Source: an uncultured Flavobacteriaceae bacterium (GTDB lineage Bacteria; Bacteroidota; Bacteroidia; Flavobacteriales; Flavobacteriaceae). From it: DNA of 64,000 nucleotides. The notes beneath the pieces are model-generated. The model worked only from the letters and a program-made list of their open reading frames with translations. It had not been told where the DNA came from and made no database searches. The stretch spans positions 1 to 64,000 of the forward strand of contig CAJIZJ010000003.1 in assembly GCA_905181825.1 (NCBI GenBank), given 5' to 3'. Shown here piece after piece: positions 1 through 64,000 of the stretch; the stretch's first letter is position 1, and each line of letters opens with the position of its first letter. A program made the position numbers and the translations under genes.

Positions 1-324
1 TATCACACTATGAAACAATGGTTTGATTGGAATTTAAAAAAGAATTTTGTCGGGGAAAATGGGTTTAACTATTTATATAGAATGAAAAAAATTAATGTTC
101 CAATATTGTCAATTTGTGCTAAAGGAGATAATTTTATAGCACCAAAAGAAGGTTGTGAAAAGTTTTTAAAAGCATTTAAAAACAAGAAAAACAAACTACT
201 TTTCTATTCTAAAGAAAATGGGAATTTAGAAAATTATGACCATAGCAGAATTATTATGAGTAGAAATTCAGCAAAAGAGATTTGGCCTTCTGTATTAAAG
301 TGGATAGAAAAAAACAAAAGATAA
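1..324 (+). CDS. alpha/beta hydrolase, C-terminal part only (frame open at the window start)
   Basis: Translation has 'INVPILSICAKGDNFIAPKEGCEKF' followed by a late His, typical of the C-terminal part of alpha/beta hydrolases. The frame is open upstream of the ATG at 10. Confidence 0.55.
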   Translation, partial: YHTMKQWFDWNLKKNFVGENGFNYLYRMKKINVPILSICAKGDNFIAPKEGCEKFLKAFKNKKNKLLFYSKENGNLENYDHSRIIMSRNSAKEIWPSVLKWIEKNKR

Positions 325-446
325 CAATGTATATAAAAAATAGGCGAATTAGTAATAAAATCAAGGTTTTTGGTTCGTATCAAAGTTTGTGTTTTACCGA
401 AAATTTAGTGCTTCAAAATCGCCTACTTTTCATATACTAACCGATA
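322..446 (+). repeat. attC-like long inverted-repeat element A
   Basis: TATATAAAAAATAGGCGA (330-347) pairs with TCGCCTACTTTTCATATA (419-436), 16/18. Right end CATATACTAACCGATA matches the right ends of the spacers at 4283-4298 and 5522-5536. Confidence 0.6.
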
Positions 447-522
447 TTGCACAATTCACCTAAAGGTGAACCCAAATGGCTACGTGCTTCGCACTCCCAC
501 CCTTTGGGATTGTGCAATATCG
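442..522. repeat. compact nested palindromic element
   Basis: Perfect 14-bp closing stem CGATATTGCACAAT/ATTGTGCAATATCG (442-455/509-522) encloses hairpin TTCACC-TAAA-GGTGAA (455-470) and stem CCCAAA/TTTGGG (471-476/503-508), which itself encloses GTGC-TTC-GCAC (484-494). Confidence 0.75.
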
Positions 523-531
523 CCGCGCTCT

Positions 532-634
532 ACCAAATTGCGGTGGGCGTAGGAATTAAGAGAATAACTAGCAATCACCTTGAGGTGGTATCGAACTAAA
601 AAGTGCATATCAAGTCGTTATACCGCAATTTGAT
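532..634. repeat. second inverted-repeat element
   Basis: ACCAAATTGCGGT (532-544) pairs with ACCGCAATTTGAT (622-634), 12/13, with internal hairpin CACC-TTGA-GGTG (576-587). Confidence 0.6.
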
Positions 635-754
635 AACGTTCTCTTGTCTTTTTAATGAATCGCATTAAAATGCTTCCATTTAAAACCCAGAACGTCACTG
701 CGTATAGCGCGGCGTTAGCCAATTGCCAAGCCCTTTCACTAAAAAAACATAAAT

Positions 755-2653
755 ATGATGAAAAGAAAAATCTTAAATATATGTCAAAGATTACTCTTAA
801 TTTTTATTATCTACGTATTAAACTCCTGTGGTGTTTCTAAAATCAATAAAATAAGTGCTCCTTCTTTACAGGTATTCATAGATTTAGTTCAAGTGGTTGA
901 AGACAAAATAAAAGTAACCATAACTCTAAATAACCTGACACCAAAAACGAACACTTTTTATATTCCAGAAATTGTTCCTGGCACGTATTCTGACAAAGAC
1001 TATGGTCAGTATATACAAGACTTTAAAGCCTTTGGCCAAGATGGTAATTTATTAACTATAGAAAGGAAAGATAATAACTCTTGGTACATCCCCAATATGG
1101 ATAAGTTGCGTAAAATAACTTACTGGGTAAACGATAGTTTTGATAGAGAAAAGGAGAAAAAGCCATTAGATGGTATGTTAGCTACAGTAGGAACAAATTT
1201 TGAAAAAGGGGATAATTTTTACTTGAATATGCACTCAATAGTTGGATATATATATGGATATACAAATACTCCTTATAACCTAGAAATATTATACCCAAAT
1301 AACCTTTTTGCCACAACTTCTATGAAGGAGGTTAAAACCATTGAACAGAATAATACAAAGATATCTTATTATTCTGCAAATAGATATTTTTCTATTATTG
1401 ACAATCCTATACTTATTCAAAAAGATACTAGCCTGCATTTTCAAGTAGATGATATGGACATTGAATTAGCATTGTTTAGCAAATCTAAAAATATTAACCC
1501 TGTAAAATTAAAATCGGTGCTTCAGGAAACCATGAAGGCACAAAAACAATATTTAGGAAATTTAAAAACAACAGATAGTTATACCATCTTACTTTTTGGA
1601 TTACCCTCTTCTATCTTCTCTGGTTTTGGCGCATTAGAACACCACTCTTCTACTATTGGTGTTTTTAATGATGATTTTAATCAAGAAGTCATAGAGGAAA
1701 GTGCCAGAGATGTTATTTCTCACGAGTTTTTTCATATAGTCACACCATTGCAATTACATTCAGAATACATTCATGATTTTGAATACAATTCCCCTAAGAA
1801 AATGTCAAAACATTTATGGTTATATGAAGGGTTAACAGAGTATTTTGCTAATATATTTCTGGTAAATCAAAAACTAATTACAGAGAAAGAGTTTTATGCT
1901 CGCATAATGAGTAAAATTAATCAGTCTAAAGCGTATTCTGATACGATTTCTTTTACCAAAATGAGCGAACATATTTTAACAGATTCCTACAAAGACCAAT
2001 ATATGAATGTCTATAAAAAAGGAACGCTGATAGCTTTGGCACTAGACATACAATTGCGAGAACTAAGCAATGGTAAGCAAGGAGTTCTAGATTTGGTGAA
2101 AAATTTATCTAAAAAATATAACCCAAATCACCCATTTGAAGATGATACCTTTATAGAAGAAATAACTAAATTAACCAACCCAAGTATTGGTTTTTTTTTT
2201 AAGAATCACGTTCAAGGCAACACACCTATTTCTTATGAAGCCATATTGAAAAAGGTAGGTATTGCTATAGAGAAGAAAGAAGTGAATACCTCTTATTTTA
2301 TACATACTAACAAAGAACAGTCTATATATTTTGATTACGGTCCTAATAAAGGTTTTTTCTTTGGTGGAGACCTCCCACTTAATAGTTGGCTTGTTGAAAT
2401 GGGCGTGCAAAAAGGCGATATTATTGTATCTGTTAATGGTAAAACGTTTGGAAGTAACATAAAACAAATTATAGAGGATTCCTTTTCATGGAAAATGGAA
2501 ACAAAAGTTACCATAACCATAAAACGAGACGGTAAAGAAATACAGTTAAAAGGAAATGCTTCCTCACCAAAAGTAATCGAGTCCGTTTTAGTAACTGACC
2601 CAAATGCTTCTAAAAAAAATAAACTAATAAGAGATAGTTGGTTATTCAACTAA
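755..2653 (+). CDS. M61-family metallopeptidase with C-terminal PDZ domain, lipoprotein signal
   Basis: HEFFHIVTPLQLHSEYIHDF (HExxH) and GLTEYFANIF; PDZ-like 'GVQKGDIIVSVNGKTF'; N-terminal hydrophobic stretch ending in Cys (LNSCG). Confidence 0.85.
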   Translation: MMKRKILNICQRLLLIFIIYVLNSCGVSKINKISAPSLQVFIDLVQVVEDKIKVTITLNNLTPKTNTFYIPEIVPGTYSDKDYGQYIQDFKAFGQDGNLLTIERKDNNSWYIPNMDKLRKITYWVNDSFDREKEKKPLDGMLATVGTNFEKGDNFYLNMHSIVGYIYGYTNTPYNLEILYPNNLFATTSMKEVKTIEQNNTKISYYSANRYFSIIDNPILIQKDTSLHFQVDDMDIELALFSKSKNINPVKLKSVLQETMKAQKQYLGNLKTTDSYTILLFGLPSSIFSGFGALEHHSSTIGVFNDDFNQEVIEESARDVISHEFFHIVTPLQLHSEYIHDFEYNSPKKMSKHLWLYEGLTEYFANIFLVNQKLITEKEFYARIMSKINQSKAYSDTISFTKMSEHILTDSYKDQYMNVYKKGTLIALALDIQLRELSNGKQGVLDLVKNLSKKYNPNHPFEDDTFIEEITKLTNPSIGFFFKNHVQGNTPISYEAILKKVGIAIEKKEVNTSYFIHTNKEQSIYFDYGPNKGFFFGGDLPLNSWLVEMGVQKGDIIVSVNGKTFGSNIKQIIEDSFSWKMETKVTITIKRDGKEIQLKGNASSPKVIESVLVTDPNASKKNKLIRDSWLFN

Positions 2654-2668
2654 AATATTACAATTGTA

Positions 2669-2702
2669 ATTACAGTTTGGATACAAGTCCAAACTGTAAT
2701 TG
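2669..2702 (+). terminator. intrinsic terminator hairpin
   Basis: ATTACAGTTTGGA-TACAAG-TCCAAACTGTAAT, perfect 13-bp stem, followed by TGCTTTT. Confidence 0.75.
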
Positions 2703-2760
2703 CTTTTAGAAACAACTTTAACTCTTTCTACTAAAGGTAGAAAATAACCCCAAAAACAAA

Positions 2761-4167
2761 ATGAGAAAAATTGAACTATATGGTGCAGATTGGTGTCCAG
2801 ACTGCAGAAGAGCTAAATCTTTTTTAACTGATAACAATATTGAGTTTACTTTTATTGATGTTGATTTAGATAAAAATGCTACAGAAAAAGTAGAAAAAAT
2901 CAACAACGGTAAGAGAATTATTCCAACGGTAATTATTAATGATAAACCATTTACTAATCCAAATAATGTGGAACTTTCAGCAGTTTTAGGTATAAATGAA
3001 GCTGGCAGGGTTCAACTATTTGGTGCGGACTGGTGCCCTGATTGCAGAAGAGCTAAAAACTTTTTGAGAGATAATGCTATTAATTTTGAATTCATAGATG
3101 TTGATGCAAATGATTGGGCAACTGCAAAAGTTGAAGAAATTAACAATGGAAAAAGAATCATACCTACCATTTTAATTGATGACATTACTCATACAAATCC
3201 TGACAATGTTGCCTTAACGAAGCTTTTGTCCATAAACATAGAAAAGGAACATAAAATATTTGACACGATAATAATTGGAGGTGGTGCGGCAGGTTTGACA
3301 ACCTCTATTTACGCTCAAAGGGATCGTTTCGACACACTTCTTTTAGAGAAAAAAAACATTGGTGGCAATGCATTTTTAACAGAAAAAATCGAAAACTATC
3401 CTGGTTTCACTTCTATTTCTGGTCCCAAATTAATGGATAAAATGGAGGAACAGGCAAAAACTTATGGCGCTGTCATAAAAACGGGAGAAGAAGTGATTAA
3501 TATTTCAAAAAAAGATGGGTTGTTTGCTATAAATACTAAAAGCACATCTTATTTTGGTAAAACAGTAGTGTTATCTACAGGGTCTACATATAGATTATTA
3601 GGAATTCCTAATGAAACTGAATTAATTGGGTCTGGAATTCATTTTTGTGCTACTTGTGATGGAGCATTTTATAGAGATAAAGATATTATTGTAATAGGTG
3701 GAGGAAACTCAGCCTTAGAAGAAGGGATATTTCTTGCAGGGTTCTGTAAATCAGTAAAAATTGTTAATCGATCTAATACCTTTATTGCTTCAAAGACTTA
3801 TATAGAAAAGTTAAAAACAATTGATAATATCTCTACTTATATGAATAAAACTTCTCTTGAATTTATAGCTGGAGAAAATGAATTATTTCAATCGTTAAAA
3901 GTAAAAGATAATGAAACAAGTAAAGAAGAATTAATCTTGGCTGATGGAGTATTTATATTTATTGGGCTAATACCAAATACAAAACCATTCGAAGAGTTAA
4001 TTGAATTAAATGAAAGAAATTTTATTGTAACAACAGGCTTAGCAGAAACTAATGTCAAAGGAATATTTGCTGCAGGAGATTGCAGAGAAGGTGCAATAGC
4101 CCAAGTAGCTGCAGCAACTGGAGAAGGTGTTTTAGCAAGTTATGGCATTAAGAACTATTTAAAATAA
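2761..4167 (+). CDS. tandem glutaredoxin-like domains fused to thioredoxin reductase (FAD/NAD(P)-dependent)
   Basis: Two repeats of 'GADWCPDCRRAK.FL.DN...F.FIDVD...A..KVE.INNGKRIIPT', then FAD motif GGGAAGL, redox CATCDG, NAD(P) motif GGGNSALEE and C-terminal 'GIFAAGDCR'. Confidence 0.9.
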   Translation: MRKIELYGADWCPDCRRAKSFLTDNNIEFTFIDVDLDKNATEKVEKINNGKRIIPTVIINDKPFTNPNNVELSAVLGINEAGRVQLFGADWCPDCRRAKNFLRDNAINFEFIDVDANDWATAKVEEINNGKRIIPTILIDDITHTNPDNVALTKLLSINIEKEHKIFDTIIIGGGAAGLTTSIYAQRDRFDTLLLEKKNIGGNAFLTEKIENYPGFTSISGPKLMDKMEEQAKTYGAVIKTGEEVINISKKDGLFAINTKSTSYFGKTVVLSTGSTYRLLGIPNETELIGSGIHFCATCDGAFYRDKDIIVIGGGNSALEEGIFLAGFCKSVKIVNRSNTFIASKTYIEKLKTIDNISTYMNKTSLEFIAGENELFQSLKVKDNETSKEELILADGVFIFIGLIPNTKPFEELIELNERNFIVTTGLAETNVKGIFAAGDCREGAIAQVAAATGEGVLASYGIKNYLK

Positions 4168-4170
4168 CGA

Positions 4171-4303
4171 TTTGCTAACAATGAATAAGAATAATAGCGG
4201 TTTAGTGCTAAATCCAAATTAAATAATTACAAAAAAGGTCTGTGTTTAATCAAAAGTTAGCGTGTTTTAATCCGCTGTTATTCACATACTATCCGTTAGC
4301 AAA
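4171..4303 (+). repeat. attC-like long inverted-repeat element B
   Basis: Terminal TTTGCTAAC (4171-4179)/GTTAGCAAA (4295-4303), perfect 9 bp. Inner ATAATAGCGG (4191-4200)/CCGCTGTTAT (4272-4281), 9/10. Right-end motif CACATACTATCCGTTA. Confidence 0.7.
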
Positions 4304-4317
4304 TATATAGATCACTT

Positions 4318-4890
4318 GTGAAGCAATTATTACAGAAAATATCAATATGTACCGTTTGCGTTCCTCATTTAGAACTTGGTCCAAGACCAATAGTTTCAGC
4401 ACATCGTAAAAGCAAGATAATTATTATTGGACAAGCTCCAGGAACTGTGGTTCATGAAAGTGGTATCCCTTGGGATGATAAGAGTGGAGAAAATTTAAGA
4501 AAATGGATGGATGTTAACAAAACAACTTTTTATGACCCTCAAAAGGTTGCTTTAGTTCCTATGGGGTTTTGTTATCCTGGAAAAGGAAAATCAGGAGATT
4601 TAGCTCCAAGAAAAGAATGTGCCCCACTTTGGCATAATTCACTCATAACACAAATGAAAGAAGTGAAATTAATTTTATTAGTGGGGACATATGCTCAAAA
4701 CTATTACCTTAAAAAAGATGCGAGAAAAACACTAACTGAAACAGTGAAAAACTATCAAGAATATCTACCTAAATACTTTGTACTTCCACATCCATCTCCA
4801 AGAAATAATATTTGGCAAGCCAAAAATGATTGGTTTAAACTAAAGGTAACTCCTGAATTGCAGCTAAGAGTAAAAGAAATATTAGATTAA
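4318..4890 (+). CDS. uracil-DNA glycosylase family protein (GTG start)
   Basis: 'IIIIGQAPG' and 'LPHPSPRNN' motifs of the UDG superfamily. Confidence 0.8.
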   Translation: MKQLLQKISICTVCVPHLELGPRPIVSAHRKSKIIIIGQAPGTVVHESGIPWDDKSGENLRKWMDVNKTTFYDPQKVALVPMGFCYPGKGKSGDLAPRKECAPLWHNSLITQMKEVKLILLVGTYAQNYYLKKDARKTLTETVKNYQEYLPKYFVLPHPSPRNNIWQAKNDWFKLKVTPELQLRVKEILD

Positions 4891-4894
4891 ACAA

Positions 4895-4948
4895 TTGCTA
4901 ACAAAACCTAAACTGCATTAAAACGCAGCTTAGCCAGAACGTAAGCAA
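4895..4948 (+). repeat. compact attC-like hairpin D
   Basis: TTGCTAAC (4895-4902)...GTAAGCAA (4941-4948) outer boxes, 7/8; inner CTAAACTGC (4908-4916)/GCAGCTTAG (4925-4933), 8/9; loop ATTAAAAC. Confidence 0.65.
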
Positions 4949-4962
4949 GAAAACATAGATTA

Positions 4963-5340
4963 ATGAGAAAATTAATTAGTTCAGGGACTAAGTTTGAAAA
5001 AGAAATTGGTTATTCGAGAGCTGTTGTTCAGGGCAACTGGGTTGTTGTATCGGGAACAACGGGTTACAACTACGAAACAATGACCATTGAAGATGATATA
5101 ATATCACAAACTGAACAATGTTTAATTAACATCTCAAATGCTTTAATTCAAGCAGGGTCAAATTTAGATGAAGTGATTCGAGTAACATACATATTGACAG
5201 ATGCCACAGAATTCGAAAAGTGCTGGTCGACACTTCGGAAATATTTTGGGAAAATTAGACCCGCTGCGACTATGTTTTCAGCAGGACTGGCGGACCCAAA
5301 AATGAAGATTGAAATACAGGTTACTGCATTAAAAAAGTAA
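4963..5340 (+). CDS. RidA family protein (YjgF/YER057c/UK114)
   Basis: 'VVVSGTTGYN', 'QTEQCLINISNALIQAGSNLDEVIRVTYILTD' and 'IEIQVTALKK' are typical of RidA-like proteins. Confidence 0.85.
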   Translation: MRKLISSGTKFEKEIGYSRAVVQGNWVVVSGTTGYNYETMTIEDDIISQTEQCLINISNALIQAGSNLDEVIRVTYILTDATEFEKCWSTLRKYFGKIRPAATMFSAGLADPKMKIEIQVTALKK

Positions 5341-5536
5341 AACTAGCTTACAAAACTTTATATAGTAAATAAGGCGTTTGATGGTTTACGAAAGATCAGT
5401 GCTGTTTACCAACAACGCCAAATCGTTGATTTACTTTTAAAATGAATGCGATAAGAAAAAACACATGGTTTTGGCTAAAAATAAACTTGAAATTTTACCG
5501 GTTTCTGCTGCCCTAATGGGAATATACTATCCGATA
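5341..5536 (+). repeat. probable degenerate attC-like element C
   Basis: Left part TTACAAAACTTTATATAGTAAATAAGGCGTTTG. Right-end motif ATATACTATCCGATA (5522-5536) matches elements A and B. Confidence 0.4.
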
Positions 5537-5700
5537 TACCAAATTAAAAAAAGCATTACAATCGAAAAAAAACTGACCAACCAAAGTCGAAATTTTAACA
5601 ACGACACCAAATAAAAAGCAAAAAATGATATTACTAATAATCAACTGAATTAATACTAATCGCGATAGCAAAAAAAAATGCTGTCTAAAAACTGTAAATT

Positions 5701-6753
5701 ATGAACATAATTAAAACTTTGAGAAAAATTTATTTATCAATCTTTTTAGCATCATTAACATTATTCGTGTGTTGTAATATTACGAAAGAAAAGAGTAGAA
5801 ATATAGTAGAAAATAATCAAGTTGCATTTTATAGCAAACTAGACTCTACCATGTATAGTATTGATTTAGAAAAAAATAAAAAAATAAAATTATTCACATT
5901 TGAAACAAATAATCATTCAAGTGTGAAATGGCCTTGTTGGTCGCCTGATGGGAAAAAAATTGCATACATGGGACAAAGAAATGGGGTGTATGGATCTTAT
6001 TATTTTGATCTTCATTCAAAAAAGCACACAAAATTTTGGGAAGGGGATTATAAAAAGGGTGATCTTGCTGTTCCAGGGGGTGTAATGGATTGGCATAAAG
6101 ATCTTGGTCCCCTTATAGGAATTAAGGAAAATGAAATAGGAAATACGGATACACACGTATTAAAAGATTCTCTATTTAAAACCTTTGAAAAAGGAAATAC
6201 GGAAACTTATGATTTTTTTAAATTAAGAGACACTGCATATATTAATTTAACTCAAAATAAATGGGATCAAAGAACTCATCCCCAACAAATATTTTGGACA
6301 TTCTTTGTTAGAGCTCATTCAAATGGGAATATATCATTTTGGGGAACAGAAGAGGATGAAAATAATGGTTTTGGGGAAAACCTTTACATTATAGACTCTA
6401 ATGGGGAAAACAGAAAAAAGATTTTTAATTATCCTGAAGGAGTGAATGGAGCAGGCGCGAACATGTTGGAGTATGATATTTCAGAAGATGGAAAATGGTT
6501 GTTGTTTTCTTTAGACGGAGATATAGTACTCATTGAGCTAGAAAATCCTGAAAATACGATTAACTTAACAAATTCTAAAGATCAAATAGACATAATGCCT
6601 AAGTTTAATTCTAACGATACTAAAATCGTTTACAGTAGCGGAAATGGGGAACATTTCAACATTTTTACAATGGATTTTGATGGAGAAAATAAACAAGTGC
6701 ATACTACCGGTAAAAACTATTACGTACAAAGTAGGTATAAACTAAATTACTAA
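5701..6753 (+). CDS. TolB-like / WD40-like PD40 repeat protein, lipoprotein-like signal
   Basis: PD40 repeats such as 'WPCWSPDGKKIAYMG' and 'PKFNSNDTKIVYSS'; N-terminal hydrophobic segment ending FVCC. Confidence 0.7.
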   Translation: MNIIKTLRKIYLSIFLASLTLFVCCNITKEKSRNIVENNQVAFYSKLDSTMYSIDLEKNKKIKLFTFETNNHSSVKWPCWSPDGKKIAYMGQRNGVYGSYYFDLHSKKHTKFWEGDYKKGDLAVPGGVMDWHKDLGPLIGIKENEIGNTDTHVLKDSLFKTFEKGNTETYDFFKLRDTAYINLTQNKWDQRTHPQQIFWTFFVRAHSNGNISFWGTEEDENNGFGENLYIIDSNGENRKKIFNYPEGVNGAGANMLEYDISEDGKWLLFSLDGDIVLIELENPENTINLTNSKDQIDIMPKFNSNDTKIVYSSGNGEHFNIFTMDFDGENKQVHTTGKNYYVQSRYKLNY

Positions 6754-6754
6754 T

Positions 6755-6806
6755 GTTAACATCTCCTGAACTGAACTAAAACTCAGTTTAACCAAACGTT
6801 CTAAGG
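6755..6806 (+). repeat. compact attC-like hairpin E at the end of the cassette-like region
   Basis: GTTAAC...TGAACTGA (6767-6774)/TCAGTTTA (6783-6790)...ACGTTCT. Loop ACTAAAAC and right side TTTAACCAAACGT resemble element D. Confidence 0.5.
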
Positions 6807-6814
6807 TCTAATTA

Positions 6815-7534
6815 TCAATCTAAAATTGGCACCTCAATAAAAAGCAATTGAGCGTCCTCTTGGGCTTTCACTAAAAATGAATCTACTTTAGAAATACCCA
6901 CGGCATCTCTTTGATTCAAATGCTGACCTGCAACTTCAGAAACTCCAATCACTTGCATCACATAAACGCCATGAGTCTCTGATTTTAAGGGGTACTCAAA
7001 GGTAGCCCCCGCGTTTAAATTAAGTCTCGATAGTTGTGCATTCTGATGGATTTTTAAACCAGAGGTCTTAGTACTATCTATAGAAGACACCAAAACCTGA
7101 AGTATTCCTGTTGTAGGTGTCTGAAAATAGGTTTGATCATATCGAGGAGTTACATTTTTTTTATTTGGGACAATCCATATTTGAAACAAGCTTAAATAGT
7201 CGGTTTTAGAACCATTTACTTCTGAATGCTGAATGCCTGTCCCTGCTGACATCACTTGAACTTCCCCAGCTTTGACCTCTTCCCAACTATTTCCCATTGA
7301 ATCTTTGTGCTTTAAAAGACCTGAAAGTGGGATTGTAATAATTTCCATGTTTTCATGTGGATGGGTTCCAAAGCCCATACCTGGAGCAATCAAATCATCA
7401 TTTAAAACTCTTAAAGTTCCAAAATTCATTTTTTCAGCATTATAAAAATTAGCAAAACTAAAGGAATGATTCGCTTGTAACCAGCCATGATTTGCAAATC
7501 CTCTTGAAGTGGCCTCGTGGTAAACTAATTTCAT
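6815..7534 (-). CDS. pirin family protein
   Basis: 'GFGTHPHENMEIITIPLSGLLKHKDSMGN' and 'VQVMSAGTGIQHSEVN' pirin cupin motifs. Confidence 0.92.
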   Translation of the reverse strand: MKLVYHEATSRGFANHGWLQANHSFSFANFYNAEKMNFGTLRVLNDDLIAPGMGFGTHPHENMEIITIPLSGLLKHKDSMGNSWEEVKAGEVQVMSAGTGIQHSEVNGSKTDYLSLFQIWIVPNKKNVTPRYDQTYFQTPTTGILQVLVSSIDSTKTSGLKIHQNAQLSRLNLNAGATFEYPLKSETHGVYVMQVIGVSEVAGQHLNQRDAVGISKVDSFLVKAQEDAQLLFIEVPILD

Positions 7535-7585
7535 ATGATGATATATTTATAATTGTTCGTTAACAAAAACTTGAAACTCAAGAAT

Positions 7586-7599
7586 ATTGTTATTTTTGT
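7586..7599 (+). promoter_or_regulatory. Bacteroidetes -7 element (TAnnTTTG) upstream of the carboxylase gene
   Basis: TATTTTTG in 'attgttatttttgtgtaac' just upstream of the ATG at 7618. Confidence 0.5.
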
Positions 7600-7617
7600 G
7601 TAACAAATATATGTGCT

Positions 7618-9246
7618 ATGGATTTAAACTTCAATAAAAACGAAGATTATAATAAACTACTTGTTACCGATTTAAAGAAGCGTTTAGCGCAAGTTAGATT
7701 AGGTGGTGGTAAATCCAAAATCGAAAAAGAACACGCCAAAGGAAAACTAACTGCCCGAGAGCGTATTGATTATTTGTTAGACAAAAAATCAAAATCAATC
7801 GAAATCGGTGCGTTTGCCGGAGACGGCATGTACGAATCTCACGGAGGCTGTCCTTCAGCCGGAGTGGTGGTCAAAATAGGCTATATAAAGGGAAAACAAT
7901 GCATTGTAGTTGCCAACGACGCAACGGTAAAAGCTGGTGCTTGGTTTCCAATAACAGCAAAAAAGAATCTTCGGGCGCAAGAAATTGCAATGGAAAATAA
8001 ACTACCGATTATATATTTAGTTGATTCAGCTGGGGTTTATCTCCCATTACAAGATGAAATTTTCCCTGATAAAGAGCACTTTGGTCGAATTTTCAGAAAT
8101 AATGCACAAATGAGTAGTATGGGTATTACCCAAATAGCTGCTGTGATGGGAAGCTGTGTTGCCGGGGGGGCCTACTTGCCTATTATGAGTGATGAAGCCA
8201 TCATCGTTGACAAAACAGCAAGCATCTTTTTAGCGGGGAGCTATTTAGTAAAAGCCGCCATTGGAGAATCTATAGATAATGAAACACTTGGAGGCGCTAC
8301 AACGCATTGCGAAATAAGTGGAGTCACTGATTACAAGGCCAAGGATGATGCAGATGCTTTAGACAAAATTAAATCGATCATGGATAAGATTGGAGATTTT
8401 GACAAAGCGGGTTTTAATAAAAAACCTTCTAAAAAACCAAAGGCAAATCCCAAAGATATTTTCGGACTACTTCCAAAATCAAGAGCAGACCAGTATGACA
8501 TGTATGAAATCATAGAACGATTGGTTGATGGTTCTGAAATTGAAGAATATAAAGCCGACTATGGCAAAACTATCATTACAGCCTATGCTCGTATTGACGG
8601 GTGGGCCGTAGGAATTGTGGCTAACCAACGTAAATTAGTTAAAAGTGCCAAAAGAGAAATGCAATTTGGTGGAGTTATTTATAATGACAGTGCAGATAAA
8701 GCGACCCGCTTTATTGCTAATTGTAATCAGAAAAAAATACCATTAGTTTTTTTACAGGACGTCACTGGGTTTATGGTGGGGAGTAAAAGTGAACACAGTG
8801 GGATTATAAAAGACGGTGCAAAGATGGTCAATGCACTCAGTAATAGTGTGGTTCCTAAATTCACTATTATTATTGGAAACAGCTATGGAGCTGGAAATTA
8901 TGCCATGTGTGGCAAAGCCTATGACCCGCGATTAATTGTCGCCTGGCCAAGTGCTGAGTTAGCGGTGATGAGCGGAAACAGTGCTGCAAAAGTATTGCTA
9001 CAGATAGAAACCGCCTCTTTAAAAAAGAAAGGTGATAAAATTACAACTGAAAAAGAAGCAGAATTATTTAATCAGATTAAATCACGCTACGATGCGCAGG
9101 TATCTCCGTATTACTCGGCAGCAAGAATGTGGACAGATGCGGTTATTGAGCCTACAGAAACTCGTGATTGGATTAGTATGGGAATTGAAGCAGCAAATCA
9201 TGCTCCTATAGAGAAAGCCTTTAATATGGGCGTTATACAAGTTTAA
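7618..9246 (+). CDS. acyl-CoA carboxylase carboxyltransferase (beta) subunit
   Basis: Full-length carboxyltransferase: 'ARERIDYLLD', 'GGAYLPIMSDEAIIV', 'GNSYGAGNYAMCGKAYDPRLIVAWPSAELAVM'. Confidence 0.92.
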   Translation: MDLNFNKNEDYNKLLVTDLKKRLAQVRLGGGKSKIEKEHAKGKLTARERIDYLLDKKSKSIEIGAFAGDGMYESHGGCPSAGVVVKIGYIKGKQCIVVANDATVKAGAWFPITAKKNLRAQEIAMENKLPIIYLVDSAGVYLPLQDEIFPDKEHFGRIFRNNAQMSSMGITQIAAVMGSCVAGGAYLPIMSDEAIIVDKTASIFLAGSYLVKAAIGESIDNETLGGATTHCEISGVTDYKAKDDADALDKIKSIMDKIGDFDKAGFNKKPSKKPKANPKDIFGLLPKSRADQYDMYEIIERLVDGSEIEEYKADYGKTIITAYARIDGWAVGIVANQRKLVKSAKREMQFGGVIYNDSADKATRFIANCNQKKIPLVFLQDVTGFMVGSKSEHSGIIKDGAKMVNALSNSVVPKFTIIIGNSYGAGNYAMCGKAYDPRLIVAWPSAELAVMSGNSAAKVLLQIETASLKKKGDKITTEKEAELFNQIKSRYDAQVSPYYSAARMWTDAVIEPTETRDWISMGIEAANHAPIEKAFNMGVIQV

Positions 9247-10294
9247 GCTGTGCGAGTGTTTCTTGACGCTTTATCTTTCCAGAAGGTGTTTCAATAAATT
9301 TGTCTAAGTAATAAATATGCTTTGGCCGTTTTAGTGGCTCAATAGCTTTAAAATCTAACGACTCATAAGGAGTTAAACTCTCTATTACCAAAATCACAAC
9401 GGCCCCTAATACAGTCTCTTTTTGTGAGGCTATAAAAAAACGTTGCTGAATAAGCCCTTCAAGTTGCAGTTCTAGCTGTTCGGGTGATATTTTAATCCCC
9501 CCAGAATTAATAACCGCATCATAGCGTCCCACCCATTCAAAAGTCGTTTTAGAATGTAAACAGACAAGGTCATTTGTTTGAATTGTATTTGAGGCCAATT
9601 CTGGCGCATCAATTAGCAAGCAATTTCGATCATCTACAGCAATAGAAACCGAAGGCAAGACTTCAAATAAAGAAAAAGATTTACTGATTTTTTTAACCGC
9701 AATATGACTCACCGTTTCAGTCATTCCAAAGGTTTCATATACCCTTGAAGCTGATTTTTTTAGTTGATCCATTAAATCAGTAGAAAGTGGTGCACCCCCT
9801 ACAATAAGTGTTTTAATCTGATCTAATTTTGAGATTGAATTCTCGAGTTGTAAAGGCACCATAGCACAAAAGTCATAAGATTTAGAAAGCGACTCCAAAG
9901 GGGAGGAACTTGGTTTTATACACTCTAATTCCAATCCTAAAACATAGGCTCTTACAAACATCATTTTAGCAGCAATGTAGGTGAATGGCAAACAAGACAA
10001 AGCAGAATCTCCAGGGCTTAATTTAAAATAGTTCCCAGTAGCCAAAGCAGAATTGACCATGGATTGTTTGGACATTAAAATGGTTTTGGGTGTTCCTGTT
10101 GAGCCCGATGTTTGAAGACTGATTTCTGAATTTGAATCCACCCATTTTTCTATGAAAACACCCAAAGATTTTAGGTAATTATCACTTGCTTTAATAAAAA
10201 CAGCTGCAAGGGTCAACAGGCCAAGATGATCATAAAAAGCCCCGTTCAATTTAAAGGAACTATGTGGCTGCTTATATGTCGTGTTTAGTTTCAA
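9233..10294 (-). CDS. menE: AMP-binding protein, o-succinylbenzoate-CoA ligase
   Basis: 'LQTSGSTGTPKTILMSKQ', 'YETFGMTETVSHIA', 'PSGKIKRQET'; located in the men cluster. Confidence 0.85.
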   Translation of the reverse strand: MKLNTTYKQPHSSFKLNGAFYDHLGLLTLAAVFIKASDNYLKSLGVFIEKWVDSNSEISLQTSGSTGTPKTILMSKQSMVNSALATGNYFKLSPGDSALSCLPFTYIAAKMMFVRAYVLGLELECIKPSSSPLESLSKSYDFCAMVPLQLENSISKLDQIKTLIVGGAPLSTDLMDQLKKSASRVYETFGMTETVSHIAVKKISKSFSLFEVLPSVSIAVDDRNCLLIDAPELASNTIQTNDLVCLHSKTTFEWVGRYDAVINSGGIKISPEQLELQLEGLIQQRFFIASQKETVLGAVVILVIESLTPYESLDFKAIEPLKRPKHIYYLDKFIETPSGKIKRQETLAQLKLV

Positions 10295-10319
10295 CTATGA
10301 TAATATGACTTTGATTTAA

Positions 10320-11288
10320 TTAAGCGTCTTTCGCAGGCGTGAGGTAAACCTCACCTTTTTCTGGGTCTACAATGATTGGCCCTAATAATCTATTTTTCCA
10401 ATCGGTCCACTTGTATACTTTTGCAAAAACAAAAATAAGGATCGGGTATATAATAAAAACAGAGCTGAATATTTCGAGAGTCCCTATATCTGGATCTGAT
10501 ATGTCTCTGAAAATAGAATTTGTTTGAAAAGCAGTCCAATCTGCAGTAACTAATAGTGCTGTAAATAAGTTGTTAGCCGCATGAAATCCAAGAGCTAGTT
10601 CAAGCCCCTCATCCATCAAAGTAATGATCCCTAAAAAAAATCCCGTACCAATATAATGTACCAATAAAATGTAGCCTAGCTTGTCAATTTCTGGGTTGGC
10701 AATATGAAGCATTCCAAATAGTACAGAGGTGACAATCAAAGGCACCCATTTGTTTTTACAAATCACTCCAATTCCTTGCATTAAATACCCTCTAAAAAGA
10801 TACTCTTCAAAACTAGTTTGAAGTGGAATTAAAACAACAGCAATAGCTACCAAGATTAAGAAAGGTTTTAACTCAAAATTAAATACATAGTTTTCAGGAG
10901 AAGACTGGTAATCTATCATAATCATTATGACAGATATAAAGCCCCAAAATAAGAAGGCAAACCAAAAACGCTTCCAATCAATTTTTGGTCTTGACGTTGT
11001 TAAACTTCTAATCGATTGTTTGTGTAAAAACCTGACAACAATAAATAGACCAATAAGTCCAACGGCAAAAGACAGCAGCATCAGAAATAAATTGAGATTT
11101 GAATCTAACAACTGCATCATTTTATTTGGATCTAATTCTCCAAGTTCTAAGCCTGACTGTGTTACTTTGATAATTAAAGCAATACCATGAGGGAGACTTC
11201 CTAAAGTAACAGCGATTACAATAAGTGCAAGTCCAGCCACATAAAGCCACCAGTTGTGTTTGTTTTTAAATGCTTGTTTGATATACAT
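10320..11288 (-). CDS. CPBP family intramembrane metalloprotease
   Basis: 'FEEYLFRGYLMQGI' (EExxxR) and later 'HIANP'/'FHAANN' with multiple TM segments. Confidence 0.88.
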   Translation of the reverse strand: MYIKQAFKNKHNWWLYVAGLALIVIAVTLGSLPHGIALIIKVTQSGLELGELDPNKMMQLLDSNLNLFLMLLSFAVGLIGLFIVVRFLHKQSIRSLTTSRPKIDWKRFWFAFLFWGFISVIMIMIDYQSSPENYVFNFELKPFLILVAIAVVLIPLQTSFEEYLFRGYLMQGIGVICKNKWVPLIVTSVLFGMLHIANPEIDKLGYILLVHYIGTGFFLGIITLMDEGLELALGFHAANNLFTALLVTADWTAFQTNSIFRDISDPDIGTLEIFSSVFIIYPILIFVFAKVYKWTDWKNRLLGPIIVDPEKGEVYLTPAKDA

Positions 11289-11291
11289 AAA

Positions 11292-12326
11292 TTAAAATTT
11301 TAAATTCCACTTTGTTTTTAAATCATAAAATAAGCGCCCTGAATTAACTACCAAAGGTGCTTGAACATTATTAGTAAATAAGCCACCAGTCCCCAGTCCC
11401 TGAGGCAAGTTGTTCTTTAGAGTGTAGGTCCACTGTGCAATCGCATTGAGCCCAATATTACTCTCTAAGGCACTTGTTACCCACCAGCCAATGCTACTAG
11501 TCTCGGCAACATCAATCCATTCTTGACTTCCTTTAAAACCCCCTATTAGTGTTGGCTTAAGAATAATGTATTGAGGTTTTATAGTTTGTAGCAAAACTTG
11601 CTTGTTTGTTACAGAAAAGACGCCTAATAATTCTTCATCCAATGCAATTGGAAGCGGCGTGTCTGAGCATAACTGCGCCATCTCTTGATGCTGTCCTTGT
11701 TTGATGGGCTGCTCTATTGAATGAAGATTAAAGTCTGAAAGCCGTTTCAACTTCTCTAAAGCTTCCCTTGACTTAAAAGCCCCATTCGCATCCACACGAA
11801 TTTCTATAGTTTGTGCATCAAACTCATGTCTGATAGATTTTAAAAGTGCTAATTCTTTATCAAAATCAAGCGCTCCAATTTTAAGTTTTATACAAGTAAA
11901 CCCTGCTTCTAACTTGTCTTTAATCTGTTGTTTCATAAATAAAGAGTCTCCCATCCATATAAGACCATTAATAGGAATTGAATCTTTACCCTTAGTAAAC
12001 TCAGAAGGAAATAACTCGAAAGGTGATTTTTGATTCAATGATCTAAAGGCCATTTCCAATCCAAATTGAATAGATGGAAACGCAACAAGTTGATCTAACA
12101 AGGCTTCAAGTCCTAAGTCAATGTTTTGACAGGCCCATTTAAGTTTCAACTCAAAGTCATCACAATGGTCAATACTCAAGCCTTTAAACATACCGCACTC
12201 CCCTATCCCTTTTAAGGCATTATTTTTCAATTCTATAAACCAAGTGTCCTTGTAGGTTAAAACACCACGAGACGTACCGCTTGCTTGTTTAAATTGAAGT
12301 GTATGCTTAAAAAAAGTAGCCTTCAT
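11292..12326 (-). CDS. menC: o-succinylbenzoate synthase
   Basis: Enolase superfamily: 'CIKLKIGALDF', 'IRVDANGAF', 'SIEQPIKQGQ', 'ALDEELLG', 'ILKPTLIGG'. Confidence 0.88.
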   Translation of the reverse strand: MKATFFKHTLQFKQASGTSRGVLTYKDTWFIELKNNALKGIGECGMFKGLSIDHCDDFELKLKWACQNIDLGLEALLDQLVAFPSIQFGLEMAFRSLNQKSPFELFPSEFTKGKDSIPINGLIWMGDSLFMKQQIKDKLEAGFTCIKLKIGALDFDKELALLKSIRHEFDAQTIEIRVDANGAFKSREALEKLKRLSDFNLHSIEQPIKQGQHQEMAQLCSDTPLPIALDEELLGVFSVTNKQVLLQTIKPQYIILKPTLIGGFKGSQEWIDVAETSSIGWWVTSALESNIGLNAIAQWTYTLKNNLPQGLGTGGLFTNNVQAPLVVNSGRLFYDLKTKWNLKF

Positions 12327-12355
12327 AAAAGATATATCAAAGAGTTATTATAATT

Positions 12356-13285
12356 TTAAATTAATATATGACATGCTCCAAAAATTAATGCGAGTAAAAA
12401 TGTTGATAAGGCTAATACTTTAAGTTGTGGATCGTAACCCTTTGGGCTTGCCACTTTATAAAAAATACTAAGATGTATAAAAAGTGGTATAAATCCGATC
12501 ATAATTACCCAAATTGAAATATTTTGTGGCGACAACTCAAAATATAGTAACATTAATACCATGGCTGTCAATATCAGAGTTAAATGATAATTTCTAGCAT
12601 TTTTTAAACCTAAATATCCTGCAAGGGTGTGTTTGTCAGATAACTTATCGGATTCAAAATCACGCATATTATTTAAGTTAAGTACTCCAGCACTCAAAAG
12701 TCCTATTGCACTTGCTGGTAAGAGCATTAAAAAATCAATTTCTTTAGAATATAAAAAATAAGTTCCCAAAACACTCAGCCATCCAAAAAACAAAAATACC
12801 ATTATATCTCCCAATGCTTTATAACCATAAGCAGATGCCCCTATAGTGTATTTAATGGCGGCTATAATCGCTAGAACTCCTAACACAATAAAAACTGATG
12901 AAGTAATAAATTGATCAGCACCAAAAGCTTGATACACAAGAGCTAACACTAAAAGAAGGCAAATAATTACATTGACAATAATAGCATTTCGCATCTGTTT
13001 AGGACTGATAATACCACTCTGCAAAGCCCGTTCGGGACCGATACGGTTTTCATTATCAGTTCCTTTTACACCATCTCCATAATCATTAGCAAGATTTGAT
13101 AAAATCTGAAAACTTAAAGTAGTGAGTATTGTAAACACAAAGACAGTAAGGTTAAAAAGGCCCATTGAATAGGCAACTCCAGAACCAACTATAGCTCCAG
13201 AGATTGACAGTGGCAATGTTCTAAGTCTGCAGGCTGAAATCCAAACTTGTAATTTTTTCATATTATGGAATCCATTTTTTCTCAA
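12356..13285 (-). CDS. menA: 1,4-dihydroxy-2-naphthoate polyprenyltransferase
   Basis: 'NLANDYGDGVKGTDNENRIGPERALQSG' and 'NNMRDFESDKLSDKHTLAGYLG'. Confidence 0.92.
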   Translation of the reverse strand: MRKNGFHNMKKLQVWISACRLRTLPLSISGAIVGSGVAYSMGLFNLTVFVFTILTTLSFQILSNLANDYGDGVKGTDNENRIGPERALQSGIISPKQMRNAIIVNVIICLLLVLALVYQAFGADQFITSSVFIVLGVLAIIAAIKYTIGASAYGYKALGDIMVFLFFGWLSVLGTYFLYSKEIDFLMLLPASAIGLLSAGVLNLNNMRDFESDKLSDKHTLAGYLGLKNARNYHLTLILTAMVLMLLYFELSPQNISIWVIMIGFIPLFIHLSIFYKVASPKGYDPQLKVLALSTFLLALIFGACHILI

Positions 13286-14102
13286 AATTTGGAGGTCTTT
13301 TTTCCAAAAAGGCGTCTCGCCCTTCCTTAGCCTCGTCAGTCATGTAAGCAAGGCGCGTCGCTTCTCCAGCAAACACTTGCTGACCTACCATCCCATCATC
13401 GGTGAGGTTCATGGCAAACTTTAGCATTTTTATTGAAATTGGTGATTTAGCTAAAATTTCTTGTGCCCAATCATAAGCTGTTGCTTCTAGCTCTAAATGT
13501 GGAACGACTGCATTCACCATTCCCATATCAAATGCCTCTTGTGCGTTGTAATTTCTTCCTAAGAAAAATATCTCTCTTGCTTTTTTCTGACCTACCATCT
13601 TTGCTAAATAAGCAGAGCCATATCCCCCATCAAAACTAGTCACATCTGCATCTGTTTGTTTGAAAATAGCATGCTCTTTACTGGCAAGTGTTAAATCACA
13701 CACCACATGTAAGCTATGGCCACCTCCAACCGCCCAACCTGGAACAACTGCTATAACCGCTTTTGGCATAAATCGAATAAGGCGTTGTACTTCTAATATA
13801 TTTAGTCGGTGGTAACCATCATCGCCTACGTAGCCTTCATGACCTCGTGCTTTTTGATCCCCCCCACTACAAAACGAATAAATACCATCTTTTGAAGAAG
13901 GACCTTCGGCACTTAAAAGAACCACTCCAATGCTTGTGTCTTCGTTCGCATCGTATAATGCTTGATATAATTCTAGCGTTGTTTTTGGTCTAAATGCGTT
14001 TCTTACATCTGGGCGGTTAAAGGCTATTCGAGCCACCCCATTAGACTTCTTATATGTTATGTCTTCATATTCCTTAACGGTTTTCCATTGTATTTTACTC
14101 AT
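13263..14102 (-). CDS. menB: 1,4-dihydroxy-2-naphthoyl-CoA synthase
   Basis: 'FCSGGDQKARG', 'VVPGWAVGGGHSLHVVCDLTLAS', 'KQTDADVTSFDGGYGSAYLAKMVGQKKAREIFFLGR'. Confidence 0.95.
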   Translation of the reverse strand: MSKIQWKTVKEYEDITYKKSNGVARIAFNRPDVRNAFRPKTTLELYQALYDANEDTSIGVVLLSAEGPSSKDGIYSFCSGGDQKARGHEGYVGDDGYHRLNILEVQRLIRFMPKAVIAVVPGWAVGGGHSLHVVCDLTLASKEHAIFKQTDADVTSFDGGYGSAYLAKMVGQKKAREIFFLGRNYNAQEAFDMGMVNAVVPHLELEATAYDWAQEILAKSPISIKMLKFAMNLTDDGMVGQQVFAGEATRLAYMTDEAKEGRDAFLEKRPPNFEKKWIP

Positions 14103-14114
14103 CGGATTACAGGT

Positions 14115-14951
14115 TTATGTTGTTAAATAAATGCCATCTAATTCTATACGGATTCGTCTTTGCTTGTATAAAGTTCCAACTGCTTTTTTGAAACTTTTCT
14201 TACTCATCTGAACCATTGACTTTATAGCCTCAGGAGAAGATTTATCAGTTAATTTCATAAATCCGTTTTCATTATTTTCTAAATACTCTAAAATTAATTG
14301 GGCATTAGGTTCAATATTTCTGTAGCCAATTTTTTCTAGAGTTATGTCAAGTTTATTACCTGGTCTAATTTTCTTAATGATCCCTTTAAGCTTATCTCCT
14401 ACACTAATATCTTTAAACAAATCTTGATTAAATATCAGACCTAAATGCGTTTTATTTACAATGACATTCATCCCTAAATCTGAAGGGTGAGATACAATTA
14501 GATCAACTTCATCAAAGGCCTCAACAGACAGTTCTTTATTATCAAGAAAACGATTAGTTTTACTTGAAGCCACAAGACGCTCAGAGGTTTCATCTAGATA
14601 ACAGTAAACCAAATACCAACCCCCTACTTTCATTGGAAAAGCTTGTTCTCTAAAAGGGCAAAACAATTCTTTTACTAAGCCCCAGTCTAAAAAAGCACCA
14701 ATATCATTTACTGAATTACAACGTAATAATGCGAACTCGCCTTTTTTAATATATGGGTGATCTGTGACAGCAACAAGACGCTCTTCATTATCTAAATAGA
14801 CAAAAACATCTATCTGGTCGTCAATTTCAAAGCTTTCTGGTACATACCGATTAGGAAGTAAGACTTCTTGATCTTCGTTATCACCCAAAAACAATCCTGG
14901 TTCTGTATCTCTTAAAATAGTTAGTTTGTTATAGTCTCCTATGTGTATCAT
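14115..14951 (-). CDS. S1-like RNA-binding protein, CvfB type
   Basis: 'LFLGDNEDQEVLLPNRYVPE', 'GLVKELFCPFREQAFPMKVG' and a C-terminal winged-helix-like end. Confidence 0.8.
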   Translation of the reverse strand: MIHIGDYNKLTILRDTEPGLFLGDNEDQEVLLPNRYVPESFEIDDQIDVFVYLDNEERLVAVTDHPYIKKGEFALLRCNSVNDIGAFLDWGLVKELFCPFREQAFPMKVGGWYLVYCYLDETSERLVASSKTNRFLDNKELSVEAFDEVDLIVSHPSDLGMNVIVNKTHLGLIFNQDLFKDISVGDKLKGIIKKIRPGNKLDITLEKIGYRNIEPNAQLILEYLENNENGFMKLTDKSSPEAIKSMVQMSKKSFKKAVGTLYKQRRIRIELDGIYLTT

Positions 14952-14984
14952 GCCACAAAGGTAATGATTATCAATTGAGAAAAT

Positions 14985-15014
14985 AAAAAAAGCGTCACAA
15001 CAAATTGTGACGCT
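14985..15014 (-). terminator. intrinsic terminator of the DUF2853 gene
   Basis: AGCGTCACAA-CAAA-TTGTGACGCT (14991-15014) with an A-run on the + strand (T-run on the - strand). Confidence 0.8.
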
Positions 15015-15037
15015 TAAGAATTAAATAATTAGGAATA

Positions 15038-15376
15038 TTAATACATGGACTCCTTGTTAAAATGCTTAGTTAACAGGTAATAAACTACAGCCCGGTATTT
15101 ATTTCGATTTGAACGCCCATATTGTTCCATAATTTTATCGATACCCTCTTCAAGTTTATCTGCACTAGACAGTCCTAATTTATTTATAAGAAAATTATAT
15201 CTAACAGTCTCCAACTCTTCTTTACTAGTTGAAGAAATGGTGCTAGAATCTCTATTATAAATTGAAGGTCCACAACCAATAGTTACTTTTGTTAATAAAT
15301 CCATATCTGGATTATGTTTACATTTTTCTCTTAGGTCGTTGGCGTATTTAATAATAAGTTCATCTCTTTTGTTCAT
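15038..15376 (-). CDS. DUF2853 family protein
   Basis: Family-typical 'IGCGPSIYNRDSSTIS' and 'NKYRAVVYYLLTKHF'. Confidence 0.7.
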   Translation of the reverse strand: MNKRDELIIKYANDLREKCKHNPDMDLLTKVTIGCGPSIYNRDSSTISSTSKEELETVRYNFLINKLGLSSADKLEEGIDKIMEQYGRSNRNKYRAVVYYLLTKHFNKESMY

Positions 15377-15483
15377 AGGTGGTTTAATTAAAATTAGATT
15401 TGAGTAGTGTGTAAGTCATGCTTACATATTATTGGACCCATAAAAAATGAAAAGGTCACAAAAAAAAATAATGAAATTAAATA

Positions 15484-17163
15484 CTATTTAATAAAATCAA
15501 AATAAGACAATAAAATTCGATCATTTTCAGAAGATGGTGTGAAAATCTCTATGATTTTAGGACGTTGGCCTGGACTATAGAAATCCTTCCATTTTGTTTC
15601 GAGATCTTCAGAAGAGCTAGCAGATAGATAATCAAACTTATAGTGTTCTGAAATCGATTGTGCTGTAAGCGTATGATTGGTTTCAAAAAAGGTGCTAAAA
15701 TTTTCTGAGTTTTTATTTCCCGGTAGAATTCTAAAAATACCACCTCCTCTATTGTTTATGATTATAATTCTAAAATTTGATGGAATATAATTATTCCACA
15801 ATGCATTACTATCATAAAAAAAACTTAAGTCGCCTGTGATAAAAACAGTTGGTTTATCAGAAATAGTCGCTGCGCCAACTGCCGTACTCGTTGAGCCATC
15901 AATACCACTGGTACCACGATTGCAAAAAACAGTGAGTGAGGAATTTAAATTAAAAAGTTGTAGGTATCGAATTGTTGAGCTATTACTAGACTGAACCATT
16001 AAATTGTTTGGGATATTTTTCAAAATACTATCAAATACTTTAAAATCGCAAAAAGGAATTGACTTTACATAAGCCTTGTGCTTTTCTAATCGTCTTAATT
16101 TAACCTGATTCCATGTTCTAAAATACAGGCTCTCAACTGGTAAATCGTTAGTGCTTATCAGTTGTTTGAAAAAACTATTTACAGTACATTTATAATGCTT
16201 AGTTAAACAAAAAAAAGTATCATTTGCTTGTATTGGGTCTATATGCCAATGAAACTTAGGCGCATATGAACGTAAAAAAGTTTTGATTTTTTTAGAGACT
16301 ACCATGCCCCCGAAAGTTAATAATATTTCAGGTCGAAGGGCTTCATAATCCGTCGCATCTAAGGGAGATATTAACTGGTCAATGCTAGGGAAAAAATTGG
16401 AATGGTGTAAATTAGACGTAGTTTCTGTAAGCACCACAATAGACGGGTCTTCTCCAATTAAATCTAAGTAAACTTGCTTCACACTATCGGGAGCATTTAC
16501 ACCTACTAAAATCATTTTTCTTTTTGAAGAATGCCACTTTTTAATAATGGAGCTGGCCAACGAAACCGTCGACTCGCTTTTTTTAATTTTAATCATCTCA
16601 ACCTCATCGCTATCTTCCTCTACTGTTTCATATAAAGGCTCCGAAAAAGGCGCATTGATATGAACAGGTCCATTTGCTGTAAGTGCGACATATAAAGCTT
16701 TATTAATACTTGAGTCGTTGTCTTTATATGATTTGAGAAATGATTTCTTTATTACTTCTTTTAAATTGGCTTCATTTAAAATATGAGAGCCGAATACATG
16801 AGGCTGTGAAATTGTTTGACCATCACCTATATTAATTAAGTACTCTGATCGGTCGGCAGAAATAACAACAAGGGGGATTCGACTATAAAAGGCCTCTGCA
16901 ACTGCAGGGAAATAATTAACAAGTGCACTTCCAGAAGTACAAACCAAGGCAACTGGATGCTGTAATTGCTGAGCCATTCCTAATGCAAAAAAACCAGCGG
17001 ATCGCTCGTCTACTATACTATAACACTCAAAAAAATCATTTCCAGTAAACCCAATAGTTAATGGCGCATTTCGACTGCCAGGAGAGATCACAATATGTTT
17101 TATATCATGAGCTTGACAGCGCTGAATAATGGATTGTGCTAATGGGTGCTTGGACTGTATCAT
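15484..17163 (-). CDS. menD: 2-succinyl-5-enolpyruvyl-6-hydroxy-3-cyclohexene-1-carboxylate synthase
   Basis: ThDP enzyme: 'HIVISPGSRNAPLTIGF', 'VDERSAGFFALGMAQ', 'NRGTSGIDGSTSTAVGAA', 'TGDLSFFYDSNAL'. Confidence 0.93.
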   Translation of the reverse strand: MIQSKHPLAQSIIQRCQAHDIKHIVISPGSRNAPLTIGFTGNDFFECYSIVDERSAGFFALGMAQQLQHPVALVCTSGSALVNYFPAVAEAFYSRIPLVVISADRSEYLINIGDGQTISQPHVFGSHILNEANLKEVIKKSFLKSYKDNDSSINKALYVALTANGPVHINAPFSEPLYETVEEDSDEVEMIKIKKSESTVSLASSIIKKWHSSKRKMILVGVNAPDSVKQVYLDLIGEDPSIVVLTETTSNLHHSNFFPSIDQLISPLDATDYEALRPEILLTFGGMVVSKKIKTFLRSYAPKFHWHIDPIQANDTFFCLTKHYKCTVNSFFKQLISTNDLPVESLYFRTWNQVKLRRLEKHKAYVKSIPFCDFKVFDSILKNIPNNLMVQSSNSSTIRYLQLFNLNSSLTVFCNRGTSGIDGSTSTAVGAATISDKPTVFITGDLSFFYDSNALWNNYIPSNFRIIIINNRGGGIFRILPGNKNSENFSTFFETNHTLTAQSISEHYKFDYLSASSSEDLETKWKDFYSPGQRPKIIEIFTPSSENDRILLSYFDFIK

Positions 17164-17230
17164 TTACAGGCAAAGTTATTTAATTTTTAGGGTTTAAATT
17201 GAATTGGAATAATAAATATTTCCTAAAGGT

Positions 17231-18346
17231 TTAAAGGATGCATTTAACGGTTTGTATCTTGTTATGAATCTCAAGACATTCTTGGTTAGGGTCAGAATCT
17301 TTAGTAATCCCGCCGCCGCTGTAAAGAACCGCTGTTGTATTCAGTAACTTCATACAACGTAAGTTGACCGCTAAGTCCGTAGACTTTCTAAGCGTCTGAT
17401 AGGCTCTGTTTTCAATGTTTTTTTTGGAGTTTCTAAACAATGAAGTGTTAGAGATATTTAACTCACCAAAAAAACCTGTATAATACTCACGATCATAACC
17501 CTCATAAGATTTAATAAAATCTAATGCTAATTCTCTTGGTGTTCCGCAAACAGCTGGCGTTGGATGTAACGCATGTATTAGGTCTTTTAAAGCCTCTTTA
17601 GATGGTTTTAAGCGACCAGTAATAAGCGTCTGAAGATGAAGCAACTCCCCTGCTTTTAGCGTGCTTGGTCCAACAGACTTTATACCATCCAAATAATCAT
17701 TTAACACATCTAAAAGATAATCTGTTACAAATGCGTGTTCGTTATGGTTTTTATCGTCCCACACAATATCTTTGGAATCAGCATAAGGTTGTGTGCCCGC
17801 AAGTGACATTGTAGAAACAGATTTCCCTTGTATTCTAAGTAGCCTTTCGGGTGAAGCCCCTAGCCAAAAACCTGTTTTTGGATGAAACCAGCAATACGTA
17901 AAGGCGGTTGGATACTTTTGAAATAGGTTTTTGAAAATTTGAATTGGATTGAAAGCTTGTAATATGTATTGAAAATCTCTTGAAACCACTACTTTTTCTA
18001 AGTTAGAGAGATTTATTTCTTCAATTGCTTTGGACACTAAGTCTCTATGATGCGTTGAATCTTTAGTTTTTTTTGATGTATTTTTTGGGCTAATAATTTC
18101 AAAATCAGCATTTTTTATTTCAATAAATGAAGATTTGTCAGTTGGAATATAATAGCGATTTCTTTGAAGATCGAAAGGAGCAAATATAAATCCTGATTCG
18201 GAAAAATCATTAATAGTATAGGAATCAGAATCCAACTGAATATATGATTTTACTGAGGACTGTCCAGGCTTCGAAAACAAAACAAATGGACGTTTTGAAT
18301 CAATAGCTGCTTCAATTTGATCAAAAAAATCAGTAGGTGTTATCAT
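17231..18346 (-). CDS. menF: isochorismate synthase
   Basis: Chorismate-binding: 'LEKVVVSRD', 'GASPERLL', 'LAGTQPY', 'HPTPAVCGTPRELALDFI', 'YSGGGIT'. Confidence 0.88.
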   Translation of the reverse strand: MITPTDFFDQIEAAIDSKRPFVLFSKPGQSSVKSYIQLDSDSYTINDFSESGFIFAPFDLQRNRYYIPTDKSSFIEIKNADFEIISPKNTSKKTKDSTHHRDLVSKAIEEINLSNLEKVVVSRDFQYILQAFNPIQIFKNLFQKYPTAFTYCWFHPKTGFWLGASPERLLRIQGKSVSTMSLAGTQPYADSKDIVWDDKNHNEHAFVTDYLLDVLNDYLDGIKSVGPSTLKAGELLHLQTLITGRLKPSKEALKDLIHALHPTPAVCGTPRELALDFIKSYEGYDREYYTGFFGELNISNTSLFRNSKKNIENRAYQTLRKSTDLAVNLRCMKLLNTTAVLYSGGGITKDSDPNQECLEIHNKIQTVKCIL

Positions 18347-18349
18347 ATA

Positions 18350-18775
18350 TTAACGCTCTTTTGGTAATGAGACCGTTGTGAGCTTACATGTAGATACTAA
18401 ATTTCCGTGATCATCAGTCACATCAATATTAAAAATCTGCATGGTTTTTCCAATATGAATAAAGGTTGCTTTGGCATGCACAAAACCATCTCTAACACTT
18501 TTGACGTGTTTTGCTGAGATGTCTATACCTCGTACAAAATACGCATTAGTATCTAAAAAAATGTGAGATGCAAAACTTCCGACTGTTTCGGCAAGAGCAA
18601 CAGTTGCCCCGCCATGTAAAACGCCGTCTGGTTGATGTACCTTGCTAGTGACAGGCATTTTTGCAATCACAAAATCATCGCCAGCATCCACAAATTCAAT
18701 CTGAAGTGTTTCCATCAAGGTGTCTTTACAGGAGGCATTAGCTTTCTTTATAATTTCGTCTTTTGATAGCTTCAT
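18350..18775 (-). CDS. PaaI-family hotdog thioesterase (candidate DHNA-CoA thioesterase)
   Basis: 'HQPDGVLHGGATVALAETVGSFAS' hotdog motif; adjacent to menF. Confidence 0.85.
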   Translation of the reverse strand: MKLSKDEIIKKANASCKDTLMETLQIEFVDAGDDFVIAKMPVTSKVHQPDGVLHGGATVALAETVGSFASHIFLDTNAYFVRGIDISAKHVKSVRDGFVHAKATFIHIGKTMQIFNIDVTDDHGNLVSTCKLTTVSLPKER

Positions 18776-18849
18776 TTGTGAGTTTTAATTATTACAAAGT
18801 TACAAAAGCCAAAGAAATGATATAGCCTATGAACGTTAAAATAGTGCAA

Positions 18850-18878
18850 AAAAAAAGCGCAACCCTAAGGTTACGCTA
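18850..18878 (-). terminator. terminator downstream of proteorhodopsin
   Basis: AGCGCAACC-CTAA-GGTTACGCT (18856-18877) preceded by an A-run on the + strand. Confidence 0.75.
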
Positions 18879-18903
18879 ATTTGTAATTTTAAGTTTGTGA
18901 AAC

Positions 18904-19629
18904 TTAAGCTGTTTTCTTGCAAGCTAAAGCATAGATCACTAAACCGAATCCGATTTTGTTAATTGCATCAGCGATGTTGTATAAAACATCCATATCCAAA
19001 CCAAGGTTAGCAAAAGAAGAATACCACTGTCCGTCAGCTGTACCTACTAAGTATCCTAATGGATAAATAATCCATCCTACTAGTACGAACCAGCAAAGAA
19101 CTTTATGTGCAGCTAAAACATCTCCACCAGCTTCTTTAGCTAATTTTGCGGCTCCACCTAACCATATTTCGTAAACGATAGCAAAGTATGCTACAGCAGA
19201 GAAAAAGCCCCACATAGCAGCTTGTCCAGCATATACAGCCTCTCCTAAGTAACCTGTTACTAACATGATAACTGAAAGTACAATCATTTTAGTTAATAAA
19301 GATTTCTTAGCACCTGCTACTTTAAGTATTAAGTAAAATTCAACACACATTAATGGCACAGTAAGAATCCAATCTACATATCTGAAGAATGTTGGAGACT
19401 CCATGTTTGAAGCCCAATAATCTCTCATGTAGAAATAATGTACAGCTGCAATAAATGTAATTAAACCAGAAACTAAAACAGATGTTCTCCATTTTTTGTC
19501 AAATTGATTTAAAGATAAAAAGAAAAAGGCAGAAGCTGCCATCATTGCCATACATCCTACAAAGAATGTAAATCCTACATAATCAGTAGGATCCATCTTG
19601 GCTACTAAAGGTAAAAATAAATTTGTCAT
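18904..19629 (-). CDS. proteorhodopsin, light-driven proton pump, green-absorbing type
   Basis: 'FFRYVDWILTVPLMCVEFYLIL': D97/T101/E108-equivalent proton-pump set with Met at the 105-equivalent tuning site. Schiff-base Lys in 'IADAINKIGFGLVIY'. Confidence 0.95.
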   Translation of the reverse strand: MTNLFLPLVAKMDPTDYVGFTFFVGCMAMMAASAFFFLSLNQFDKKWRTSVLVSGLITFIAAVHYFYMRDYWASNMESPTFFRYVDWILTVPLMCVEFYLILKVAGAKKSLLTKMIVLSVIMLVTGYLGEAVYAGQAAMWGFFSAVAYFAIVYEIWLGGAAKLAKEAGGDVLAAHKVLCWFVLVGWIIYPLGYLVGTADGQWYSSFANLGLDMDVLYNIADAINKIGFGLVIYALACKKTA

Positions 19630-19658
19630 TTTTTTAAATTTTGTTAGTTTTGTTTAAA

Positions 19659-19666
19659 CAAATATA
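19659..19666 (-). promoter_or_regulatory. -7 element TATATTTG for proteorhodopsin
   Basis: Reverse complement of CAAATATA; ~30 bp upstream of the PR start; matches TAnnTTTG. Confidence 0.6.
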
Positions 19667-19712
19667 TAAAAAAAATTAACTTAATCCTGAGGATTGATTA
19701 AAGTTATGGATG

Positions 19713-19720
19713 TATGTTTG
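19713..19720 (+). promoter_or_regulatory. -7 element TATGTTTG for blh
   Basis: Exact TAnnTTTG match 18 bp upstream of the ATG at 19738. Confidence 0.6.
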
Positions 19721-19737
19721 CAATTTAACAATATTTT

Positions 19738-20637
19738 ATGAATAATATTTTCAAATTCTCAATCGTCACCAGCTTCTTAGGATTGTGGATTACGACCCAT
19801 GTTCCTGAAAGCTTTGAGCTTATTTTTGGTTTCATTTTAATTTTTACTTTTGGGATGATTCACGGCTCAAATGACTTGTTAATAATTAACAAGATTTTAG
19901 AGAAATCAAAGTATTACTCAAAATTTAGCATTCTGACAGCCTATTTATTAATAGTGTCATTGGCTATCCTCATATTTTACTTAATACCGGCCCTAGCACT
20001 CTCTTTATTTGTTTTATTTAGCGCCTATCATTTTGGAGAACAACATTGGGAACATAGTTTTATAAAATCAAACAATTCATTGAAAACAGTTTTTTATTTT
20101 TTCTATGGAATGTTTATTCTGTATTTATTGTTTGCTTCTAACACTACAGGTGTTAAATCTATTGTTTCTGAAATAACGGGCTACCAGATAGCGGATCTAT
20201 ACAGTTTGCCCATATTATTGATTCTAGGAAGTTCCGTAGGAATCGTGCTTACTTTTGAACTATACTCTAAACGACTCTCTACAGAAATAGTCTTAACAGA
20301 GTTATTTTCTTTAGTTGTACTTATTATTATATTTAATTCATCCTCACTTATATGGGGGTTTACAATTTACTTTATTTTATGGCACAGCATCCCTTCACTT
20401 GCGGAACAAATTAAGTTTGTGTATGGTGAATTTAAATTAGAAACAACCTTAAAATACTGTAAGTCCGCGGCTCCGTATTGGATAGTATCGCTTGTGGGCA
20501 TGGTGATACTATATTATGTTTTTAGCGCCGAAAAACATTTCTATTCACTATTTTTTGCATTTATCGCGGCGGTTACTTTTCCACATGCATTTGTCATGGT
20601 TAAAATGTTTTCAAAAAAAAAGCACAACCATAAATGA
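19738..20637 (+). CDS. blh: Brp/Blh family beta-carotene 15,15'-dioxygenase (retinal synthesis)
   Basis: Polytopic membrane protein with 'GMIHGSNDLL', 'AYHFGEQHWEH', 'LWHSIPSLAEQ', 'FPHAFVM' His motifs; divergent from proteorhodopsin. Confidence 0.9.
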   Translation: MNNIFKFSIVTSFLGLWITTHVPESFELIFGFILIFTFGMIHGSNDLLIINKILEKSKYYSKFSILTAYLLIVSLAILIFYLIPALALSLFVLFSAYHFGEQHWEHSFIKSNNSLKTVFYFFYGMFILYLLFASNTTGVKSIVSEITGYQIADLYSLPILLILGSSVGIVLTFELYSKRLSTEIVLTELFSLVVLIIIFNSSSLIWGFTIYFILWHSIPSLAEQIKFVYGEFKLETTLKYCKSAAPYWIVSLVGMVILYYVFSAEKHFYSLFFAFIAAVTFPHAFVMVKMFSKKKHNHK

Positions 20638-20649
20638 TCGTGCTTTTTT
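20613..20649. terminator. bidirectional terminator between blh and dnaK
   Basis: AAAAAAGCAC...GTGCTTTTTT. Confidence 0.75.
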
Positions 20650-20667
20650 CCAATAAACAATACTAAC

Positions 20668-22566
20668 TTATTCCTTCACCTCTTCAAAATCAACGTCTTC
20701 AACGTTATCTTCTTGAGCAACTGATTCATCTGGAGCACCTTCTGGAGCAGTACCTTGAGCATCTTGCTGTGCTTTGTACATTTCCTCACTGGCAACTTTC
20801 CATGCTTCGTTAATTTTCTCTAAAGCAGGGTCAATAACTTCGATGTCCTTAGTTTCATACGCTTTTTTCAATTCTTCCAAAGCAGCTTCAATAGGTTGTT
20901 TTTTATCATCCGATAATTTATCACCAAATTCTTTCAACTGATTTTCTGTTTGAAAAATCATTCCATCCGCAGCATTCAGCTTATCAGCTGTTTCTTTTGC
21001 CTTAGCATCGGCATCGGCATTCGCTTCAGCGTCTTGCTTCATTTTTTGGATTTCTTCTTCAGTTAACCCAGAAGATGCTTCGATACGAATATCTTGAGTT
21101 TTATTTGTTGCTTTATCCGTTGCAGAAACTTTGATGATTCCGTTAGCATCAATGTCAAAAGTTACCTCAATTTGAGGCACTCCACGTTGTGCTGGTGGAA
21201 GACCATCTAAATGGAAACGTCCAATAGTATTATTATCTGCTGCCATTGCACGTTCTCCCTGAAGTACATGAATTTCAACTGAAGGCTGGTTATCCGCAGC
21301 CGTAGAAAATACTTGAGATTTTTTTGTTGGAATGGTCGTGTTAGACTCTATTAATTTAGTCATCACATTGCCCATAGTTTCAATTCCTAGAGACAATGGA
21401 GTCACATCTAATAATAGTACGTCTTTTACATCACCTGATAAAACACCTCCTTGAATTGCAGCACCTACGGCTACAACTTCATCAGGATTAACGCCTTTGT
21501 TAGGTTTCTTTCCGAAAAACTTCTCAACTGCTTCTTGAACCGCAGGAATACGAGTTGAACCTCCTACTAATATAATTTCATCAATATCACTAGTTGATAA
21601 ACCCGCCGCTTTTAAAGCTGTTTGACATGGCTCGATCGTTCTCTTTACTAAATCGTCTATTAACTGCTCAAACTTAGCTTTTGACAATGAACGAACCAAG
21701 TGTTTTGGGCCGCTAGCAGTCGCTGTTACATAAGGCAAGTTAATTTCTGTCTGTGCAGAAGAAGATAGTTCTATTTTAGCTTTTTCGGCAGCTTCTTTTA
21801 GACGCTGAAGTGCCATTGGATCTTTTCTTAGGTCTAAATTCTCATCAGCCATAAATTCTTCAGCCAACCAGTTAATAATTTTTTCATCAACATCATCACC
21901 ACCTAAGTGCGTGTCTCCATCAGTCGCTAATACTTCAAAGACACCGTCACCTAATTCTAATACTGAAACATCATGTGTTCCTCCACCAAAATCAAAAACA
22001 ACAATCGTTTGGTCTTTACCTTTTTTGTCCATTCCGTAAGCCAGTGCAGCTGCAGTAGGCTCGTTTATGATACGTCTTACTTTAAGTCCAGCAATCTCAC
22101 CTGCTTCTTTAGTTGCTTGTCTTTGTGCATCATTAAAATATGCTGGTACTGTAATGACAGCTTCAGTAACTTCTTGATCCAAAAATTCTTCAGCTGTTTT
22201 TTTCATTTTCTGAAGAACCATTGCAGATAATTCTTGAGGCGTGTATAAACGACCATCAATATCTACCCTAGGAGTATTGTTATCTCCTTTTACTACTTTG
22301 TAAGGGACACGTCCTACTTCTTGTTTTGAATCAGAAAACTGATTTCCCATAAAACGCTTAATTGAATAAACAGTTTTTGTTGGGTTGGTAACAGCCTGGC
22401 GTTTTGCCGGGTCTCCTACTTTGATTTCACCACCTTCAACGAAAGCGATGACAGACGGCGTAGTACGTCGTCCTTCTGCATTAGTAATTACGACTGGCTC
22501 ATTACCTTCCATTACTGAAACGCAAGAATTCGTAGTTCCTAAATCGATTCCAATTATTTTACTCAT
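20668..22566 (-). CDS. dnaK: molecular chaperone DnaK
   Basis: '[18 protein letters not shown]', '[14 protein letters not shown]', '[15 protein letters not shown]', '[14 protein letters not shown]'. Confidence 0.98.
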
Positions 22567-22639
22567 AATATAGTTATTGTTAAAATTTAATTTTTATTTA
22601 CAATTCAACTTAGTCAATCATTATGCCAATACAACATGA

Positions 22640-22654
22640 CTGACACGATGGCAG
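22640..22654. promoter_or_regulatory. imperfect palindrome upstream of dnaK, possible heat-shock control site
   Basis: CTGACA-CGA-TGGCAG, 5/6 arm match, ~75 bp upstream of the dnaK start. Confidence 0.35.
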
Positions 22655-22809
22655 ACTTATAAAATTAAAAAATGTTAATTAAAATGCAACTTTGGTACAA
22701 GCATTGTATTAATAATCAACAATTACGTAATACATTATATATTAATAAAAAAAAACATCTTCATATAGATGTACTACATTACCTTTATAAACATCTAAAA
22801 AAACGATAC

Positions 22810-23307
22810 ATGAAACGTATATTATCTGTTATTGCCCTATTTACTATAGTATTAACTGCCTGTGAAGGGGCTCCTGGACCCCCTGGACTTCCAGGCTTTG
22901 ACGGACAAGATGGTGGGTTTATTACTTCAAATGCATTTGAAATTCAAGTAGATTTTAATAATAATAACCAATATCAAATTATAGAGCCTTACGGATTTCA
23001 AGTTTTCGAATATGATGTGACCTTAGTTTATATACTGTGGGAAACCATAAACGGTCAAGACGTTTGGAGATTATTACCACAAAGCACTACCTTTATTGGA
23101 GGAGCTACCTTAACTTATAATTTTGACTTTACAGAAACAGATGTTAAGATATTTATAGAGGGTACAGCAAATTTTAGCAATTTGGATGCTGTTTGGACGC
23201 AAGGGGCTGTTTTCAGAATAGTGGTTATTCCTGCTGATAACGTTAGTAGCATTAGTAACTTTGAAATGACTGATTTCAATATATCTTCTTTACAAAAGCG
23301 GTATTAA
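22810..23307 (+). CDS. small lipoprotein with a collagen-like Gly-X-Y stretch
   Basis: Start MKRILSVIALFTIVLTAC (ATG 22810; the upstream part of the called ORF looks non-coding), then GAPGPPGLPGFDGQDGG. Confidence 0.7.
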   Translation: MKRILSVIALFTIVLTACEGAPGPPGLPGFDGQDGGFITSNAFEIQVDFNNNNQYQIIEPYGFQVFEYDVTLVYILWETINGQDVWRLLPQSTTFIGGATLTYNFDFTETDVKIFIEGTANFSNLDAVWTQGAVFRIVVIPADNVSSISNFEMTDFNISSLQKRY

Positions 23308-23582
23308 TTGCGTGATTTTTTAATTAACGAAACCTAAACGATTGGTTTTTAATACTCCTGTTTGCTTGATTTTAAGTTTTATCTAAAGATTTCATAAAAA
23401 ACTATACATGCATACTCAATAAGGCACATTTTAGCTCATTTCTTTGATGTCCTAACAAAAGTGGTTTTAAAGGTTAATATAAGCTATATCTGACTCAACC
23501 CCCTAATTTACTTCTTACATAAAAAGCCAAAATCATATACTAATTTAGTACTTTTACAATCTATCATTAATTTTACAATATA

Positions 23583-24398
23583 ATGTCTGCATCAAAAAAA
23601 TATAAAAGAGTGACAGTGAAATCACTCATTGAAATGAAATCATTGGGCGAAAAGATCTCCATGCTGACGGCATACGACTATACGATGGCTAAAATCGTAG
23701 ATGGCGCTGGAGTCGATGTGATTCTTGTAGGAGATTCTGCAAGTAATGTAATGGCTGGACATGAAACCACGTTACCAATTACTCTAGATCAAATGATTTA
23801 CCATGCATCTTCAGTAGTAAGAGCCATTGACAGAGCGCTTGTCGTAGTTGATCTACCTTTTGGAACCTACCAAAGTGATTCTAAAGAAGCATTACGTTCT
23901 GCGATTCGTATTATGAAGGAAAGTGGCGGCCATGCGGTAAAATTAGAAGGAGGTAAAGAAATTAAAGATTCTATTAAAAAAATATTAAACGCTGGTATAC
24001 CAGTAATGGGACACCTAGGATTAACTCCACAGTCCATTTATAAGTTTGGAACCTATACAGTCAGGGCCAAAGAAGAGCAAGAAGCGCTTCAGCTTATTGA
24101 AGACGCTAAACTCTTAGAACGCTTAGGCTGCTTTGCTTTGGTTCTAGAAAAAATACCAGCCTCTTTAGCTAAAAAAGTTGCTGAAAGCATTCGTATTCCG
24201 GTTATTGGAATAGGTGCTGGTGGTGACGTAGACGGTCAAGTACTTGTACTTCATGATATGATAGGAATGACACATGAGTTTCACCCTCGTTTTTTACGTC
24301 GATACATGAGTTTATACGAAGAAATGACAACGGCTATATCAGAATATGTAAGCGATGTAAAAACTTCTGAATTTCCAAACAAAAATGAACAGTACTAA
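23583..24398 (+). CDS. panB: 3-methyl-2-oxobutanoate hydroxymethyltransferase
   Basis: '[51 protein letters not shown]', 'GHLGLTPQS', '[19 protein letters not shown]'. Confidence 0.97.
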
Positions 24399-25113
24399 AC
24401 AAATTAATAAGATTGTTTCTAATACGAAAAACCTACAGGTCTTACACGAAGACAATCACATCATAATCATTAATAAACGTGCTGGAGACATTGTTCAAGG
24501 CGACAAAACTGGAGACACCCCATTAAGCGACATCGTAAAAGGGTATGTAAAAAATAAATACAATAAGCCAGGAGCTGTTTATTTGGGGGTCACTCACCGC
24601 TTAGACCGCCCAACTACAGGGGTGGTTGTTTTTGCAAAAACCTCTAAAGCACTTACGAGGATGAATGCGCTGTTTTTAAATAAGAAAATAGAAAAAACTT
24701 ACTGGGCTGTTGTGAAAAATAAACCTGAAAAACAAAAAGACAGCCTCATAAATTGGCTTAAAAAAAATCCCAAAAACAATAAGTCAACTGCTTACCCCAA
24801 AGAAGTTGACCAAAGTAAAAAGGCGATTTTGCACTATAAGTTAATATATAGCTTGGATCGCTACCATCTACTAGAAATTAAGTTAGAAACAGGCAGACAT
24901 CATCAAATTAGAAGTCAATTATCTTTTATAGGCAGTCCTATAAAAGGGGATTTAAAATATGGGTTTGATCGCAGCAACCCCGATGGAAGTATCCATCTAC
25001 ATGCTCAGAACATATCGTTTATTCACCCTGTTAATGATCAGTTAATATCAATTAGTGCTCCCCCACCAAGCGACGTATTATGGAAAAAATGTAATTCTAA
25101 AAACAACACTTAG
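24385..25113 (+). CDS. RluA family pseudouridine synthase
   Basis: '[21 protein letters not shown]' and '[12 protein letters not shown]'. Confidence 0.92.
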
Positions 25114-25116
25114 ATT

Positions 25117-26493
25117 ATGAATTTAAAATCAACTTTAGAAAGTCAGAAAAAGTATTTTCAAACACAAGCCACACGGGATATCGGAATGCTTAAAAAGTTA
25201 TTATCTGTCTTTCGCACAGAAATCTTAAATAGAGAAGAGGACATATATCAAGCGCTACATAAAGATTTCAAAAAGTCTAAATTTGAAAGTTATTTAGGAG
25301 AAATTGGAATTGTTATCTCCGAAATTGATACCACTATTAAACATATTAACACTTGGTCAAAGCCTAAAAAAGTCAAAGCATCTCTGCTTAATTTCCCTTC
25401 TAAAGATTTCATCTACAGCGAACCCTACGGCAGCGTTTTAATTATAACTCCTTGGAATTATCCTTTCCAGCTTGCCATCGCCCCTATGATTGCTGCTATT
25501 GCAGCTGGGAATACCGTTGTATTAAAACCTAGCGAACATACCGAAAACACATCGAAACTACTAGAAAGCATTATAAGCAGCGTCTTTAAGCCTGAACACG
25601 TCAAGGTAATTGAGGGTGGTATCCCCGAAACCAACTTACTTTTAAAAGAACGCTGGGATTATATCTTTTTCACTGGAAGTGTTGCGGTTGGAAAAATTGT
25701 AGCAAAAGCAGCTGCGCCATTCCTGACCCCAATAACATTAGAGCTTGGTGGCAAAAACCCTTGTATAATCGATAATACAATGTCAACGCAGTTAATCGCA
25801 AAACGCCTGGTATGGGGTAAATTTATTAATGCTGGACAAACCTGCATCGCTCCAGACTATTTGCTAGTGCATTCTTCAGTGAAAAAACAGTTGATTTCTG
25901 ACTTAAAAAAAGAAATAATTAATGCATATGGGGACAATCCACAAGAGTCTCCAGACTACCCAAGAATCATTAATACTAAAAACTTATCAAGACTAACAAG
26001 CATGCTTGAAGACTCGAAAGTAATTTTTGGTGGTCATATTGATACTACTGATTGCTACCTCGCTCCTACTCTAATTGAGGAGCCATCTTTGGATTCTAAT
26101 GTAATGAAAGAAGAGATTTTTGGCCCCATATTACCAATATTGAGCTATACCAGCGAAGCTGACATTAGTACTATTGTTAGTAAATATGAGAAGCCGTTGG
26201 GATTTTATGTATTTTCAACTAATAAATTATTTTACAAAAAAATGATTAAAACCTATAGCTTTGGTGGTGGCACAATTAACGATACTATGATTCACTTTGC
26301 AAACACCAATTTACCTTTTGGTGGCGTTGGAGAAAGTGGAGTTGGAGCCTATCATGGCCAATTAGGGTTTGATACATTCTCGCACAAAAAGGGAGTTGTC
26401 ATTAAAGGAAACTGGTTAGACATTCCGCTTAGATACGCTCCTTACAACAACAAACTAAACAAGCTAAAAAAACTATTTAAATTTTTAGGATAG
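25117..26493 (+). CDS. aldehyde dehydrogenase family protein
   Basis: 'ITPWNYPFQLAIAPMIAAIAAGNTVVLKPSE', 'FTGSVAVGKIV', 'LELGGKNPCI', 'INAGQTCIAPDY'. Confidence 0.95.
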   Translation: MNLKSTLESQKKYFQTQATRDIGMLKKLLSVFRTEILNREEDIYQALHKDFKKSKFESYLGEIGIVISEIDTTIKHINTWSKPKKVKASLLNFPSKDFIYSEPYGSVLIITPWNYPFQLAIAPMIAAIAAGNTVVLKPSEHTENTSKLLESIISSVFKPEHVKVIEGGIPETNLLLKERWDYIFFTGSVAVGKIVAKAAAPFLTPITLELGGKNPCIIDNTMSTQLIAKRLVWGKFINAGQTCIAPDYLLVHSSVKKQLISDLKKEIINAYGDNPQESPDYPRIINTKNLSRLTSMLEDSKVIFGGHIDTTDCYLAPTLIEEPSLDSNVMKEEIFGPILPILSYTSEADISTIVSKYEKPLGFYVFSTNKLFYKKMIKTYSFGGGTINDTMIHFANTNLPFGGVGESGVGAYHGQLGFDTFSHKKGVVIKGNWLDIPLRYAPYNNKLNKLKKLFKFLG

Positions 26494-26606
26494 ACCGAAA
26501 AAAACTGATTTTAGAGCTATAGATTTTACTTATGGTGATGTCTTAACTTGCAGACATTCAATTAAATAAAGAATATACCTTAACTAACAGTTTAACACCT
26601 ATACGT

Positions 26607-27710
26607 CTACTGATAATTTATTGAATTGAGTGCGTAAATAGCGAAGCTAGCCAACCAATGTCCGCCTTCATAACTATCTCCCACGACGCTAGGCAATGAA
26701 TAATTAATGTGCAGATTAGCAATTGTGTTTAGATGGCTGTACTGCTCAATATCTTTTGCAATCACATTAAGACTCCAGGCACGAGAAAAATTAAGTCCGT
26801 CCAAATGAACAAGCTTTCCGTCGGTTCGATCCGACACAATTCCGGGTTCTAAAGTAAAGCCAGCATCCTTGAGCTGTGGCAAAAAGCCATCGATCCATTT
26901 ACTAAATATTTGAGGAGCTAACACGCGCTTCATCAATGCAGCTTCTTCTAAACAGGGAGATAAGAAATCATAGCCCCCAGGCTCCCAAATAATCGGACAC
27001 TCTTGATCCTTTAAATAAAAGTCCTTAGATCGCTCTTTAATAACAGTCATCAGCATGTCTGCACCCACTGAAACTGCATAATCCCAAGCAAAACTCAATC
27101 CAAAAGCAGTATTAGGGTGTTCACCGACTCTAATAGGGTAATTTAATTTAGGTAAAAACGAAATGTACTTTAACACAATTAAATCAGTCAAAGGCTGTAA
27201 GTTTCGCTCCAACTGTTTTCCGACAGGATCTTCCCAGTTATGAAGCTCTTCTGCCAACTTAAGTAACCACGCCCATCCGTAAGTTCTCTCAAACGACGCA
27301 TTGTGAACTTCATCAAAATATGACACTTCTTTTAAAATATTTTCTTTTGAAATACTTTCTAATAATTGAAGTTTTATTAATTCCTTGTTTTCTAGATCTG
27401 GAAATTGCTTTAATAACCGTACTAAACTCCAGTGTCCATGAACAGCTGAATGCCAGTCAAAACAGCCATAAAAGGCAGGGTGCAGTGTTTTTGGAGACAA
27501 TAAGTCTTCCGGACCACCAAGGGTCTGACCCAGCCTGTATGGATATTCAACATCAATACAATACAATGGCAGATGCGACAAGCGATTGGCTTCTTCCAAA
27601 TTCAATCTAGGAGATTCGACATACACAAGTGAACCCTGCTTATTTTTAACCTGACTGCAACTGACGACACATGAAAATACAAAGACTATAATTAATGTTT
27701 TTAATGACAT
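26607..27710 (-). CDS. DUF2891 family protein, lipoprotein-like signal
   Basis: 'LHPAFYGCFDWHSAVHGHWSLVRLLKQFP' and 'YGWAWLLKLAEEL' are typical of DUF2891. Confidence 0.85.
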   Translation of the reverse strand: MSLKTLIIVFVFSCVVSCSQVKNKQGSLVYVESPRLNLEEANRLSHLPLYCIDVEYPYRLGQTLGGPEDLLSPKTLHPAFYGCFDWHSAVHGHWSLVRLLKQFPDLENKELIKLQLLESISKENILKEVSYFDEVHNASFERTYGWAWLLKLAEELHNWEDPVGKQLERNLQPLTDLIVLKYISFLPKLNYPIRVGEHPNTAFGLSFAWDYAVSVGADMLMTVIKERSKDFYLKDQECPIIWEPGGYDFLSPCLEEAALMKRVLAPQIFSKWIDGFLPQLKDAGFTLEPGIVSDRTDGKLVHLDGLNFSRAWSLNVIAKDIEQYSHLNTIANLHINYSLPSVVGDSYEGGHWLASFAIYALNSINYQ

Positions 27711-27938
27711 AAAAATCGTGTTTTAGAGCTGTTTCTTTTTTGTTTAGTGAAAATAACTTTTTTATTTAACCTAGGTAGATTCCTATTAAAAAAATTAATT
27801 AACCAACTTTCGCCTTCCAAACTCTTCCACTTGACTGCCTCTCTTGTATGTGTTTTATAAATTAAAGGCACCCCTTCTAAATCCGCTATCGTTCTAGCAA
27901 CTTTGAGGGTACGATCATAGCGCTTGCTAATAACTATT
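27410..27938. repeat. left copy of a degenerate ~0.5 kb direct repeat (DUF2891 5' end, intergenic, yifB 3' remnant)
   Basis: Aligns with 30450-30982. Shared blocks include 'ataagtcttccggacc', 'ataaaaatcgtgtttta', 'ctaggtagattcc.attaaaaaaatta' and 'ccccttctaaatccgctatcgttctagcaactttgagg'. Confidence 0.85.
27787..27938 (-). pseudogene. remnant of the yifB 3' end
   Basis: Reverse strand translates to [40 protein letters not shown] versus intact YifB [41 protein letters not shown]. Confidence 0.85.
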
Positions 27939-28035
27939 TAAACGGGAACAATAAAATACATAAGAATACTCAGGCTTTGGCAGCATAACTTTTAATTTTC
28001 AGCAAGAAATCCTATGAAAAAAAATGTGACCACTT

Positions 28036-29493
28036 CTAGAAGCCTTCAATGTTTTTCTGATAGCTTGAATGTAGAGTTAACTTTAATTCAGAAACGGTCT
28101 GTTTATATTCTTTTAACTGGGCAATATTTTCATTTTCGTTTTTCGTTGTCCTGTGGTCATACAGCATCGTAGCTATAGTTGAATTGTCTTGTGGCTTTAT
28201 AAATTCAGTATAACTGAAGTCGTTTGTTTTCAATGTAAATCCGTTGGTTTGTTTTATAAAAACATGCTTTTTACCTTTCAAATTCGGGTTGTTCAAAATA
28301 GACACTACACTGGTTCCGTCTAATTGGTTCTTAGGCACTTCTAAATTACACAGTTCTGCTAATGTAGGGTAGATATCTACTAAGGCCGTCAAGGCATTAG
28401 TAGGGCCTTTGCCCTTAGCTAGAGGGTTGTAAATAATTAAAGGCACCTGAGTGGAAGTGTTGTAATTCGTGAACTTTGCCCACTGAGTGTGTTCTTGCAA
28501 ATTATAGCCGTGGTCAGAGACTAAAATAACAATTGTGTTTTGATCAAGCTGCTGCTTTTTTAGCTCTTGTAAAACTTTGCCAATTAAGGCATCAGTGTAA
28601 GATACCGTTGCATAATATCCGTGTATTAAATCAATGGCTACACTGTCAGACACCTGTCCGCGCTTAGGAATGTTAGAATAACTTCGCATTTCACCCCAAT
28701 TACTAATACTCATTTTTGGGGCATTTCTGGGGATATAATTATAGTTTTCAGGTTGTTTAATTGTAGTTCGATCATAAAGATCCCAATACTTTTTAGGGGC
28801 ATTAAACGGCAAATGTGGGGTGATAAAGCCCGCGGTTAAAAAGAAAGGTTTAGCGCTCTTTTTAAGTTTTTTAAGATCTCGGATTACTTTTTCAGTTAAC
28901 AACCCATCAATATAAGCAGAGTCAGAAACCTCAGCGCTTTCATAAGCGGGCCCTGTATCTGTTGCTTTATACAAGGATCTATTATTGGGATCTTGATAGT
29001 CTTTCCAAAGAGATTGCCAATGATCAGTGGGCGCTAAGCCTTTGTTATTTTCATCAAAAGCATAGGGTCGCCAAACTTCACTCCAATCCGATTCTCTGTC
29101 GTCTAGATGATGGTAAATTTTTCCATTTGAAATCGTAGTATACCCATTGTTTTTAAATAACTGAGGAAGTGTCACAGCTTCAGGTGTTTCTTTTTCAACA
29201 AAGGTCTTATAATCCAAAAATCTGTTTTTTGTGGGCAACATTCCTGTAAGCATACTTGCCCGTGATGCGCCGCAAACGGGAACATTACAATAAGCATTTG
29301 TAAACTTCACTCCTTGTTCAGCCAACGCATCAATAGTTGGAGCATGTATTTGGGAGACTCCAAAACTTGCTAGTTCTGGACGTAAATCGTCTACATACAG
29401 CAATAAAACATTGAGTTTTTGAGTTTCTTGTTCAATTATTGGCCGATTACTGTTTAAAAAAGCTAAAAACAGAAGGAATATCAGTTTTTTCAT
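28036..29493 (-). CDS. sulfatase, iduronate-2-sulfatase-like
   Basis: 'NVLLLYVDDLRPELASFG', formylglycine-type motif 'VCGASRASMLTG', 'HLPFNAPKKYWDLYD', 'VILVSDHGYNLQEHTQWAKF'; signal peptide. Confidence 0.92.
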   Translation of the reverse strand: MKKLIFLLFLAFLNSNRPIIEQETQKLNVLLLYVDDLRPELASFGVSQIHAPTIDALAEQGVKFTNAYCNVPVCGASRASMLTGMLPTKNRFLDYKTFVEKETPEAVTLPQLFKNNGYTTISNGKIYHHLDDRESDWSEVWRPYAFDENNKGLAPTDHWQSLWKDYQDPNNRSLYKATDTGPAYESAEVSDSAYIDGLLTEKVIRDLKKLKKSAKPFFLTAGFITPHLPFNAPKKYWDLYDRTTIKQPENYNYIPRNAPKMSISNWGEMRSYSNIPKRGQVSDSVAIDLIHGYYATVSYTDALIGKVLQELKKQQLDQNTIVILVSDHGYNLQEHTQWAKFTNYNTSTQVPLIIYNPLAKGKGPTNALTALVDIYPTLAELCNLEVPKNQLDGTSVVSILNNPNLKGKKHVFIKQTNGFTLKTNDFSYTEFIKPQDNSTIATMLYDHRTTKNENENIAQLKEYKQTVSELKLTLHSSYQKNIEGF

Positions 29494-29617
29494 GATTTAC
29501 AAGTTAAATGTAAGCCAAATTTAATGAAAAAATGTTTAGTACAGTTAGCGCAAATGCTCCTTGTTTGTACAGACCTTGGAAATACAAGTTTCAAAAATAT
29601 TTTGGATTGCACTGATA

Positions 29618-29655
29618 AAAAAAAGCAAGCTATAAATATATAACTTGCTTTTTAT
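29618..29655. terminator. probable terminator hairpin
   Basis: AAAAGCAAG...CTTGCTTTTTA between the NTF2-like and sulfatase genes. Confidence 0.55.
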
Positions 29656-29715
29656 TTTTAATAGTGGATACAATGGTACTTGATTTCAAAAGTAAGATTC
29701 TTTTGTTTATTCCCT

Positions 29716-30192
29716 TTATTTAAGCGGCCTCTGCCACTGACTGAGATAAATGATTTTGCCGTCTTTAATTCTAAACATTTCATGTGCTGCAAGTTGTTGC
29801 GAACTACTATCAGAAGCCACATACTGTTCGTAAGTCCAAAGCAATACCCATCGCTGATCAGTAGCTTTATCCTTAAGAGGAATCCATGTAAGTGGACGGA
29901 TTCTTATGTTGTAATTATTTATAAAATCTTTGAAAGCCGCATCCATTTCATCCAAGCCGTTCAATGGTGAGCCATCAGACAATATGGCTGTAAAATCAGA
30001 ATGAAATAATGATCTTGCAGTTGTATAATCTGAGTTTTCCGCTGCTTTTTGGAGCTCTAGCACCAATTCTAAAGCAGACGTATTTTGGTCTAGAGTCCAA
30101 TCGGCCGGCCATGCTGCAGTATAGGCAGCTTGTTGTTGAGAAAATAGTCCGAGGGAAATAAATAGTAAAATAGTTGTAATACTTTTTTTCAT
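29716..30192 (-). CDS. SnoaL/NTF2-like (DUF4440-type) secreted protein
   Basis: 'LQKAAENSDYTTARSLFHSDFTAILSDGSPLNG' and 'AAHEMFRIKDGKIIYLSQWQRP'; signal peptide. Confidence 0.7.
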   Translation of the reverse strand: MKKSITTILLFISLGLFSQQQAAYTAAWPADWTLDQNTSALELVLELQKAAENSDYTTARSLFHSDFTAILSDGSPLNGLDEMDAAFKDFINNYNIRIRPLTWIPLKDKATDQRWVLLWTYEQYVASDSSSQQLAAHEMFRIKDGKIIYLSQWQRPLK

Positions 30193-30449
30193 AGTGATGA
30201 TTTATTAGTTTTAATTAACAACTAATATAATAAAAAAGAGTTGTATTAAACAAGTTGTTTTGTATCGATTATTGATCTCAAATACACTTTTGTATAATTC
30301 GCATGAAAACAGTGAAGTTTTTATTTTAAAACTAATAAATTAAACTAATATTTAACACATCCTAAGTTTGTACAATGTAATGCTCTTAAAAATTCATAAC
30401 AATAAACGACACATTACCCAAAGCCCTAAATAAATTCAAAATGAGTATT

Positions 30450-30757
30450 ATGGAATTCTTAAATTAGTTTACGGATATTACACTGACGAAGAACAGTAGA
30501 TTCCAGTCAAAACAGCTACAAAAAAAAGGATGCAATGATTTTAGCTACAATAAGTCTTCCGGACCGTCCAAGGGATTAAACAAGCCTTTATGGAAATTCA
30601 ACATCAATGCAATGGCAGTTGCGGCAAGCGATTCGCTTTTTAAAATCAAATCCATAAAATCAACCAAAACTATATAATTCAGATTACTTTTAAAATCATT
30701 GCAACTGATAACTACATAAAACACAAAGGCTACAGTTAATATTTTTAATGAGATAAA
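30450..30757 (-). pseudogene. remnant of the 5' end of the DUF2891 gene
   Basis: Reverse strand gives ISLKILTVAFVFYVVISCNDFKSN versus intact MSLKTLIIVFVFSCVVSCSQVKN. The start ATG has become ATC and later frames decay. Confidence 0.8.
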
Positions 30758-30982
30758 AATCGTGTTTTACACCTCTTTCATTTTTGTTGAATGAAAACAA
30801 TTTTATATTTGAGCTAGGTAGATTCCAATTAAAAAAATTAACCCAACCATCCTTCCCTATCCAAACTCCTATACTGAATTGCCTCACTTATATGCGTTTT
30901 ATCAATTGAAGACACCCCTTCTAAATCCGCTATCGTTCTAGCAACTTTGAGGATGCGATCATAAGCACGTGCTGATAAATTA
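30450..30982. repeat. right copy of the ~0.5 kb direct repeat (DUF2891 5' remnant, intergenic, yifB 3' end)
   Basis: Aligns with 27410-27938 as described for the left copy; offset is about 3.04 kb. Confidence 0.85.
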
Positions 30983-32376
30983 AGACGCTCCATTGCGATT
31001 TTTAAGAGCTGCATCGATTCTTCATCTAATTTACAATGCTTACGAATGTGCTTTGTATTCATTTGCGCATTATAATGCACGACATCCGACCCCTCAAACC
31101 GCTTGGTTTGCAACTCTCGAGCTTTTGTAACACGCTTGCGAATCTCAATTGATGATTCTCCATTTTTCTCATCTGACAACTTTTCAAAGGGTACTGGCGT
31201 GACCTCAATATGTATGTCAATACGATCCAATAGGGGACCAGATATTTTACCTAGATAACGCTGCATTTCAGAAGGAGAAGACATCACCGGGGAACTGGGA
31301 TCATTAAAGTATCCACTTGGACTGGGATTCATACTAGCAACCAACATAAAACTACTTGGATAGGTGACCGTGAATTTTGCTCGTGAAATCGTCACTTCCC
31401 TATCTTCTAGGGGCTGTCGCATAACTTCCAAAACCTCTCTTTTAAATTCTGGTAATTCATCCAAAAACAAGACCCCATTGTGAGAGAGCGAAATCTCACC
31501 TGGCTGTGGGTAGCTACCACCACCAACTAGGGCTACATTAGATATGGTGTGATGTGGCGAACGAAATGGGCGTTGTGCAATTAATCCTTTTTGCGATCCT
31601 ACACGGCCAACAACCGAATGTATTTTTGTGGTTTCTAGCGCTTCCTGAAGCGTCATAGGCGGTAAAATGGTAGGGAGTCTCTTGGCGAGCATTGTTTTAC
31701 CAGAGCCTGGAGGGCCAATTAAAATGACATTATGCCCACCTGAAGCTGCGATTTCCATACATCGCTTTATGCTTTCCTGACCCTTTACATCAGAAAAATC
31801 AAATTCTGTATGCTCTAAATCTTTTTGAAATTCGGCACGAGTATCGACAATGGTTTTTGTTATATATTCTTTTTTATCAAAATGATTAATAACTTCTAAT
31901 ATATGTTCAACACCATACACATTTAACCCCTCCACGATAGCCGCTTCTTTAGCATTGTCTTTTGGTAAAATAAAACCCTTAAAGCCATCTTCTAAGGCCT
32001 TAATAGCTGTAGGTAAAGCTCCTTTAATAGATTGCACACTTCCGTCTAATGACAATTCACCCATAATGACATAGTTCTCGATATCCTCCGCCTTTATTTG
32101 ACTAGAAGCGGCTAAAATCCCCATAGCTAATGGTAAGTCATAAGCAGCGCCTTCCTTTCGCATATCAGCGGGCGACATATTTATGATAAGTTTTTTTCCT
32201 GGTATTTTATAACTATTGTTTTGAAGTGCGGCAGCAATACGAAAATTACTTTCTTTTATAGCATTATCTGGCAAACCAACTAAGTGATACCCGATACCTT
32301 TATCTACATTAACCTCAATAGCAATTGTAAATGCCTCTACTCCAAATAGTGCACTGCCAAATATTTTTTTTAACAT
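30838..32376 (-). CDS. YifB/ComM family Mg chelatase-like AAA ATPase
   Basis: 'GIGYHLVGLPDNAIKES', 'VILIGPPGSGKTMLAKRLPTILPP', 'SLSHNGVLFLDELPEF', 'MNPSPSGY'. Confidence 0.95.
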   Translation of the reverse strand: MLKKIFGSALFGVEAFTIAIEVNVDKGIGYHLVGLPDNAIKESNFRIAAALQNNSYKIPGKKLIINMSPADMRKEGAAYDLPLAMGILAASSQIKAEDIENYVIMGELSLDGSVQSIKGALPTAIKALEDGFKGFILPKDNAKEAAIVEGLNVYGVEHILEVINHFDKKEYITKTIVDTRAEFQKDLEHTEFDFSDVKGQESIKRCMEIAASGGHNVILIGPPGSGKTMLAKRLPTILPPMTLQEALETTKIHSVVGRVGSQKGLIAQRPFRSPHHTISNVALVGGGSYPQPGEISLSHNGVLFLDELPEFKREVLEVMRQPLEDREVTISRAKFTVTYPSSFMLVASMNPSPSGYFNDPSSPVMSSPSEMQRYLGKISGPLLDRIDIHIEVTPVPFEKLSDEKNGESSIEIRKRVTKARELQTKRFEGSDVVHYNAQMNTKHIRKHCKLDEESMQLLKIAMERLNLSARAYDRILKVARTIADLEGVSSIDKTHISEAIQYRSLDREGWLG

Positions 32377-32551
32377 AACCTATCTTTTTAAAATAATTTG
32401 TAAAAAGTAGATTCTATCAATACCATCGAATATCGGAACATAAGTTGTCTTCTCGCCAAAGAACGCATTTATATAAGTTTGATTTAACATTATAGTATAT
32501 TTAGGGACTTAAATGTAAGTAAATTAGATTGTATATTTGAAAAAAAAATAA

Positions 32552-33211
32552 ATGAAAAAATACCTTTCAGAATTTATAGGAACTTTTAGCATGATATTTT
32601 GTGGCTGTGGCGCTATGGTAATCAATGATTTTACTGGAGGTACAATCACACACCCAGGAGTGGCAATAACCTGGGGACTTATAGTTATGTCAATGATTTA
32701 TGCTTTTGGCGATATCTCTGGTGCACACTTTAACCCTGCTGTGACGCTTGGTTTTGCGGTAGCAAAAAAATTTAAATGGAGAGAAGTTCCACACTATATA
32801 ATTGCACAGTTTTTGGGTGCAATAGCTGCCTCATTTACTCTCTTATTTTTATTTCCTGAGAGTGACTTGGGGGCAACAATCCCAACAATAGCCCCTTTAA
32901 AGGTTTTTGTAATTGAATTGCTTCTTAGTTTTTTCTTAATGGTTGTAATTATTAATGTTTCTACTGGAAGTAAAGAAATTGGACCTATCGCAGGTATTGC
33001 TATTGGTAGTGTTATTTTGCTAGAAGCCATGTTTGCTGGCCCACTAACAAAAGCGTCAATGAATCCAATTCGATCGCTAGCACCTGCTATAGCTTCTGGA
33101 AATTTCACTCACCTTTGGGTTTATTTATCCGCACCATTTATTGGAATGTTCTTAGCGGTGTTTAGCTGCAAACTTGTCAAGGAAGAGAACTGCTGTGATG
33201 ATAAATGTTAA
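32552..33211 (+). CDS. MIP/aquaporin family channel with Cys-rich C-terminus
   Basis: 'SGAHFNPAVTLGFAVAKKF' and 'TKASMNPIRSLAPAIASG'; tail CKLVKEENCCDDKC. Confidence 0.88.
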   Translation: MKKYLSEFIGTFSMIFCGCGAMVINDFTGGTITHPGVAITWGLIVMSMIYAFGDISGAHFNPAVTLGFAVAKKFKWREVPHYIIAQFLGAIAASFTLLFLFPESDLGATIPTIAPLKVFVIELLLSFFLMVVIINVSTGSKEIGPIAGIAIGSVILLEAMFAGPLTKASMNPIRSLAPAIASGNFTHLWVYLSAPFIGMFLAVFSCKLVKEENCCDDKC

Positions 33212-33224
33212 TATTTGTTTAATT
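33202..33224 (+). promoter_or_regulatory. 23-bp shared upstream element, copy 1
   Basis: TAAATGTTAATATTTGTTTAATT, identical to 37581-37603; 49 bp upstream of the -7-like TACTTTTA at 33251. Confidence 0.7.
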
Positions 33225-33278
33225 GTATAAATATTATTTTAAACAAGATGTACTTTTACAACTTAATCTAAACTTAAC

Positions 33279-33935
33279 ATGGCTAAAAAGAAATCGATCA
33301 CCCAAAAAACATTAGTTGAGCTTTATATGGATTATGTTTTAGAGCACAACCACGCCCCAAAATCAATTTACTCGTTCTCAAAACATAACGGATTTGAAGA
33401 AGCCGAATTTTATACGTTTTTCGGAAACTTTGAATCCTTAGAAAAATCTATTTTCACGCAATTTTTCACAAACACTATAAAGACATTAGAGTCCAGTAAA
33501 GACTACTCTACATACGACTCTAGAAACCAACTGCTAAGTTTCTACTTTACATTTTTCGAAAACCTTACTGCCAACAGAAGTTATGTTGTTTATGCACTTG
33601 GAGAAGGGAAGAATCAACTTGAAAACTTAAAAAAACTCAAGGGATTACGATCTAATTTTTTAAATTATATTGACCAACTAGACATCGAAGTTCTCCAAAT
33701 AAAAAATAAACAACTAGAACAGATTAAAGACAGTGTTGTACAAGAAACGTATTGGATTCAGCTAATGCTAACGCTAAAGTTCTGGCTAGATGATACTTCT
33801 AAGTCTTTTGAAAAGACAGATATTTTTATAGAGAAATCAATCAATGCCAGTTTTGACTTAATTAATATATCTCCTTTAAAAAGCTTTGTTGATTTTGGAA
33901 AGTTTCTAATCAAGGAAAAAATCAGCATGAATTAA
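33279..33935 (+). CDS. TetR-family-like regulator (TetR C-terminal type)
   Basis: N-terminal helix-turn-helix-like 'IYSFSKHNGFEEAEFYTFFGNFESLEKSIFTQFF'; first gene of the operon. Confidence 0.65.
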   Translation: MAKKKSITQKTLVELYMDYVLEHNHAPKSIYSFSKHNGFEEAEFYTFFGNFESLEKSIFTQFFTNTIKTLESSKDYSTYDSRNQLLSFYFTFFENLTANRSYVVYALGEGKNQLENLKKLKGLRSNFLNYIDQLDIEVLQIKNKQLEQIKDSVVQETYWIQLMLTLKFWLDDTSKSFEKTDIFIEKSINASFDLINISPLKSFVDFGKFLIKEKISMN

Positions 33936-33936
33936 T

Positions 33937-35247
33937 ATGAAGTCAATCGACAGCATACCAACTTCAAAAATCCAACGCGCTGGAAAACTTGTTACAACTG
34001 GAGCAAAAGTAGGTATTAACTACCTCAAGTATTATGGAGAAAAACTTACTAAATCTGAATCTGAAGCGAAAGATAATCTTAACAAAAACAATGCTGAAGA
34101 TATTTATTCAGGATTAAAGCAGCTCAAAGGAAGTGCACTAAAAGTAGCTCAAATGCTCAGCATGGAAAAGAGTATATTACCGCAAGCTTATGTAGATAAG
34201 TTTTCGCTGGCTCAATTTTCTGTCCCCCCCCTATCTCCACCACTTGTCATTAAAACATTCAAAAAATATTTTGGCAACCATCCAAACCAAATTTTTGATG
34301 AATTTGATTCAGAGTCTGTGAATGCAGCTAGTATTGGTCAAGTTCACAGAGCAGAAAAAAATGGCAAACAGTTAGCTGTAAAGATTCAATATCCAGGTGT
34401 GGCTGACAGTATCAAATCAGACTTAGCACTTGTAAAACCCATAGCCATCAAGATGTTTAACATCAAAGGCAAGGATTCCGATAAATACTTCCAAGAGGTA
34501 GAAGATAAATTAGTAGAAGAAACAAACTATGATCTTGAGATTTTTCAAAGTAAAGAAATCGCCAAGTCTTGTATTCACATTCCTAATCTATTATTTCCTG
34601 AATACTATGAAGATTATTCTTCTGACCGTATCATCACAATGGATTTCATGCAGGGTGAACATCTTTCCGAGTTTACAAAGTATAATACTGATACAAAAAA
34701 AGCGAATCAATTAGGACAAGCTCTTTGGGATTTTTATATGTTTCAAATTCATACGCTTAAAAAAGTACACGCAGATCCGCACCCAGGAAATTTCCTGATT
34801 AATGAAGACGCACAGTTAATTGCTTTAGATTTTGGATGTATGAAATCAATTCCAGATGAATTTTATATACCTTACTTTGAACTCTCCGATAAAAAGATAA
34901 TTGACAACCCTATTTTATTCAAAGAAAAACTTTATGAACTAGAGATTTTAACTCCTAGTGATACCGAAGACGAATTAACTTTTTTCACAGCCATGTTCCA
35001 TGAACTGTTAAGTGTTTTTACACTTCCTTTCCATGAAGCTATTTTTGACTTTTCAAATCCAGACTTCTTCAACAAAATCGGAGCCCTTGCAGAACGCTAC
35101 AGTAAAAGTACTGAGCTAAGAAAGTTTAACGGTAATCGAGGATCAAAGCATTTCATATACATCAATAGAACCTTTTTTGGCCTGTATAACCTTATGTTTG
35201 ACTTGAAAGCATCCGCCGTTAAAATAAACCAATTTAAAAACTACTAG
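33937..35247 (+). CDS. AarF/ABC1/UbiB kinase family protein
   Basis: 'LKGSALKVAQMLSME', 'SIGQVHRAEKNGKQLAVKIQYPG', 'VHADPHPGNFLI', 'ALDFGCMK'. Confidence 0.92.
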   Translation: MKSIDSIPTSKIQRAGKLVTTGAKVGINYLKYYGEKLTKSESEAKDNLNKNNAEDIYSGLKQLKGSALKVAQMLSMEKSILPQAYVDKFSLAQFSVPPLSPPLVIKTFKKYFGNHPNQIFDEFDSESVNAASIGQVHRAEKNGKQLAVKIQYPGVADSIKSDLALVKPIAIKMFNIKGKDSDKYFQEVEDKLVEETNYDLEIFQSKEIAKSCIHIPNLLFPEYYEDYSSDRIITMDFMQGEHLSEFTKYNTDTKKANQLGQALWDFYMFQIHTLKKVHADPHPGNFLINEDAQLIALDFGCMKSIPDEFYIPYFELSDKKIIDNPILFKEKLYELEILTPSDTEDELTFFTAMFHELLSVFTLPFHEAIFDFSNPDFFNKIGALAERYSKSTELRKFNGNRGSKHFIYINRTFFGLYNLMFDLKASAVKINQFKNY

Positions 35248-35868
35248 ATGCTACACTTAAAACGTCAAGATTTTGATGATTTAGATCACCTTTACAGAAT
35301 AAACCTTATCAATAGCTGCTCGGGATTTAAATCCGCGAATTTGATTGGCACAAAATCAAATGATGGGATTCCTAACGTAGCCGTTTTTAGCTCAGTTACT
35401 CATTTAGGCTCGAACCCTCCCCTACTTGGAATAGTTTTTAGGCCAATAAGTGATGTCCCTAGAAATACATATGAAAATATTAAAGAGACTGGTCAGTTTA
35501 CTGTTAATCATATTCACTTAGATATTATTGAACAGGCACACCACACGTCTGCTAAATATGATAAACGTATTTCTGAATTTGACACAACAGATCTAGAAGA
35601 AGAATACAAAAATGATTGGCATGCACCCTTTGTCAAAGGCGCACCTATTCAAATGGCGCTTACTTACTGTGAGGAATACAAAATCAAGGCCAACAACACC
35701 ATTCAACTTATTGCTGAAATAAAAGATTTATATATCAAAGATGATATTATTGAACAGGATGGCTTTGTTAATCTTTCTAAAGCTAATATTGTCGCCATTA
35801 ATGGTTTGGACGGATACGCGCTTCCTAGTCTAAAGGAAAGAATAGATTACCAAAGACCAAAAAAATAA
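35248..35868 (+). CDS. flavin reductase family protein
   Basis: 'ANLIGTKSNDGIPNVAVFSSVTHLGSNPPLLGIVFRP' and 'TGQFTVNHI'. Confidence 0.88.
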   Translation: MLHLKRQDFDDLDHLYRINLINSCSGFKSANLIGTKSNDGIPNVAVFSSVTHLGSNPPLLGIVFRPISDVPRNTYENIKETGQFTVNHIHLDIIEQAHHTSAKYDKRISEFDTTDLEEEYKNDWHAPFVKGAPIQMALTYCEEYKIKANNTIQLIAEIKDLYIKDDIIEQDGFVNLSKANIVAINGLDGYALPSLKERIDYQRPKK

Positions 35869-35881
35869 CTACTATAAATAA

Positions 35882-36034
35882 TTGAAAAAAATATTTCTAC
35901 CTACCAAGGTTTGCGTAAAGTGTGAACGTCCTTTTACCTGGCGTAAAAAATGGGAGAAAAACTGGGAATCAGTCAAATATTGTAGTAAAAAGTGTAGTAG
36001 CCAACGAAATAAATCTGCATACAAAATTAACTAA
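35882..36034 (+). CDS. DUF2256 family small zinc-ribbon-like protein (TTG start; absent from the ORF track)
   Basis: My translation: [50 protein letters not shown]. CxxC and CxxxC pairs typical of DUF2256; directly precedes the photolyase. Confidence 0.8.
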
Positions 36035-36035
36035 A

Positions 36036-37568
36036 ATGAACACACTTCGCCTTGTACTTGGGGACCAACTAAACTGTCAGCATTCCTGGTACAAAACTGT
36101 ATCTGAAGAAACAACCTACTGCATGTTTGAAATGCGTCAGGAAACGGACTACGTCAAGCACCACATTCAAAAAGTAGTTGGTTTTTTTGCTGCTATGCAA
36201 GACTTCTCAAGACACTTAGAAACTCAAGGGCACAAAGTTATTTATCTAACTATTGACGACTCGTCAAACCTTCAAAACCTAGAAGACAATCTAAATACGC
36301 TGATCATGTCTTTAGAAATTACAAATTTTGAATATCAATCTCCTGACGAATACAGATTAGATGCTCAGCTTAAATGTATTTGCGACACCCTATCAATTTC
36401 AACCTTACAAGTTGACTCAGAGCATTTTTATACGGACAGAGGTGAGCTTACTGAGTTTTTTAAAGGCAAGAAACAATTCCTTATGGAACGGTTTTATAGA
36501 GAAATGCGAAAAAAGCACAACATACTTATGAACGGCGAGCAGCCTGAAGGCGGAGAATGGAACTATGACAAAAGCAATAGAAACAAATGGAAAGGATCGC
36601 CTGAAATTCCTCCGTTTCTTGATTTCAACAATAATGTGGGTCCCATTTTAAAATCCATACAAAATAGTGGAGTTGAAACTATTGGAAGACTTGAAGGGGA
36701 TACATTATCGTATCCAATAAGTCGTGCGCAATCACTGCAACAACTTGAGTATTTTAACCAACATTTACTGGTGCACTTTGGAGATTACCAGGACGCCTTA
36801 CATAACGACGAAGTTTATTTATTTCACTCTAGATTGTCGTTTGCTATGAACTTAAAAATATTGAGTCCAAAAGAGATAGTAGCATCTGTCTTATCCCAAT
36901 ACAGATCAAATAGTGAAGAAATTACAATTTCTCAAGTAGAAGGGTTTATTAGACAAGTTATTGGATGGAGAGAATACATGAGAGGAATGTATTGGAAATA
37001 TATGCCGGAATATAAATCTTTAAACACCCTAGACAACCAACATCCCATTCCAGACTTCTTTTGGACTGGAAAAACCAAAATGAATTGTCTAAATAAAACA
37101 ATTAATAACTCTCTTGACAATGCCTATGCGCACCATATTCAGAGGCTCATGGTTACTGGGAATTATTTATTATTAACACAAACTAGTCCTGATGCTGTTG
37201 ACGACTGGTATCTTGGTATTTACATAGATGCCCTTGAATGGGTACAACTTCCAAACACAAGAGGCATGAGCCAGTTTGCCGACGGAGGTCTCATAGCTAC
37301 TAAACCGTATGTATCGTCTGGAAGCTATATTAACAAAATGAGTAATTATTGTGGAGACTGTAAATACAACGTTAAAGAACGTTTAGGGGACAATGCCTGC
37401 CCATTTAATAGCTTATACTGGAATTTCCTAGATGACAAACGGTCACAGCTAAGCGCTAACTTTAGAATGAAAATGATGTATTCTGTTTTGAATAAATTTT
37501 CGGTAGAAGAACTCGTTGCCATGAAACTAAGAGCCGCCCAAATAATAGAATCACCACAGAATTTTTAG
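36036..37568 (+). CDS. cryptochrome/photolyase family protein, FeS-BCP type ((6-4) photolyase-like)
   Basis: Start at ATG 36036 'MNTLRLVLGDQLNCQHSW'. Contains 'GWREYMRGMYWKYMP', 'HHIQRLMVTGNYLLL' and Cys cluster 'YCGDCKYNVKERLGDNACPFNSLYW'. The called start at 35922 overlaps DUF2256 in another frame. Confidence 0.9.
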   Translation: MNTLRLVLGDQLNCQHSWYKTVSEETTYCMFEMRQETDYVKHHIQKVVGFFAAMQDFSRHLETQGHKVIYLTIDDSSNLQNLEDNLNTLIMSLEITNFEYQSPDEYRLDAQLKCICDTLSISTLQVDSEHFYTDRGELTEFFKGKKQFLMERFYREMRKKHNILMNGEQPEGGEWNYDKSNRNKWKGSPEIPPFLDFNNNVGPILKSIQNSGVETIGRLEGDTLSYPISRAQSLQQLEYFNQHLLVHFGDYQDALHNDEVYLFHSRLSFAMNLKILSPKEIVASVLSQYRSNSEEITISQVEGFIRQVIGWREYMRGMYWKYMPEYKSLNTLDNQHPIPDFFWTGKTKMNCLNKTINNSLDNAYAHHIQRLMVTGNYLLLTQTSPDAVDDWYLGIYIDALEWVQLPNTRGMSQFADGGLIATKPYVSSGSYINKMSNYCGDCKYNVKERLGDNACPFNSLYWNFLDDKRSQLSANFRMKMMYSVLNKFSVEELVAMKLRAAQIIESPQNF

Positions 37569-37580
37569 TTTGAATTTTAT

Positions 37581-37603
37581 TAAATGTTAATATTTGTTTA
37601 ATT
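37581..37603 (+). promoter_or_regulatory. 23-bp shared upstream element, copy 2
   Basis: TAAATGTTAATATTTGTTTAATT, identical to copy 1; 49 bp upstream of TAAGTTTG at 37630. Confidence 0.7.
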
Positions 37604-37629
37604 ATAATTTTAAATGACTGAACAATGTG

Positions 37630-37637
37630 TAAGTTTG
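37630..37637 (+). promoter_or_regulatory. -7 element TAAGTTTG of an internal operon promoter
   Basis: Exact TAnnTTTG match ~18 bp upstream of the TTG start at 37655. Confidence 0.6.
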
Positions 37638-37654
37638 AATTATAAACAACTATT

Positions 37655-38083
37655 TTGGTTCTAGATACAACATACTACAACAAAGAACATAAGAAATCAC
37701 TCGAGAATTTTGTTGGTAAATCCTACTCGTTATTTGAGGCATTAAAACGTGGTGGTGTTGGCTCAAAACGAATGATCATTGAAAACGTGAGTCCCAATTT
37801 AAACTTAGTCATAAATACGATTTCTGATATTAATTACGCAAATATTGAAATGCGAAAAAAGGGGATTTTAATCCACATTACTAAAGGACATCAAAACTAT
37901 ACTTGGGCTATTCCTTTTTATCATTTGGTTGTTTACAAAACAGACGGCATGAGTATTCATGCCCAAGGAAAATTTATACACTTTAAAAAATCTAAAAACT
38001 TTTATGAGAATAAAGGGTTTTTAAGCACAATGCTAAATGAAAAAATACAGTTTGACGAACAATACAAACTTCCAGTATTATGA
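37655..38083 (+). CDS. hypothetical protein in the photolyase operon
   Basis: Intact 142-aa ORF, TTG start, overlaps the next gene by 4 bp; no family recognised. Confidence 0.65.
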   Translation: MVLDTTYYNKEHKKSLENFVGKSYSLFEALKRGGVGSKRMIIENVSPNLNLVINTISDINYANIEMRKKGILIHITKGHQNYTWAIPFYHLVVYKTDGMSIHAQGKFIHFKKSKNFYENKGFLSTMLNEKIQFDEQYKLPVL

Positions 38084-38352
38084 GTTTTAATATTTTAGAA
38101 CTCGATAGAATAATTGAGATGGCTTGGGAAGACAGAACAACGTTTGAAGCTATTGAGCATCAGTTTAAAATTAGTGAGCAAGAAGTCATAAAATTAATGC
38201 GAACTCATATGAAACCAAAAAGTTTTCGTTTGTGGCGTGCTCGAGTTCAAGGAAGAAAAACAAAACACCAAAAACTAAGAACTTTTGAATCAGGAAGATT
38301 TAAATGTACAAGACAAAGACAAATAACACACAATAAAATATCAAAGCGTTAA
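38080..38352 (+). CDS. TIGR03643 family protein
   Basis: 'ELDRIIEMAWEDRTTFEAIEHQFKISEQEVIKLMRTHMKPKSFRLWRARVQGRKTKHQKL'. Confidence 0.75.
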   Translation: MSFNILELDRIIEMAWEDRTTFEAIEHQFKISEQEVIKLMRTHMKPKSFRLWRARVQGRKTKHQKLRTFESGRFKCTRQRQITHNKISKR

Positions 38353-38360
38353 AATATCAC

Positions 38361-39050
38361 ATGAATAACCAAGTTACTACTAAAAACACAAATGCATTAA
38401 ATGGATTTTCGGATAACGAAATTGGAGATGATCATTTATTTACAGGATTAGAAACCCCGATGAAAAAAGATGCTTTTAAACTTACTGACGTTGAAAAGAA
38501 AGCTAAAATTTCTATCTTATTTGAAGAAATTATGGATGTTATGGGACTAGACCTTAAAGACGACTCGTTGAAAGGAACTCCGGAGCGTGTTGCAAAAATG
38601 TATATTGATGAAATATTTTCAGGATTAAATCCAGCTAATAAACCTAAAGTTGCATTGTTTGACAACAAGTATCAATACAACCAAATGTTAGTTGAAAAGG
38701 ACATTACTTTTTATTCTAATTGCGAGCACCATTTTGTGCCTATAATTGGTAGAGCACACATTGCATACATTTCTTCAGGAAAGGTTATTGGACTATCTAA
38801 ACTAAACCGTATTGTACAATATTACGCTAAGAGACCTCAAGTTCAAGAAAGACTTACAAATCAAATTGCAGAAGAGTTAAAATTCATTTTAGGCACGGAA
38901 GATGTAGCTGTAATTATAGATGCTAAACATTTATGTGTATCTTCAAGAGGTATTAAAGATGATACCTCAACAACAGTCACTGCCTTTTACGGAGGCGCTT
39001 TTAATACCTCAGCAAAAATTGCTGAATTACAGAATTACTTAAAATTATAA
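38361..39050 (+). CDS. folE: GTP cyclohydrolase I
   Basis: 'GTPERVAKMYIDEIFSGL', 'FYSNCEHHFVPIIGRAHIAYI', 'GLSKLNRIVQYYAKRPQVQERLT', 'KHLCVSSRGIKD'. Confidence 0.96.
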   Translation: MNNQVTTKNTNALNGFSDNEIGDDHLFTGLETPMKKDAFKLTDVEKKAKISILFEEIMDVMGLDLKDDSLKGTPERVAKMYIDEIFSGLNPANKPKVALFDNKYQYNQMLVEKDITFYSNCEHHFVPIIGRAHIAYISSGKVIGLSKLNRIVQYYAKRPQVQERLTNQIAEELKFILGTEDVAVIIDAKHLCVSSRGIKDDTSTTVTAFYGGAFNTSAKIAELQNYLKL

Positions 39051-39052
39051 CT

Positions 39053-39277
39053 ATGGATATTGTTAAACAAGCGGAAGCTTTTGAACTAAAACCTCTCACT
39101 TTCAAAACTACAAGTGAGCGAATTGAAGCTTCTAGAGAAGTAAAAGGCTTAATATTAGGTGTAAACGAGATTTACAAGACCAATAAAGAGACCGAATTAA
39201 TGGATTTAATGAAACGATTAACTGTCATAAAACAAAAAATTGAAAAACGTTTAAAAGGACGTCCACTACAAGCATGA
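39053..39277 (+). CDS. small hypothetical protein
   Basis: Intact 74-aa ORF in the operon, 4-bp overlap with the following SDR gene. Confidence 0.6.
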   Translation: MDIVKQAEAFELKPLTFKTTSERIEASREVKGLILGVNEIYKTNKETELMDLMKRLTVIKQKIEKRLKGRPLQA

Positions 39278-39957
39278 GAAAAATTATTATTATTGGCGGC
39301 TCTAAAGGAATTGGAAAAGCAATTACAGAAAGTTTACTTTCTAATCACCAGGTTATTAATGTTAGTAGAACCCCACCAGATTTTCAACACGAAAACTTAT
39401 CGCACCATACCTGTGATATATTATCTGACGAACTCCCTTCAATCGAGACTGCAGATGGATTGATTTACTGTCCTGGAAGTATAAACCTCAAACCTTTTAA
39501 CAGGCTAAGTGTAGAAGACTTTAGAACAGACTTTGAAATCAATGTGATTGGAGCGGTTAAAACTATACAGGCCTACACAAAAGCGCTTTCTCAAAGTGAT
39601 TCAGCTTCAATTGTATTATTTAGCACAGTAGCTACTAAACTAGGAATGCCCTTTCACGCAAGTGTAGCCACCGCAAAGTCGGCAGTTGAAGGCCTTACAA
39701 AATCTGTTGCTGCGGATTTGGCTCCAAAAATAAGAGTTAATGCGATTGCACCAACAATAACCGATACAGATCTTGCTGCAAAATTTCTTAGAAATGAGCG
39801 CATGGTAGAAAGTACAATACAGCGTCATCCATTAAAAAAATATTTACAACCTACAGAAGTTGCTGCCATGGCAAATTACTTATTGTCTGACGTATCTAAA
39901 TCGATTTCAGGTCAAATATTTAATTTAGACTGTGGGATTGTCTCACTAAAACTTTAA
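39274..39957 (+). CDS. SDR-family oxidoreductase-like protein lacking the catalytic Tyr
   Basis: 'IIIIGGSKGIGKAIT' Rossmann motif, 'APTITDTDLA'; the YxxxK position reads VATAK. Confidence 0.85.
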   Translation: MRKIIIIGGSKGIGKAITESLLSNHQVINVSRTPPDFQHENLSHHTCDILSDELPSIETADGLIYCPGSINLKPFNRLSVEDFRTDFEINVIGAVKTIQAYTKALSQSDSASIVLFSTVATKLGMPFHASVATAKSAVEGLTKSVAADLAPKIRVNAIAPTITDTDLAAKFLRNERMVESTIQRHPLKKYLQPTEVAAMANYLLSDVSKSISGQIFNLDCGIVSLKL

Positions 39958-39961
39958 GCAA

Positions 39962-40516
39962 ATGAGCATAATTAAATTTAGTATTTTGTTTATCCTATTT
40001 CAATTTTCAATTAACCCTACTTCTCAACTAAAACCTAAAGAAAACATGTCCATATACAATATTAAAATTAATTCTATCGATGGGAGTCCTATCAACTTAA
40101 ACGATTACAAAGGAAAACACATACTGTTTGTAAATGTGGCTTCAGAGTGTGGATTCACAGGCCAATATGAAGATCTTCAAAAACTTTATGATACCTATCA
40201 AGATAAGTTAATGGTCATTGGAGTCCCTTGTAATCAATTTGGAGGGCAAGAACCTGGAACATCAAGTGATATACAAACCTTTTGCAAGAAAAATTACGGC
40301 GTCACATTTTTAATTACAGAAAAAATCGATGTAAAAGGAAAAAACCAACACCCTTTATACCAATGGCTAACTGATAAAGACTTGAATGGAATCGAAAATA
40401 CAACTGTAAAATGGAACTTCCATAAGTACCTGGTAAATAGCGAGGGACAGTTTGTAGATTATTTTTACTCTATTACAAAACCATTAAGTAGTAAAATAAC
40501 CCGTCAACTCAAGTAA
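39962..40516 (+). CDS. glutathione peroxidase (Cys type)
   Basis: 'LFVNVASECGFTGQYEDLQKLYDTY', 'GVPCNQFGGQEPG', 'VKWNFHKYLV'. Confidence 0.95.
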   Translation: MSIIKFSILFILFQFSINPTSQLKPKENMSIYNIKINSIDGSPINLNDYKGKHILFVNVASECGFTGQYEDLQKLYDTYQDKLMVIGVPCNQFGGQEPGTSSDIQTFCKKNYGVTFLITEKIDVKGKNQHPLYQWLTDKDLNGIENTTVKWNFHKYLVNSEGQFVDYFYSITKPLSSKITRQLK

Positions 40517-40519
40517 ACT

Positions 40520-40687
40520 ATGTTTGGAATATTTAAGAAAAAAACTGCAGTAGAAAAACTCCAGGATCGTTATAAAAAATTAATGTCGGAGTGGCATGAG
40601 CTTTCAACTACAAACCGTTCTGCAAGTGATTTAAAATATGCTGAAGCACAAAAAATTTTAGACGATATAGATAAACTTAATGGCTAA
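40520..40687 (+). CDS. Lacal_2735 family small protein (absent from the ORF track)
   Basis: My translation: MFGIFKKKTAVEKLQDRYKKLMSEWHELSTTNRSASDLKYAEAQKILDDIDKLNG*. Sits precisely between two operon genes. Confidence 0.8.
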   Translation: MFGIFKKKTAVEKLQDRYKKLMSEWHELSTTNRSASDLKYAEAQKILDDIDKLNG

Positions 40688-41149
40688 ATGAAATTTTATA
40701 AAAGTTACTTACTTTTTATTTTTATAAACTTTAGTGCATTAGGTATCGGGATTTGGCTCATGAACGATGGTCCAAAGACTGAATGGTACACAAACCTTAA
40801 CCAGGCTCCATGGACACCTCCAGGATGGGTGTTTGGTGTTGCATGGAGTAGTATTATGCTGCTATTTTCTGTTTACATGACATATTTAATACAATTAGAC
40901 AGGTCTAACAAAGTGTTGATATTATTTAGCGTTCAGTTTGTACTAAATATATTTTGGAATTATCTATTTTTCAATCAACATTTAATAATACTAGGGCTTC
41001 TCAATATTATCTTTTTAACCTTTTTAATGCTTTACTTTTTGATTGCCTATAAAAATATTCTCAAAAATAAAAGCTTTTATGTGCTACCTTATTGTGCATG
41101 GCTAGTACTTGCCACTTCATTAAATCTATATATCGCTTTATACAATTAA
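40688..41149 (+). CDS. TspO/MBR family protein
   Basis: 'WYTNLNQAPWTPPGWVFGVAWSSIMLL', five TM segments. Confidence 0.92.
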   Translation: MKFYKSYLLFIFINFSALGIGIWLMNDGPKTEWYTNLNQAPWTPPGWVFGVAWSSIMLLFSVYMTYLIQLDRSNKVLILFSVQFVLNIFWNYLFFNQHLIILGLLNIIFLTFLMLYFLIAYKNILKNKSFYVLPYCAWLVLATSLNLYIALYN

Positions 41150-41151
41150 AA

Positions 41152-41613
41152 ATGAAAATTTACAGATTACATAAAAAACAAAACTTTCCAATTAGTGTGG
41201 AAAAGGCTTGGGCGTTTTTATCAAATCCCGAAAACCTTAAAATCATCACACCAGACTATATGAGTTTTGATATTTTATCTGGTGCTGATCGCCCGATGTA
41301 TCCAGGACAAATTATCCAATACATTGTGACCCCTATTTGGGGAATAAAAACCAAGTGGGTTACTGAAATTACTCAGGTTAAAGATCAACACTATTTTGTT
41401 GATGAACAGCGTTATGGTCCCTATGCGTTATGGCATCACAAGCACTTTATTAAAGCTATAGATGGTGGTGTTGAAATGGAAGACATTATTGACTATAAAG
41501 TACCTATGGGTTGGCTTGGGCAACTTGTACACCCCTTTATTGTGAAGCCTAAATTAGAAGAGATTTTTGCTCATAGACAGAAGAAATTAACCGAATTATT
41601 TGGAGATTACTAA
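41152..41613 (+). CDS. SRPBCC family protein
   Basis: 'FPISVEKAWAFLSNPENLKIITPDYMSFDIL' and 'DIIDYKVPMGWLGQL'. Start re-assigned to ATG 41152 (called ORF start 41092 overlaps tspO). Confidence 0.85.
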   Translation: MKIYRLHKKQNFPISVEKAWAFLSNPENLKIITPDYMSFDILSGADRPMYPGQIIQYIVTPIWGIKTKWVTEITQVKDQHYFVDEQRYGPYALWHHKHFIKAIDGGVEMEDIIDYKVPMGWLGQLVHPFIVKPKLEEIFAHRQKKLTELFGDY

Positions 41614-42917
41614 TGAATTCAAAAATTACACTTTTTTGGTTTAGAAGAGATTTGAGACTACATGATAATCATGGATTGTATGAGGCCCTGAAAAACAATG
41701 ACTCTGTACTTCCCATATTTATTTTTGACCAACAGATTATTGACTCCTTGCCCAAAAAAGATGCAAGAGTTGAGTTTATTTACGAACAGCTTATCAAAAT
41801 AAATACAACTTTAAAATCTTACGGAAGTCAACTAGCGATTTTTAACGGAACGCCAGAAACTATATTTAGCCAGCTGCTTAGTGACTATGAAGTGAGTTCT
41901 GTTTATTGTAACCATGATTATGAGCCCTATGCCCTTTCTAGGGATCAAACCATTGCTGACCTATTAAAATCCAAGTCAATCCCCTTTCAGTCATATAAAG
42001 ATCAAGTGATTTTTGAAAGAAATCAAATCACCAAGGATGACGGTCTTCCTTACAAAGTTTACACCCCCTATTCAAAGAAATGGCTTGCTGCATTTGATGC
42101 AAATAAATGTAAAAGCTATAAATCAGAAGATTTACTTGAAAACAGCTGTCAAAGAACAAACTACAACTGGGTTGAACTGAAAGATATGGGATTTGAGCCA
42201 AGTCCAGTTAAAGTTGCACCGTTTGATATAGATAATGGGATTATAGAAAATTACGAAGCCAGAAGAAATTTCCCCGCTGTAAACGGGACTTCAAAATTAG
42301 GACCACATTTAAGATTTGGAACTGTAAGTGTTCGTCAAATAGTATCAAAGGCTATTCAATTTGAAAATACAGTCTTTTTAAAAGAATTAATATGGAGAGA
42401 GTTTTTTATGCAAATTTTGTGGCATTTCCCTCACACAGTTACACAAAGCTTTAAGCCGCAATACGAGGCTATTAAATGGCGTAATGACCCTTCAGAATAT
42501 CAAAAATGGTGTGATGGAGCTACAGGATACCCACTTGTAGATGCAGGAATGAGAGAATTAAATCAAACTGGGTTTATGCACAATCGTGTACGAATGCTTG
42601 TTGGTAGTTTTTTATGTAAGCACCTTCTGATTGATTGGCGATGGGGAGAGGCCTATTTTGCTGAAAAGCTTCACGATTTTGAACTTTCTAGTAATGTTAG
42701 TAACTGGCAATGGGTCGCTGGTTGCGGAGTTGATGCAGCTCCATACTTTAGGATTTTTAATCCGACGACTCAGGTTAGCAATTTCGACAAAGAGCATTTG
42801 TATATTAAAAAATGGGTGCCTGAATACCAAGAACTAACGTACCCTACTCCCATGGTTGACCATAAGTTTGCTAGAGAACGCTGTCTTAAAACTTACAAAG
42901 AAGCTTTGGGTAAGTAG
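41613..42917 (+). CDS. deoxyribodipyrimidine photo-lyase (class I CPD-type)
   Basis: 'LFWFRRDLRLHDNHGLYEAL', 'KLGPHLRFGTVSVRQI', 'ELIWREFFMQILWHFP', 'NRVRMLVGSFLCKHLLIDWRWGEAYFA', 'NWQWVAGCGVDAAPYFRIFNP'. Confidence 0.95.
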   Translation: MNSKITLFWFRRDLRLHDNHGLYEALKNNDSVLPIFIFDQQIIDSLPKKDARVEFIYEQLIKINTTLKSYGSQLAIFNGTPETIFSQLLSDYEVSSVYCNHDYEPYALSRDQTIADLLKSKSIPFQSYKDQVIFERNQITKDDGLPYKVYTPYSKKWLAAFDANKCKSYKSEDLLENSCQRTNYNWVELKDMGFEPSPVKVAPFDIDNGIIENYEARRNFPAVNGTSKLGPHLRFGTVSVRQIVSKAIQFENTVFLKELIWREFFMQILWHFPHTVTQSFKPQYEAIKWRNDPSEYQKWCDGATGYPLVDAGMRELNQTGFMHNRVRMLVGSFLCKHLLIDWRWGEAYFAEKLHDFELSSNVSNWQWVAGCGVDAAPYFRIFNPTTQVSNFDKEHLYIKKWVPEYQELTYPTPMVDHKFARERCLKTYKEALGK

Positions 42918-43496
42918 TTAGAGTTTTTTAACATACTGAGTGATAATAACAATATGCTGGCCATCGACCTTACCTTCAATATAGTTAGCGTTTTCATGAT
43001 CTAGTGAAATTCGCCTCACAGCAACTCCTTGTTTGGCGACCATACTGGAGCCCTTCACTTTTAAATCTTTAATAAGAACGACGCTATCACCAGCTTCAAG
43101 AATGACACCATTTACATCCCTGTGAATTAGCTTAGCAGCTTCCTCTACTCCGTCACCAATAGCTTTTGCCCATTCTAAAGAATCTTCATCTAAGTACATC
43201 ATTTCTAATAAATCCTGTGACCAACCTGAAGACAATAAACGATTAAGCATCCGCCATGATAGGACTTGAATTTGAGTATATTCACTCCACATACTGTCGT
43301 TAAGACAACGCCAATGGTTAGGATCTATTATACTAGAATCCTCTAGTTGTGAAACACAGGTATTACAAGCGTAAATACTATCTGTTAAGTTTACTCCTTT
43401 TGAGGGTTGGAGCGTATATATATTTAAGTTATGTGAGGCTTTACACAACTCGCAAGAGTTGAGACTTCTTTTTTGAAGTTCACTTTCTAACTTCAT
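42918..43496 (-). CDS. PhnA domain-containing protein
   Basis: 'CELCKASHNL', 'YACNTCVSQL', 'GDSVVLIKDLKVKGSSMVAKQGVAVRRISLD'. Confidence 0.85.
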   Translation of the reverse strand: MKLESELQKRSLNSCELCKASHNLNIYTLQPSKGVNLTDSIYACNTCVSQLEDSSIIDPNHWRCLNDSMWSEYTQIQVLSWRMLNRLLSSGWSQDLLEMMYLDEDSLEWAKAIGDGVEEAAKLIHRDVNGVILEAGDSVVLIKDLKVKGSSMVAKQGVAVRRISLDHENANYIEGKVDGQHIVIITQYVKKL

Positions 43497-44806
43497 AAAT
43501 CTATACGTTCTATCTTGGCGCCAATAGCACGTAAACGGTCATCAATATTCTCATATCCTCTGTCAATCTGTTCAATGTTATGAATTATCGAAGTTCCTTT
43601 TGCAGACAATGCTGCTATTAATAATGAAACACCTGCACGAATATCTGGAGAGGTCATTGTTGTCGCTTTCAAAGTAGATTTAAAATCATGCCCTATAACT
43701 GAAGCACGGTGTGGATCACAAAGAATAATTTTAGCGCCCATATCAATTAATTTATCGACAAAGAAAAGACGGCTTTCAAACATTTTTTGATGTATTAAAA
43801 CACTGCCTCGGGCTTGTGTTGCAACTACCAAAATAATACTCAATAAGTCTGGTGTAAAACCAGGCCAAGGGGCATCAGAAATGGTAAGAATTGAGCCATC
43901 TATATAATTTTGAACTTCATATCCATTAGTGTGTGACGGTATATAAATATCGTCACCCTTTCGTTCTAAAGTAATTCCTAACTTTCGGAATACGCTAGGG
44001 ATTACTCCTAAATTATCCCAGCTAACATTTTTTATAGTTAATTCACTTTTAGTCATAGCCGCTAGTCCTATCCAACTACCAATCTCTATCATGTCGGGTA
44101 ACATTGTATGTTCGGTACCTCCTAAATTGTTAACTCCTTCAATGGTTAGCATATTTGAACCAATCCCAGAAATTTTAGCACCCATTCTATTCAGCATTTT
44201 ACAAAGCTGTTGTAAATATGGCTCACAGGCTGCATTATAAATTGTAGTCGTTCCGGTTGCAAGGACAGCCGCCATTACTATATTAGCAGTTCCTGTTACA
44301 GAAGCCTCGTCTAATAGCATATAAGTCCCTTTCAGTTCCTTAGCTTCTACTCCATAAAAGTGATCTTCACGGTTGTATCTAAAACTTGCACCTAACTTAA
44401 TAAATCCTTCAAAATGTGTATCCAAACGCCTACGACCAATCTTATCACCACCTGGTTTTGGGATATATCCTTTTCCAAAACGTGCCAAAAGGGGACCAAC
44501 AATCATAATTGAACCTCTAAGGCCCCGACCGTCAACCTTAAAGGCTTCTGTTTCTAAGTATTCTAAATTGATTTCGTCAGATTGAAAAGAATAACTCCCT
44601 TTGGCTAACTTATTAACTTTAACTCCCAACTTTCCTAATAAAATAATAAGCTTGTTGACATCTATTATTTCAGGAATATTATGTATTGTAATTTTTTCTG
44701 GAGAGAGTAAAACAGCACATAGTATTTGAAGAGCTTCATTTTTTGCACCTTGTGGCTGTATAGACCCTTTTAATTGGTGACCGCCTTCAATTTTAAAAGT
44801 TTTCAA
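43493..44806 (-). CDS. murA: UDP-N-acetylglucosamine 1-carboxyvinyltransferase
   Basis: 'GGHQLKGSIQPQGAKNEALQILCA', 'RGLRGSIMIVGPLLARFGKGYIPKPGGDKIGRRRLDTHF'. Confidence 0.96.
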   Translation of the reverse strand: MKTFKIEGGHQLKGSIQPQGAKNEALQILCAVLLSPEKITIHNIPEIIDVNKLIILLGKLGVKVNKLAKGSYSFQSDEINLEYLETEAFKVDGRGLRGSIMIVGPLLARFGKGYIPKPGGDKIGRRRLDTHFEGFIKLGASFRYNREDHFYGVEAKELKGTYMLLDEASVTGTANIVMAAVLATGTTTIYNAACEPYLQQLCKMLNRMGAKISGIGSNMLTIEGVNNLGGTEHTMLPDMIEIGSWIGLAAMTKSELTIKNVSWDNLGVIPSVFRKLGITLERKGDDIYIPSHTNGYEVQNYIDGSILTISDAPWPGFTPDLLSIILVVATQARGSVLIHQKMFESRLFFVDKLIDMGAKIILCDPHRASVIGHDFKSTLKATTMTSPDIRAGVSLLIAALSAKGTSIIHNIEQIDRGYENIDDRLRAIGAKIERIDL

Positions 44807-44862
44807 TGTAAAGTTATTTAAATTAGTGTTTTCAAAAAGACGTTCTTAAATATTCAATAGAA

Positions 44863-45513
44863 TTAGTAACGCTTTCGATTCCTTTGATGATTAGTCTTTT
44901 TCACTGGCTTTTTATGAGTAGCGAATTTACGCTGGGTTTTTAGTAAACTTGAAGAATCACTTAAATCCTCTTTACTACCACGTAAATCAATTTTACCATC
45001 AGAAAGCTCAAAAAGATGTTTAAATATAACACTATCTTCTACAGTGTCTTTGTTCCAATTTAAAAAAGACTTTTTCATATGGTTCGCAATAGTATACTCT
45101 AAAGCTTCTTTCATATCTCCTGCTTCCCATGTATTGGCTACATCTATCATTGTTTTTATATTATTACCATAAAAACGATATTTAGGAAAGTTTTGAGGAT
45201 ACTTTAGAGGTTCTGGACGAACACTAAGCATTTCCTCTGTTGGAATTTCAAAAGGAGAATCCGCATCTAACTTTAAATCAGACATAATAAATAGCTGATC
45301 CCAAAGCTTGTGTTGAAAATCAGGAACATCTCTTAGGTGAGGCTGCATGTTTCCCATTATTGAGATGATAGCCTTTGCTAAACGGTTACGTTCTTCCTTG
45401 GATTCTTGAGCCACTGCGTGGTTAATCATTTTCTGAAGATGTCTTCCATATTCAGGGATGATTAAGTGTTCTCGTTCGGTATTATATTGTAATTGATCTG
45501 TTAACGCTGTCAT
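44863..45513 (-). CDS. DUF4290 family protein
   Basis: 'LQYNTEREHLIIPEYGRHLQKMINHAV' typical of Bacteroidetes DUF4290. Confidence 0.85.
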   Translation of the reverse strand: MTALTDQLQYNTEREHLIIPEYGRHLQKMINHAVAQESKEERNRLAKAIISIMGNMQPHLRDVPDFQHKLWDQLFIMSDLKLDADSPFEIPTEEMLSVRPEPLKYPQNFPKYRFYGNNIKTMIDVANTWEAGDMKEALEYTIANHMKKSFLNWNKDTVEDSVIFKHLFELSDGKIDLRGSKEDLSDSSSLLKTQRKFATHKKPVKKTNHQRNRKRY

Positions 45514-45609
45514 GTTGGCGATCTTTGTTTTAAAAATTAAGTGTTTGCAAAATACAAAAAAATAGTGTGAGTATAGGAGAAATAAAAAAGATGATAAAAA
45601 GCGTATTAT

Positions 45610-45903
45610 TTAGAGTGATATAACTCCTTCTACTAAACGCCCAACTTCTTTATATTTTTCAATAACAGTATCTGGACTCTTCATAACTACATTAATTGAA
45701 ACGCTCACGTAGGTACCTTTTTTTGAAGGTGTTTTTTTTATCACTGCCCCAGTATTATCAAAAATAGTTTCAATCGTGTTAACTTTTGATATATTTGATT
45801 TGATAATAAACTTATATAAATATTCAGAAGGCCAGCTAGCGGTATCTTGTAGCTTTTCTTTTAAGTTATTATAAAATGTTTCTGGGTTAGAAGGTGTATC
45901 CAT
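45610..45903 (-). CDS. DUF493 family protein
   Basis: 'FYNNLKEKLQDTASWPSEYLYKFIIKS' and 'KKGTYVSVSINVVMKSPD'. Confidence 0.8.
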   Translation of the reverse strand: MDTPSNPETFYNNLKEKLQDTASWPSEYLYKFIIKSNISKVNTIETIFDNTGAVIKKTPSKKGTYVSVSINVVMKSPDTVIEKYKEVGRLVEGVISL

Positions 45904-45993
45904 TATTTCTCACTATGAGTACAAATATACATTATATCTGATTTTTTATTTCCCTTTTAAATCACGAATTTTACAATAATTAAAAATAATAGT

Positions 45994-46539
45994 TTGAAGA
46001 CTCAAAAAATTGCACTTATTGGAGGCCCAAGTACTGGAAAAACGACTTTAATTAATGCTCTCAAATCCAAAGGGTATTATTGTATGGAAGAAATTTCCAG
46101 AGAAATAACACTTGATGCGCAAGAAAAAGGTATTGAACAGCTGTTTTTAGAGGACCCTTTACTTTTTAGTCAACAGTTGTTATTAGGAAGGCAAACACAG
46201 TTTCTAAAAGCAGACTCTGTAGACCATGAACTTGTGTTCTTTGACCGAGGGCTTCCAGATGTTGTAGCTTATTTAGACTATTTAAAGAGCAGTTATCCAG
46301 AGTCATTTAAAGAAATTTGCAGAGAACACTCATACGATGTGATATTTATTTTAAAGCCCTGGAAAGCCATTTATGAGCAAGACAATGAACGTTATGAGAC
46401 TTTTGAACAAGCACTCATTATTCATGATTTCCTAGTTAATTCTTACAAAGAGTTTGGGTATACTATAGTTGATACTCCATTTGGAACCGTTCAAGAACGA
46501 ATCGATTTTATTATAAATCATTTAGCAGCTAATAAATGA
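45994..46539 (+). CDS. NadR/AAA_28-like ATP-binding protein
   Basis: 'ALIGGPSTGKTTLINALKSKGYYCMEEISREI' P-loop and 'FFDRGLPDVVAYLDYL'. Confidence 0.8.
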   Translation: MKTQKIALIGGPSTGKTTLINALKSKGYYCMEEISREITLDAQEKGIEQLFLEDPLLFSQQLLLGRQTQFLKADSVDHELVFFDRGLPDVVAYLDYLKSSYPESFKEICREHSYDVIFILKPWKAIYEQDNERYETFEQALIIHDFLVNSYKEFGYTIVDTPFGTVQERIDFIINHLAANK

Positions 46540-48434
46540 AGCATCCAATTGAAATATTGGAACACTATTGGAATTTTTCTAAATTCAAGCCGCAACAAGA
46601 AGCAATAATTGAGGCTGTTTTAGCTAATGAAGACTGCATAGCACTTTTACCTACTGGAGGTGGCAAATCAATATGCTTTCAAATACCAGCATTAATTAGA
46701 GAGGGTATTTGTATTGTTGTTTCCCCTTTAATAGCTTTAATGCAAGACCAAGTTAATACTCTAAATGCAAAAGGAATTAAAGCAATGGCTTTAACCAGCG
46801 GCTTTAGTTTTGAAGATATTGATCGGATGTTAGATAATTGTATTTATGGGAACTATAAATTCCTTTATCTATCCCCTGAAAGATTACAACAAGATTTAGT
46901 TCAACAACGCATCAAGCAAATGAATGTTAATCTTATCGCTGTTGATGAAGCACACTGTATTAGTCAATGGGGTCATGATTTCAGGCCTGCATACAGAGAG
47001 ATAAAATTACTAAGAACTCTTCACCCCTCTGTAAATGTTATTGGACTCACAGCTTCAGCAACTTCCAAGGTTATAGAAGACATTAGTATACAGTTAGACT
47101 GCATTGATCCACAGATTTTTCAAACCTCTTTTCGACGCTCTAACCTAGCATATTTGAGCTTAGAATGTGAAGACAAGCTTTTTAAAACCGTTCAAGTATT
47201 AAAAAAATACACCGGAACCTCAATCATTTATGTTCGTAATCGAAAAGCAACTTTAGAGATTTCAAGTTATTTAAATAAAATAGGTGTCTCAAGTGGCTAT
47301 TATCATGGTGGCTTGAGTTCAAAAGAAAAAGAGACTCAGTTTGGTCTCTGGACCTCTAACTCAAACCAAGTAATGGTCGCTACCAATGCCTTTGGAATGG
47401 GTATAGACAAAGCCAATGTTCAGACTGTCATTCACCACAATTTACCCGAGAGCTTAGAAAGCTACTACCAGGAAGCAGGCAGAGCAGGTAGAAATGGCGA
47501 AAAAGCATATGCTGTCATACTCATAAATACTTCTGATGAATTGGATTCTAAAAACAAGTATCTCAATTCACTGCCAGATATTAAATTCTTAAAAAATGTT
47601 TACAAAAGACTGTGTAACTATTTCCAGATTTCATATGGTGAAGGGGTAAATACAGTTCATAATTTTAACTTTAAAATATTTTGTAGTACTTATCAACTCC
47701 CCTCTTTATTGACTTACAATGCGCTTAAAACTTTAGATCGCACGAGTATAATTTCGTTGGAAGAGCGATTTAAAAATTCGGCATTTATCAAGATTCTGAT
47801 AAAAAACTCAGCCTTATTTGAATATCTTGAAAACCACCCAAAAAAAGCCCTTGTAATGAAAGTTATCTTAAGGAGTCATGAAGGGGTTTTTGATCATTCA
47901 ACCGAAATTTCAGTTCAAGACATTACTAAAAAAACAAAGTTAAATGAGGCTGAGGTCTATGCTATACTAAACTCTTTGAATAAAGCTGAAATCATAGCGT
48001 TTGAATCCTCAAAAACAGATGCTAAAATTACCTTTATCGAGCCGAGAGAAGACGATAAAACAATTCATAGGATTTCTAAAATAATAGAACAACAACAAGT
48101 ATTAAAAAAAACACAACTGCAGTCCGTTTTTGAGTATGTAAAAAATGATGGGATTTGTAAAAGTCATAAATTACTTTCGTATTTTGAAGAATCTGACTCA
48201 TTAGTTTGTGGGATTTGTTCTAGTTGTTTAAAAAACTTAAAAAATAAATCATTTAAGGAAATAGATGCACAATCCATTCTATTGTTGCTAAGAAACAGTG
48301 ACCTATCCTCTAGAAAAATTGAAGTATTAACTACCTTTGATTCAGATAAGATAATTGCTTTACTAACCGACCTAATGGAAAGAGATTTAATTGAAATGAC
48401 CGAAAAAAATACATACAAACTTAAAACGTTATGA
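46536..48434 (+). CDS. RecQ family ATP-dependent DNA helicase
   Basis: 'LPTGGGKSICFQIPAL', 'VDEAHCISQWGHDFRPAYREI', 'NAFGMGIDKANVQTVIHHNLPESLESYYQEAGRAGRNGE'. Confidence 0.95.
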   Translation: MKHPIEILEHYWNFSKFKPQQEAIIEAVLANEDCIALLPTGGGKSICFQIPALIREGICIVVSPLIALMQDQVNTLNAKGIKAMALTSGFSFEDIDRMLDNCIYGNYKFLYLSPERLQQDLVQQRIKQMNVNLIAVDEAHCISQWGHDFRPAYREIKLLRTLHPSVNVIGLTASATSKVIEDISIQLDCIDPQIFQTSFRRSNLAYLSLECEDKLFKTVQVLKKYTGTSIIYVRNRKATLEISSYLNKIGVSSGYYHGGLSSKEKETQFGLWTSNSNQVMVATNAFGMGIDKANVQTVIHHNLPESLESYYQEAGRAGRNGEKAYAVILINTSDELDSKNKYLNSLPDIKFLKNVYKRLCNYFQISYGEGVNTVHNFNFKIFCSTYQLPSLLTYNALKTLDRTSIISLEERFKNSAFIKILIKNSALFEYLENHPKKALVMKVILRSHEGVFDHSTEISVQDITKKTKLNEAEVYAILNSLNKAEIIAFESSKTDAKITFIEPREDDKTIHRISKIIEQQQVLKKTQLQSVFEYVKNDGICKSHKLLSYFEESDSLVCGICSSCLKNLKNKSFKEIDAQSILLLLRNSDLSSRKIEVLTTFDSDKIIALLTDLMERDLIEMTEKNTYKLKTL

Positions 48435-49381
48435 AAAAAGAGGATATCCGTATTGTTTTTATGGGAACCCCAGAGTTTGCTGTTACAATTCTAGAGGGGC
48501 TTTTAAAGGAAAAATACCAAGTTGTAGGAGTTATTACAGCGCCAGATCGTCCGGCTGGAAGAGGTCAGAAGATCCATCTATCTGCTGTAAAAGTATTTGC
48601 AAAATCAAAAGATCTAACAGTACTACAACCAACAAACTTAAAAGATGAAACTTTCTTAAGTGATTTAAAAAACTTAAATGCTAATTTACAAATTGTTGTC
48701 GCTTTTAGAATGCTACCTGAAGTGGTTTGGAAAATGCCAAAATTGGGGACTTTCAACCTTCACGCATCTTTACTCCCAGATTATAGAGGAGCCGCTCCAA
48801 TAAATTGGGCGATCATTAACGGAGAAAAAACTTCTGGCGTAACTACCTTTTTTATTGACGAAAAAATTGATACAGGTGCAATAATTCTACAATCAAAAAT
48901 AGCGATTAATCCATCAGATACTGCAGGGAACTTGCATGATAAACTAATGGTTCTTGGAACTAAAGTCGTTATTAATACGATAGAAAAAATAGAAAATGGT
49001 ACTGTAGAAACAATCATACAACCCTTAAAAGAAACAAAAACAGCTTATAAACTAAACAAAGACAATTGTAAAATTGTTTGGACTTCTAGTCTAGAATCTA
49101 TCTACAATATGGTTCGTGGACTTCACCCCTATCCAGCTTCTTGGGCTCTTTTACAAAACGGAAGCGAACGCTTAAATGTTAAGGTTTATGAAGTTAAAAA
49201 ACACTATGAAAAACACGAATATCTTACAGGGCAACTAATTCTAACTAAAAAGTCAATTAAGGTGGCTGTAAACATGGGATATATTGAATTAATAAACTTT
49301 AAATTTCCTGGAAAACGACAGATGGATGCTACTTCATTTTTAAATGGATTTACATTTGAGGAAAATTCAAAAATGCTATAA
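48431..49381 (+). CDS. fmt: methionyl-tRNA formyltransferase
   Basis: 'IVFMGTPEFAVTILEGLL', 'GVITAPDRPAGRGQK', 'NLHASLLPDYRGAAPINWAIINGE'. Confidence 0.97.
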   Translation: MKKEDIRIVFMGTPEFAVTILEGLLKEKYQVVGVITAPDRPAGRGQKIHLSAVKVFAKSKDLTVLQPTNLKDETFLSDLKNLNANLQIVVAFRMLPEVVWKMPKLGTFNLHASLLPDYRGAAPINWAIINGEKTSGVTTFFIDEKIDTGAIILQSKIAINPSDTAGNLHDKLMVLGTKVVINTIEKIENGTVETIIQPLKETKTAYKLNKDNCKIVWTSSLESIYNMVRGLHPYPASWALLQNGSERLNVKVYEVKKHYEKHEYLTGQLILTKKSIKVAVNMGYIELINFKFPGKRQMDATSFLNGFTFEENSKML

Positions 49382-49390
49382 TTACAACAA

Positions 49391-49663
49391 ATGAAAAGAA
49401 ACGAACTAATTGACCACATGGCTTTAAATGCAGGGATATCTAGAAAATCTGCAAACAAAGCCCTAGAAACATTAATTGATGGTATTTCTGAAACACTTAA
49501 AAAAGGCGAAAGAATTAATCTTAAAGGACTTGGTAGCTGGACGCCATACGAAAGAGCTGCTCGAGTTGGACGAAATCCACAAACAAATCAACCCTTACAT
49601 ATCCCTGCAAAAAAAACAATTAAATTTAAAGCCAGTCCTAAACTAATTAATAATTTAAACTAG
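49391..49663 (+). CDS. HU family DNA-binding protein
   Basis: 'LKKGERINLKGLGSWTPYERAARVGRNPQTNQPLHIPAKKTIKFKASPKL'. Confidence 0.95.
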   Translation: MKRNELIDHMALNAGISRKSANKALETLIDGISETLKKGERINLKGLGSWTPYERAARVGRNPQTNQPLHIPAKKTIKFKASPKLINNLN

Positions 49664-49809
49664 TATACACATATGATATTGCTAGAGTTTGAACGTTAGA
49701 AGTCTATTTTATAAGTTCGTACTTAAATTTTCTATTTATATAAAAACTGACTCAAAAATGATTTGTAAAAATAATTCATTACATTTATTATGAATTAGTT
49801 TGCCTATAT

Positions 49810-50370
49810 ATGCCAAATATTAAGTTGAAAAAGGGTCATTTATTAATTGCAGAACCATCTATTATTGGAGATCTGTCATTTAATAGATCCATAATTCTAA
49901 TTGCTGACCACAACAATGAAGGCTCAATCGGTTTTATTCTAAATAAGCCATTAGACTTCACACTTCAGGATTTGATTCCGGAAATAGAAATTCCTTTTAA
50001 AGTATATAACGGTGGACCTGTGGAACAAGATAACTTGTATTATATCCATAAAATTCCTGAACTTATTCCTAACAGCGTTAAGATATCTAAAGGCTTATAT
50101 TGGGGTGGCGATTTTCAAAAAGTCACTGAATTAATTCAAAATGATAAATTAAATAGTTATGATATTCGTTTTTTTCTTGGATATTCCGGATGGGAAACCA
50201 ACCAACTAACATCTGAACTACGTTCAAATACTTGGATTCTTTCTGAAAACAATCTTCACAAAAGTATTATTGAAAAAGTAAACACAAGTTTGTGGAAAGA
50301 CAAAATGCTTGAATTAGGAGGCAACTATAGCATATGGTCTAATGCACCTGAAAACCCCTCTTATAACTAG
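49810..50370 (+). CDS. YqgE/AlgH family protein
   Basis: 'KKGHLLIAEPSIIGDLSFNRSIILIADHNNEGSIGFILNKPL', 'YNGGPVEQDNLYYIH', 'FLGYSGWETNQL'. Confidence 0.94.
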   Translation: MPNIKLKKGHLLIAEPSIIGDLSFNRSIILIADHNNEGSIGFILNKPLDFTLQDLIPEIEIPFKVYNGGPVEQDNLYYIHKIPELIPNSVKISKGLYWGGDFQKVTELIQNDKLNSYDIRFFLGYSGWETNQLTSELRSNTWILSENNLHKSIIEKVNTSLWKDKMLELGGNYSIWSNAPENPSYN

Positions 50371-51212
50371 GTGAGTCTTACAGACATGTTTAGCTTTGCC
50401 AATATACTTTGACTGATCGTAGTATTATAAGACTTTTTTCTAAAGACAGTGATTGGGTGAATACCTTGAATTACGTTAGTAATAAATAATTCATCAGCTT
50501 TTTGTAGCTCAAATGGAGATATGGATTCCTCTACATATTCAAAATCTGGAAGTTTTTTGAGGATCTCAATTACTTGCTTACGCATCACACCTTTTAGACA
50601 ACCATCTGTAAGAGGTGGTGTTTTAATGACATTGTCTTTCACTAAAAAAAGGTTGCCGTTAAGGGCCTCTACAATGCTTTTGTTAGTATTTAGGAGTAAA
50701 CAGTTGTCATATTGATTTTCCTTGGCGTAAACACTCCCTAGTACATTAAGAACCTTATTATTGGTCTTTAATGTAGATAATAAGCCTGGAGTAACATAAA
50801 AATCTTTAAAAAGTTCAATCGTACAACCAGACGAGTTGAGAAGGTATAAATCGGTATCCAAAGACTCAGCAGTTATAAAGTATTCAATATCATTAGTGTC
50901 TGGAGTGTAAAACCCACCTTGCTTTCTAAAAACAGTTAATTTAACACGAAATGAATTTGAATTAGAATTGTTATGGGGTAATAGATCAAGAATTTGAGAC
51001 TCTAAAAACTCAGGAGTAAATTCCATTGGAATCTCCATCCTTAAAATACGCATCGAAGCCATTAAGCGAAAGTAGTGATCTTCCCAAAACAGTATTTTAC
51101 CATTTAATGTTTTAATAGTTTCAAAAAGAGCATCGCCATAAGCTAGGCCTCTATTAGAAATTGCTACTTTTGCTTGGTCTGATGAAATTAAATGTCCGTT
51201 ATTATTAATCAT
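50367..51212 (-). CDS. aminotransferase class IV (branched-chain / aminodeoxychorismate lyase-like)
   Basis: 'NRGLAYGDALFETIKTLNGKILFWEDHYFRLMASMR' and 'TPPLTDGCLKGVMR'. Start placed at 51212 because the called start at 51239 lies beyond the terminator hairpin at 51220-51237. Confidence 0.87.
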   Translation of the reverse strand: MINNNGHLISSDQAKVAISNRGLAYGDALFETIKTLNGKILFWEDHYFRLMASMRILRMEIPMEFTPEFLESQILDLLPHNNSNSNSFRVKLTVFRKQGGFYTPDTNDIEYFITAESLDTDLYLLNSSGCTIELFKDFYVTPGLLSTLKTNNKVLNVLGSVYAKENQYDNCLLLNTNKSIVEALNGNLFLVKDNVIKTPPLTDGCLKGVMRKQVIEILKKLPDFEYVEESISPFELQKADELFITNVIQGIHPITVFRKKSYNTTISQSILAKLNMSVRLT

Positions 51213-51238
51213 AAAAAAAGTCCTGTAAAAACAGGACA
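51213..51238 (-). terminator. intrinsic terminator after the START-domain gene, abutting the class IV aminotransferase start
   Basis: GTCCTG-TAAAAA-CAGGAC (51220-51237) with an A-run on the + strand. Confidence 0.7.
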
Positions 51239-51263
51239 AATATAGTTTAAATATAACTGTTTT

Positions 51264-51650
51264 TTAGGATGAGCCTAAGACTTTCTTAAGATCAGATATT
51301 TGATTATCCCATAACATCTTAGTCTCCTCGACTTCATCATCTTCAGAAAAATCAGTAACCATTAATGACACATCTTTAGTGATTCCGTCTACTTGAATTC
51401 TGATTTCAAAATACGATTGATCATCATCATCTTCAACCCATTTGAACTTGATACGCTCACCATTCTTTTTAGTAAGTAATTTGGCGACCTCTTCAGAGTC
51501 ATCCCAAATAAAGGTAAACAACTCACCTCTAGAATTTACATTATCAGCGAACCACTCAGAAAGACCCGAAGGAGTTGAAATATATTGAAATAATAATTGT
51601 GGAGAGGCTTGTATAGGGAATTCTAATTCGAACTTGATTTTATTGCTCAT
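51264..51650 (-). CDS. START-like / AHSA1-type domain protein
   Basis: 'ELEFPIQASPQLLFQYISTPSGLSEWFADNVN' and 'KFKWVEDDDDQSYFEIRI'. Confidence 0.87.
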   Translation of the reverse strand: MSNKIKFELEFPIQASPQLLFQYISTPSGLSEWFADNVNSRGELFTFIWDDSEEVAKLLTKKNGERIKFKWVEDDDDQSYFEIRIQVDGITKDVSLMVTDFSEDDEVEETKMLWDNQISDLKKVLGSS

Positions 51651-51780
51651 TTAAATTTTAAATTATAATATTCAATATATACATAAATTGGTTATTTATA
51701 TATAAATTTTAATTTTTTTTTATAGGGGTATTTATTTGTGAGGCATTATTTTGTTTTTATATTTGCAGCCACCTAATTAT

Positions 51781-51854
51781 GGCGAGGTAGCTCAGCTGGT
51801 TAGAGCGTCGGATTCATAACCCGGAGGTCGCGGGATCGTGCCCCGCTCTCGCTA
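51781..51854 (+). tRNA. tRNA-Met (anticodon CAT)
   Basis: Acceptor GGCGAGG/TCTCGCT, D arm GCTC..GAGC, anticodon loop TTCATAA, T stem GCGGG/CCCGC; CCA not encoded. Confidence 0.92.
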
Positions 51855-51855
51855 C

Positions 51856-51890
51856 AAAAGAGTAATCAGAAATGGTTACTCTTTTTTTTT
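51856..51890 (+). terminator. terminator after the tRNA
   Basis: AAAGAGTAA...TTACTCTTTTTTTT. Confidence 0.75.
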
Positions 51891-51895
51891 GCAGT

Positions 51896-53266
51896 TTATA
51901 AAACCAGTTCTGTTAGTTCTTCAAGTGTTAACAGTTTTTGCTCCCCTAATAACATATCTTTTAACATGTATTTGTTCTGCTCAATTTCTGAAGCACCTAC
52001 CATGACTACAAATGGAATCTCTCTCTTATTACAATATATCATTTGCTTTTTTAGTTTGGCTGGATCAGGATACAGTTCAGTGGCTATGAATTTTGACCTT
52101 AAGAGCGCTATTGCTTTTAAACAGTATAAACTTTCTTCAGTTCCAAAATTAATAAATAGAACTTTAGTTGATATGGACTTATGTGAAGGAAACAAATTCA
52201 ATTCTTCTAAAACTAAATAAATTCGATCTAAGCCAAAACTAATTCCAACCCCACTTACATCTTTAAGCCCAAAAATGCCTGTAAGATCATCATAACGTCC
52301 TCCCCCACCTATAGACCCCATTTGAACAGTTGCAGGTGCAGATACCTCAAATATAGCTCCTGTATAATAATTAAGTCCACGAGCCAAAGTAACATCCATT
52401 TGTAATGACGTTGTTTTAAGCCCAATAGAATTAATAGAAGAAGCTATAAATTCTAATTCCTCAACTCCTTTGAGTCCCTCAATAGAAGATTTTAAAATAG
52501 ATTTTAAAGACTGTAGTTGATCATTAAAATTTCCAGATAAATTAAATAAAGGCTGTAGTTTAGAGATGCCATCCGCAGAAATACCTTTAGCTAACATTTC
52601 GTCTTTAACTTTTGCTTCACCAATTTTATCAAGCTTGTCCAAAGCCACTGTGAAATCAATAAGCTTATCTTGTGCACCAATCAGTTCTGCAATGCCGGCT
52701 AATATTTTTCTATTATTTATTTTTATAGTAACCCCTTGAAGGTTTAAGTCAGTAAACACCGCATCGTAGAGCTGGATAAACTCAACTTCTTGCCATAAAG
52801 ACTTTGATCCAACAACGTCAGCGTCACACTGATAAAACTCTTGAAAACGGCCTTTCTGTGGTCGATCCGCCCTCCAAACAGGCTGAATTTGATATCGTTT
52901 AAATGGAAATACAATATCATTTTGATATTGTGCCACATAACGTGCAAAAGGAACTGTTAAATCATATCGCAACGCTTTTTCTGTAAGTGAATTTGAAAAC
53001 TTTGAAAGGTTTCCATCAGTTAAAGCTTGTAAATCAGCTTTTTTAACTTTATCTCCGGAGTTTAAAATCTTAAAGATTAAACGATCTCCTTCTTCCCCAT
53101 ATTTACCCAACAAGGTTTCAGAAAGCTCAAAACTAGGCGTTTCTATGGGTTGAAATCCAAATTTTTTAAAGTTTGACTTTATGGTACTAAATATATAGTC
53201 GCGATTTGCTAACTGCTTTGGAGAAAAATCTCTAGTTCCTTTAGATATTCGTGGTTTAGATACCAT
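51896..53266 (-). CDS. hisS: histidyl-tRNA synthetase
   Basis: 'RISKGTRDFSPKQLANRDYIF', 'LRYDLTVPFARYVAQ', 'RYQIQPVWRADRPQKGRFQEFYQCDADVVG', 'GGGRYDDL'. Confidence 0.97.
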   Translation of the reverse strand: MVSKPRISKGTRDFSPKQLANRDYIFSTIKSNFKKFGFQPIETPSFELSETLLGKYGEEGDRLIFKILNSGDKVKKADLQALTDGNLSKFSNSLTEKALRYDLTVPFARYVAQYQNDIVFPFKRYQIQPVWRADRPQKGRFQEFYQCDADVVGSKSLWQEVEFIQLYDAVFTDLNLQGVTIKINNRKILAGIAELIGAQDKLIDFTVALDKLDKIGEAKVKDEMLAKGISADGISKLQPLFNLSGNFNDQLQSLKSILKSSIEGLKGVEELEFIASSINSIGLKTTSLQMDVTLARGLNYYTGAIFEVSAPATVQMGSIGGGGRYDDLTGIFGLKDVSGVGISFGLDRIYLVLEELNLFPSHKSISTKVLFINFGTEESLYCLKAIALLRSKFIATELYPDPAKLKKQMIYCNKREIPFVVMVGASEIEQNKYMLKDMLLGEQKLLTLEELTELVL

Positions 53267-53305
53267 AGTTTTGCTTTAATTACAAATATCTTTCTTTTTG
53301 TGAAC

Positions 53306-53776
53306 CTATCCAATTAGATCATCAAAATACTTAAAAAGTTCACCTTTGGTAATTGTAGACCCTTGCTTAATTAGCTCAAATATCTTCATGTTTTTATCAG
53401 TTTCAATAGATTTATCTGCATTAAAAAGTTCAACCTCATCAGACATTAAATTATCTCTAAGCCAAGTAAATCCTTCTTTATTTGTTAAATCGATATCTTC
53501 TCTTTTAATCTTGAGTCCTATCAACCTCAACTGTGTTTCTCCTGCATTAAACAGATACAGGTGCTGAGGTGCAATGTTTTCTAAATATTCAACTTTTGAC
53601 AACACACCTTCCCAAACCAAGTCACTAAAAAGATCTAACTCTTCTTCGGCTACAGCAGGCTTCTGCTCTTTAATTTCTGTCCATTCTTTAGCCGTAATAG
53701 ACTGCGTAGCTAAAAAGTTAATAAATTCTTGATTTAACTCTTCAAACTGTTCTTTGGTTAGTCGTGTATATTTCAT
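53306..53776 (-). CDS. DUF6495 family protein
   Basis: Conserved Bacteroidetes pattern 'KYTRLTKEQFEELNQEFINFLATQSI'. Confidence 0.7.
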   Translation of the reverse strand: MKYTRLTKEQFEELNQEFINFLATQSITAKEWTEIKEQKPAVAEEELDLFSDLVWEGVLSKVEYLENIAPQHLYLFNAGETQLRLIGLKIKREDIDLTNKEGFTWLRDNLMSDEVELFNADKSIETDKNMKIFELIKQGSTITKGELFKYFDDLIG

Positions 53777-53858
53777 CCCTTAGTTATAGTTAAAAAATTG
53801 CGGCTTCATAATAGGGCACAAATTTATCAAATTCCATTGAAATAATAATAAATGAAGC

Positions 53859-53892
53859 TAAAAAAGCCCACACATAAGTGTAGGCTTTTTTA
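53859..53892. terminator. bidirectional terminator downstream of rplI
   Basis: AAAAAAGCCCACAC-ATAA-GTGTAGGCTTTTTT. Confidence 0.8.
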
Positions 53893-53925
53893 AAATTGTA
53901 GTTTTAATGTTTAAAAATGCAAATA

Positions 53926-54375
53926 TTAATTACCTGCTATTATTTCAAACGGTAAATCAACCGCTACGTCTCTGTGAAGACGAATGACAGCGTTATATTT
54001 ACCAAGGCGTTTTACATTACCACCCGTTACATTAATAAATTTCTTGTCAATTGAATGACCAGCTTTATCTAAGGATGCCGCTAAGTCAATATTATTGACA
54101 GATCCAAATAATTTATCACCAGTACCAACTTTCGCTGATATTTTGATTTCTAAAGCTTTTAAAGCTTCAGCTATTGCTTGGGCTTCATCAACGATTTTCT
54201 TTTCTTTAAAAGCACGTTGTTTTAAGTTTTCTGCTAATACTTTTCTAGCAGATACCGTAGCAAGAATGGCTTTACCACCTGGAATTAAAAAGTTTCTACC
54301 ATAACCGTTTTTAACTGTTACAACATCGTCTTTAAACCCCAATCCTTCTACGTCATGTTTTAATATAAGTTCCAT
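53926..54375 (-). CDS. rplI: 50S ribosomal protein L9
   Basis: 'MELILKHDVEGLGFKDDVVTVKNGYGRNFLIPGGKAILAT'. Confidence 0.97.
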   Translation of the reverse strand: MELILKHDVEGLGFKDDVVTVKNGYGRNFLIPGGKAILATVSARKVLAENLKQRAFKEKKIVDEAQAIAEALKALEIKISAKVGTGDKLFGSVNNIDLAASLDKAGHSIDKKFINVTGGNVKRLGKYNAVIRLHRDVAVDLPFEIIAGN

Positions 54376-54388
54376 AGTTATAATAGTT

Positions 54389-54682
54389 TTATTTCAATAA
54401 ATCAGCTACGTAAGGCATCAATGCTAAGTGTCTTGCTCTTTTAACAGCTACAGAAACCTTTCTTTGATACTTCAATGAAGTTCCAGTTAAACGTCTTGGC
54501 AATAACTTACCTTGTTCGTTTACAAATTTTATTAAAAAGTCTGGATCTTTATAATCGATATACTTGATACCAGATTTTTTGAAACGACAATATTTTTTTG
54601 CTTTGTTGGTGTCAATATTTAAAGGCGTTAAATATCTGATTTCACCATCTTTTTTTCCTTTGGCTTGTTGTTCTATAGACAT
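54389..54682 (-). CDS. rpsR: 30S ribosomal protein S18
   Basis: '[64 protein letters not shown]'. Confidence 0.97.
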
Positions 54683-54684
54683 AA

Positions 54685-55023
54685 TTACGCTTTTTCTTTA
54701 AGTTTAACTCTTCTTCTTTCAGCCCATGAGATTGCATGCTTATCTAAACTAACTGTTAGATAACGCATAAAACGCTCGTCACGTCTAAATTCTACTTCTA
54801 AAGGGCCTATAGCCTCTCCAGGTGCAGTAAATTCAAATAAGTGGTAAAAGCCACTTTTTTTGTTTTGAATTGGATATGCTAATTTCTTTAGCCCCCAATC
54901 TTCCTTCGATACCATCTTAGCTCCTTTAGAAACGAGTAAGTCCTCGTATTTCTTTACTGTTTCCTTTATCTGTGTGTCAGATAAAACGGGATTCAAGATG
55001 AAAACAGTTTCGTAATGATTCAT
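54685..55023 (-). CDS. rpsF: 30S ribosomal protein S6
   Basis: '[21 protein letters not shown]' and '[23 protein letters not shown]'. Confidence 0.97.
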
Positions 55024-55201
55024 AAATTTTATAATTTTTTGTTTTAAAATGGCTGCAAAAATAAGTATTAATTATTGTTTAGACAACATTATGATGTTTT
55101 ATTTAATTGATAAAAATTAATTCGTTTAACGGATTTTGATGAGTTTAAACGATTTATTTTTTGTAATATTGTCTTATAACGACGCAACTAACAAAAAAGA
55201 G

Positions 55202-55918
55202 ATGACTTTAAATTGTGTGATTGTTGATGACAATCCAATCCAACGATTGGCTACTTCAAAACTTATTAATGACCACCCTTCATTAAATTTGATTGGAGAA
55301 TTTAATTCCCCTGTTGAATCTAAGAGGTTTTTGTTAACTACTAGTGTTGACCTTATTATTATGGACGTTAATTTCCCTGTTTTAGACGGGTTTGATTTAC
55401 TTGATATTTATGAGACACAGACAACTACAACAGCTCCTTTTGTTATTATTACTAGTGACGATAAATCACAAGCATTTAAAGCCTTTGATTATAATGTGAT
55501 GGATTTTCTTTCTAAACCTGTTACTAGGAACAGATTTAACGAGGCTATTTCCAGAACTGTTTTACAAGCCAAAATGGTTCAAAATTTTCAAGATTTAGAC
55601 AGTGAACATATTTTTGTAAAAAGTAACTTGAAAAAGCGAAAAATTTATATCAACGAGATCAAATGGATTGAAGCACTTGGAGACTATGTGAAACTAATCA
55701 CTCAAGACAAAAGTTTTGTTATTCTTTCAACAATGAAAGCTTTTGAAAATGAACTTCCAAAAGGCTTGTTTTTAAGAATCCATAAATCCTACATCATAAA
55801 CCTAAAAAAGGTTGACAGGTATGATAGTAAACATGTAGAAATTGAAAAAGTTAAACTTCCTTTAAGCAGAACACGTAAACTTGAACTAAGTCAGGCTTTG
55901 GATGTGATAGTGAATTAA
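55202..55918 (+). CDS. LytTR-family response regulator
   Basis: Start re-assigned to ATG 55202 (MTLNCVIVDDNPIQRLAT). Receiver 'DLIIMDVNFPVLDGFDLL' and LytTR output 'IKWIEALGDYVKLIT...FLRIHKSYIINLKKVDRYDSKHVEI'. Confidence 0.92.
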   Translation: MTLNCVIVDDNPIQRLATSKLINDHPSLNLIGEFNSPVESKRFLLTTSVDLIIMDVNFPVLDGFDLLDIYETQTTTTAPFVIITSDDKSQAFKAFDYNVMDFLSKPVTRNRFNEAISRTVLQAKMVQNFQDLDSEHIFVKSNLKKRKIYINEIKWIEALGDYVKLITQDKSFVILSTMKAFENELPKGLFLRIHKSYIINLKKVDRYDSKHVEIEKVKLPLSRTRKLELSQALDVIVN

Positions 55919-58380
55919 TAATTATCTACATTAATTAGTACTCTCACTGCTCTATAATCCTTTGTACTCAAAAAAGTGGTTTTAATTTTATTTATGACCA
56001 ACTTTGTTTTTACTAATGATTGGTTTACAGGTATTTTTAAAAGTATGTTTTTATGATATTGGTTTCTTATTCTAGAAACAACTGGAAACTCCGGACCCAA
56101 AACATTGTCTTTAAAAACACTTCGTAAACTAATTGCTAACCATTCGGCACCCTCATTTACTTTACTATAATCCTTATGCTTTAGTGTTATCTTGATAATA
56201 CGACAATATGGGGGGTATTTGTAAATACGCCGATCTTCAAGTTGCTCAATAAACATAGACTCGTAATCATTAATAGAAACTTGCTGAAGAATGGTGTGAT
56301 TTGGATTGTATGTTTGTATGATTACCTTGCCTCTAATATCGGTACGACCAGCACGTCCTGAAACCTGTTGTAACAACTGAAAACTACGCTCATAAGCTCT
56401 AAAATCCGGAAAGTTAATTAACTGGTCAGCATTCAGGACTCCAACTAATTTTACATGCCTAAAATCAAGCCCTTTAGTAACCATTTGAGTACCAACCAGA
56501 ATATCAACCTCTTTGTTTTCAAAACTAGAAATAATACGATCATAACTATATTTACCTCTGGTAGTATCTAGATCCATTCTAGCAACCTTAGCATCAGGAA
56601 ACAAGTGTTCAATTTCTTCTTGAATTTGTTCCGTTCCAAAACCCTTACTATCAATCTCAACTCCTCCACAAGCTCCACAAGTATTTTGCATTGCCATTAC
56701 ATAGCTACAATAGTGGCATCTCAATTGATTTTTATATTGATGAAAAGTTAGACTGACATCACAATTAGGACACTCTGGAGTGTGCCCACAAGTGTGGCAT
56801 GAAACTATTGGCGAGTATCCACGACGATTTTGAAATAAAATTACTTGAAACTCTGAGTCTAGCGCTTCCTTAATTTCAGCAAGCAGACGGTCACTAAAAT
56901 GATTCGTCATCCGTTTACGCTTATATTTATCCTGCAAATCTACCAGTTCAATTTCTGGCATAAGAACATTATTAAAACGATGCGTTAGCGAAATATAACC
57001 ATACTTATTTTGCTTCTTAGCATTATAATAACTTTCAATACTTGGAGTCGCTGAACCTAAAAGAGTTTTGGCCTTAAACAAAGAAGCTAAGACGATTGCT
57101 GTATCTCGGGCATGGTAACGTGGAGCCGGATCAAATTGTTTGTAGGATTGCTCGTGTTCTTCATCAACTATAACAAGCCCAAGATCACTAAAAGGAAGCA
57201 GTACAGACGAACGAGCGCCTATTATTACTCTTGCAGAATCCGAGTTATTAAGAACATGGTTCCAAACTTCGAGCCGTTCATTTTGAGTGTAACGCGAATG
57301 ATAAACCGCTATTTGATTTCCAAAATAATGTTGTAATCTGTGAACTAGTTGCGAGGTTAGCGCTATTTCTGGAACCAAATACAAAACTTGCTTCCCCAGA
57401 GCAATAACGCTCTCTATTTGTTTTACATATATTTCTGTCTTTCCAGAAGAAGTGACACCATGTAACAAACTAATATCAAAGGTTTCAAACGAAGTATTAA
57501 TTTCTTTCAAAGCTACTTCTTGATACTTATTTAGAGCTTTTGATATATTTTTTTCTGAGACTTCAAACTTAATACGATCCGTTTGAAAAAAGTATTCTTC
57601 AAAAACACCTTTATCAATTAACGTTTTAATTTGTGTAGAAGTAGCAATACTTTTTGATTTTAACTCCGATACTTTTACTTGAGGTCTCTGTGGCGCTAAT
57701 GCAAAATAATTTAAAACAATTTCACGTTGTTTAGCTGAACGAGTCAAAAGAGTTAATAAGCCCTGTAATGCACCTTCATGCTCATAGTTTGAGTGGATTT
57801 TAACACACCTAATCAGTTTTGGTTTGTATTTTTCTAAGATTTCCTGTTCAACAACAATAGTCTTTTTGTCTAGCAAATTTTGTAAAACTGGAAAGGCATT
57901 TTTTTTATTTAGTATGGTATTAATTTCTTCAATTTTTAAGCTTGACTGTTGCTGCAAAGCTTCACAAACTAAATACTCTTCGTCGCTTAACAAACATGAG
58001 TCCAAAACAACAGATTTATGTAATGAAATTAAGGTTTCACTTTCAAGTAAAAACACACTAGGTAGAGACGCACGCAAGACCTCTCCAATTGTACACATAT
58101 AGTAATTAGAAATCCATTGCCATAATTGAAACTGAAATGAATTTAAAATAGGAGATTTATCTAAAATACTGTGAATGGATTTTGCTTCATATGCCGAAGG
58201 AGCCTCCTTGTGAACTTTATAAACTATTCCCGTGTAAATATTTCGCTTTCCAAATGGAACAGCAACCCTAAACCCCGGTTTTAAAAACTGAGCTTCTGCA
58301 GCTGTAATGGCATAGGTAAAGTTCCGTTCTAAGGGTAACGGCAAAATCACCTCCACAAAATCTAGAGTTATTAGCTGCAT
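55915..58380 (-). CDS. priA: primosomal protein N' (replication restart helicase)
   Basis: 'LLHGVTSSGKTEIYVKQIE', 'VIVDEEHEQSYKQFDPAPRYHARD', zinc Cys pairs 'CHTCGHTPECPNCDVSL', 'GTEQIQEEIEHLFPDA'. Confidence 0.97.
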   Translation of the reverse strand: MQLITLDFVEVILPLPLERNFTYAITAAEAQFLKPGFRVAVPFGKRNIYTGIVYKVHKEAPSAYEAKSIHSILDKSPILNSFQFQLWQWISNYYMCTIGEVLRASLPSVFLLESETLISLHKSVVLDSCLLSDEEYLVCEALQQQSSLKIEEINTILNKKNAFPVLQNLLDKKTIVVEQEILEKYKPKLIRCVKIHSNYEHEGALQGLLTLLTRSAKQREIVLNYFALAPQRPQVKVSELKSKSIATSTQIKTLIDKGVFEEYFFQTDRIKFEVSEKNISKALNKYQEVALKEINTSFETFDISLLHGVTSSGKTEIYVKQIESVIALGKQVLYLVPEIALTSQLVHRLQHYFGNQIAVYHSRYTQNERLEVWNHVLNNSDSARVIIGARSSVLLPFSDLGLVIVDEEHEQSYKQFDPAPRYHARDTAIVLASLFKAKTLLGSATPSIESYYNAKKQNKYGYISLTHRFNNVLMPEIELVDLQDKYKRKRMTNHFSDRLLAEIKEALDSEFQVILFQNRRGYSPIVSCHTCGHTPECPNCDVSLTFHQYKNQLRCHYCSYVMAMQNTCGACGGVEIDSKGFGTEQIQEEIEHLFPDAKVARMDLDTTRGKYSYDRIISSFENKEVDILVGTQMVTKGLDFRHVKLVGVLNADQLINFPDFRAYERSFQLLQQVSGRAGRTDIRGKVIIQTYNPNHTILQQVSINDYESMFIEQLEDRRIYKYPPYCRIIKITLKHKDYSKVNEGAEWLAISLRSVFKDNVLGPEFPVVSRIRNQYHKNILLKIPVNQSLVKTKLVINKIKTTFLSTKDYRAVRVLINVDNY

Positions 58381-59306
58381 TTTTTCTTTAAAAGTTGCAG
58401 GGATGAGTTTAACTCATGTCCTAGGAGAATAATGTTTGCGTTCAACCAAAAATAAAATAATAGAATCAATAAAGCCCCTATAGACCCATACAACTCATTA
58501 TATGTTGAAAAATTTTCAATGTAGAGACCAAATAAGTAAGAGGATAACAAAATTAAAAAAGTAGTAAACAATGCACCTACAGAAAAGAAACTAGATAACC
58601 TTCCATCTTTAGTTCCAAAATAATATAAGGTAGCCATACTAATATACGTCATTAGCACAAAAAAGAAATACTTGGCTTTGGTAACCCAAAACAATTTACT
58701 GACGGCATCACCAGCAGAAAATCTTTCAAGAACTGGAGGTATTAAATATATCTGAGCATACCCAAAGCCAACAACTGTAAATATCAAAAGAATCACTAAA
58801 ATAATAGCAACCCCGAGAGCATAAACATACTGTTTGATGAAATGTCGATTTATCTGTTGATGGTACGCATTTTCAAAAGCTGAAAAAACAGCATTAACTC
58901 CATTAGCCATTAAAAACATAGAGATTAAAAAAACGGTTGATAACAATCCACTTGTATGTGTCTTGTTTATATTTTCAAAAATATTTTCGTTGAAAAAGTC
59001 TGATGTATGGGGCGGTAAAATAGAGTCTAAAAAATATAGAAAGTTAACTTTAAAATCATCAAATGGGATGTATGGAATTAAAATAATAATAAATAATAAA
59101 AATGGAAATATAGCCGTAAAGAAACTAAAAGCAATAGCACTGGCGCGAGTTGTAAGTGCCCCTTTAAAAATTCCAATAACATACATCTCAAGAAGGTCAA
59201 ACGCAGAAAGGCCTTCAAAACCAGGAAGTTTAACCTGTTTCAAAACTTTAGCTGTCCAGCTGAGAATAGGGATTTTATCAATTTTATTTTCTAGAGATGA
59301 ACTCAT
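58371..59306 (-). CDS. YihY/virulence factor BrkB family membrane protein
   Basis: 'ASAIAFSFFTAIFPFLLFIIILIPYIP' and 'YNELYGSIGALLILLFYFWLNANIILLGHELNSSL'. Confidence 0.92.
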   Translation of the reverse strand: MSSSLENKIDKIPILSWTAKVLKQVKLPGFEGLSAFDLLEMYVIGIFKGALTTRASAIAFSFFTAIFPFLLFIIILIPYIPFDDFKVNFLYFLDSILPPHTSDFFNENIFENINKTHTSGLLSTVFLISMFLMANGVNAVFSAFENAYHQQINRHFIKQYVYALGVAIILVILLIFTVVGFGYAQIYLIPPVLERFSAGDAVSKLFWVTKAKYFFFVLMTYISMATLYYFGTKDGRLSSFFSVGALFTTFLILLSSYLFGLYIENFSTYNELYGSIGALLILLFYFWLNANIILLGHELNSSLQLLKKKCS

Positions 59307-60163
59307 TAAACCGCTTTAAGGCTAAGGTCCATATTAGAAACAGAGTGCGTCAATGCCCCACTAGAAATATAGTCAACTCCACATTCAGCATAATGCCTAA
59401 GGGTTACTTCATCAATCCCACCGGAAGATTCAGTCAAACATTGATCTCCTATAAGCTCAATCGCTTTTTGTGTATCGGTATAATTAAAGTTATCAATTAA
59501 AATCCGATAGACACCATCATTTTTTAAAATTTCCGCTATTTCATCCAAGTCTCTAGCTTCAACAACTATGGGAAGGTCTAATTCGTGTTCTTTTAAATAA
59601 TCTTTAGTCATTGTTATTGCCTTGGTAATACCCCCTGCAAAATCAATATGATTATCTTTGAGCATGATCATATCATATAATGCAAAACGGTGATTGACAC
59701 CACCTCCAATCGCTACAGCCCACTTTTCTAAAACCCTAAAGCCTGGGGTTGTTTTACGAGTATCTAATATTTTAGTATTAGTTCCTTTAAGAAGTTCAAC
59801 ATAAGAATTGGTTTTGGTAGCAATAGCACTCATGCGTTGCATAGCATTCAAAACTATTCGTTCAGACTTTAAGATAGACTGTTTAGAACCTTCAACGTAA
59901 AAGGCTATATCTCCAAATTTTACGGAATCTCCGTCATTGATTAGTGTTTCTACAACTAAGTTAGAGTCTACATAGTGAAACACTTGCTTGGCAAAATTGA
60001 CACCAGCTATAATGCCATTATCCTTAATTAATAGTTTTGCTTTTCCAGTGGCATTAGTAGGAATACAAGCTAAAGAACTATAGTCTCCTTCACCAACATC
60101 CTCTCGAACGGCATTTTCAATTATTAATTGTACTTCGTTTTTAAATTGTGCGTTGGTAATCAT
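59306..60163 (-). CDS. nadC: carboxylating nicotinate-nucleotide diphosphorylase
   Basis: 'EDVGEGDYSSLACIP', 'LNAMQRMSAIATKTNSYVELLKGTNTKILDTRKTTPGFRVLEKWAVAIGGGVNHRFALYDMIMLKDNHI'. Start re-assigned to MITNAQFKNEV. Confidence 0.96.
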   Translation of the reverse strand: MITNAQFKNEVQLIIENAVREDVGEGDYSSLACIPTNATGKAKLLIKDNGIIAGVNFAKQVFHYVDSNLVVETLINDGDSVKFGDIAFYVEGSKQSILKSERIVLNAMQRMSAIATKTNSYVELLKGTNTKILDTRKTTPGFRVLEKWAVAIGGGVNHRFALYDMIMLKDNHIDFAGGITKAITMTKDYLKEHELDLPIVVEARDLDEIAEILKNDGVYRILIDNFNYTDTQKAIELIGDQCLTESSGGIDEVTLRHYAECGVDYISSGALTHSVSNMDLSLKAV

Positions 60164-60251
60164 ATTTGTAACTTTGTAGCTAAAATATGAATTGTTAAGG
60201 AAATATGTAACTAATTTCATAACCTTATTCAAAATAATTTAACATTTAAAA

Positions 60252-60725
60252 ATGGAAATTAAACTCATTGCCATAGGGAAGACCGATAAAGTTGAGTTAG
60301 ATCTGCTTATAAAAAGCTATCAAAAAAGGCTAACTCATTATGTACGATTTTCATTTGAAATCATTCCTGACTTAAAAAACAGCAAAAACCTTTCTGAAAC
60401 GCTTCAAAAAGATGAGGAAGGGAAGTTAATTTTAAGTAAAACATCTTCTAGTGATCAGATAATTTTACTAGACGAAAATGGAAAAGAATTTAATTCATTA
60501 GGCTTTTCAAAATTCCTGCAAAAACAAATGAATTCAGGTCTTAAACGCCTTGTGTTAGTCATTGGAGGACCCTATGGGTTTTCGGAAGCCGTGTACAAAA
60601 AAGCTTCCAGTAAATTGGCACTTTCAAAAATGACATTCTCGCACCAAATGGTCCGTTTATTTGTAGTTGAGCAAATTTACCGAGGATTTACAATTTTAAA
60701 AAATGAACCTTATCACCACCGATAG
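60252..60725 (+). CDS. rlmH: 23S rRNA (pseudouridine(1915)-N(3))-methyltransferase
   Basis: 'MEIKLIAIGKTDK', 'LVIGGPYGFSEAVYKKASSKLALSKMTFSHQMVRLFVVEQIYRGFTILKNEPYHHR'. Confidence 0.96.
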   Translation: MEIKLIAIGKTDKVELDLLIKSYQKRLTHYVRFSFEIIPDLKNSKNLSETLQKDEEGKLILSKTSSSDQIILLDENGKEFNSLGFSKFLQKQMNSGLKRLVLVIGGPYGFSEAVYKKASSKLALSKMTFSHQMVRLFVVEQIYRGFTILKNEPYHHR

Positions 60726-60740
60726 AATAAAATAAACTCT

Positions 60741-61316
60741 ATGAAAATTGTATTCGCTACTAATAACCCAAATAAAATTAAAGAAGTTCAATCTCTCATC
60801 CCATCTCATATAACCTTAGTCAGTCTTGAGTCTATTGGATGTACCGAAGAGGTGCCAGAAACTCAAGACACCATAAAAGGAAATGCCATACAAAAAGCCG
60901 CTTACATCAAAGAGAATTACGACCTCGATTGTTTTGCAGACGACACAGGCTTAGAAGTGACAGCTCTAAACGGAGCTCCAGGAGTTTTTTCAGCAAGGTA
61001 CGCAGGACCCGAAAGAAATTCAGAAGCAAATATGAACCTATTATTGTCAGAACTCAAAACCAAAACAGACAGGTCGGCACAATTTAAAACAGTCGTAGCA
61101 CTGCATTACAATGGGGAGATCATAACATTTGAAGGGATTTGTGAAGGAGAAATTACAAAAGAAAAAAAAGGAACTGGTGGATTTGGATATGACCCTATAT
61201 TTAAACCACTCGAAAACAAATTTACCTTTGCAGAGCTTTTAACAGAACAAAAAAACCAAATTGGACATCGTGGCAAAGCAGTCCGGAAATTGGTAACCTA
61301 TTTAAATTTTGTTTAA
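60741..61316 (+). CDS. RdgB/HAM1 family non-canonical purine NTP pyrophosphatase
   Basis: 'IVFATNNPNKIKEVQSLIP', 'FADDTGLEVTALNGAPGVFSARYAG', 'GTGGFGYDPIF'. Confidence 0.95.
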   Translation: MKIVFATNNPNKIKEVQSLIPSHITLVSLESIGCTEEVPETQDTIKGNAIQKAAYIKENYDLDCFADDTGLEVTALNGAPGVFSARYAGPERNSEANMNLLLSELKTKTDRSAQFKTVVALHYNGEIITFEGICEGEITKEKKGTGGFGYDPIFKPLENKFTFAELLTEQKNQIGHRGKAVRKLVTYLNFV

Positions 61317-61328
61317 ATAAAATAACAC

Positions 61329-61444
61329 TATATTTGCCGCTTGAAATTCCTCAGGGTGAGGATGTGTTACATGAAGCTTGGTTAAAGTATGTTCGATATG
61401 CTTCTAAGTAACACTTAGTCATATATCGAATAAAATTACAAGAA
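61329..61444 (+). promoter_or_regulatory. promoter and structured leader of the DEAD-box helicase gene
   Basis: -7 TATATTTG (61329-61336); hairpins CCTCA-GGG-TGAGG, GTGTTAC/GTAACAC with GAAGC/GCTTC, and interlocking TTCGATAT/ATATCGAA. Confidence 0.5.
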
Positions 61445-63283
61445 ATGAATGCATTCCATAAACTTGGACTTGAAGATCATTTGATCCAAGCCGTTACAGA
61501 TTTAGGTTTTGAAACACCTAGTGAAGTACAAGAAAAAACAATCCCCCTTTTATTAGAAGATGATATAGATCTGGTTGCCTTAGCGCAAACAGGTACTGGT
61601 AAAACAGCCGCTTTTGGATTTCCTATGCTCCAAAAAATAGATATTGACAGTCGTACGACTCAAGGGCTTATTTTGTCACCAACAAGAGAACTTTGTTTAC
61701 AAATTACCAACGAGATGAAACTGTATGGTAAGCATTGTAAAGGACTTAATGTCACTGCGATTTATGGCGGTGCTAGTATTACAGACCAAGCTAAACAAGT
61801 AAAAAGAGGTGCACAAATTATAGTTGCAACTCCAGGAAGAATGAAAGATATGATTAGCCGTAGGTTGGTTGATATTTCTAAAATTGAATATGCAGTCCTT
61901 GATGAAGCTGATGAGATGCTGAATATGGGATTCTTTGAGGATATCACAGAAATATTATCTCATACCCCTGATGAAAAAAGTACATGGCTCTTTTCGGCAA
62001 CAATGCCAAAAGAGGTTTCCCTAATTGCTAAAAAATTCATGGCCAACCCTACTGAGGTTACTGTTGGACATAAAAACATGGGAAGTAAAAATGTATCACA
62101 TGAATACTTTCTTGTGGGGGCAAGAGATCGCTACCAAGCACTAAAGCGTTTAGCAGACGCTAATCCAGAAATATTTTCTGTGATATTCTGCAGAACCAAA
62201 AGAGATACTCAAAAAGTAGCAGAACAACTTATAGAAGATGGCTACAGCGCCGGCGCATTACACGGAGATTTAAGTCAAAACCAACGTGATGTGGTGATGA
62301 AATCTTTCAGAGCTAAACAAATTCAAATGTTAGTCGCTACCGATGTGGCTGCACGTGGAATTGATGTTGAGGATATTACACATGTTATAAACTACCAGTT
62401 ACCTGATGAAATAGAAACCTATACGCACCGAAGTGGCCGTACTGGTCGTGCAGGGAAATCTGGAATTTCTATGGTTATCGTTTCTAAAAGTGAAGTTCGA
62501 AAAATAAAAAGTATTGAACGTATTATTCAAAAAGAGTTTATAAAAAAAGACGTTCCTAGCGGAATGGAAATTTGTGAAGTTCAATTGAAGGCACTCGCTA
62601 GCAAGATCCATGATACTGAGATCAACCATGAAATTGATCCTTATTTAAACGAAATTAATAGTTTATTTGAAGATGTTTCAAAAGATGAACTCATCAAAAA
62701 ATTCTTTTCAGTAGAGTTTACTCGTTTCTTCAACTACTACAAGAAAACCAAGGATTTAAACTCTCCATCTGAAGGAAGTCGTTCAGATGATTACGAAAAA
62801 GACGATAATTCAGCACGCTTTTTTATCAATATTGGAAGCAAAGATGGATATGATTGGATGAAGTTAAAGGATTTCCTTAGAGATACTTTACAACTCAATC
62901 AAGATGATGTATACAAAGTAGATGTTAAAGAAAGTTTTGCATTTTTTAATACTGATGCAGCTCATAAAGACAAGGTTTTAGAATTTTTCACAGACTTTAA
63001 ACAAGACGGACGTTTTGTTAATGTTGAAATTACTGAGAAAAAGAGTAGAGAGCGCAATCGTGGCGGCGGCGGACGTCGTTCTGGCGGCGGTGGCGGTGGC
63101 TATGGTGGCGGAGGAAGAGGTCGAAACGATCGTTCTAAAGGGTCTGGTTCTGGTTCTGGATTTAGATCCGAAGGAAAATCACGTCGTAGCGATAGTGGAT
63201 CCTCTAGTAAATCTCCTAGACGTTCTTCAGATTTTAAACCAAAAGGAGGTGATTTTTCAAGACCAAGAAAAAGTCGTAGATAG
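61445..63283 (+). CDS. DEAD/DEAH-box RNA helicase with DbpA-type RNA-binding domain and Gly/Arg/Ser-rich tail
   Basis: 'ALAQTGTGKTAAFGFPML', 'VLDEADEMLNMGF', 'LFSATMPKE', 'YTHRSGRTGRAGKSG'; C-terminal RGGGGRRSGGGGGGYGGGGRGRND. Confidence 0.95.
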   Translation: MNAFHKLGLEDHLIQAVTDLGFETPSEVQEKTIPLLLEDDIDLVALAQTGTGKTAAFGFPMLQKIDIDSRTTQGLILSPTRELCLQITNEMKLYGKHCKGLNVTAIYGGASITDQAKQVKRGAQIIVATPGRMKDMISRRLVDISKIEYAVLDEADEMLNMGFFEDITEILSHTPDEKSTWLFSATMPKEVSLIAKKFMANPTEVTVGHKNMGSKNVSHEYFLVGARDRYQALKRLADANPEIFSVIFCRTKRDTQKVAEQLIEDGYSAGALHGDLSQNQRDVVMKSFRAKQIQMLVATDVAARGIDVEDITHVINYQLPDEIETYTHRSGRTGRAGKSGISMVIVSKSEVRKIKSIERIIQKEFIKKDVPSGMEICEVQLKALASKIHDTEINHEIDPYLNEINSLFEDVSKDELIKKFFSVEFTRFFNYYKKTKDLNSPSEGSRSDDYEKDDNSARFFINIGSKDGYDWMKLKDFLRDTLQLNQDDVYKVDVKESFAFFNTDAAHKDKVLEFFTDFKQDGRFVNVEITEKKSRERNRGGGGRRSGGGGGGYGGGGRGRNDRSKGSGSGSGFRSEGKSRRSDSGSSSKSPRRSSDFKPKGGDFSRPRKSRR

Positions 63284-63371
63284 TAAACAAGATTGTTAAT
63301 TTTAAGTCAAAATTTAAATTGACAATCTTAGTGTAGTATTTGTTTACTATTTTTATGATTTAACTTTAGGT

Positions 63372-64000
63372 ATGAAATTACAAATCACTTTTTTATTAAT
63401 ATTGGTGATTCCTTTTTTAGGAATTAGTCAAAATTACGCGACTGTAAAAGGAAAGATTATAAAATCTGAGACTTTGAGTTCAATGGAGAGTGTTAATATT
63501 GTAAACTTAAACCAAGTTATTGGCACCACTACAAATATTGAGGGTGAATTTGAAATTCGTGCAAAAGCTAATGATACACTACACCTCTCCTACTTAGGAT
63601 ACAAGTCAATAAAAGTAAAGGTTAGTAATGACTGGATTAAATATGGCACATCAACTACTATAGAGCTAACAGAATTAGCATTAGCTCTTGAGGAAGTGAA
63701 TGTAAACAAGCTAAAGCTAACAGGCTATCTAGAAATAGACATAAAACAAGTACCTATTGAAAGAAACGTACGTTATAGCATCTCTGGGCTGAATAGCGGT
63801 TATGAATCTAGACAACGCTCCCCTAGTATGGTGAGTAATGTTTTAGGTGCAATTTTTAATCCTGCAGATTTTTTGCATAACATCTTTGGTAAAAAACCAA
63901 GAGAAATGCGAAAACTACGTGAAATGAAAAAGCAAGACGAAATCAAAAATTTACTTGCTTCAAGATTTGACAGGGAAATGCTTACTGCATTATTACAAGT
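63372..64000 (+). CDS. CarboxypepD_reg-like domain-containing protein, truncated by the window end
   Basis: My translation: MKLQITFLLILVIPFLGISQNYATVKGKIIKSETLSSMESVNIVNLNQVIGTTTNIEGEFEIRAKANDTLHLSYLGYKSIKVKV..., signal peptide plus TonB-plug-like beta domain; frame open to 64000. Confidence 0.8.
   Translation, partial: MKLQITFLLILVIPFLGISQNYATVKGKIIKSETLSSMESVNIVNLNQVIGTTTNIEGEFEIRAKANDTLHLSYLGYKSIKVKVSNDWIKYGTSTTIELTELALALEEVNVNKLKLTGYLEIDIKQVPIERNVRYSISGLNSGYESRQRSPSMVSNVLGAIFNPADFLHNIFGKKPREMRKLREMKKQDEIKNLLASRFDREMLTALLQ

Follow-up and report, generated by a model that had tools for sequence, protein, structure and literature searches.

An integron cassette begins with bases that can pair with the R'' box of its own attC site, and an insert specific to the integrase IntI helps it to grip the folded attC. 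Salinibacter ruber was the sole member of the Bacteroidetes proper for which a survey with IntegronFinder 2.0 reported a complete integron (PMC9024848), so Flavobacteriaceae cassette arrays of the kind described here appear to have been missed by standard models. Other described systems come close in single respects. Cassettes that carry no gene are known from Vibrionaceae superintegrons (PMC11014356), and in Riemerella anatipestifer the gene aph(3')-IVb integrates independently of homology together with 27 bp of upstream sequence and 140 bp of attC-like downstream sequence, by a mechanism that was left open (PMC13148043). Here we describe a gene-less, strongly folded element, E, from cassette arrays of Flavobacteriaceae; no description of E or of this type of array turned up in the literature searched, whose scope excluded most subscription journals and all preprints.

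The window analysed is a stretch of 64,000 nt running from base 1 onward of a flavobacterial MAG contig (CAJIZJ010000003.1; MAG of 1.66 Mb, 76.7% complete). Read by the rule that a cassette start matches its own R'', the window holds an array of about five cassettes, with the following features.

10–324, + strand: cargo open reading frame of cassette 1 (104 aa, hydrolase-like by eye, no Pfam hit); the start of this cassette lies beyond the contig end.
326–442, + strand: attC-like site A of cassette 1, with 22-nt inverted arms at 329–350/416–437.
443–713, + strand: element E, a gene-less integron-like cassette of 271 nt that consists of the foldback and the attC-like body B and ends just before the GTT of the cassette that follows.
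443–521, + strand: the foldback, a three-way junction.
443–455/509–521, + strand: outer stem of the foldback, with the closing pair C442–G522.
456–460/465–469, + strand: arm 1 of the foldback.
471–476/503–508, + strand: arm 2 of the foldback, with an apical hairpin at 484–487/491–494.
514–521, + strand: R''-like box of E, complementary to the E start at 443–450.
522–713, + strand: attC-like body B, with closing stem 522–533/702–713 (GCCGCGCTCTAC / GTATAGCGCGGC, then GTT), an arm near 534–541/624–631 and an inner stem near 637–643/689–694.
714–4294, + strand: cassette 3, starting GTTAGCCAATTG, with R'' at 4170–4179 and an attC-like site to 4294.
755–2653, + strand: M61-family peptidase open reading frame of cassette 3.
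2761–4167, + strand: thioredoxin/thioredoxin-reductase-like open reading frame of cassette 3, named by eye.
4295–4940, + strand: cassette 4, with a uracil-DNA-glycosylase-like open reading frame at 4318–4890 (by eye) and a short attC-like hairpin at about 4900–4940.
4941–5534, + strand: cassette 5, with a RidA-like open reading frame at 4963–5340 (by eye) and R'' at 5343–5351; the end of its attC-like site is tentative.

Elsewhere in the window, 27450–30963 holds two diverged direct copies at a spacing of about 3.05 kb, with segments 79–85% identical, probably a gene duplication.

A preliminary description of this DNA had singled out 442–522 as an 81-bp nested palindrome with a cloverleaf-like fold. 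The perfect 14-bp closing stem (442–455/509–522) and both inner arms are present as described, and the foldback reaches a minimum energy of −23.5 kcal/mol as DNA (z −8.3) and −35.6 kcal/mol as RNA (z −7.9), with 0/200 shuffles folding as stably. The fold is real, although an outer stem and two arms make it a three-way junction and not a four-arm cloverleaf. The palindrome also touches the right end of site A at its left end, an overlap noted at the outset, because two cassettes abut there. As a unit, however, 442–522 falls short: the palindrome is the front third of a longer element, 443–713.

Among 40 distinct copies of the foldback, 22/25 pairs have changed on both sides with pairing kept, and double-change cells number 215 compared with 58.6 in shuffles. 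Paired cells make up 94.9% of the foldback alignment, compared with 26–39% when partners are slid by 1–3 columns; fitting of this alignment to the structure is a bias in favor of pairing, but the effect far exceeds the controls. In BLAST matches, foldback and body B recur together in the genus and the family, with the outer stem altered in sequence and its complementarity retained. All three helices contribute to the covariation, including both inner arms. Since cassette logic concerns the outer stem only, it is not a full explanation of this pattern, and the inner hairpins of the foldback are kept by selection.

In E-rich genomes, the E unit (foldback plus B, 347–350 nt in G218 and G387) is interspersed with gene cassettes and keeps one orientation. 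Each of five single-gene cassettes flanked by E copies matches, with its first 14 nt, its own R'' (the one just before its attC-like site) at 11–13/14 positions; longer gaps between E copies (2.9–4.2 kb) show no such match. Over 12 cassettes, which include three from the window and four from a Myroides plasmid, matched starts and R'' boxes agree at a mean of 10.75 positions and mismatched ones at 7.66 (permutation P about 5e-5). Junctions that are attC-like but lack an E occur in the same array contigs of G218. In G387, the cassette after the last E begins with the element's own first 13 nt (GTTGAAGCACATT; L127, 12675) and seems to enter an attC-like site at once, possibly a recombination hybrid.

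The Myroides odoratimimus plasmid (L050, 2460–6040) carries site A between blaOXA and blaMYO-1, within a gene run GNAT–blaOXA–blaMYO-1–aadS that is flanked on both sides by IS91-type genes. GNAT, blaMYO-1, and aadS show complementarity of start and R'', and blaOXA is an exception (6/14). On a Riemerella plasmid (L051, 3062–4986), site A follows estT. Site A, roughly 120 bp, is conserved across many Flavobacteriaceae genomes, and when the window is used to search plasmids, almost only this site matches; a full-length E (from G054) used as plasmid query gave no match.

By the same rule, E is a cassette in its own right, one that has a start, an R'', and an attC-like site but no gene. The palindrome, described at the outset as inserted in the cassette junction, is therefore not something alien to the cassette system. 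Its start and R'' are only about 52 nt apart, so that their complementarity forms a stem of 13–14 bp, which accounts for the closing stem of the palindrome. This outer stem comprises 13 pairs, with 94.2% of cells paired and double changes at 11 pairs. Many E starts read GAT instead of GTT. A total of 22 complete copies, found by a search that required GTT at most 3 nt away, end in the B closing stem directly before GTT and a new cassette start; complementarity of that stem is 11–13/13 and the copies are 197–408 nt long. The remaining copies are truncated, diverged, or broken by contig ends, and those with a truncated B in L062, L067, and L070 may be dead. The shortest complete E (197 nt; L103 738–937, in G299) has a B body that measures only some 119 nt. 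Eight full elements give a consensus fold (RNAalifold) of foldback and branched B with 52 pairs, 23 of them with double changes. As a circle, E folds at −54 kcal/mol (top strand) or −59 kcal/mol (bottom strand) with 71% of its bases paired, compared with −23.6 ± 2.8 kcal/mol for top-strand shuffles. No conserved open reading frame was found in E. We also considered whether E is always part of the attC of the preceding gene, which is ruled out by a gene followed by B without a foldback (L038) and by the existence of junctions without E. A strict scan for AAC-arm...arm-GTT detected mostly B-type sites and missed short attC sites.

Copy number differs between the window's genome and its relatives. 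A search with 430–540 found no second copy in the element's own, incomplete genome, where other matches are chance runs of 14–24 nt or the element's own two arms. Relatives hold many copies. Rather than being single copy everywhere and free of compensatory changes, the element is thus multi-copy in relatives with extensive compensatory change. E-rich genomes hold 5–11 copies between gene cassettes, 99–100% identical where compared: five copies in G387 are 100% identical over 350 nt and those in G218 are 99.1–100% identical over 347 nt, whereas identity between genomes is only 41–61%. Relatives thus show the defined ends and the repeated, near-identical non-coding copies that mark a MITE-like element, and the window's genome holds a single copy.

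Four divergent relatives, the window not among them, served to build a covariance model, which recovers the window element at an E-value of 3.3e-10. With this one model and strict filters, so that copy counts are lower bounds, we detected the foldback in 14/150 relatives (a carrier from the window's genus is G002), in 46/400 genomes sampled from Flavobacteriaceae (39/237 genera), and in one genome outside the family among 297 sampled from the phylum. A foldback copy in another family of the phylum (L126 1501–1578, G662) has no recognizable B end. When 84,980 species genomes were scanned for a pattern, 42 stretches matched: the informatively titled ones belong to Flavobacteriaceae (Flagellimonas, Hanstruepera, Maribacter, Winogradskyella, Croceitalea, Psychroserpens, and others) and the remainder are Bacteroidota MAGs. 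The viral contigs searched gave no match and a phage collection no related one, the Staphylococcus phage matches being weak (E-value 0.08, 37 nt) and taken as chance. We found no strain pair representing E before and after a move, and observed no excision or insertion event.

A distinct family of tyrosine recombinases accompanies some of these arrays. No IntI above the TIGR02249 cut-off occurs in 60 relatives or in 10 genomes with E, and TIGR02249 alone failed to separate array recombinases from Xer proteins. We built a profile, A5, from nine sequences, the best IntI-like matches in genomes with E, picked irrespective of position. In a search of 51 genomes, it separates the family from Xer proteins (E-values of at most 4e-81 and at least 3e-60, respectively). 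Of 39 A5 members, 12 have an E no more than 15 kb away, where 1.1 would be expected, and for 8 of them the distance is at most 5 kb (0.37 expected), compared with 0/46 Xer-like controls; expected values assume random placement, and contig breaks were scored as not near. The other 27/39 have no detected E within 15 kb, to which broken contigs and missed weak copies contribute. Members of A5 score 206–219 against the XerA cut-off of 220 and 192–204 against the IntI cut-off of 265. The family lacks the IntI-specific insert, because residues 181–245 of IntI4 are unmatched by the profile and only about 22 profile positions separate the matched parts. Because of this missing insert, the single-strand step with an A5 integrase may differ from that of IntI. 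The proteins are about 380 aa long, and in most members (L152, L153, L150, and others) about 100 aa of unassigned sequence extend the N-terminus; proteins of Acinetobacter plasmids annotated as TnpF or tyrosine recombinase are 47% identical to one member over 236 aa. Arrays at A5 loci are arranged in one of two ways, either divergently from the integrase gene or lying downstream and running in its direction. An A5 member is present in 5/18 genomes of the window's genus, and only an Xer-type match was detected in the window's own assembly (77% complete).

Taken together, E is probably an integron-like mobile cassette without a gene, which multiplies as a non-autonomous, MITE-like passenger and is moved as folded DNA by an A5 integrase. 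We infer that E moves, that the A5 integrase acts catalytically on it through a single-stranded intermediate, and that the host gains no benefit; proximity makes this integrase the candidate mover of E in trans. In the proposed mechanism, the cassette start (GTT...) would be the detached half of the element's own recombination site, complementary to the R'' (...AAC) near its end; body B would serve as the attC-like site of E, and the bases between E start and R'' form two further hairpins. An A5 (XerA/IntI-like) tyrosine recombinase would recognize folded E and excise or copy it as a small, largely paired circle, and insertion of the circle at C^GTT junctions would multiply E between gene cassettes. 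A broader proposal is a separate integron-like system in Flavobacteriaceae, operated by insert-less XerA/IntI-like recombinases, in which E is an array parasite, consisting of folded DNA alone, that copies itself into junctions as a largely paired single-stranded circle; we advance it tentatively, as slightly short of an even bet.

Alternatively, E could be a regulatory cassette, kept for its benefit as a promoter or transcription insulator for the promoterless gene cassette that follows. E does lie immediately ahead of genes that share its orientation, each of several successive gene cassettes in G387 is preceded by an E, and gene-less Vibrio cassettes have promoter activity (PMC11014356). 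Nevertheless, the Bacteroidota promoter motif TTG-N17-23-TAnnTTTG shows no excess in E (mean best score 7.32 forward, 7.32 reverse, and 6.95 in shuffles), a weak test because the study of Vibrio cassettes states that promoters of gene-less cassettes are not identifiable in silico (PMC11014356), and a promoter would leave the covariation in all foldback helices unexplained. We consider a regulatory role unlikely.

E might instead belong to a recombination platform, a hub or attI-like site beside which gene cassettes are inserted and which is duplicated in the process. In several genomes (G387, G461, G423, and G299), no more than about 1 kb separates the element from the integrase gene, and in G387 E and single-gene cassettes follow each other in regular alternation. 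However, the E-less junctions in the array contigs of G218, the many A5 loci with no E detected nearby, and the presence in E of every part of an ordinary cassette (start, R'', and attC-like site) make a platform decidedly unlikely.

Function as a transcribed non-coding RNA, which the preliminary description had offered as one of two readings, would fit the stable RNA fold of 442–522 and the conserved unpaired bases in arm 2 (TTGCTACG / TCCCGCCC). No Rfam family matches the element, and the whole window yields only a tRNA. Furthermore, G–U cells (17) do not exceed A–C cells (23) in the foldback helices, whereas 6S-Flavo RNA of the same family, a control, has 63 and 0. This control is biased, its structure having been predicted by RNAalifold, which accepts G–U and penalizes A–C; the element's own alignment is biased in the same direction, yet shows no G–U excess. 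Because G–U and A–C mismatches are equally rare, the structural constraint would seem to act on the folding of DNA and not of RNA, and we regard a role as RNA as very improbable.

The other reading offered, a REP/MITE-like mobile palindrome at a cassette junction, came near the comparative data in its MITE-like part, but a REP/BIME or IS200/IS605-derived palindrome that a Y1 transposase mobilizes, although suggested by an imperfect, intergenic palindrome repeated in relatives, is largely refuted and scarcely credible, since the Y1/TnpA-REP transposase (Y1_Tnp, PF01797) is missing in the window's genome and in 9/12 genomes tested, including most E-rich ones, and E has cassette ends and sits at cassette junctions.

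If E is a mobile cassette moved by an A5 integrase, it raises the question of whether cassette arrays have MITEs of their own. E is a small, testable substrate, and if A5 acts on it, cassette recombination without the IntI insert becomes addressable. The position of site A beside blaOXA/blaMYO-1 and estT also touches on the homology-independent capture of resistance genes in Riemerella, which is mechanistically open (PMC13148043). The link to Riemerella rests on site A beside resistance genes on the Riemerella and Myroides plasmids and not on the aph(3')-IVb site. In the aph(3')-IVb system, the gene and its two flanks (27 bp at the 5′ side and an attC-like 140 bp at the 3′ side) integrate together; such cassettes carry genes and their movement was shown experimentally, whereas E has no gene and would move by the route proposed above.

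Compared with MITEs and REP elements, E is likewise a short, non-coding, palindromic repeat with multiple copies per genome, but its ends are cassette ends instead of transposon terminal repeats, it occupies cassette junctions, and no Y1 transposase goes with it. A5 proteins resemble XerA (NF040815, "site-specific tyrosine recombinase/integron integrase") and IntI (TIGR02249) as two-domain tyrosine recombinases and share a C-terminal SPLD-type motif with IntI; they differ in scoring under both curated cut-offs, in the N-terminal extension of most members, and in the missing insert. The E system shares with integron attC sites (R''/L''...L'/R') the AAC-stem...stem-GTT architecture, the GTT junction, and a start complementary to R'', whereas body B is about 119–330 nt long and branched and the complementarity of start and R'' extends to about 13 nt. 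The gene-less cassettes of Vibrionaceae superintegrons (PMC11014356) are like E in having no gene, an orientation set by the array, and an attC-like end. Promoter activity is documented for the Vibrio cassettes only; E, in contrast, is a Flavobacteriaceae element of 197–408 nt, largely folded with a conserved structure, near-identical in its multiple copies within a genome, and linked to a recombinase that is not IntI.
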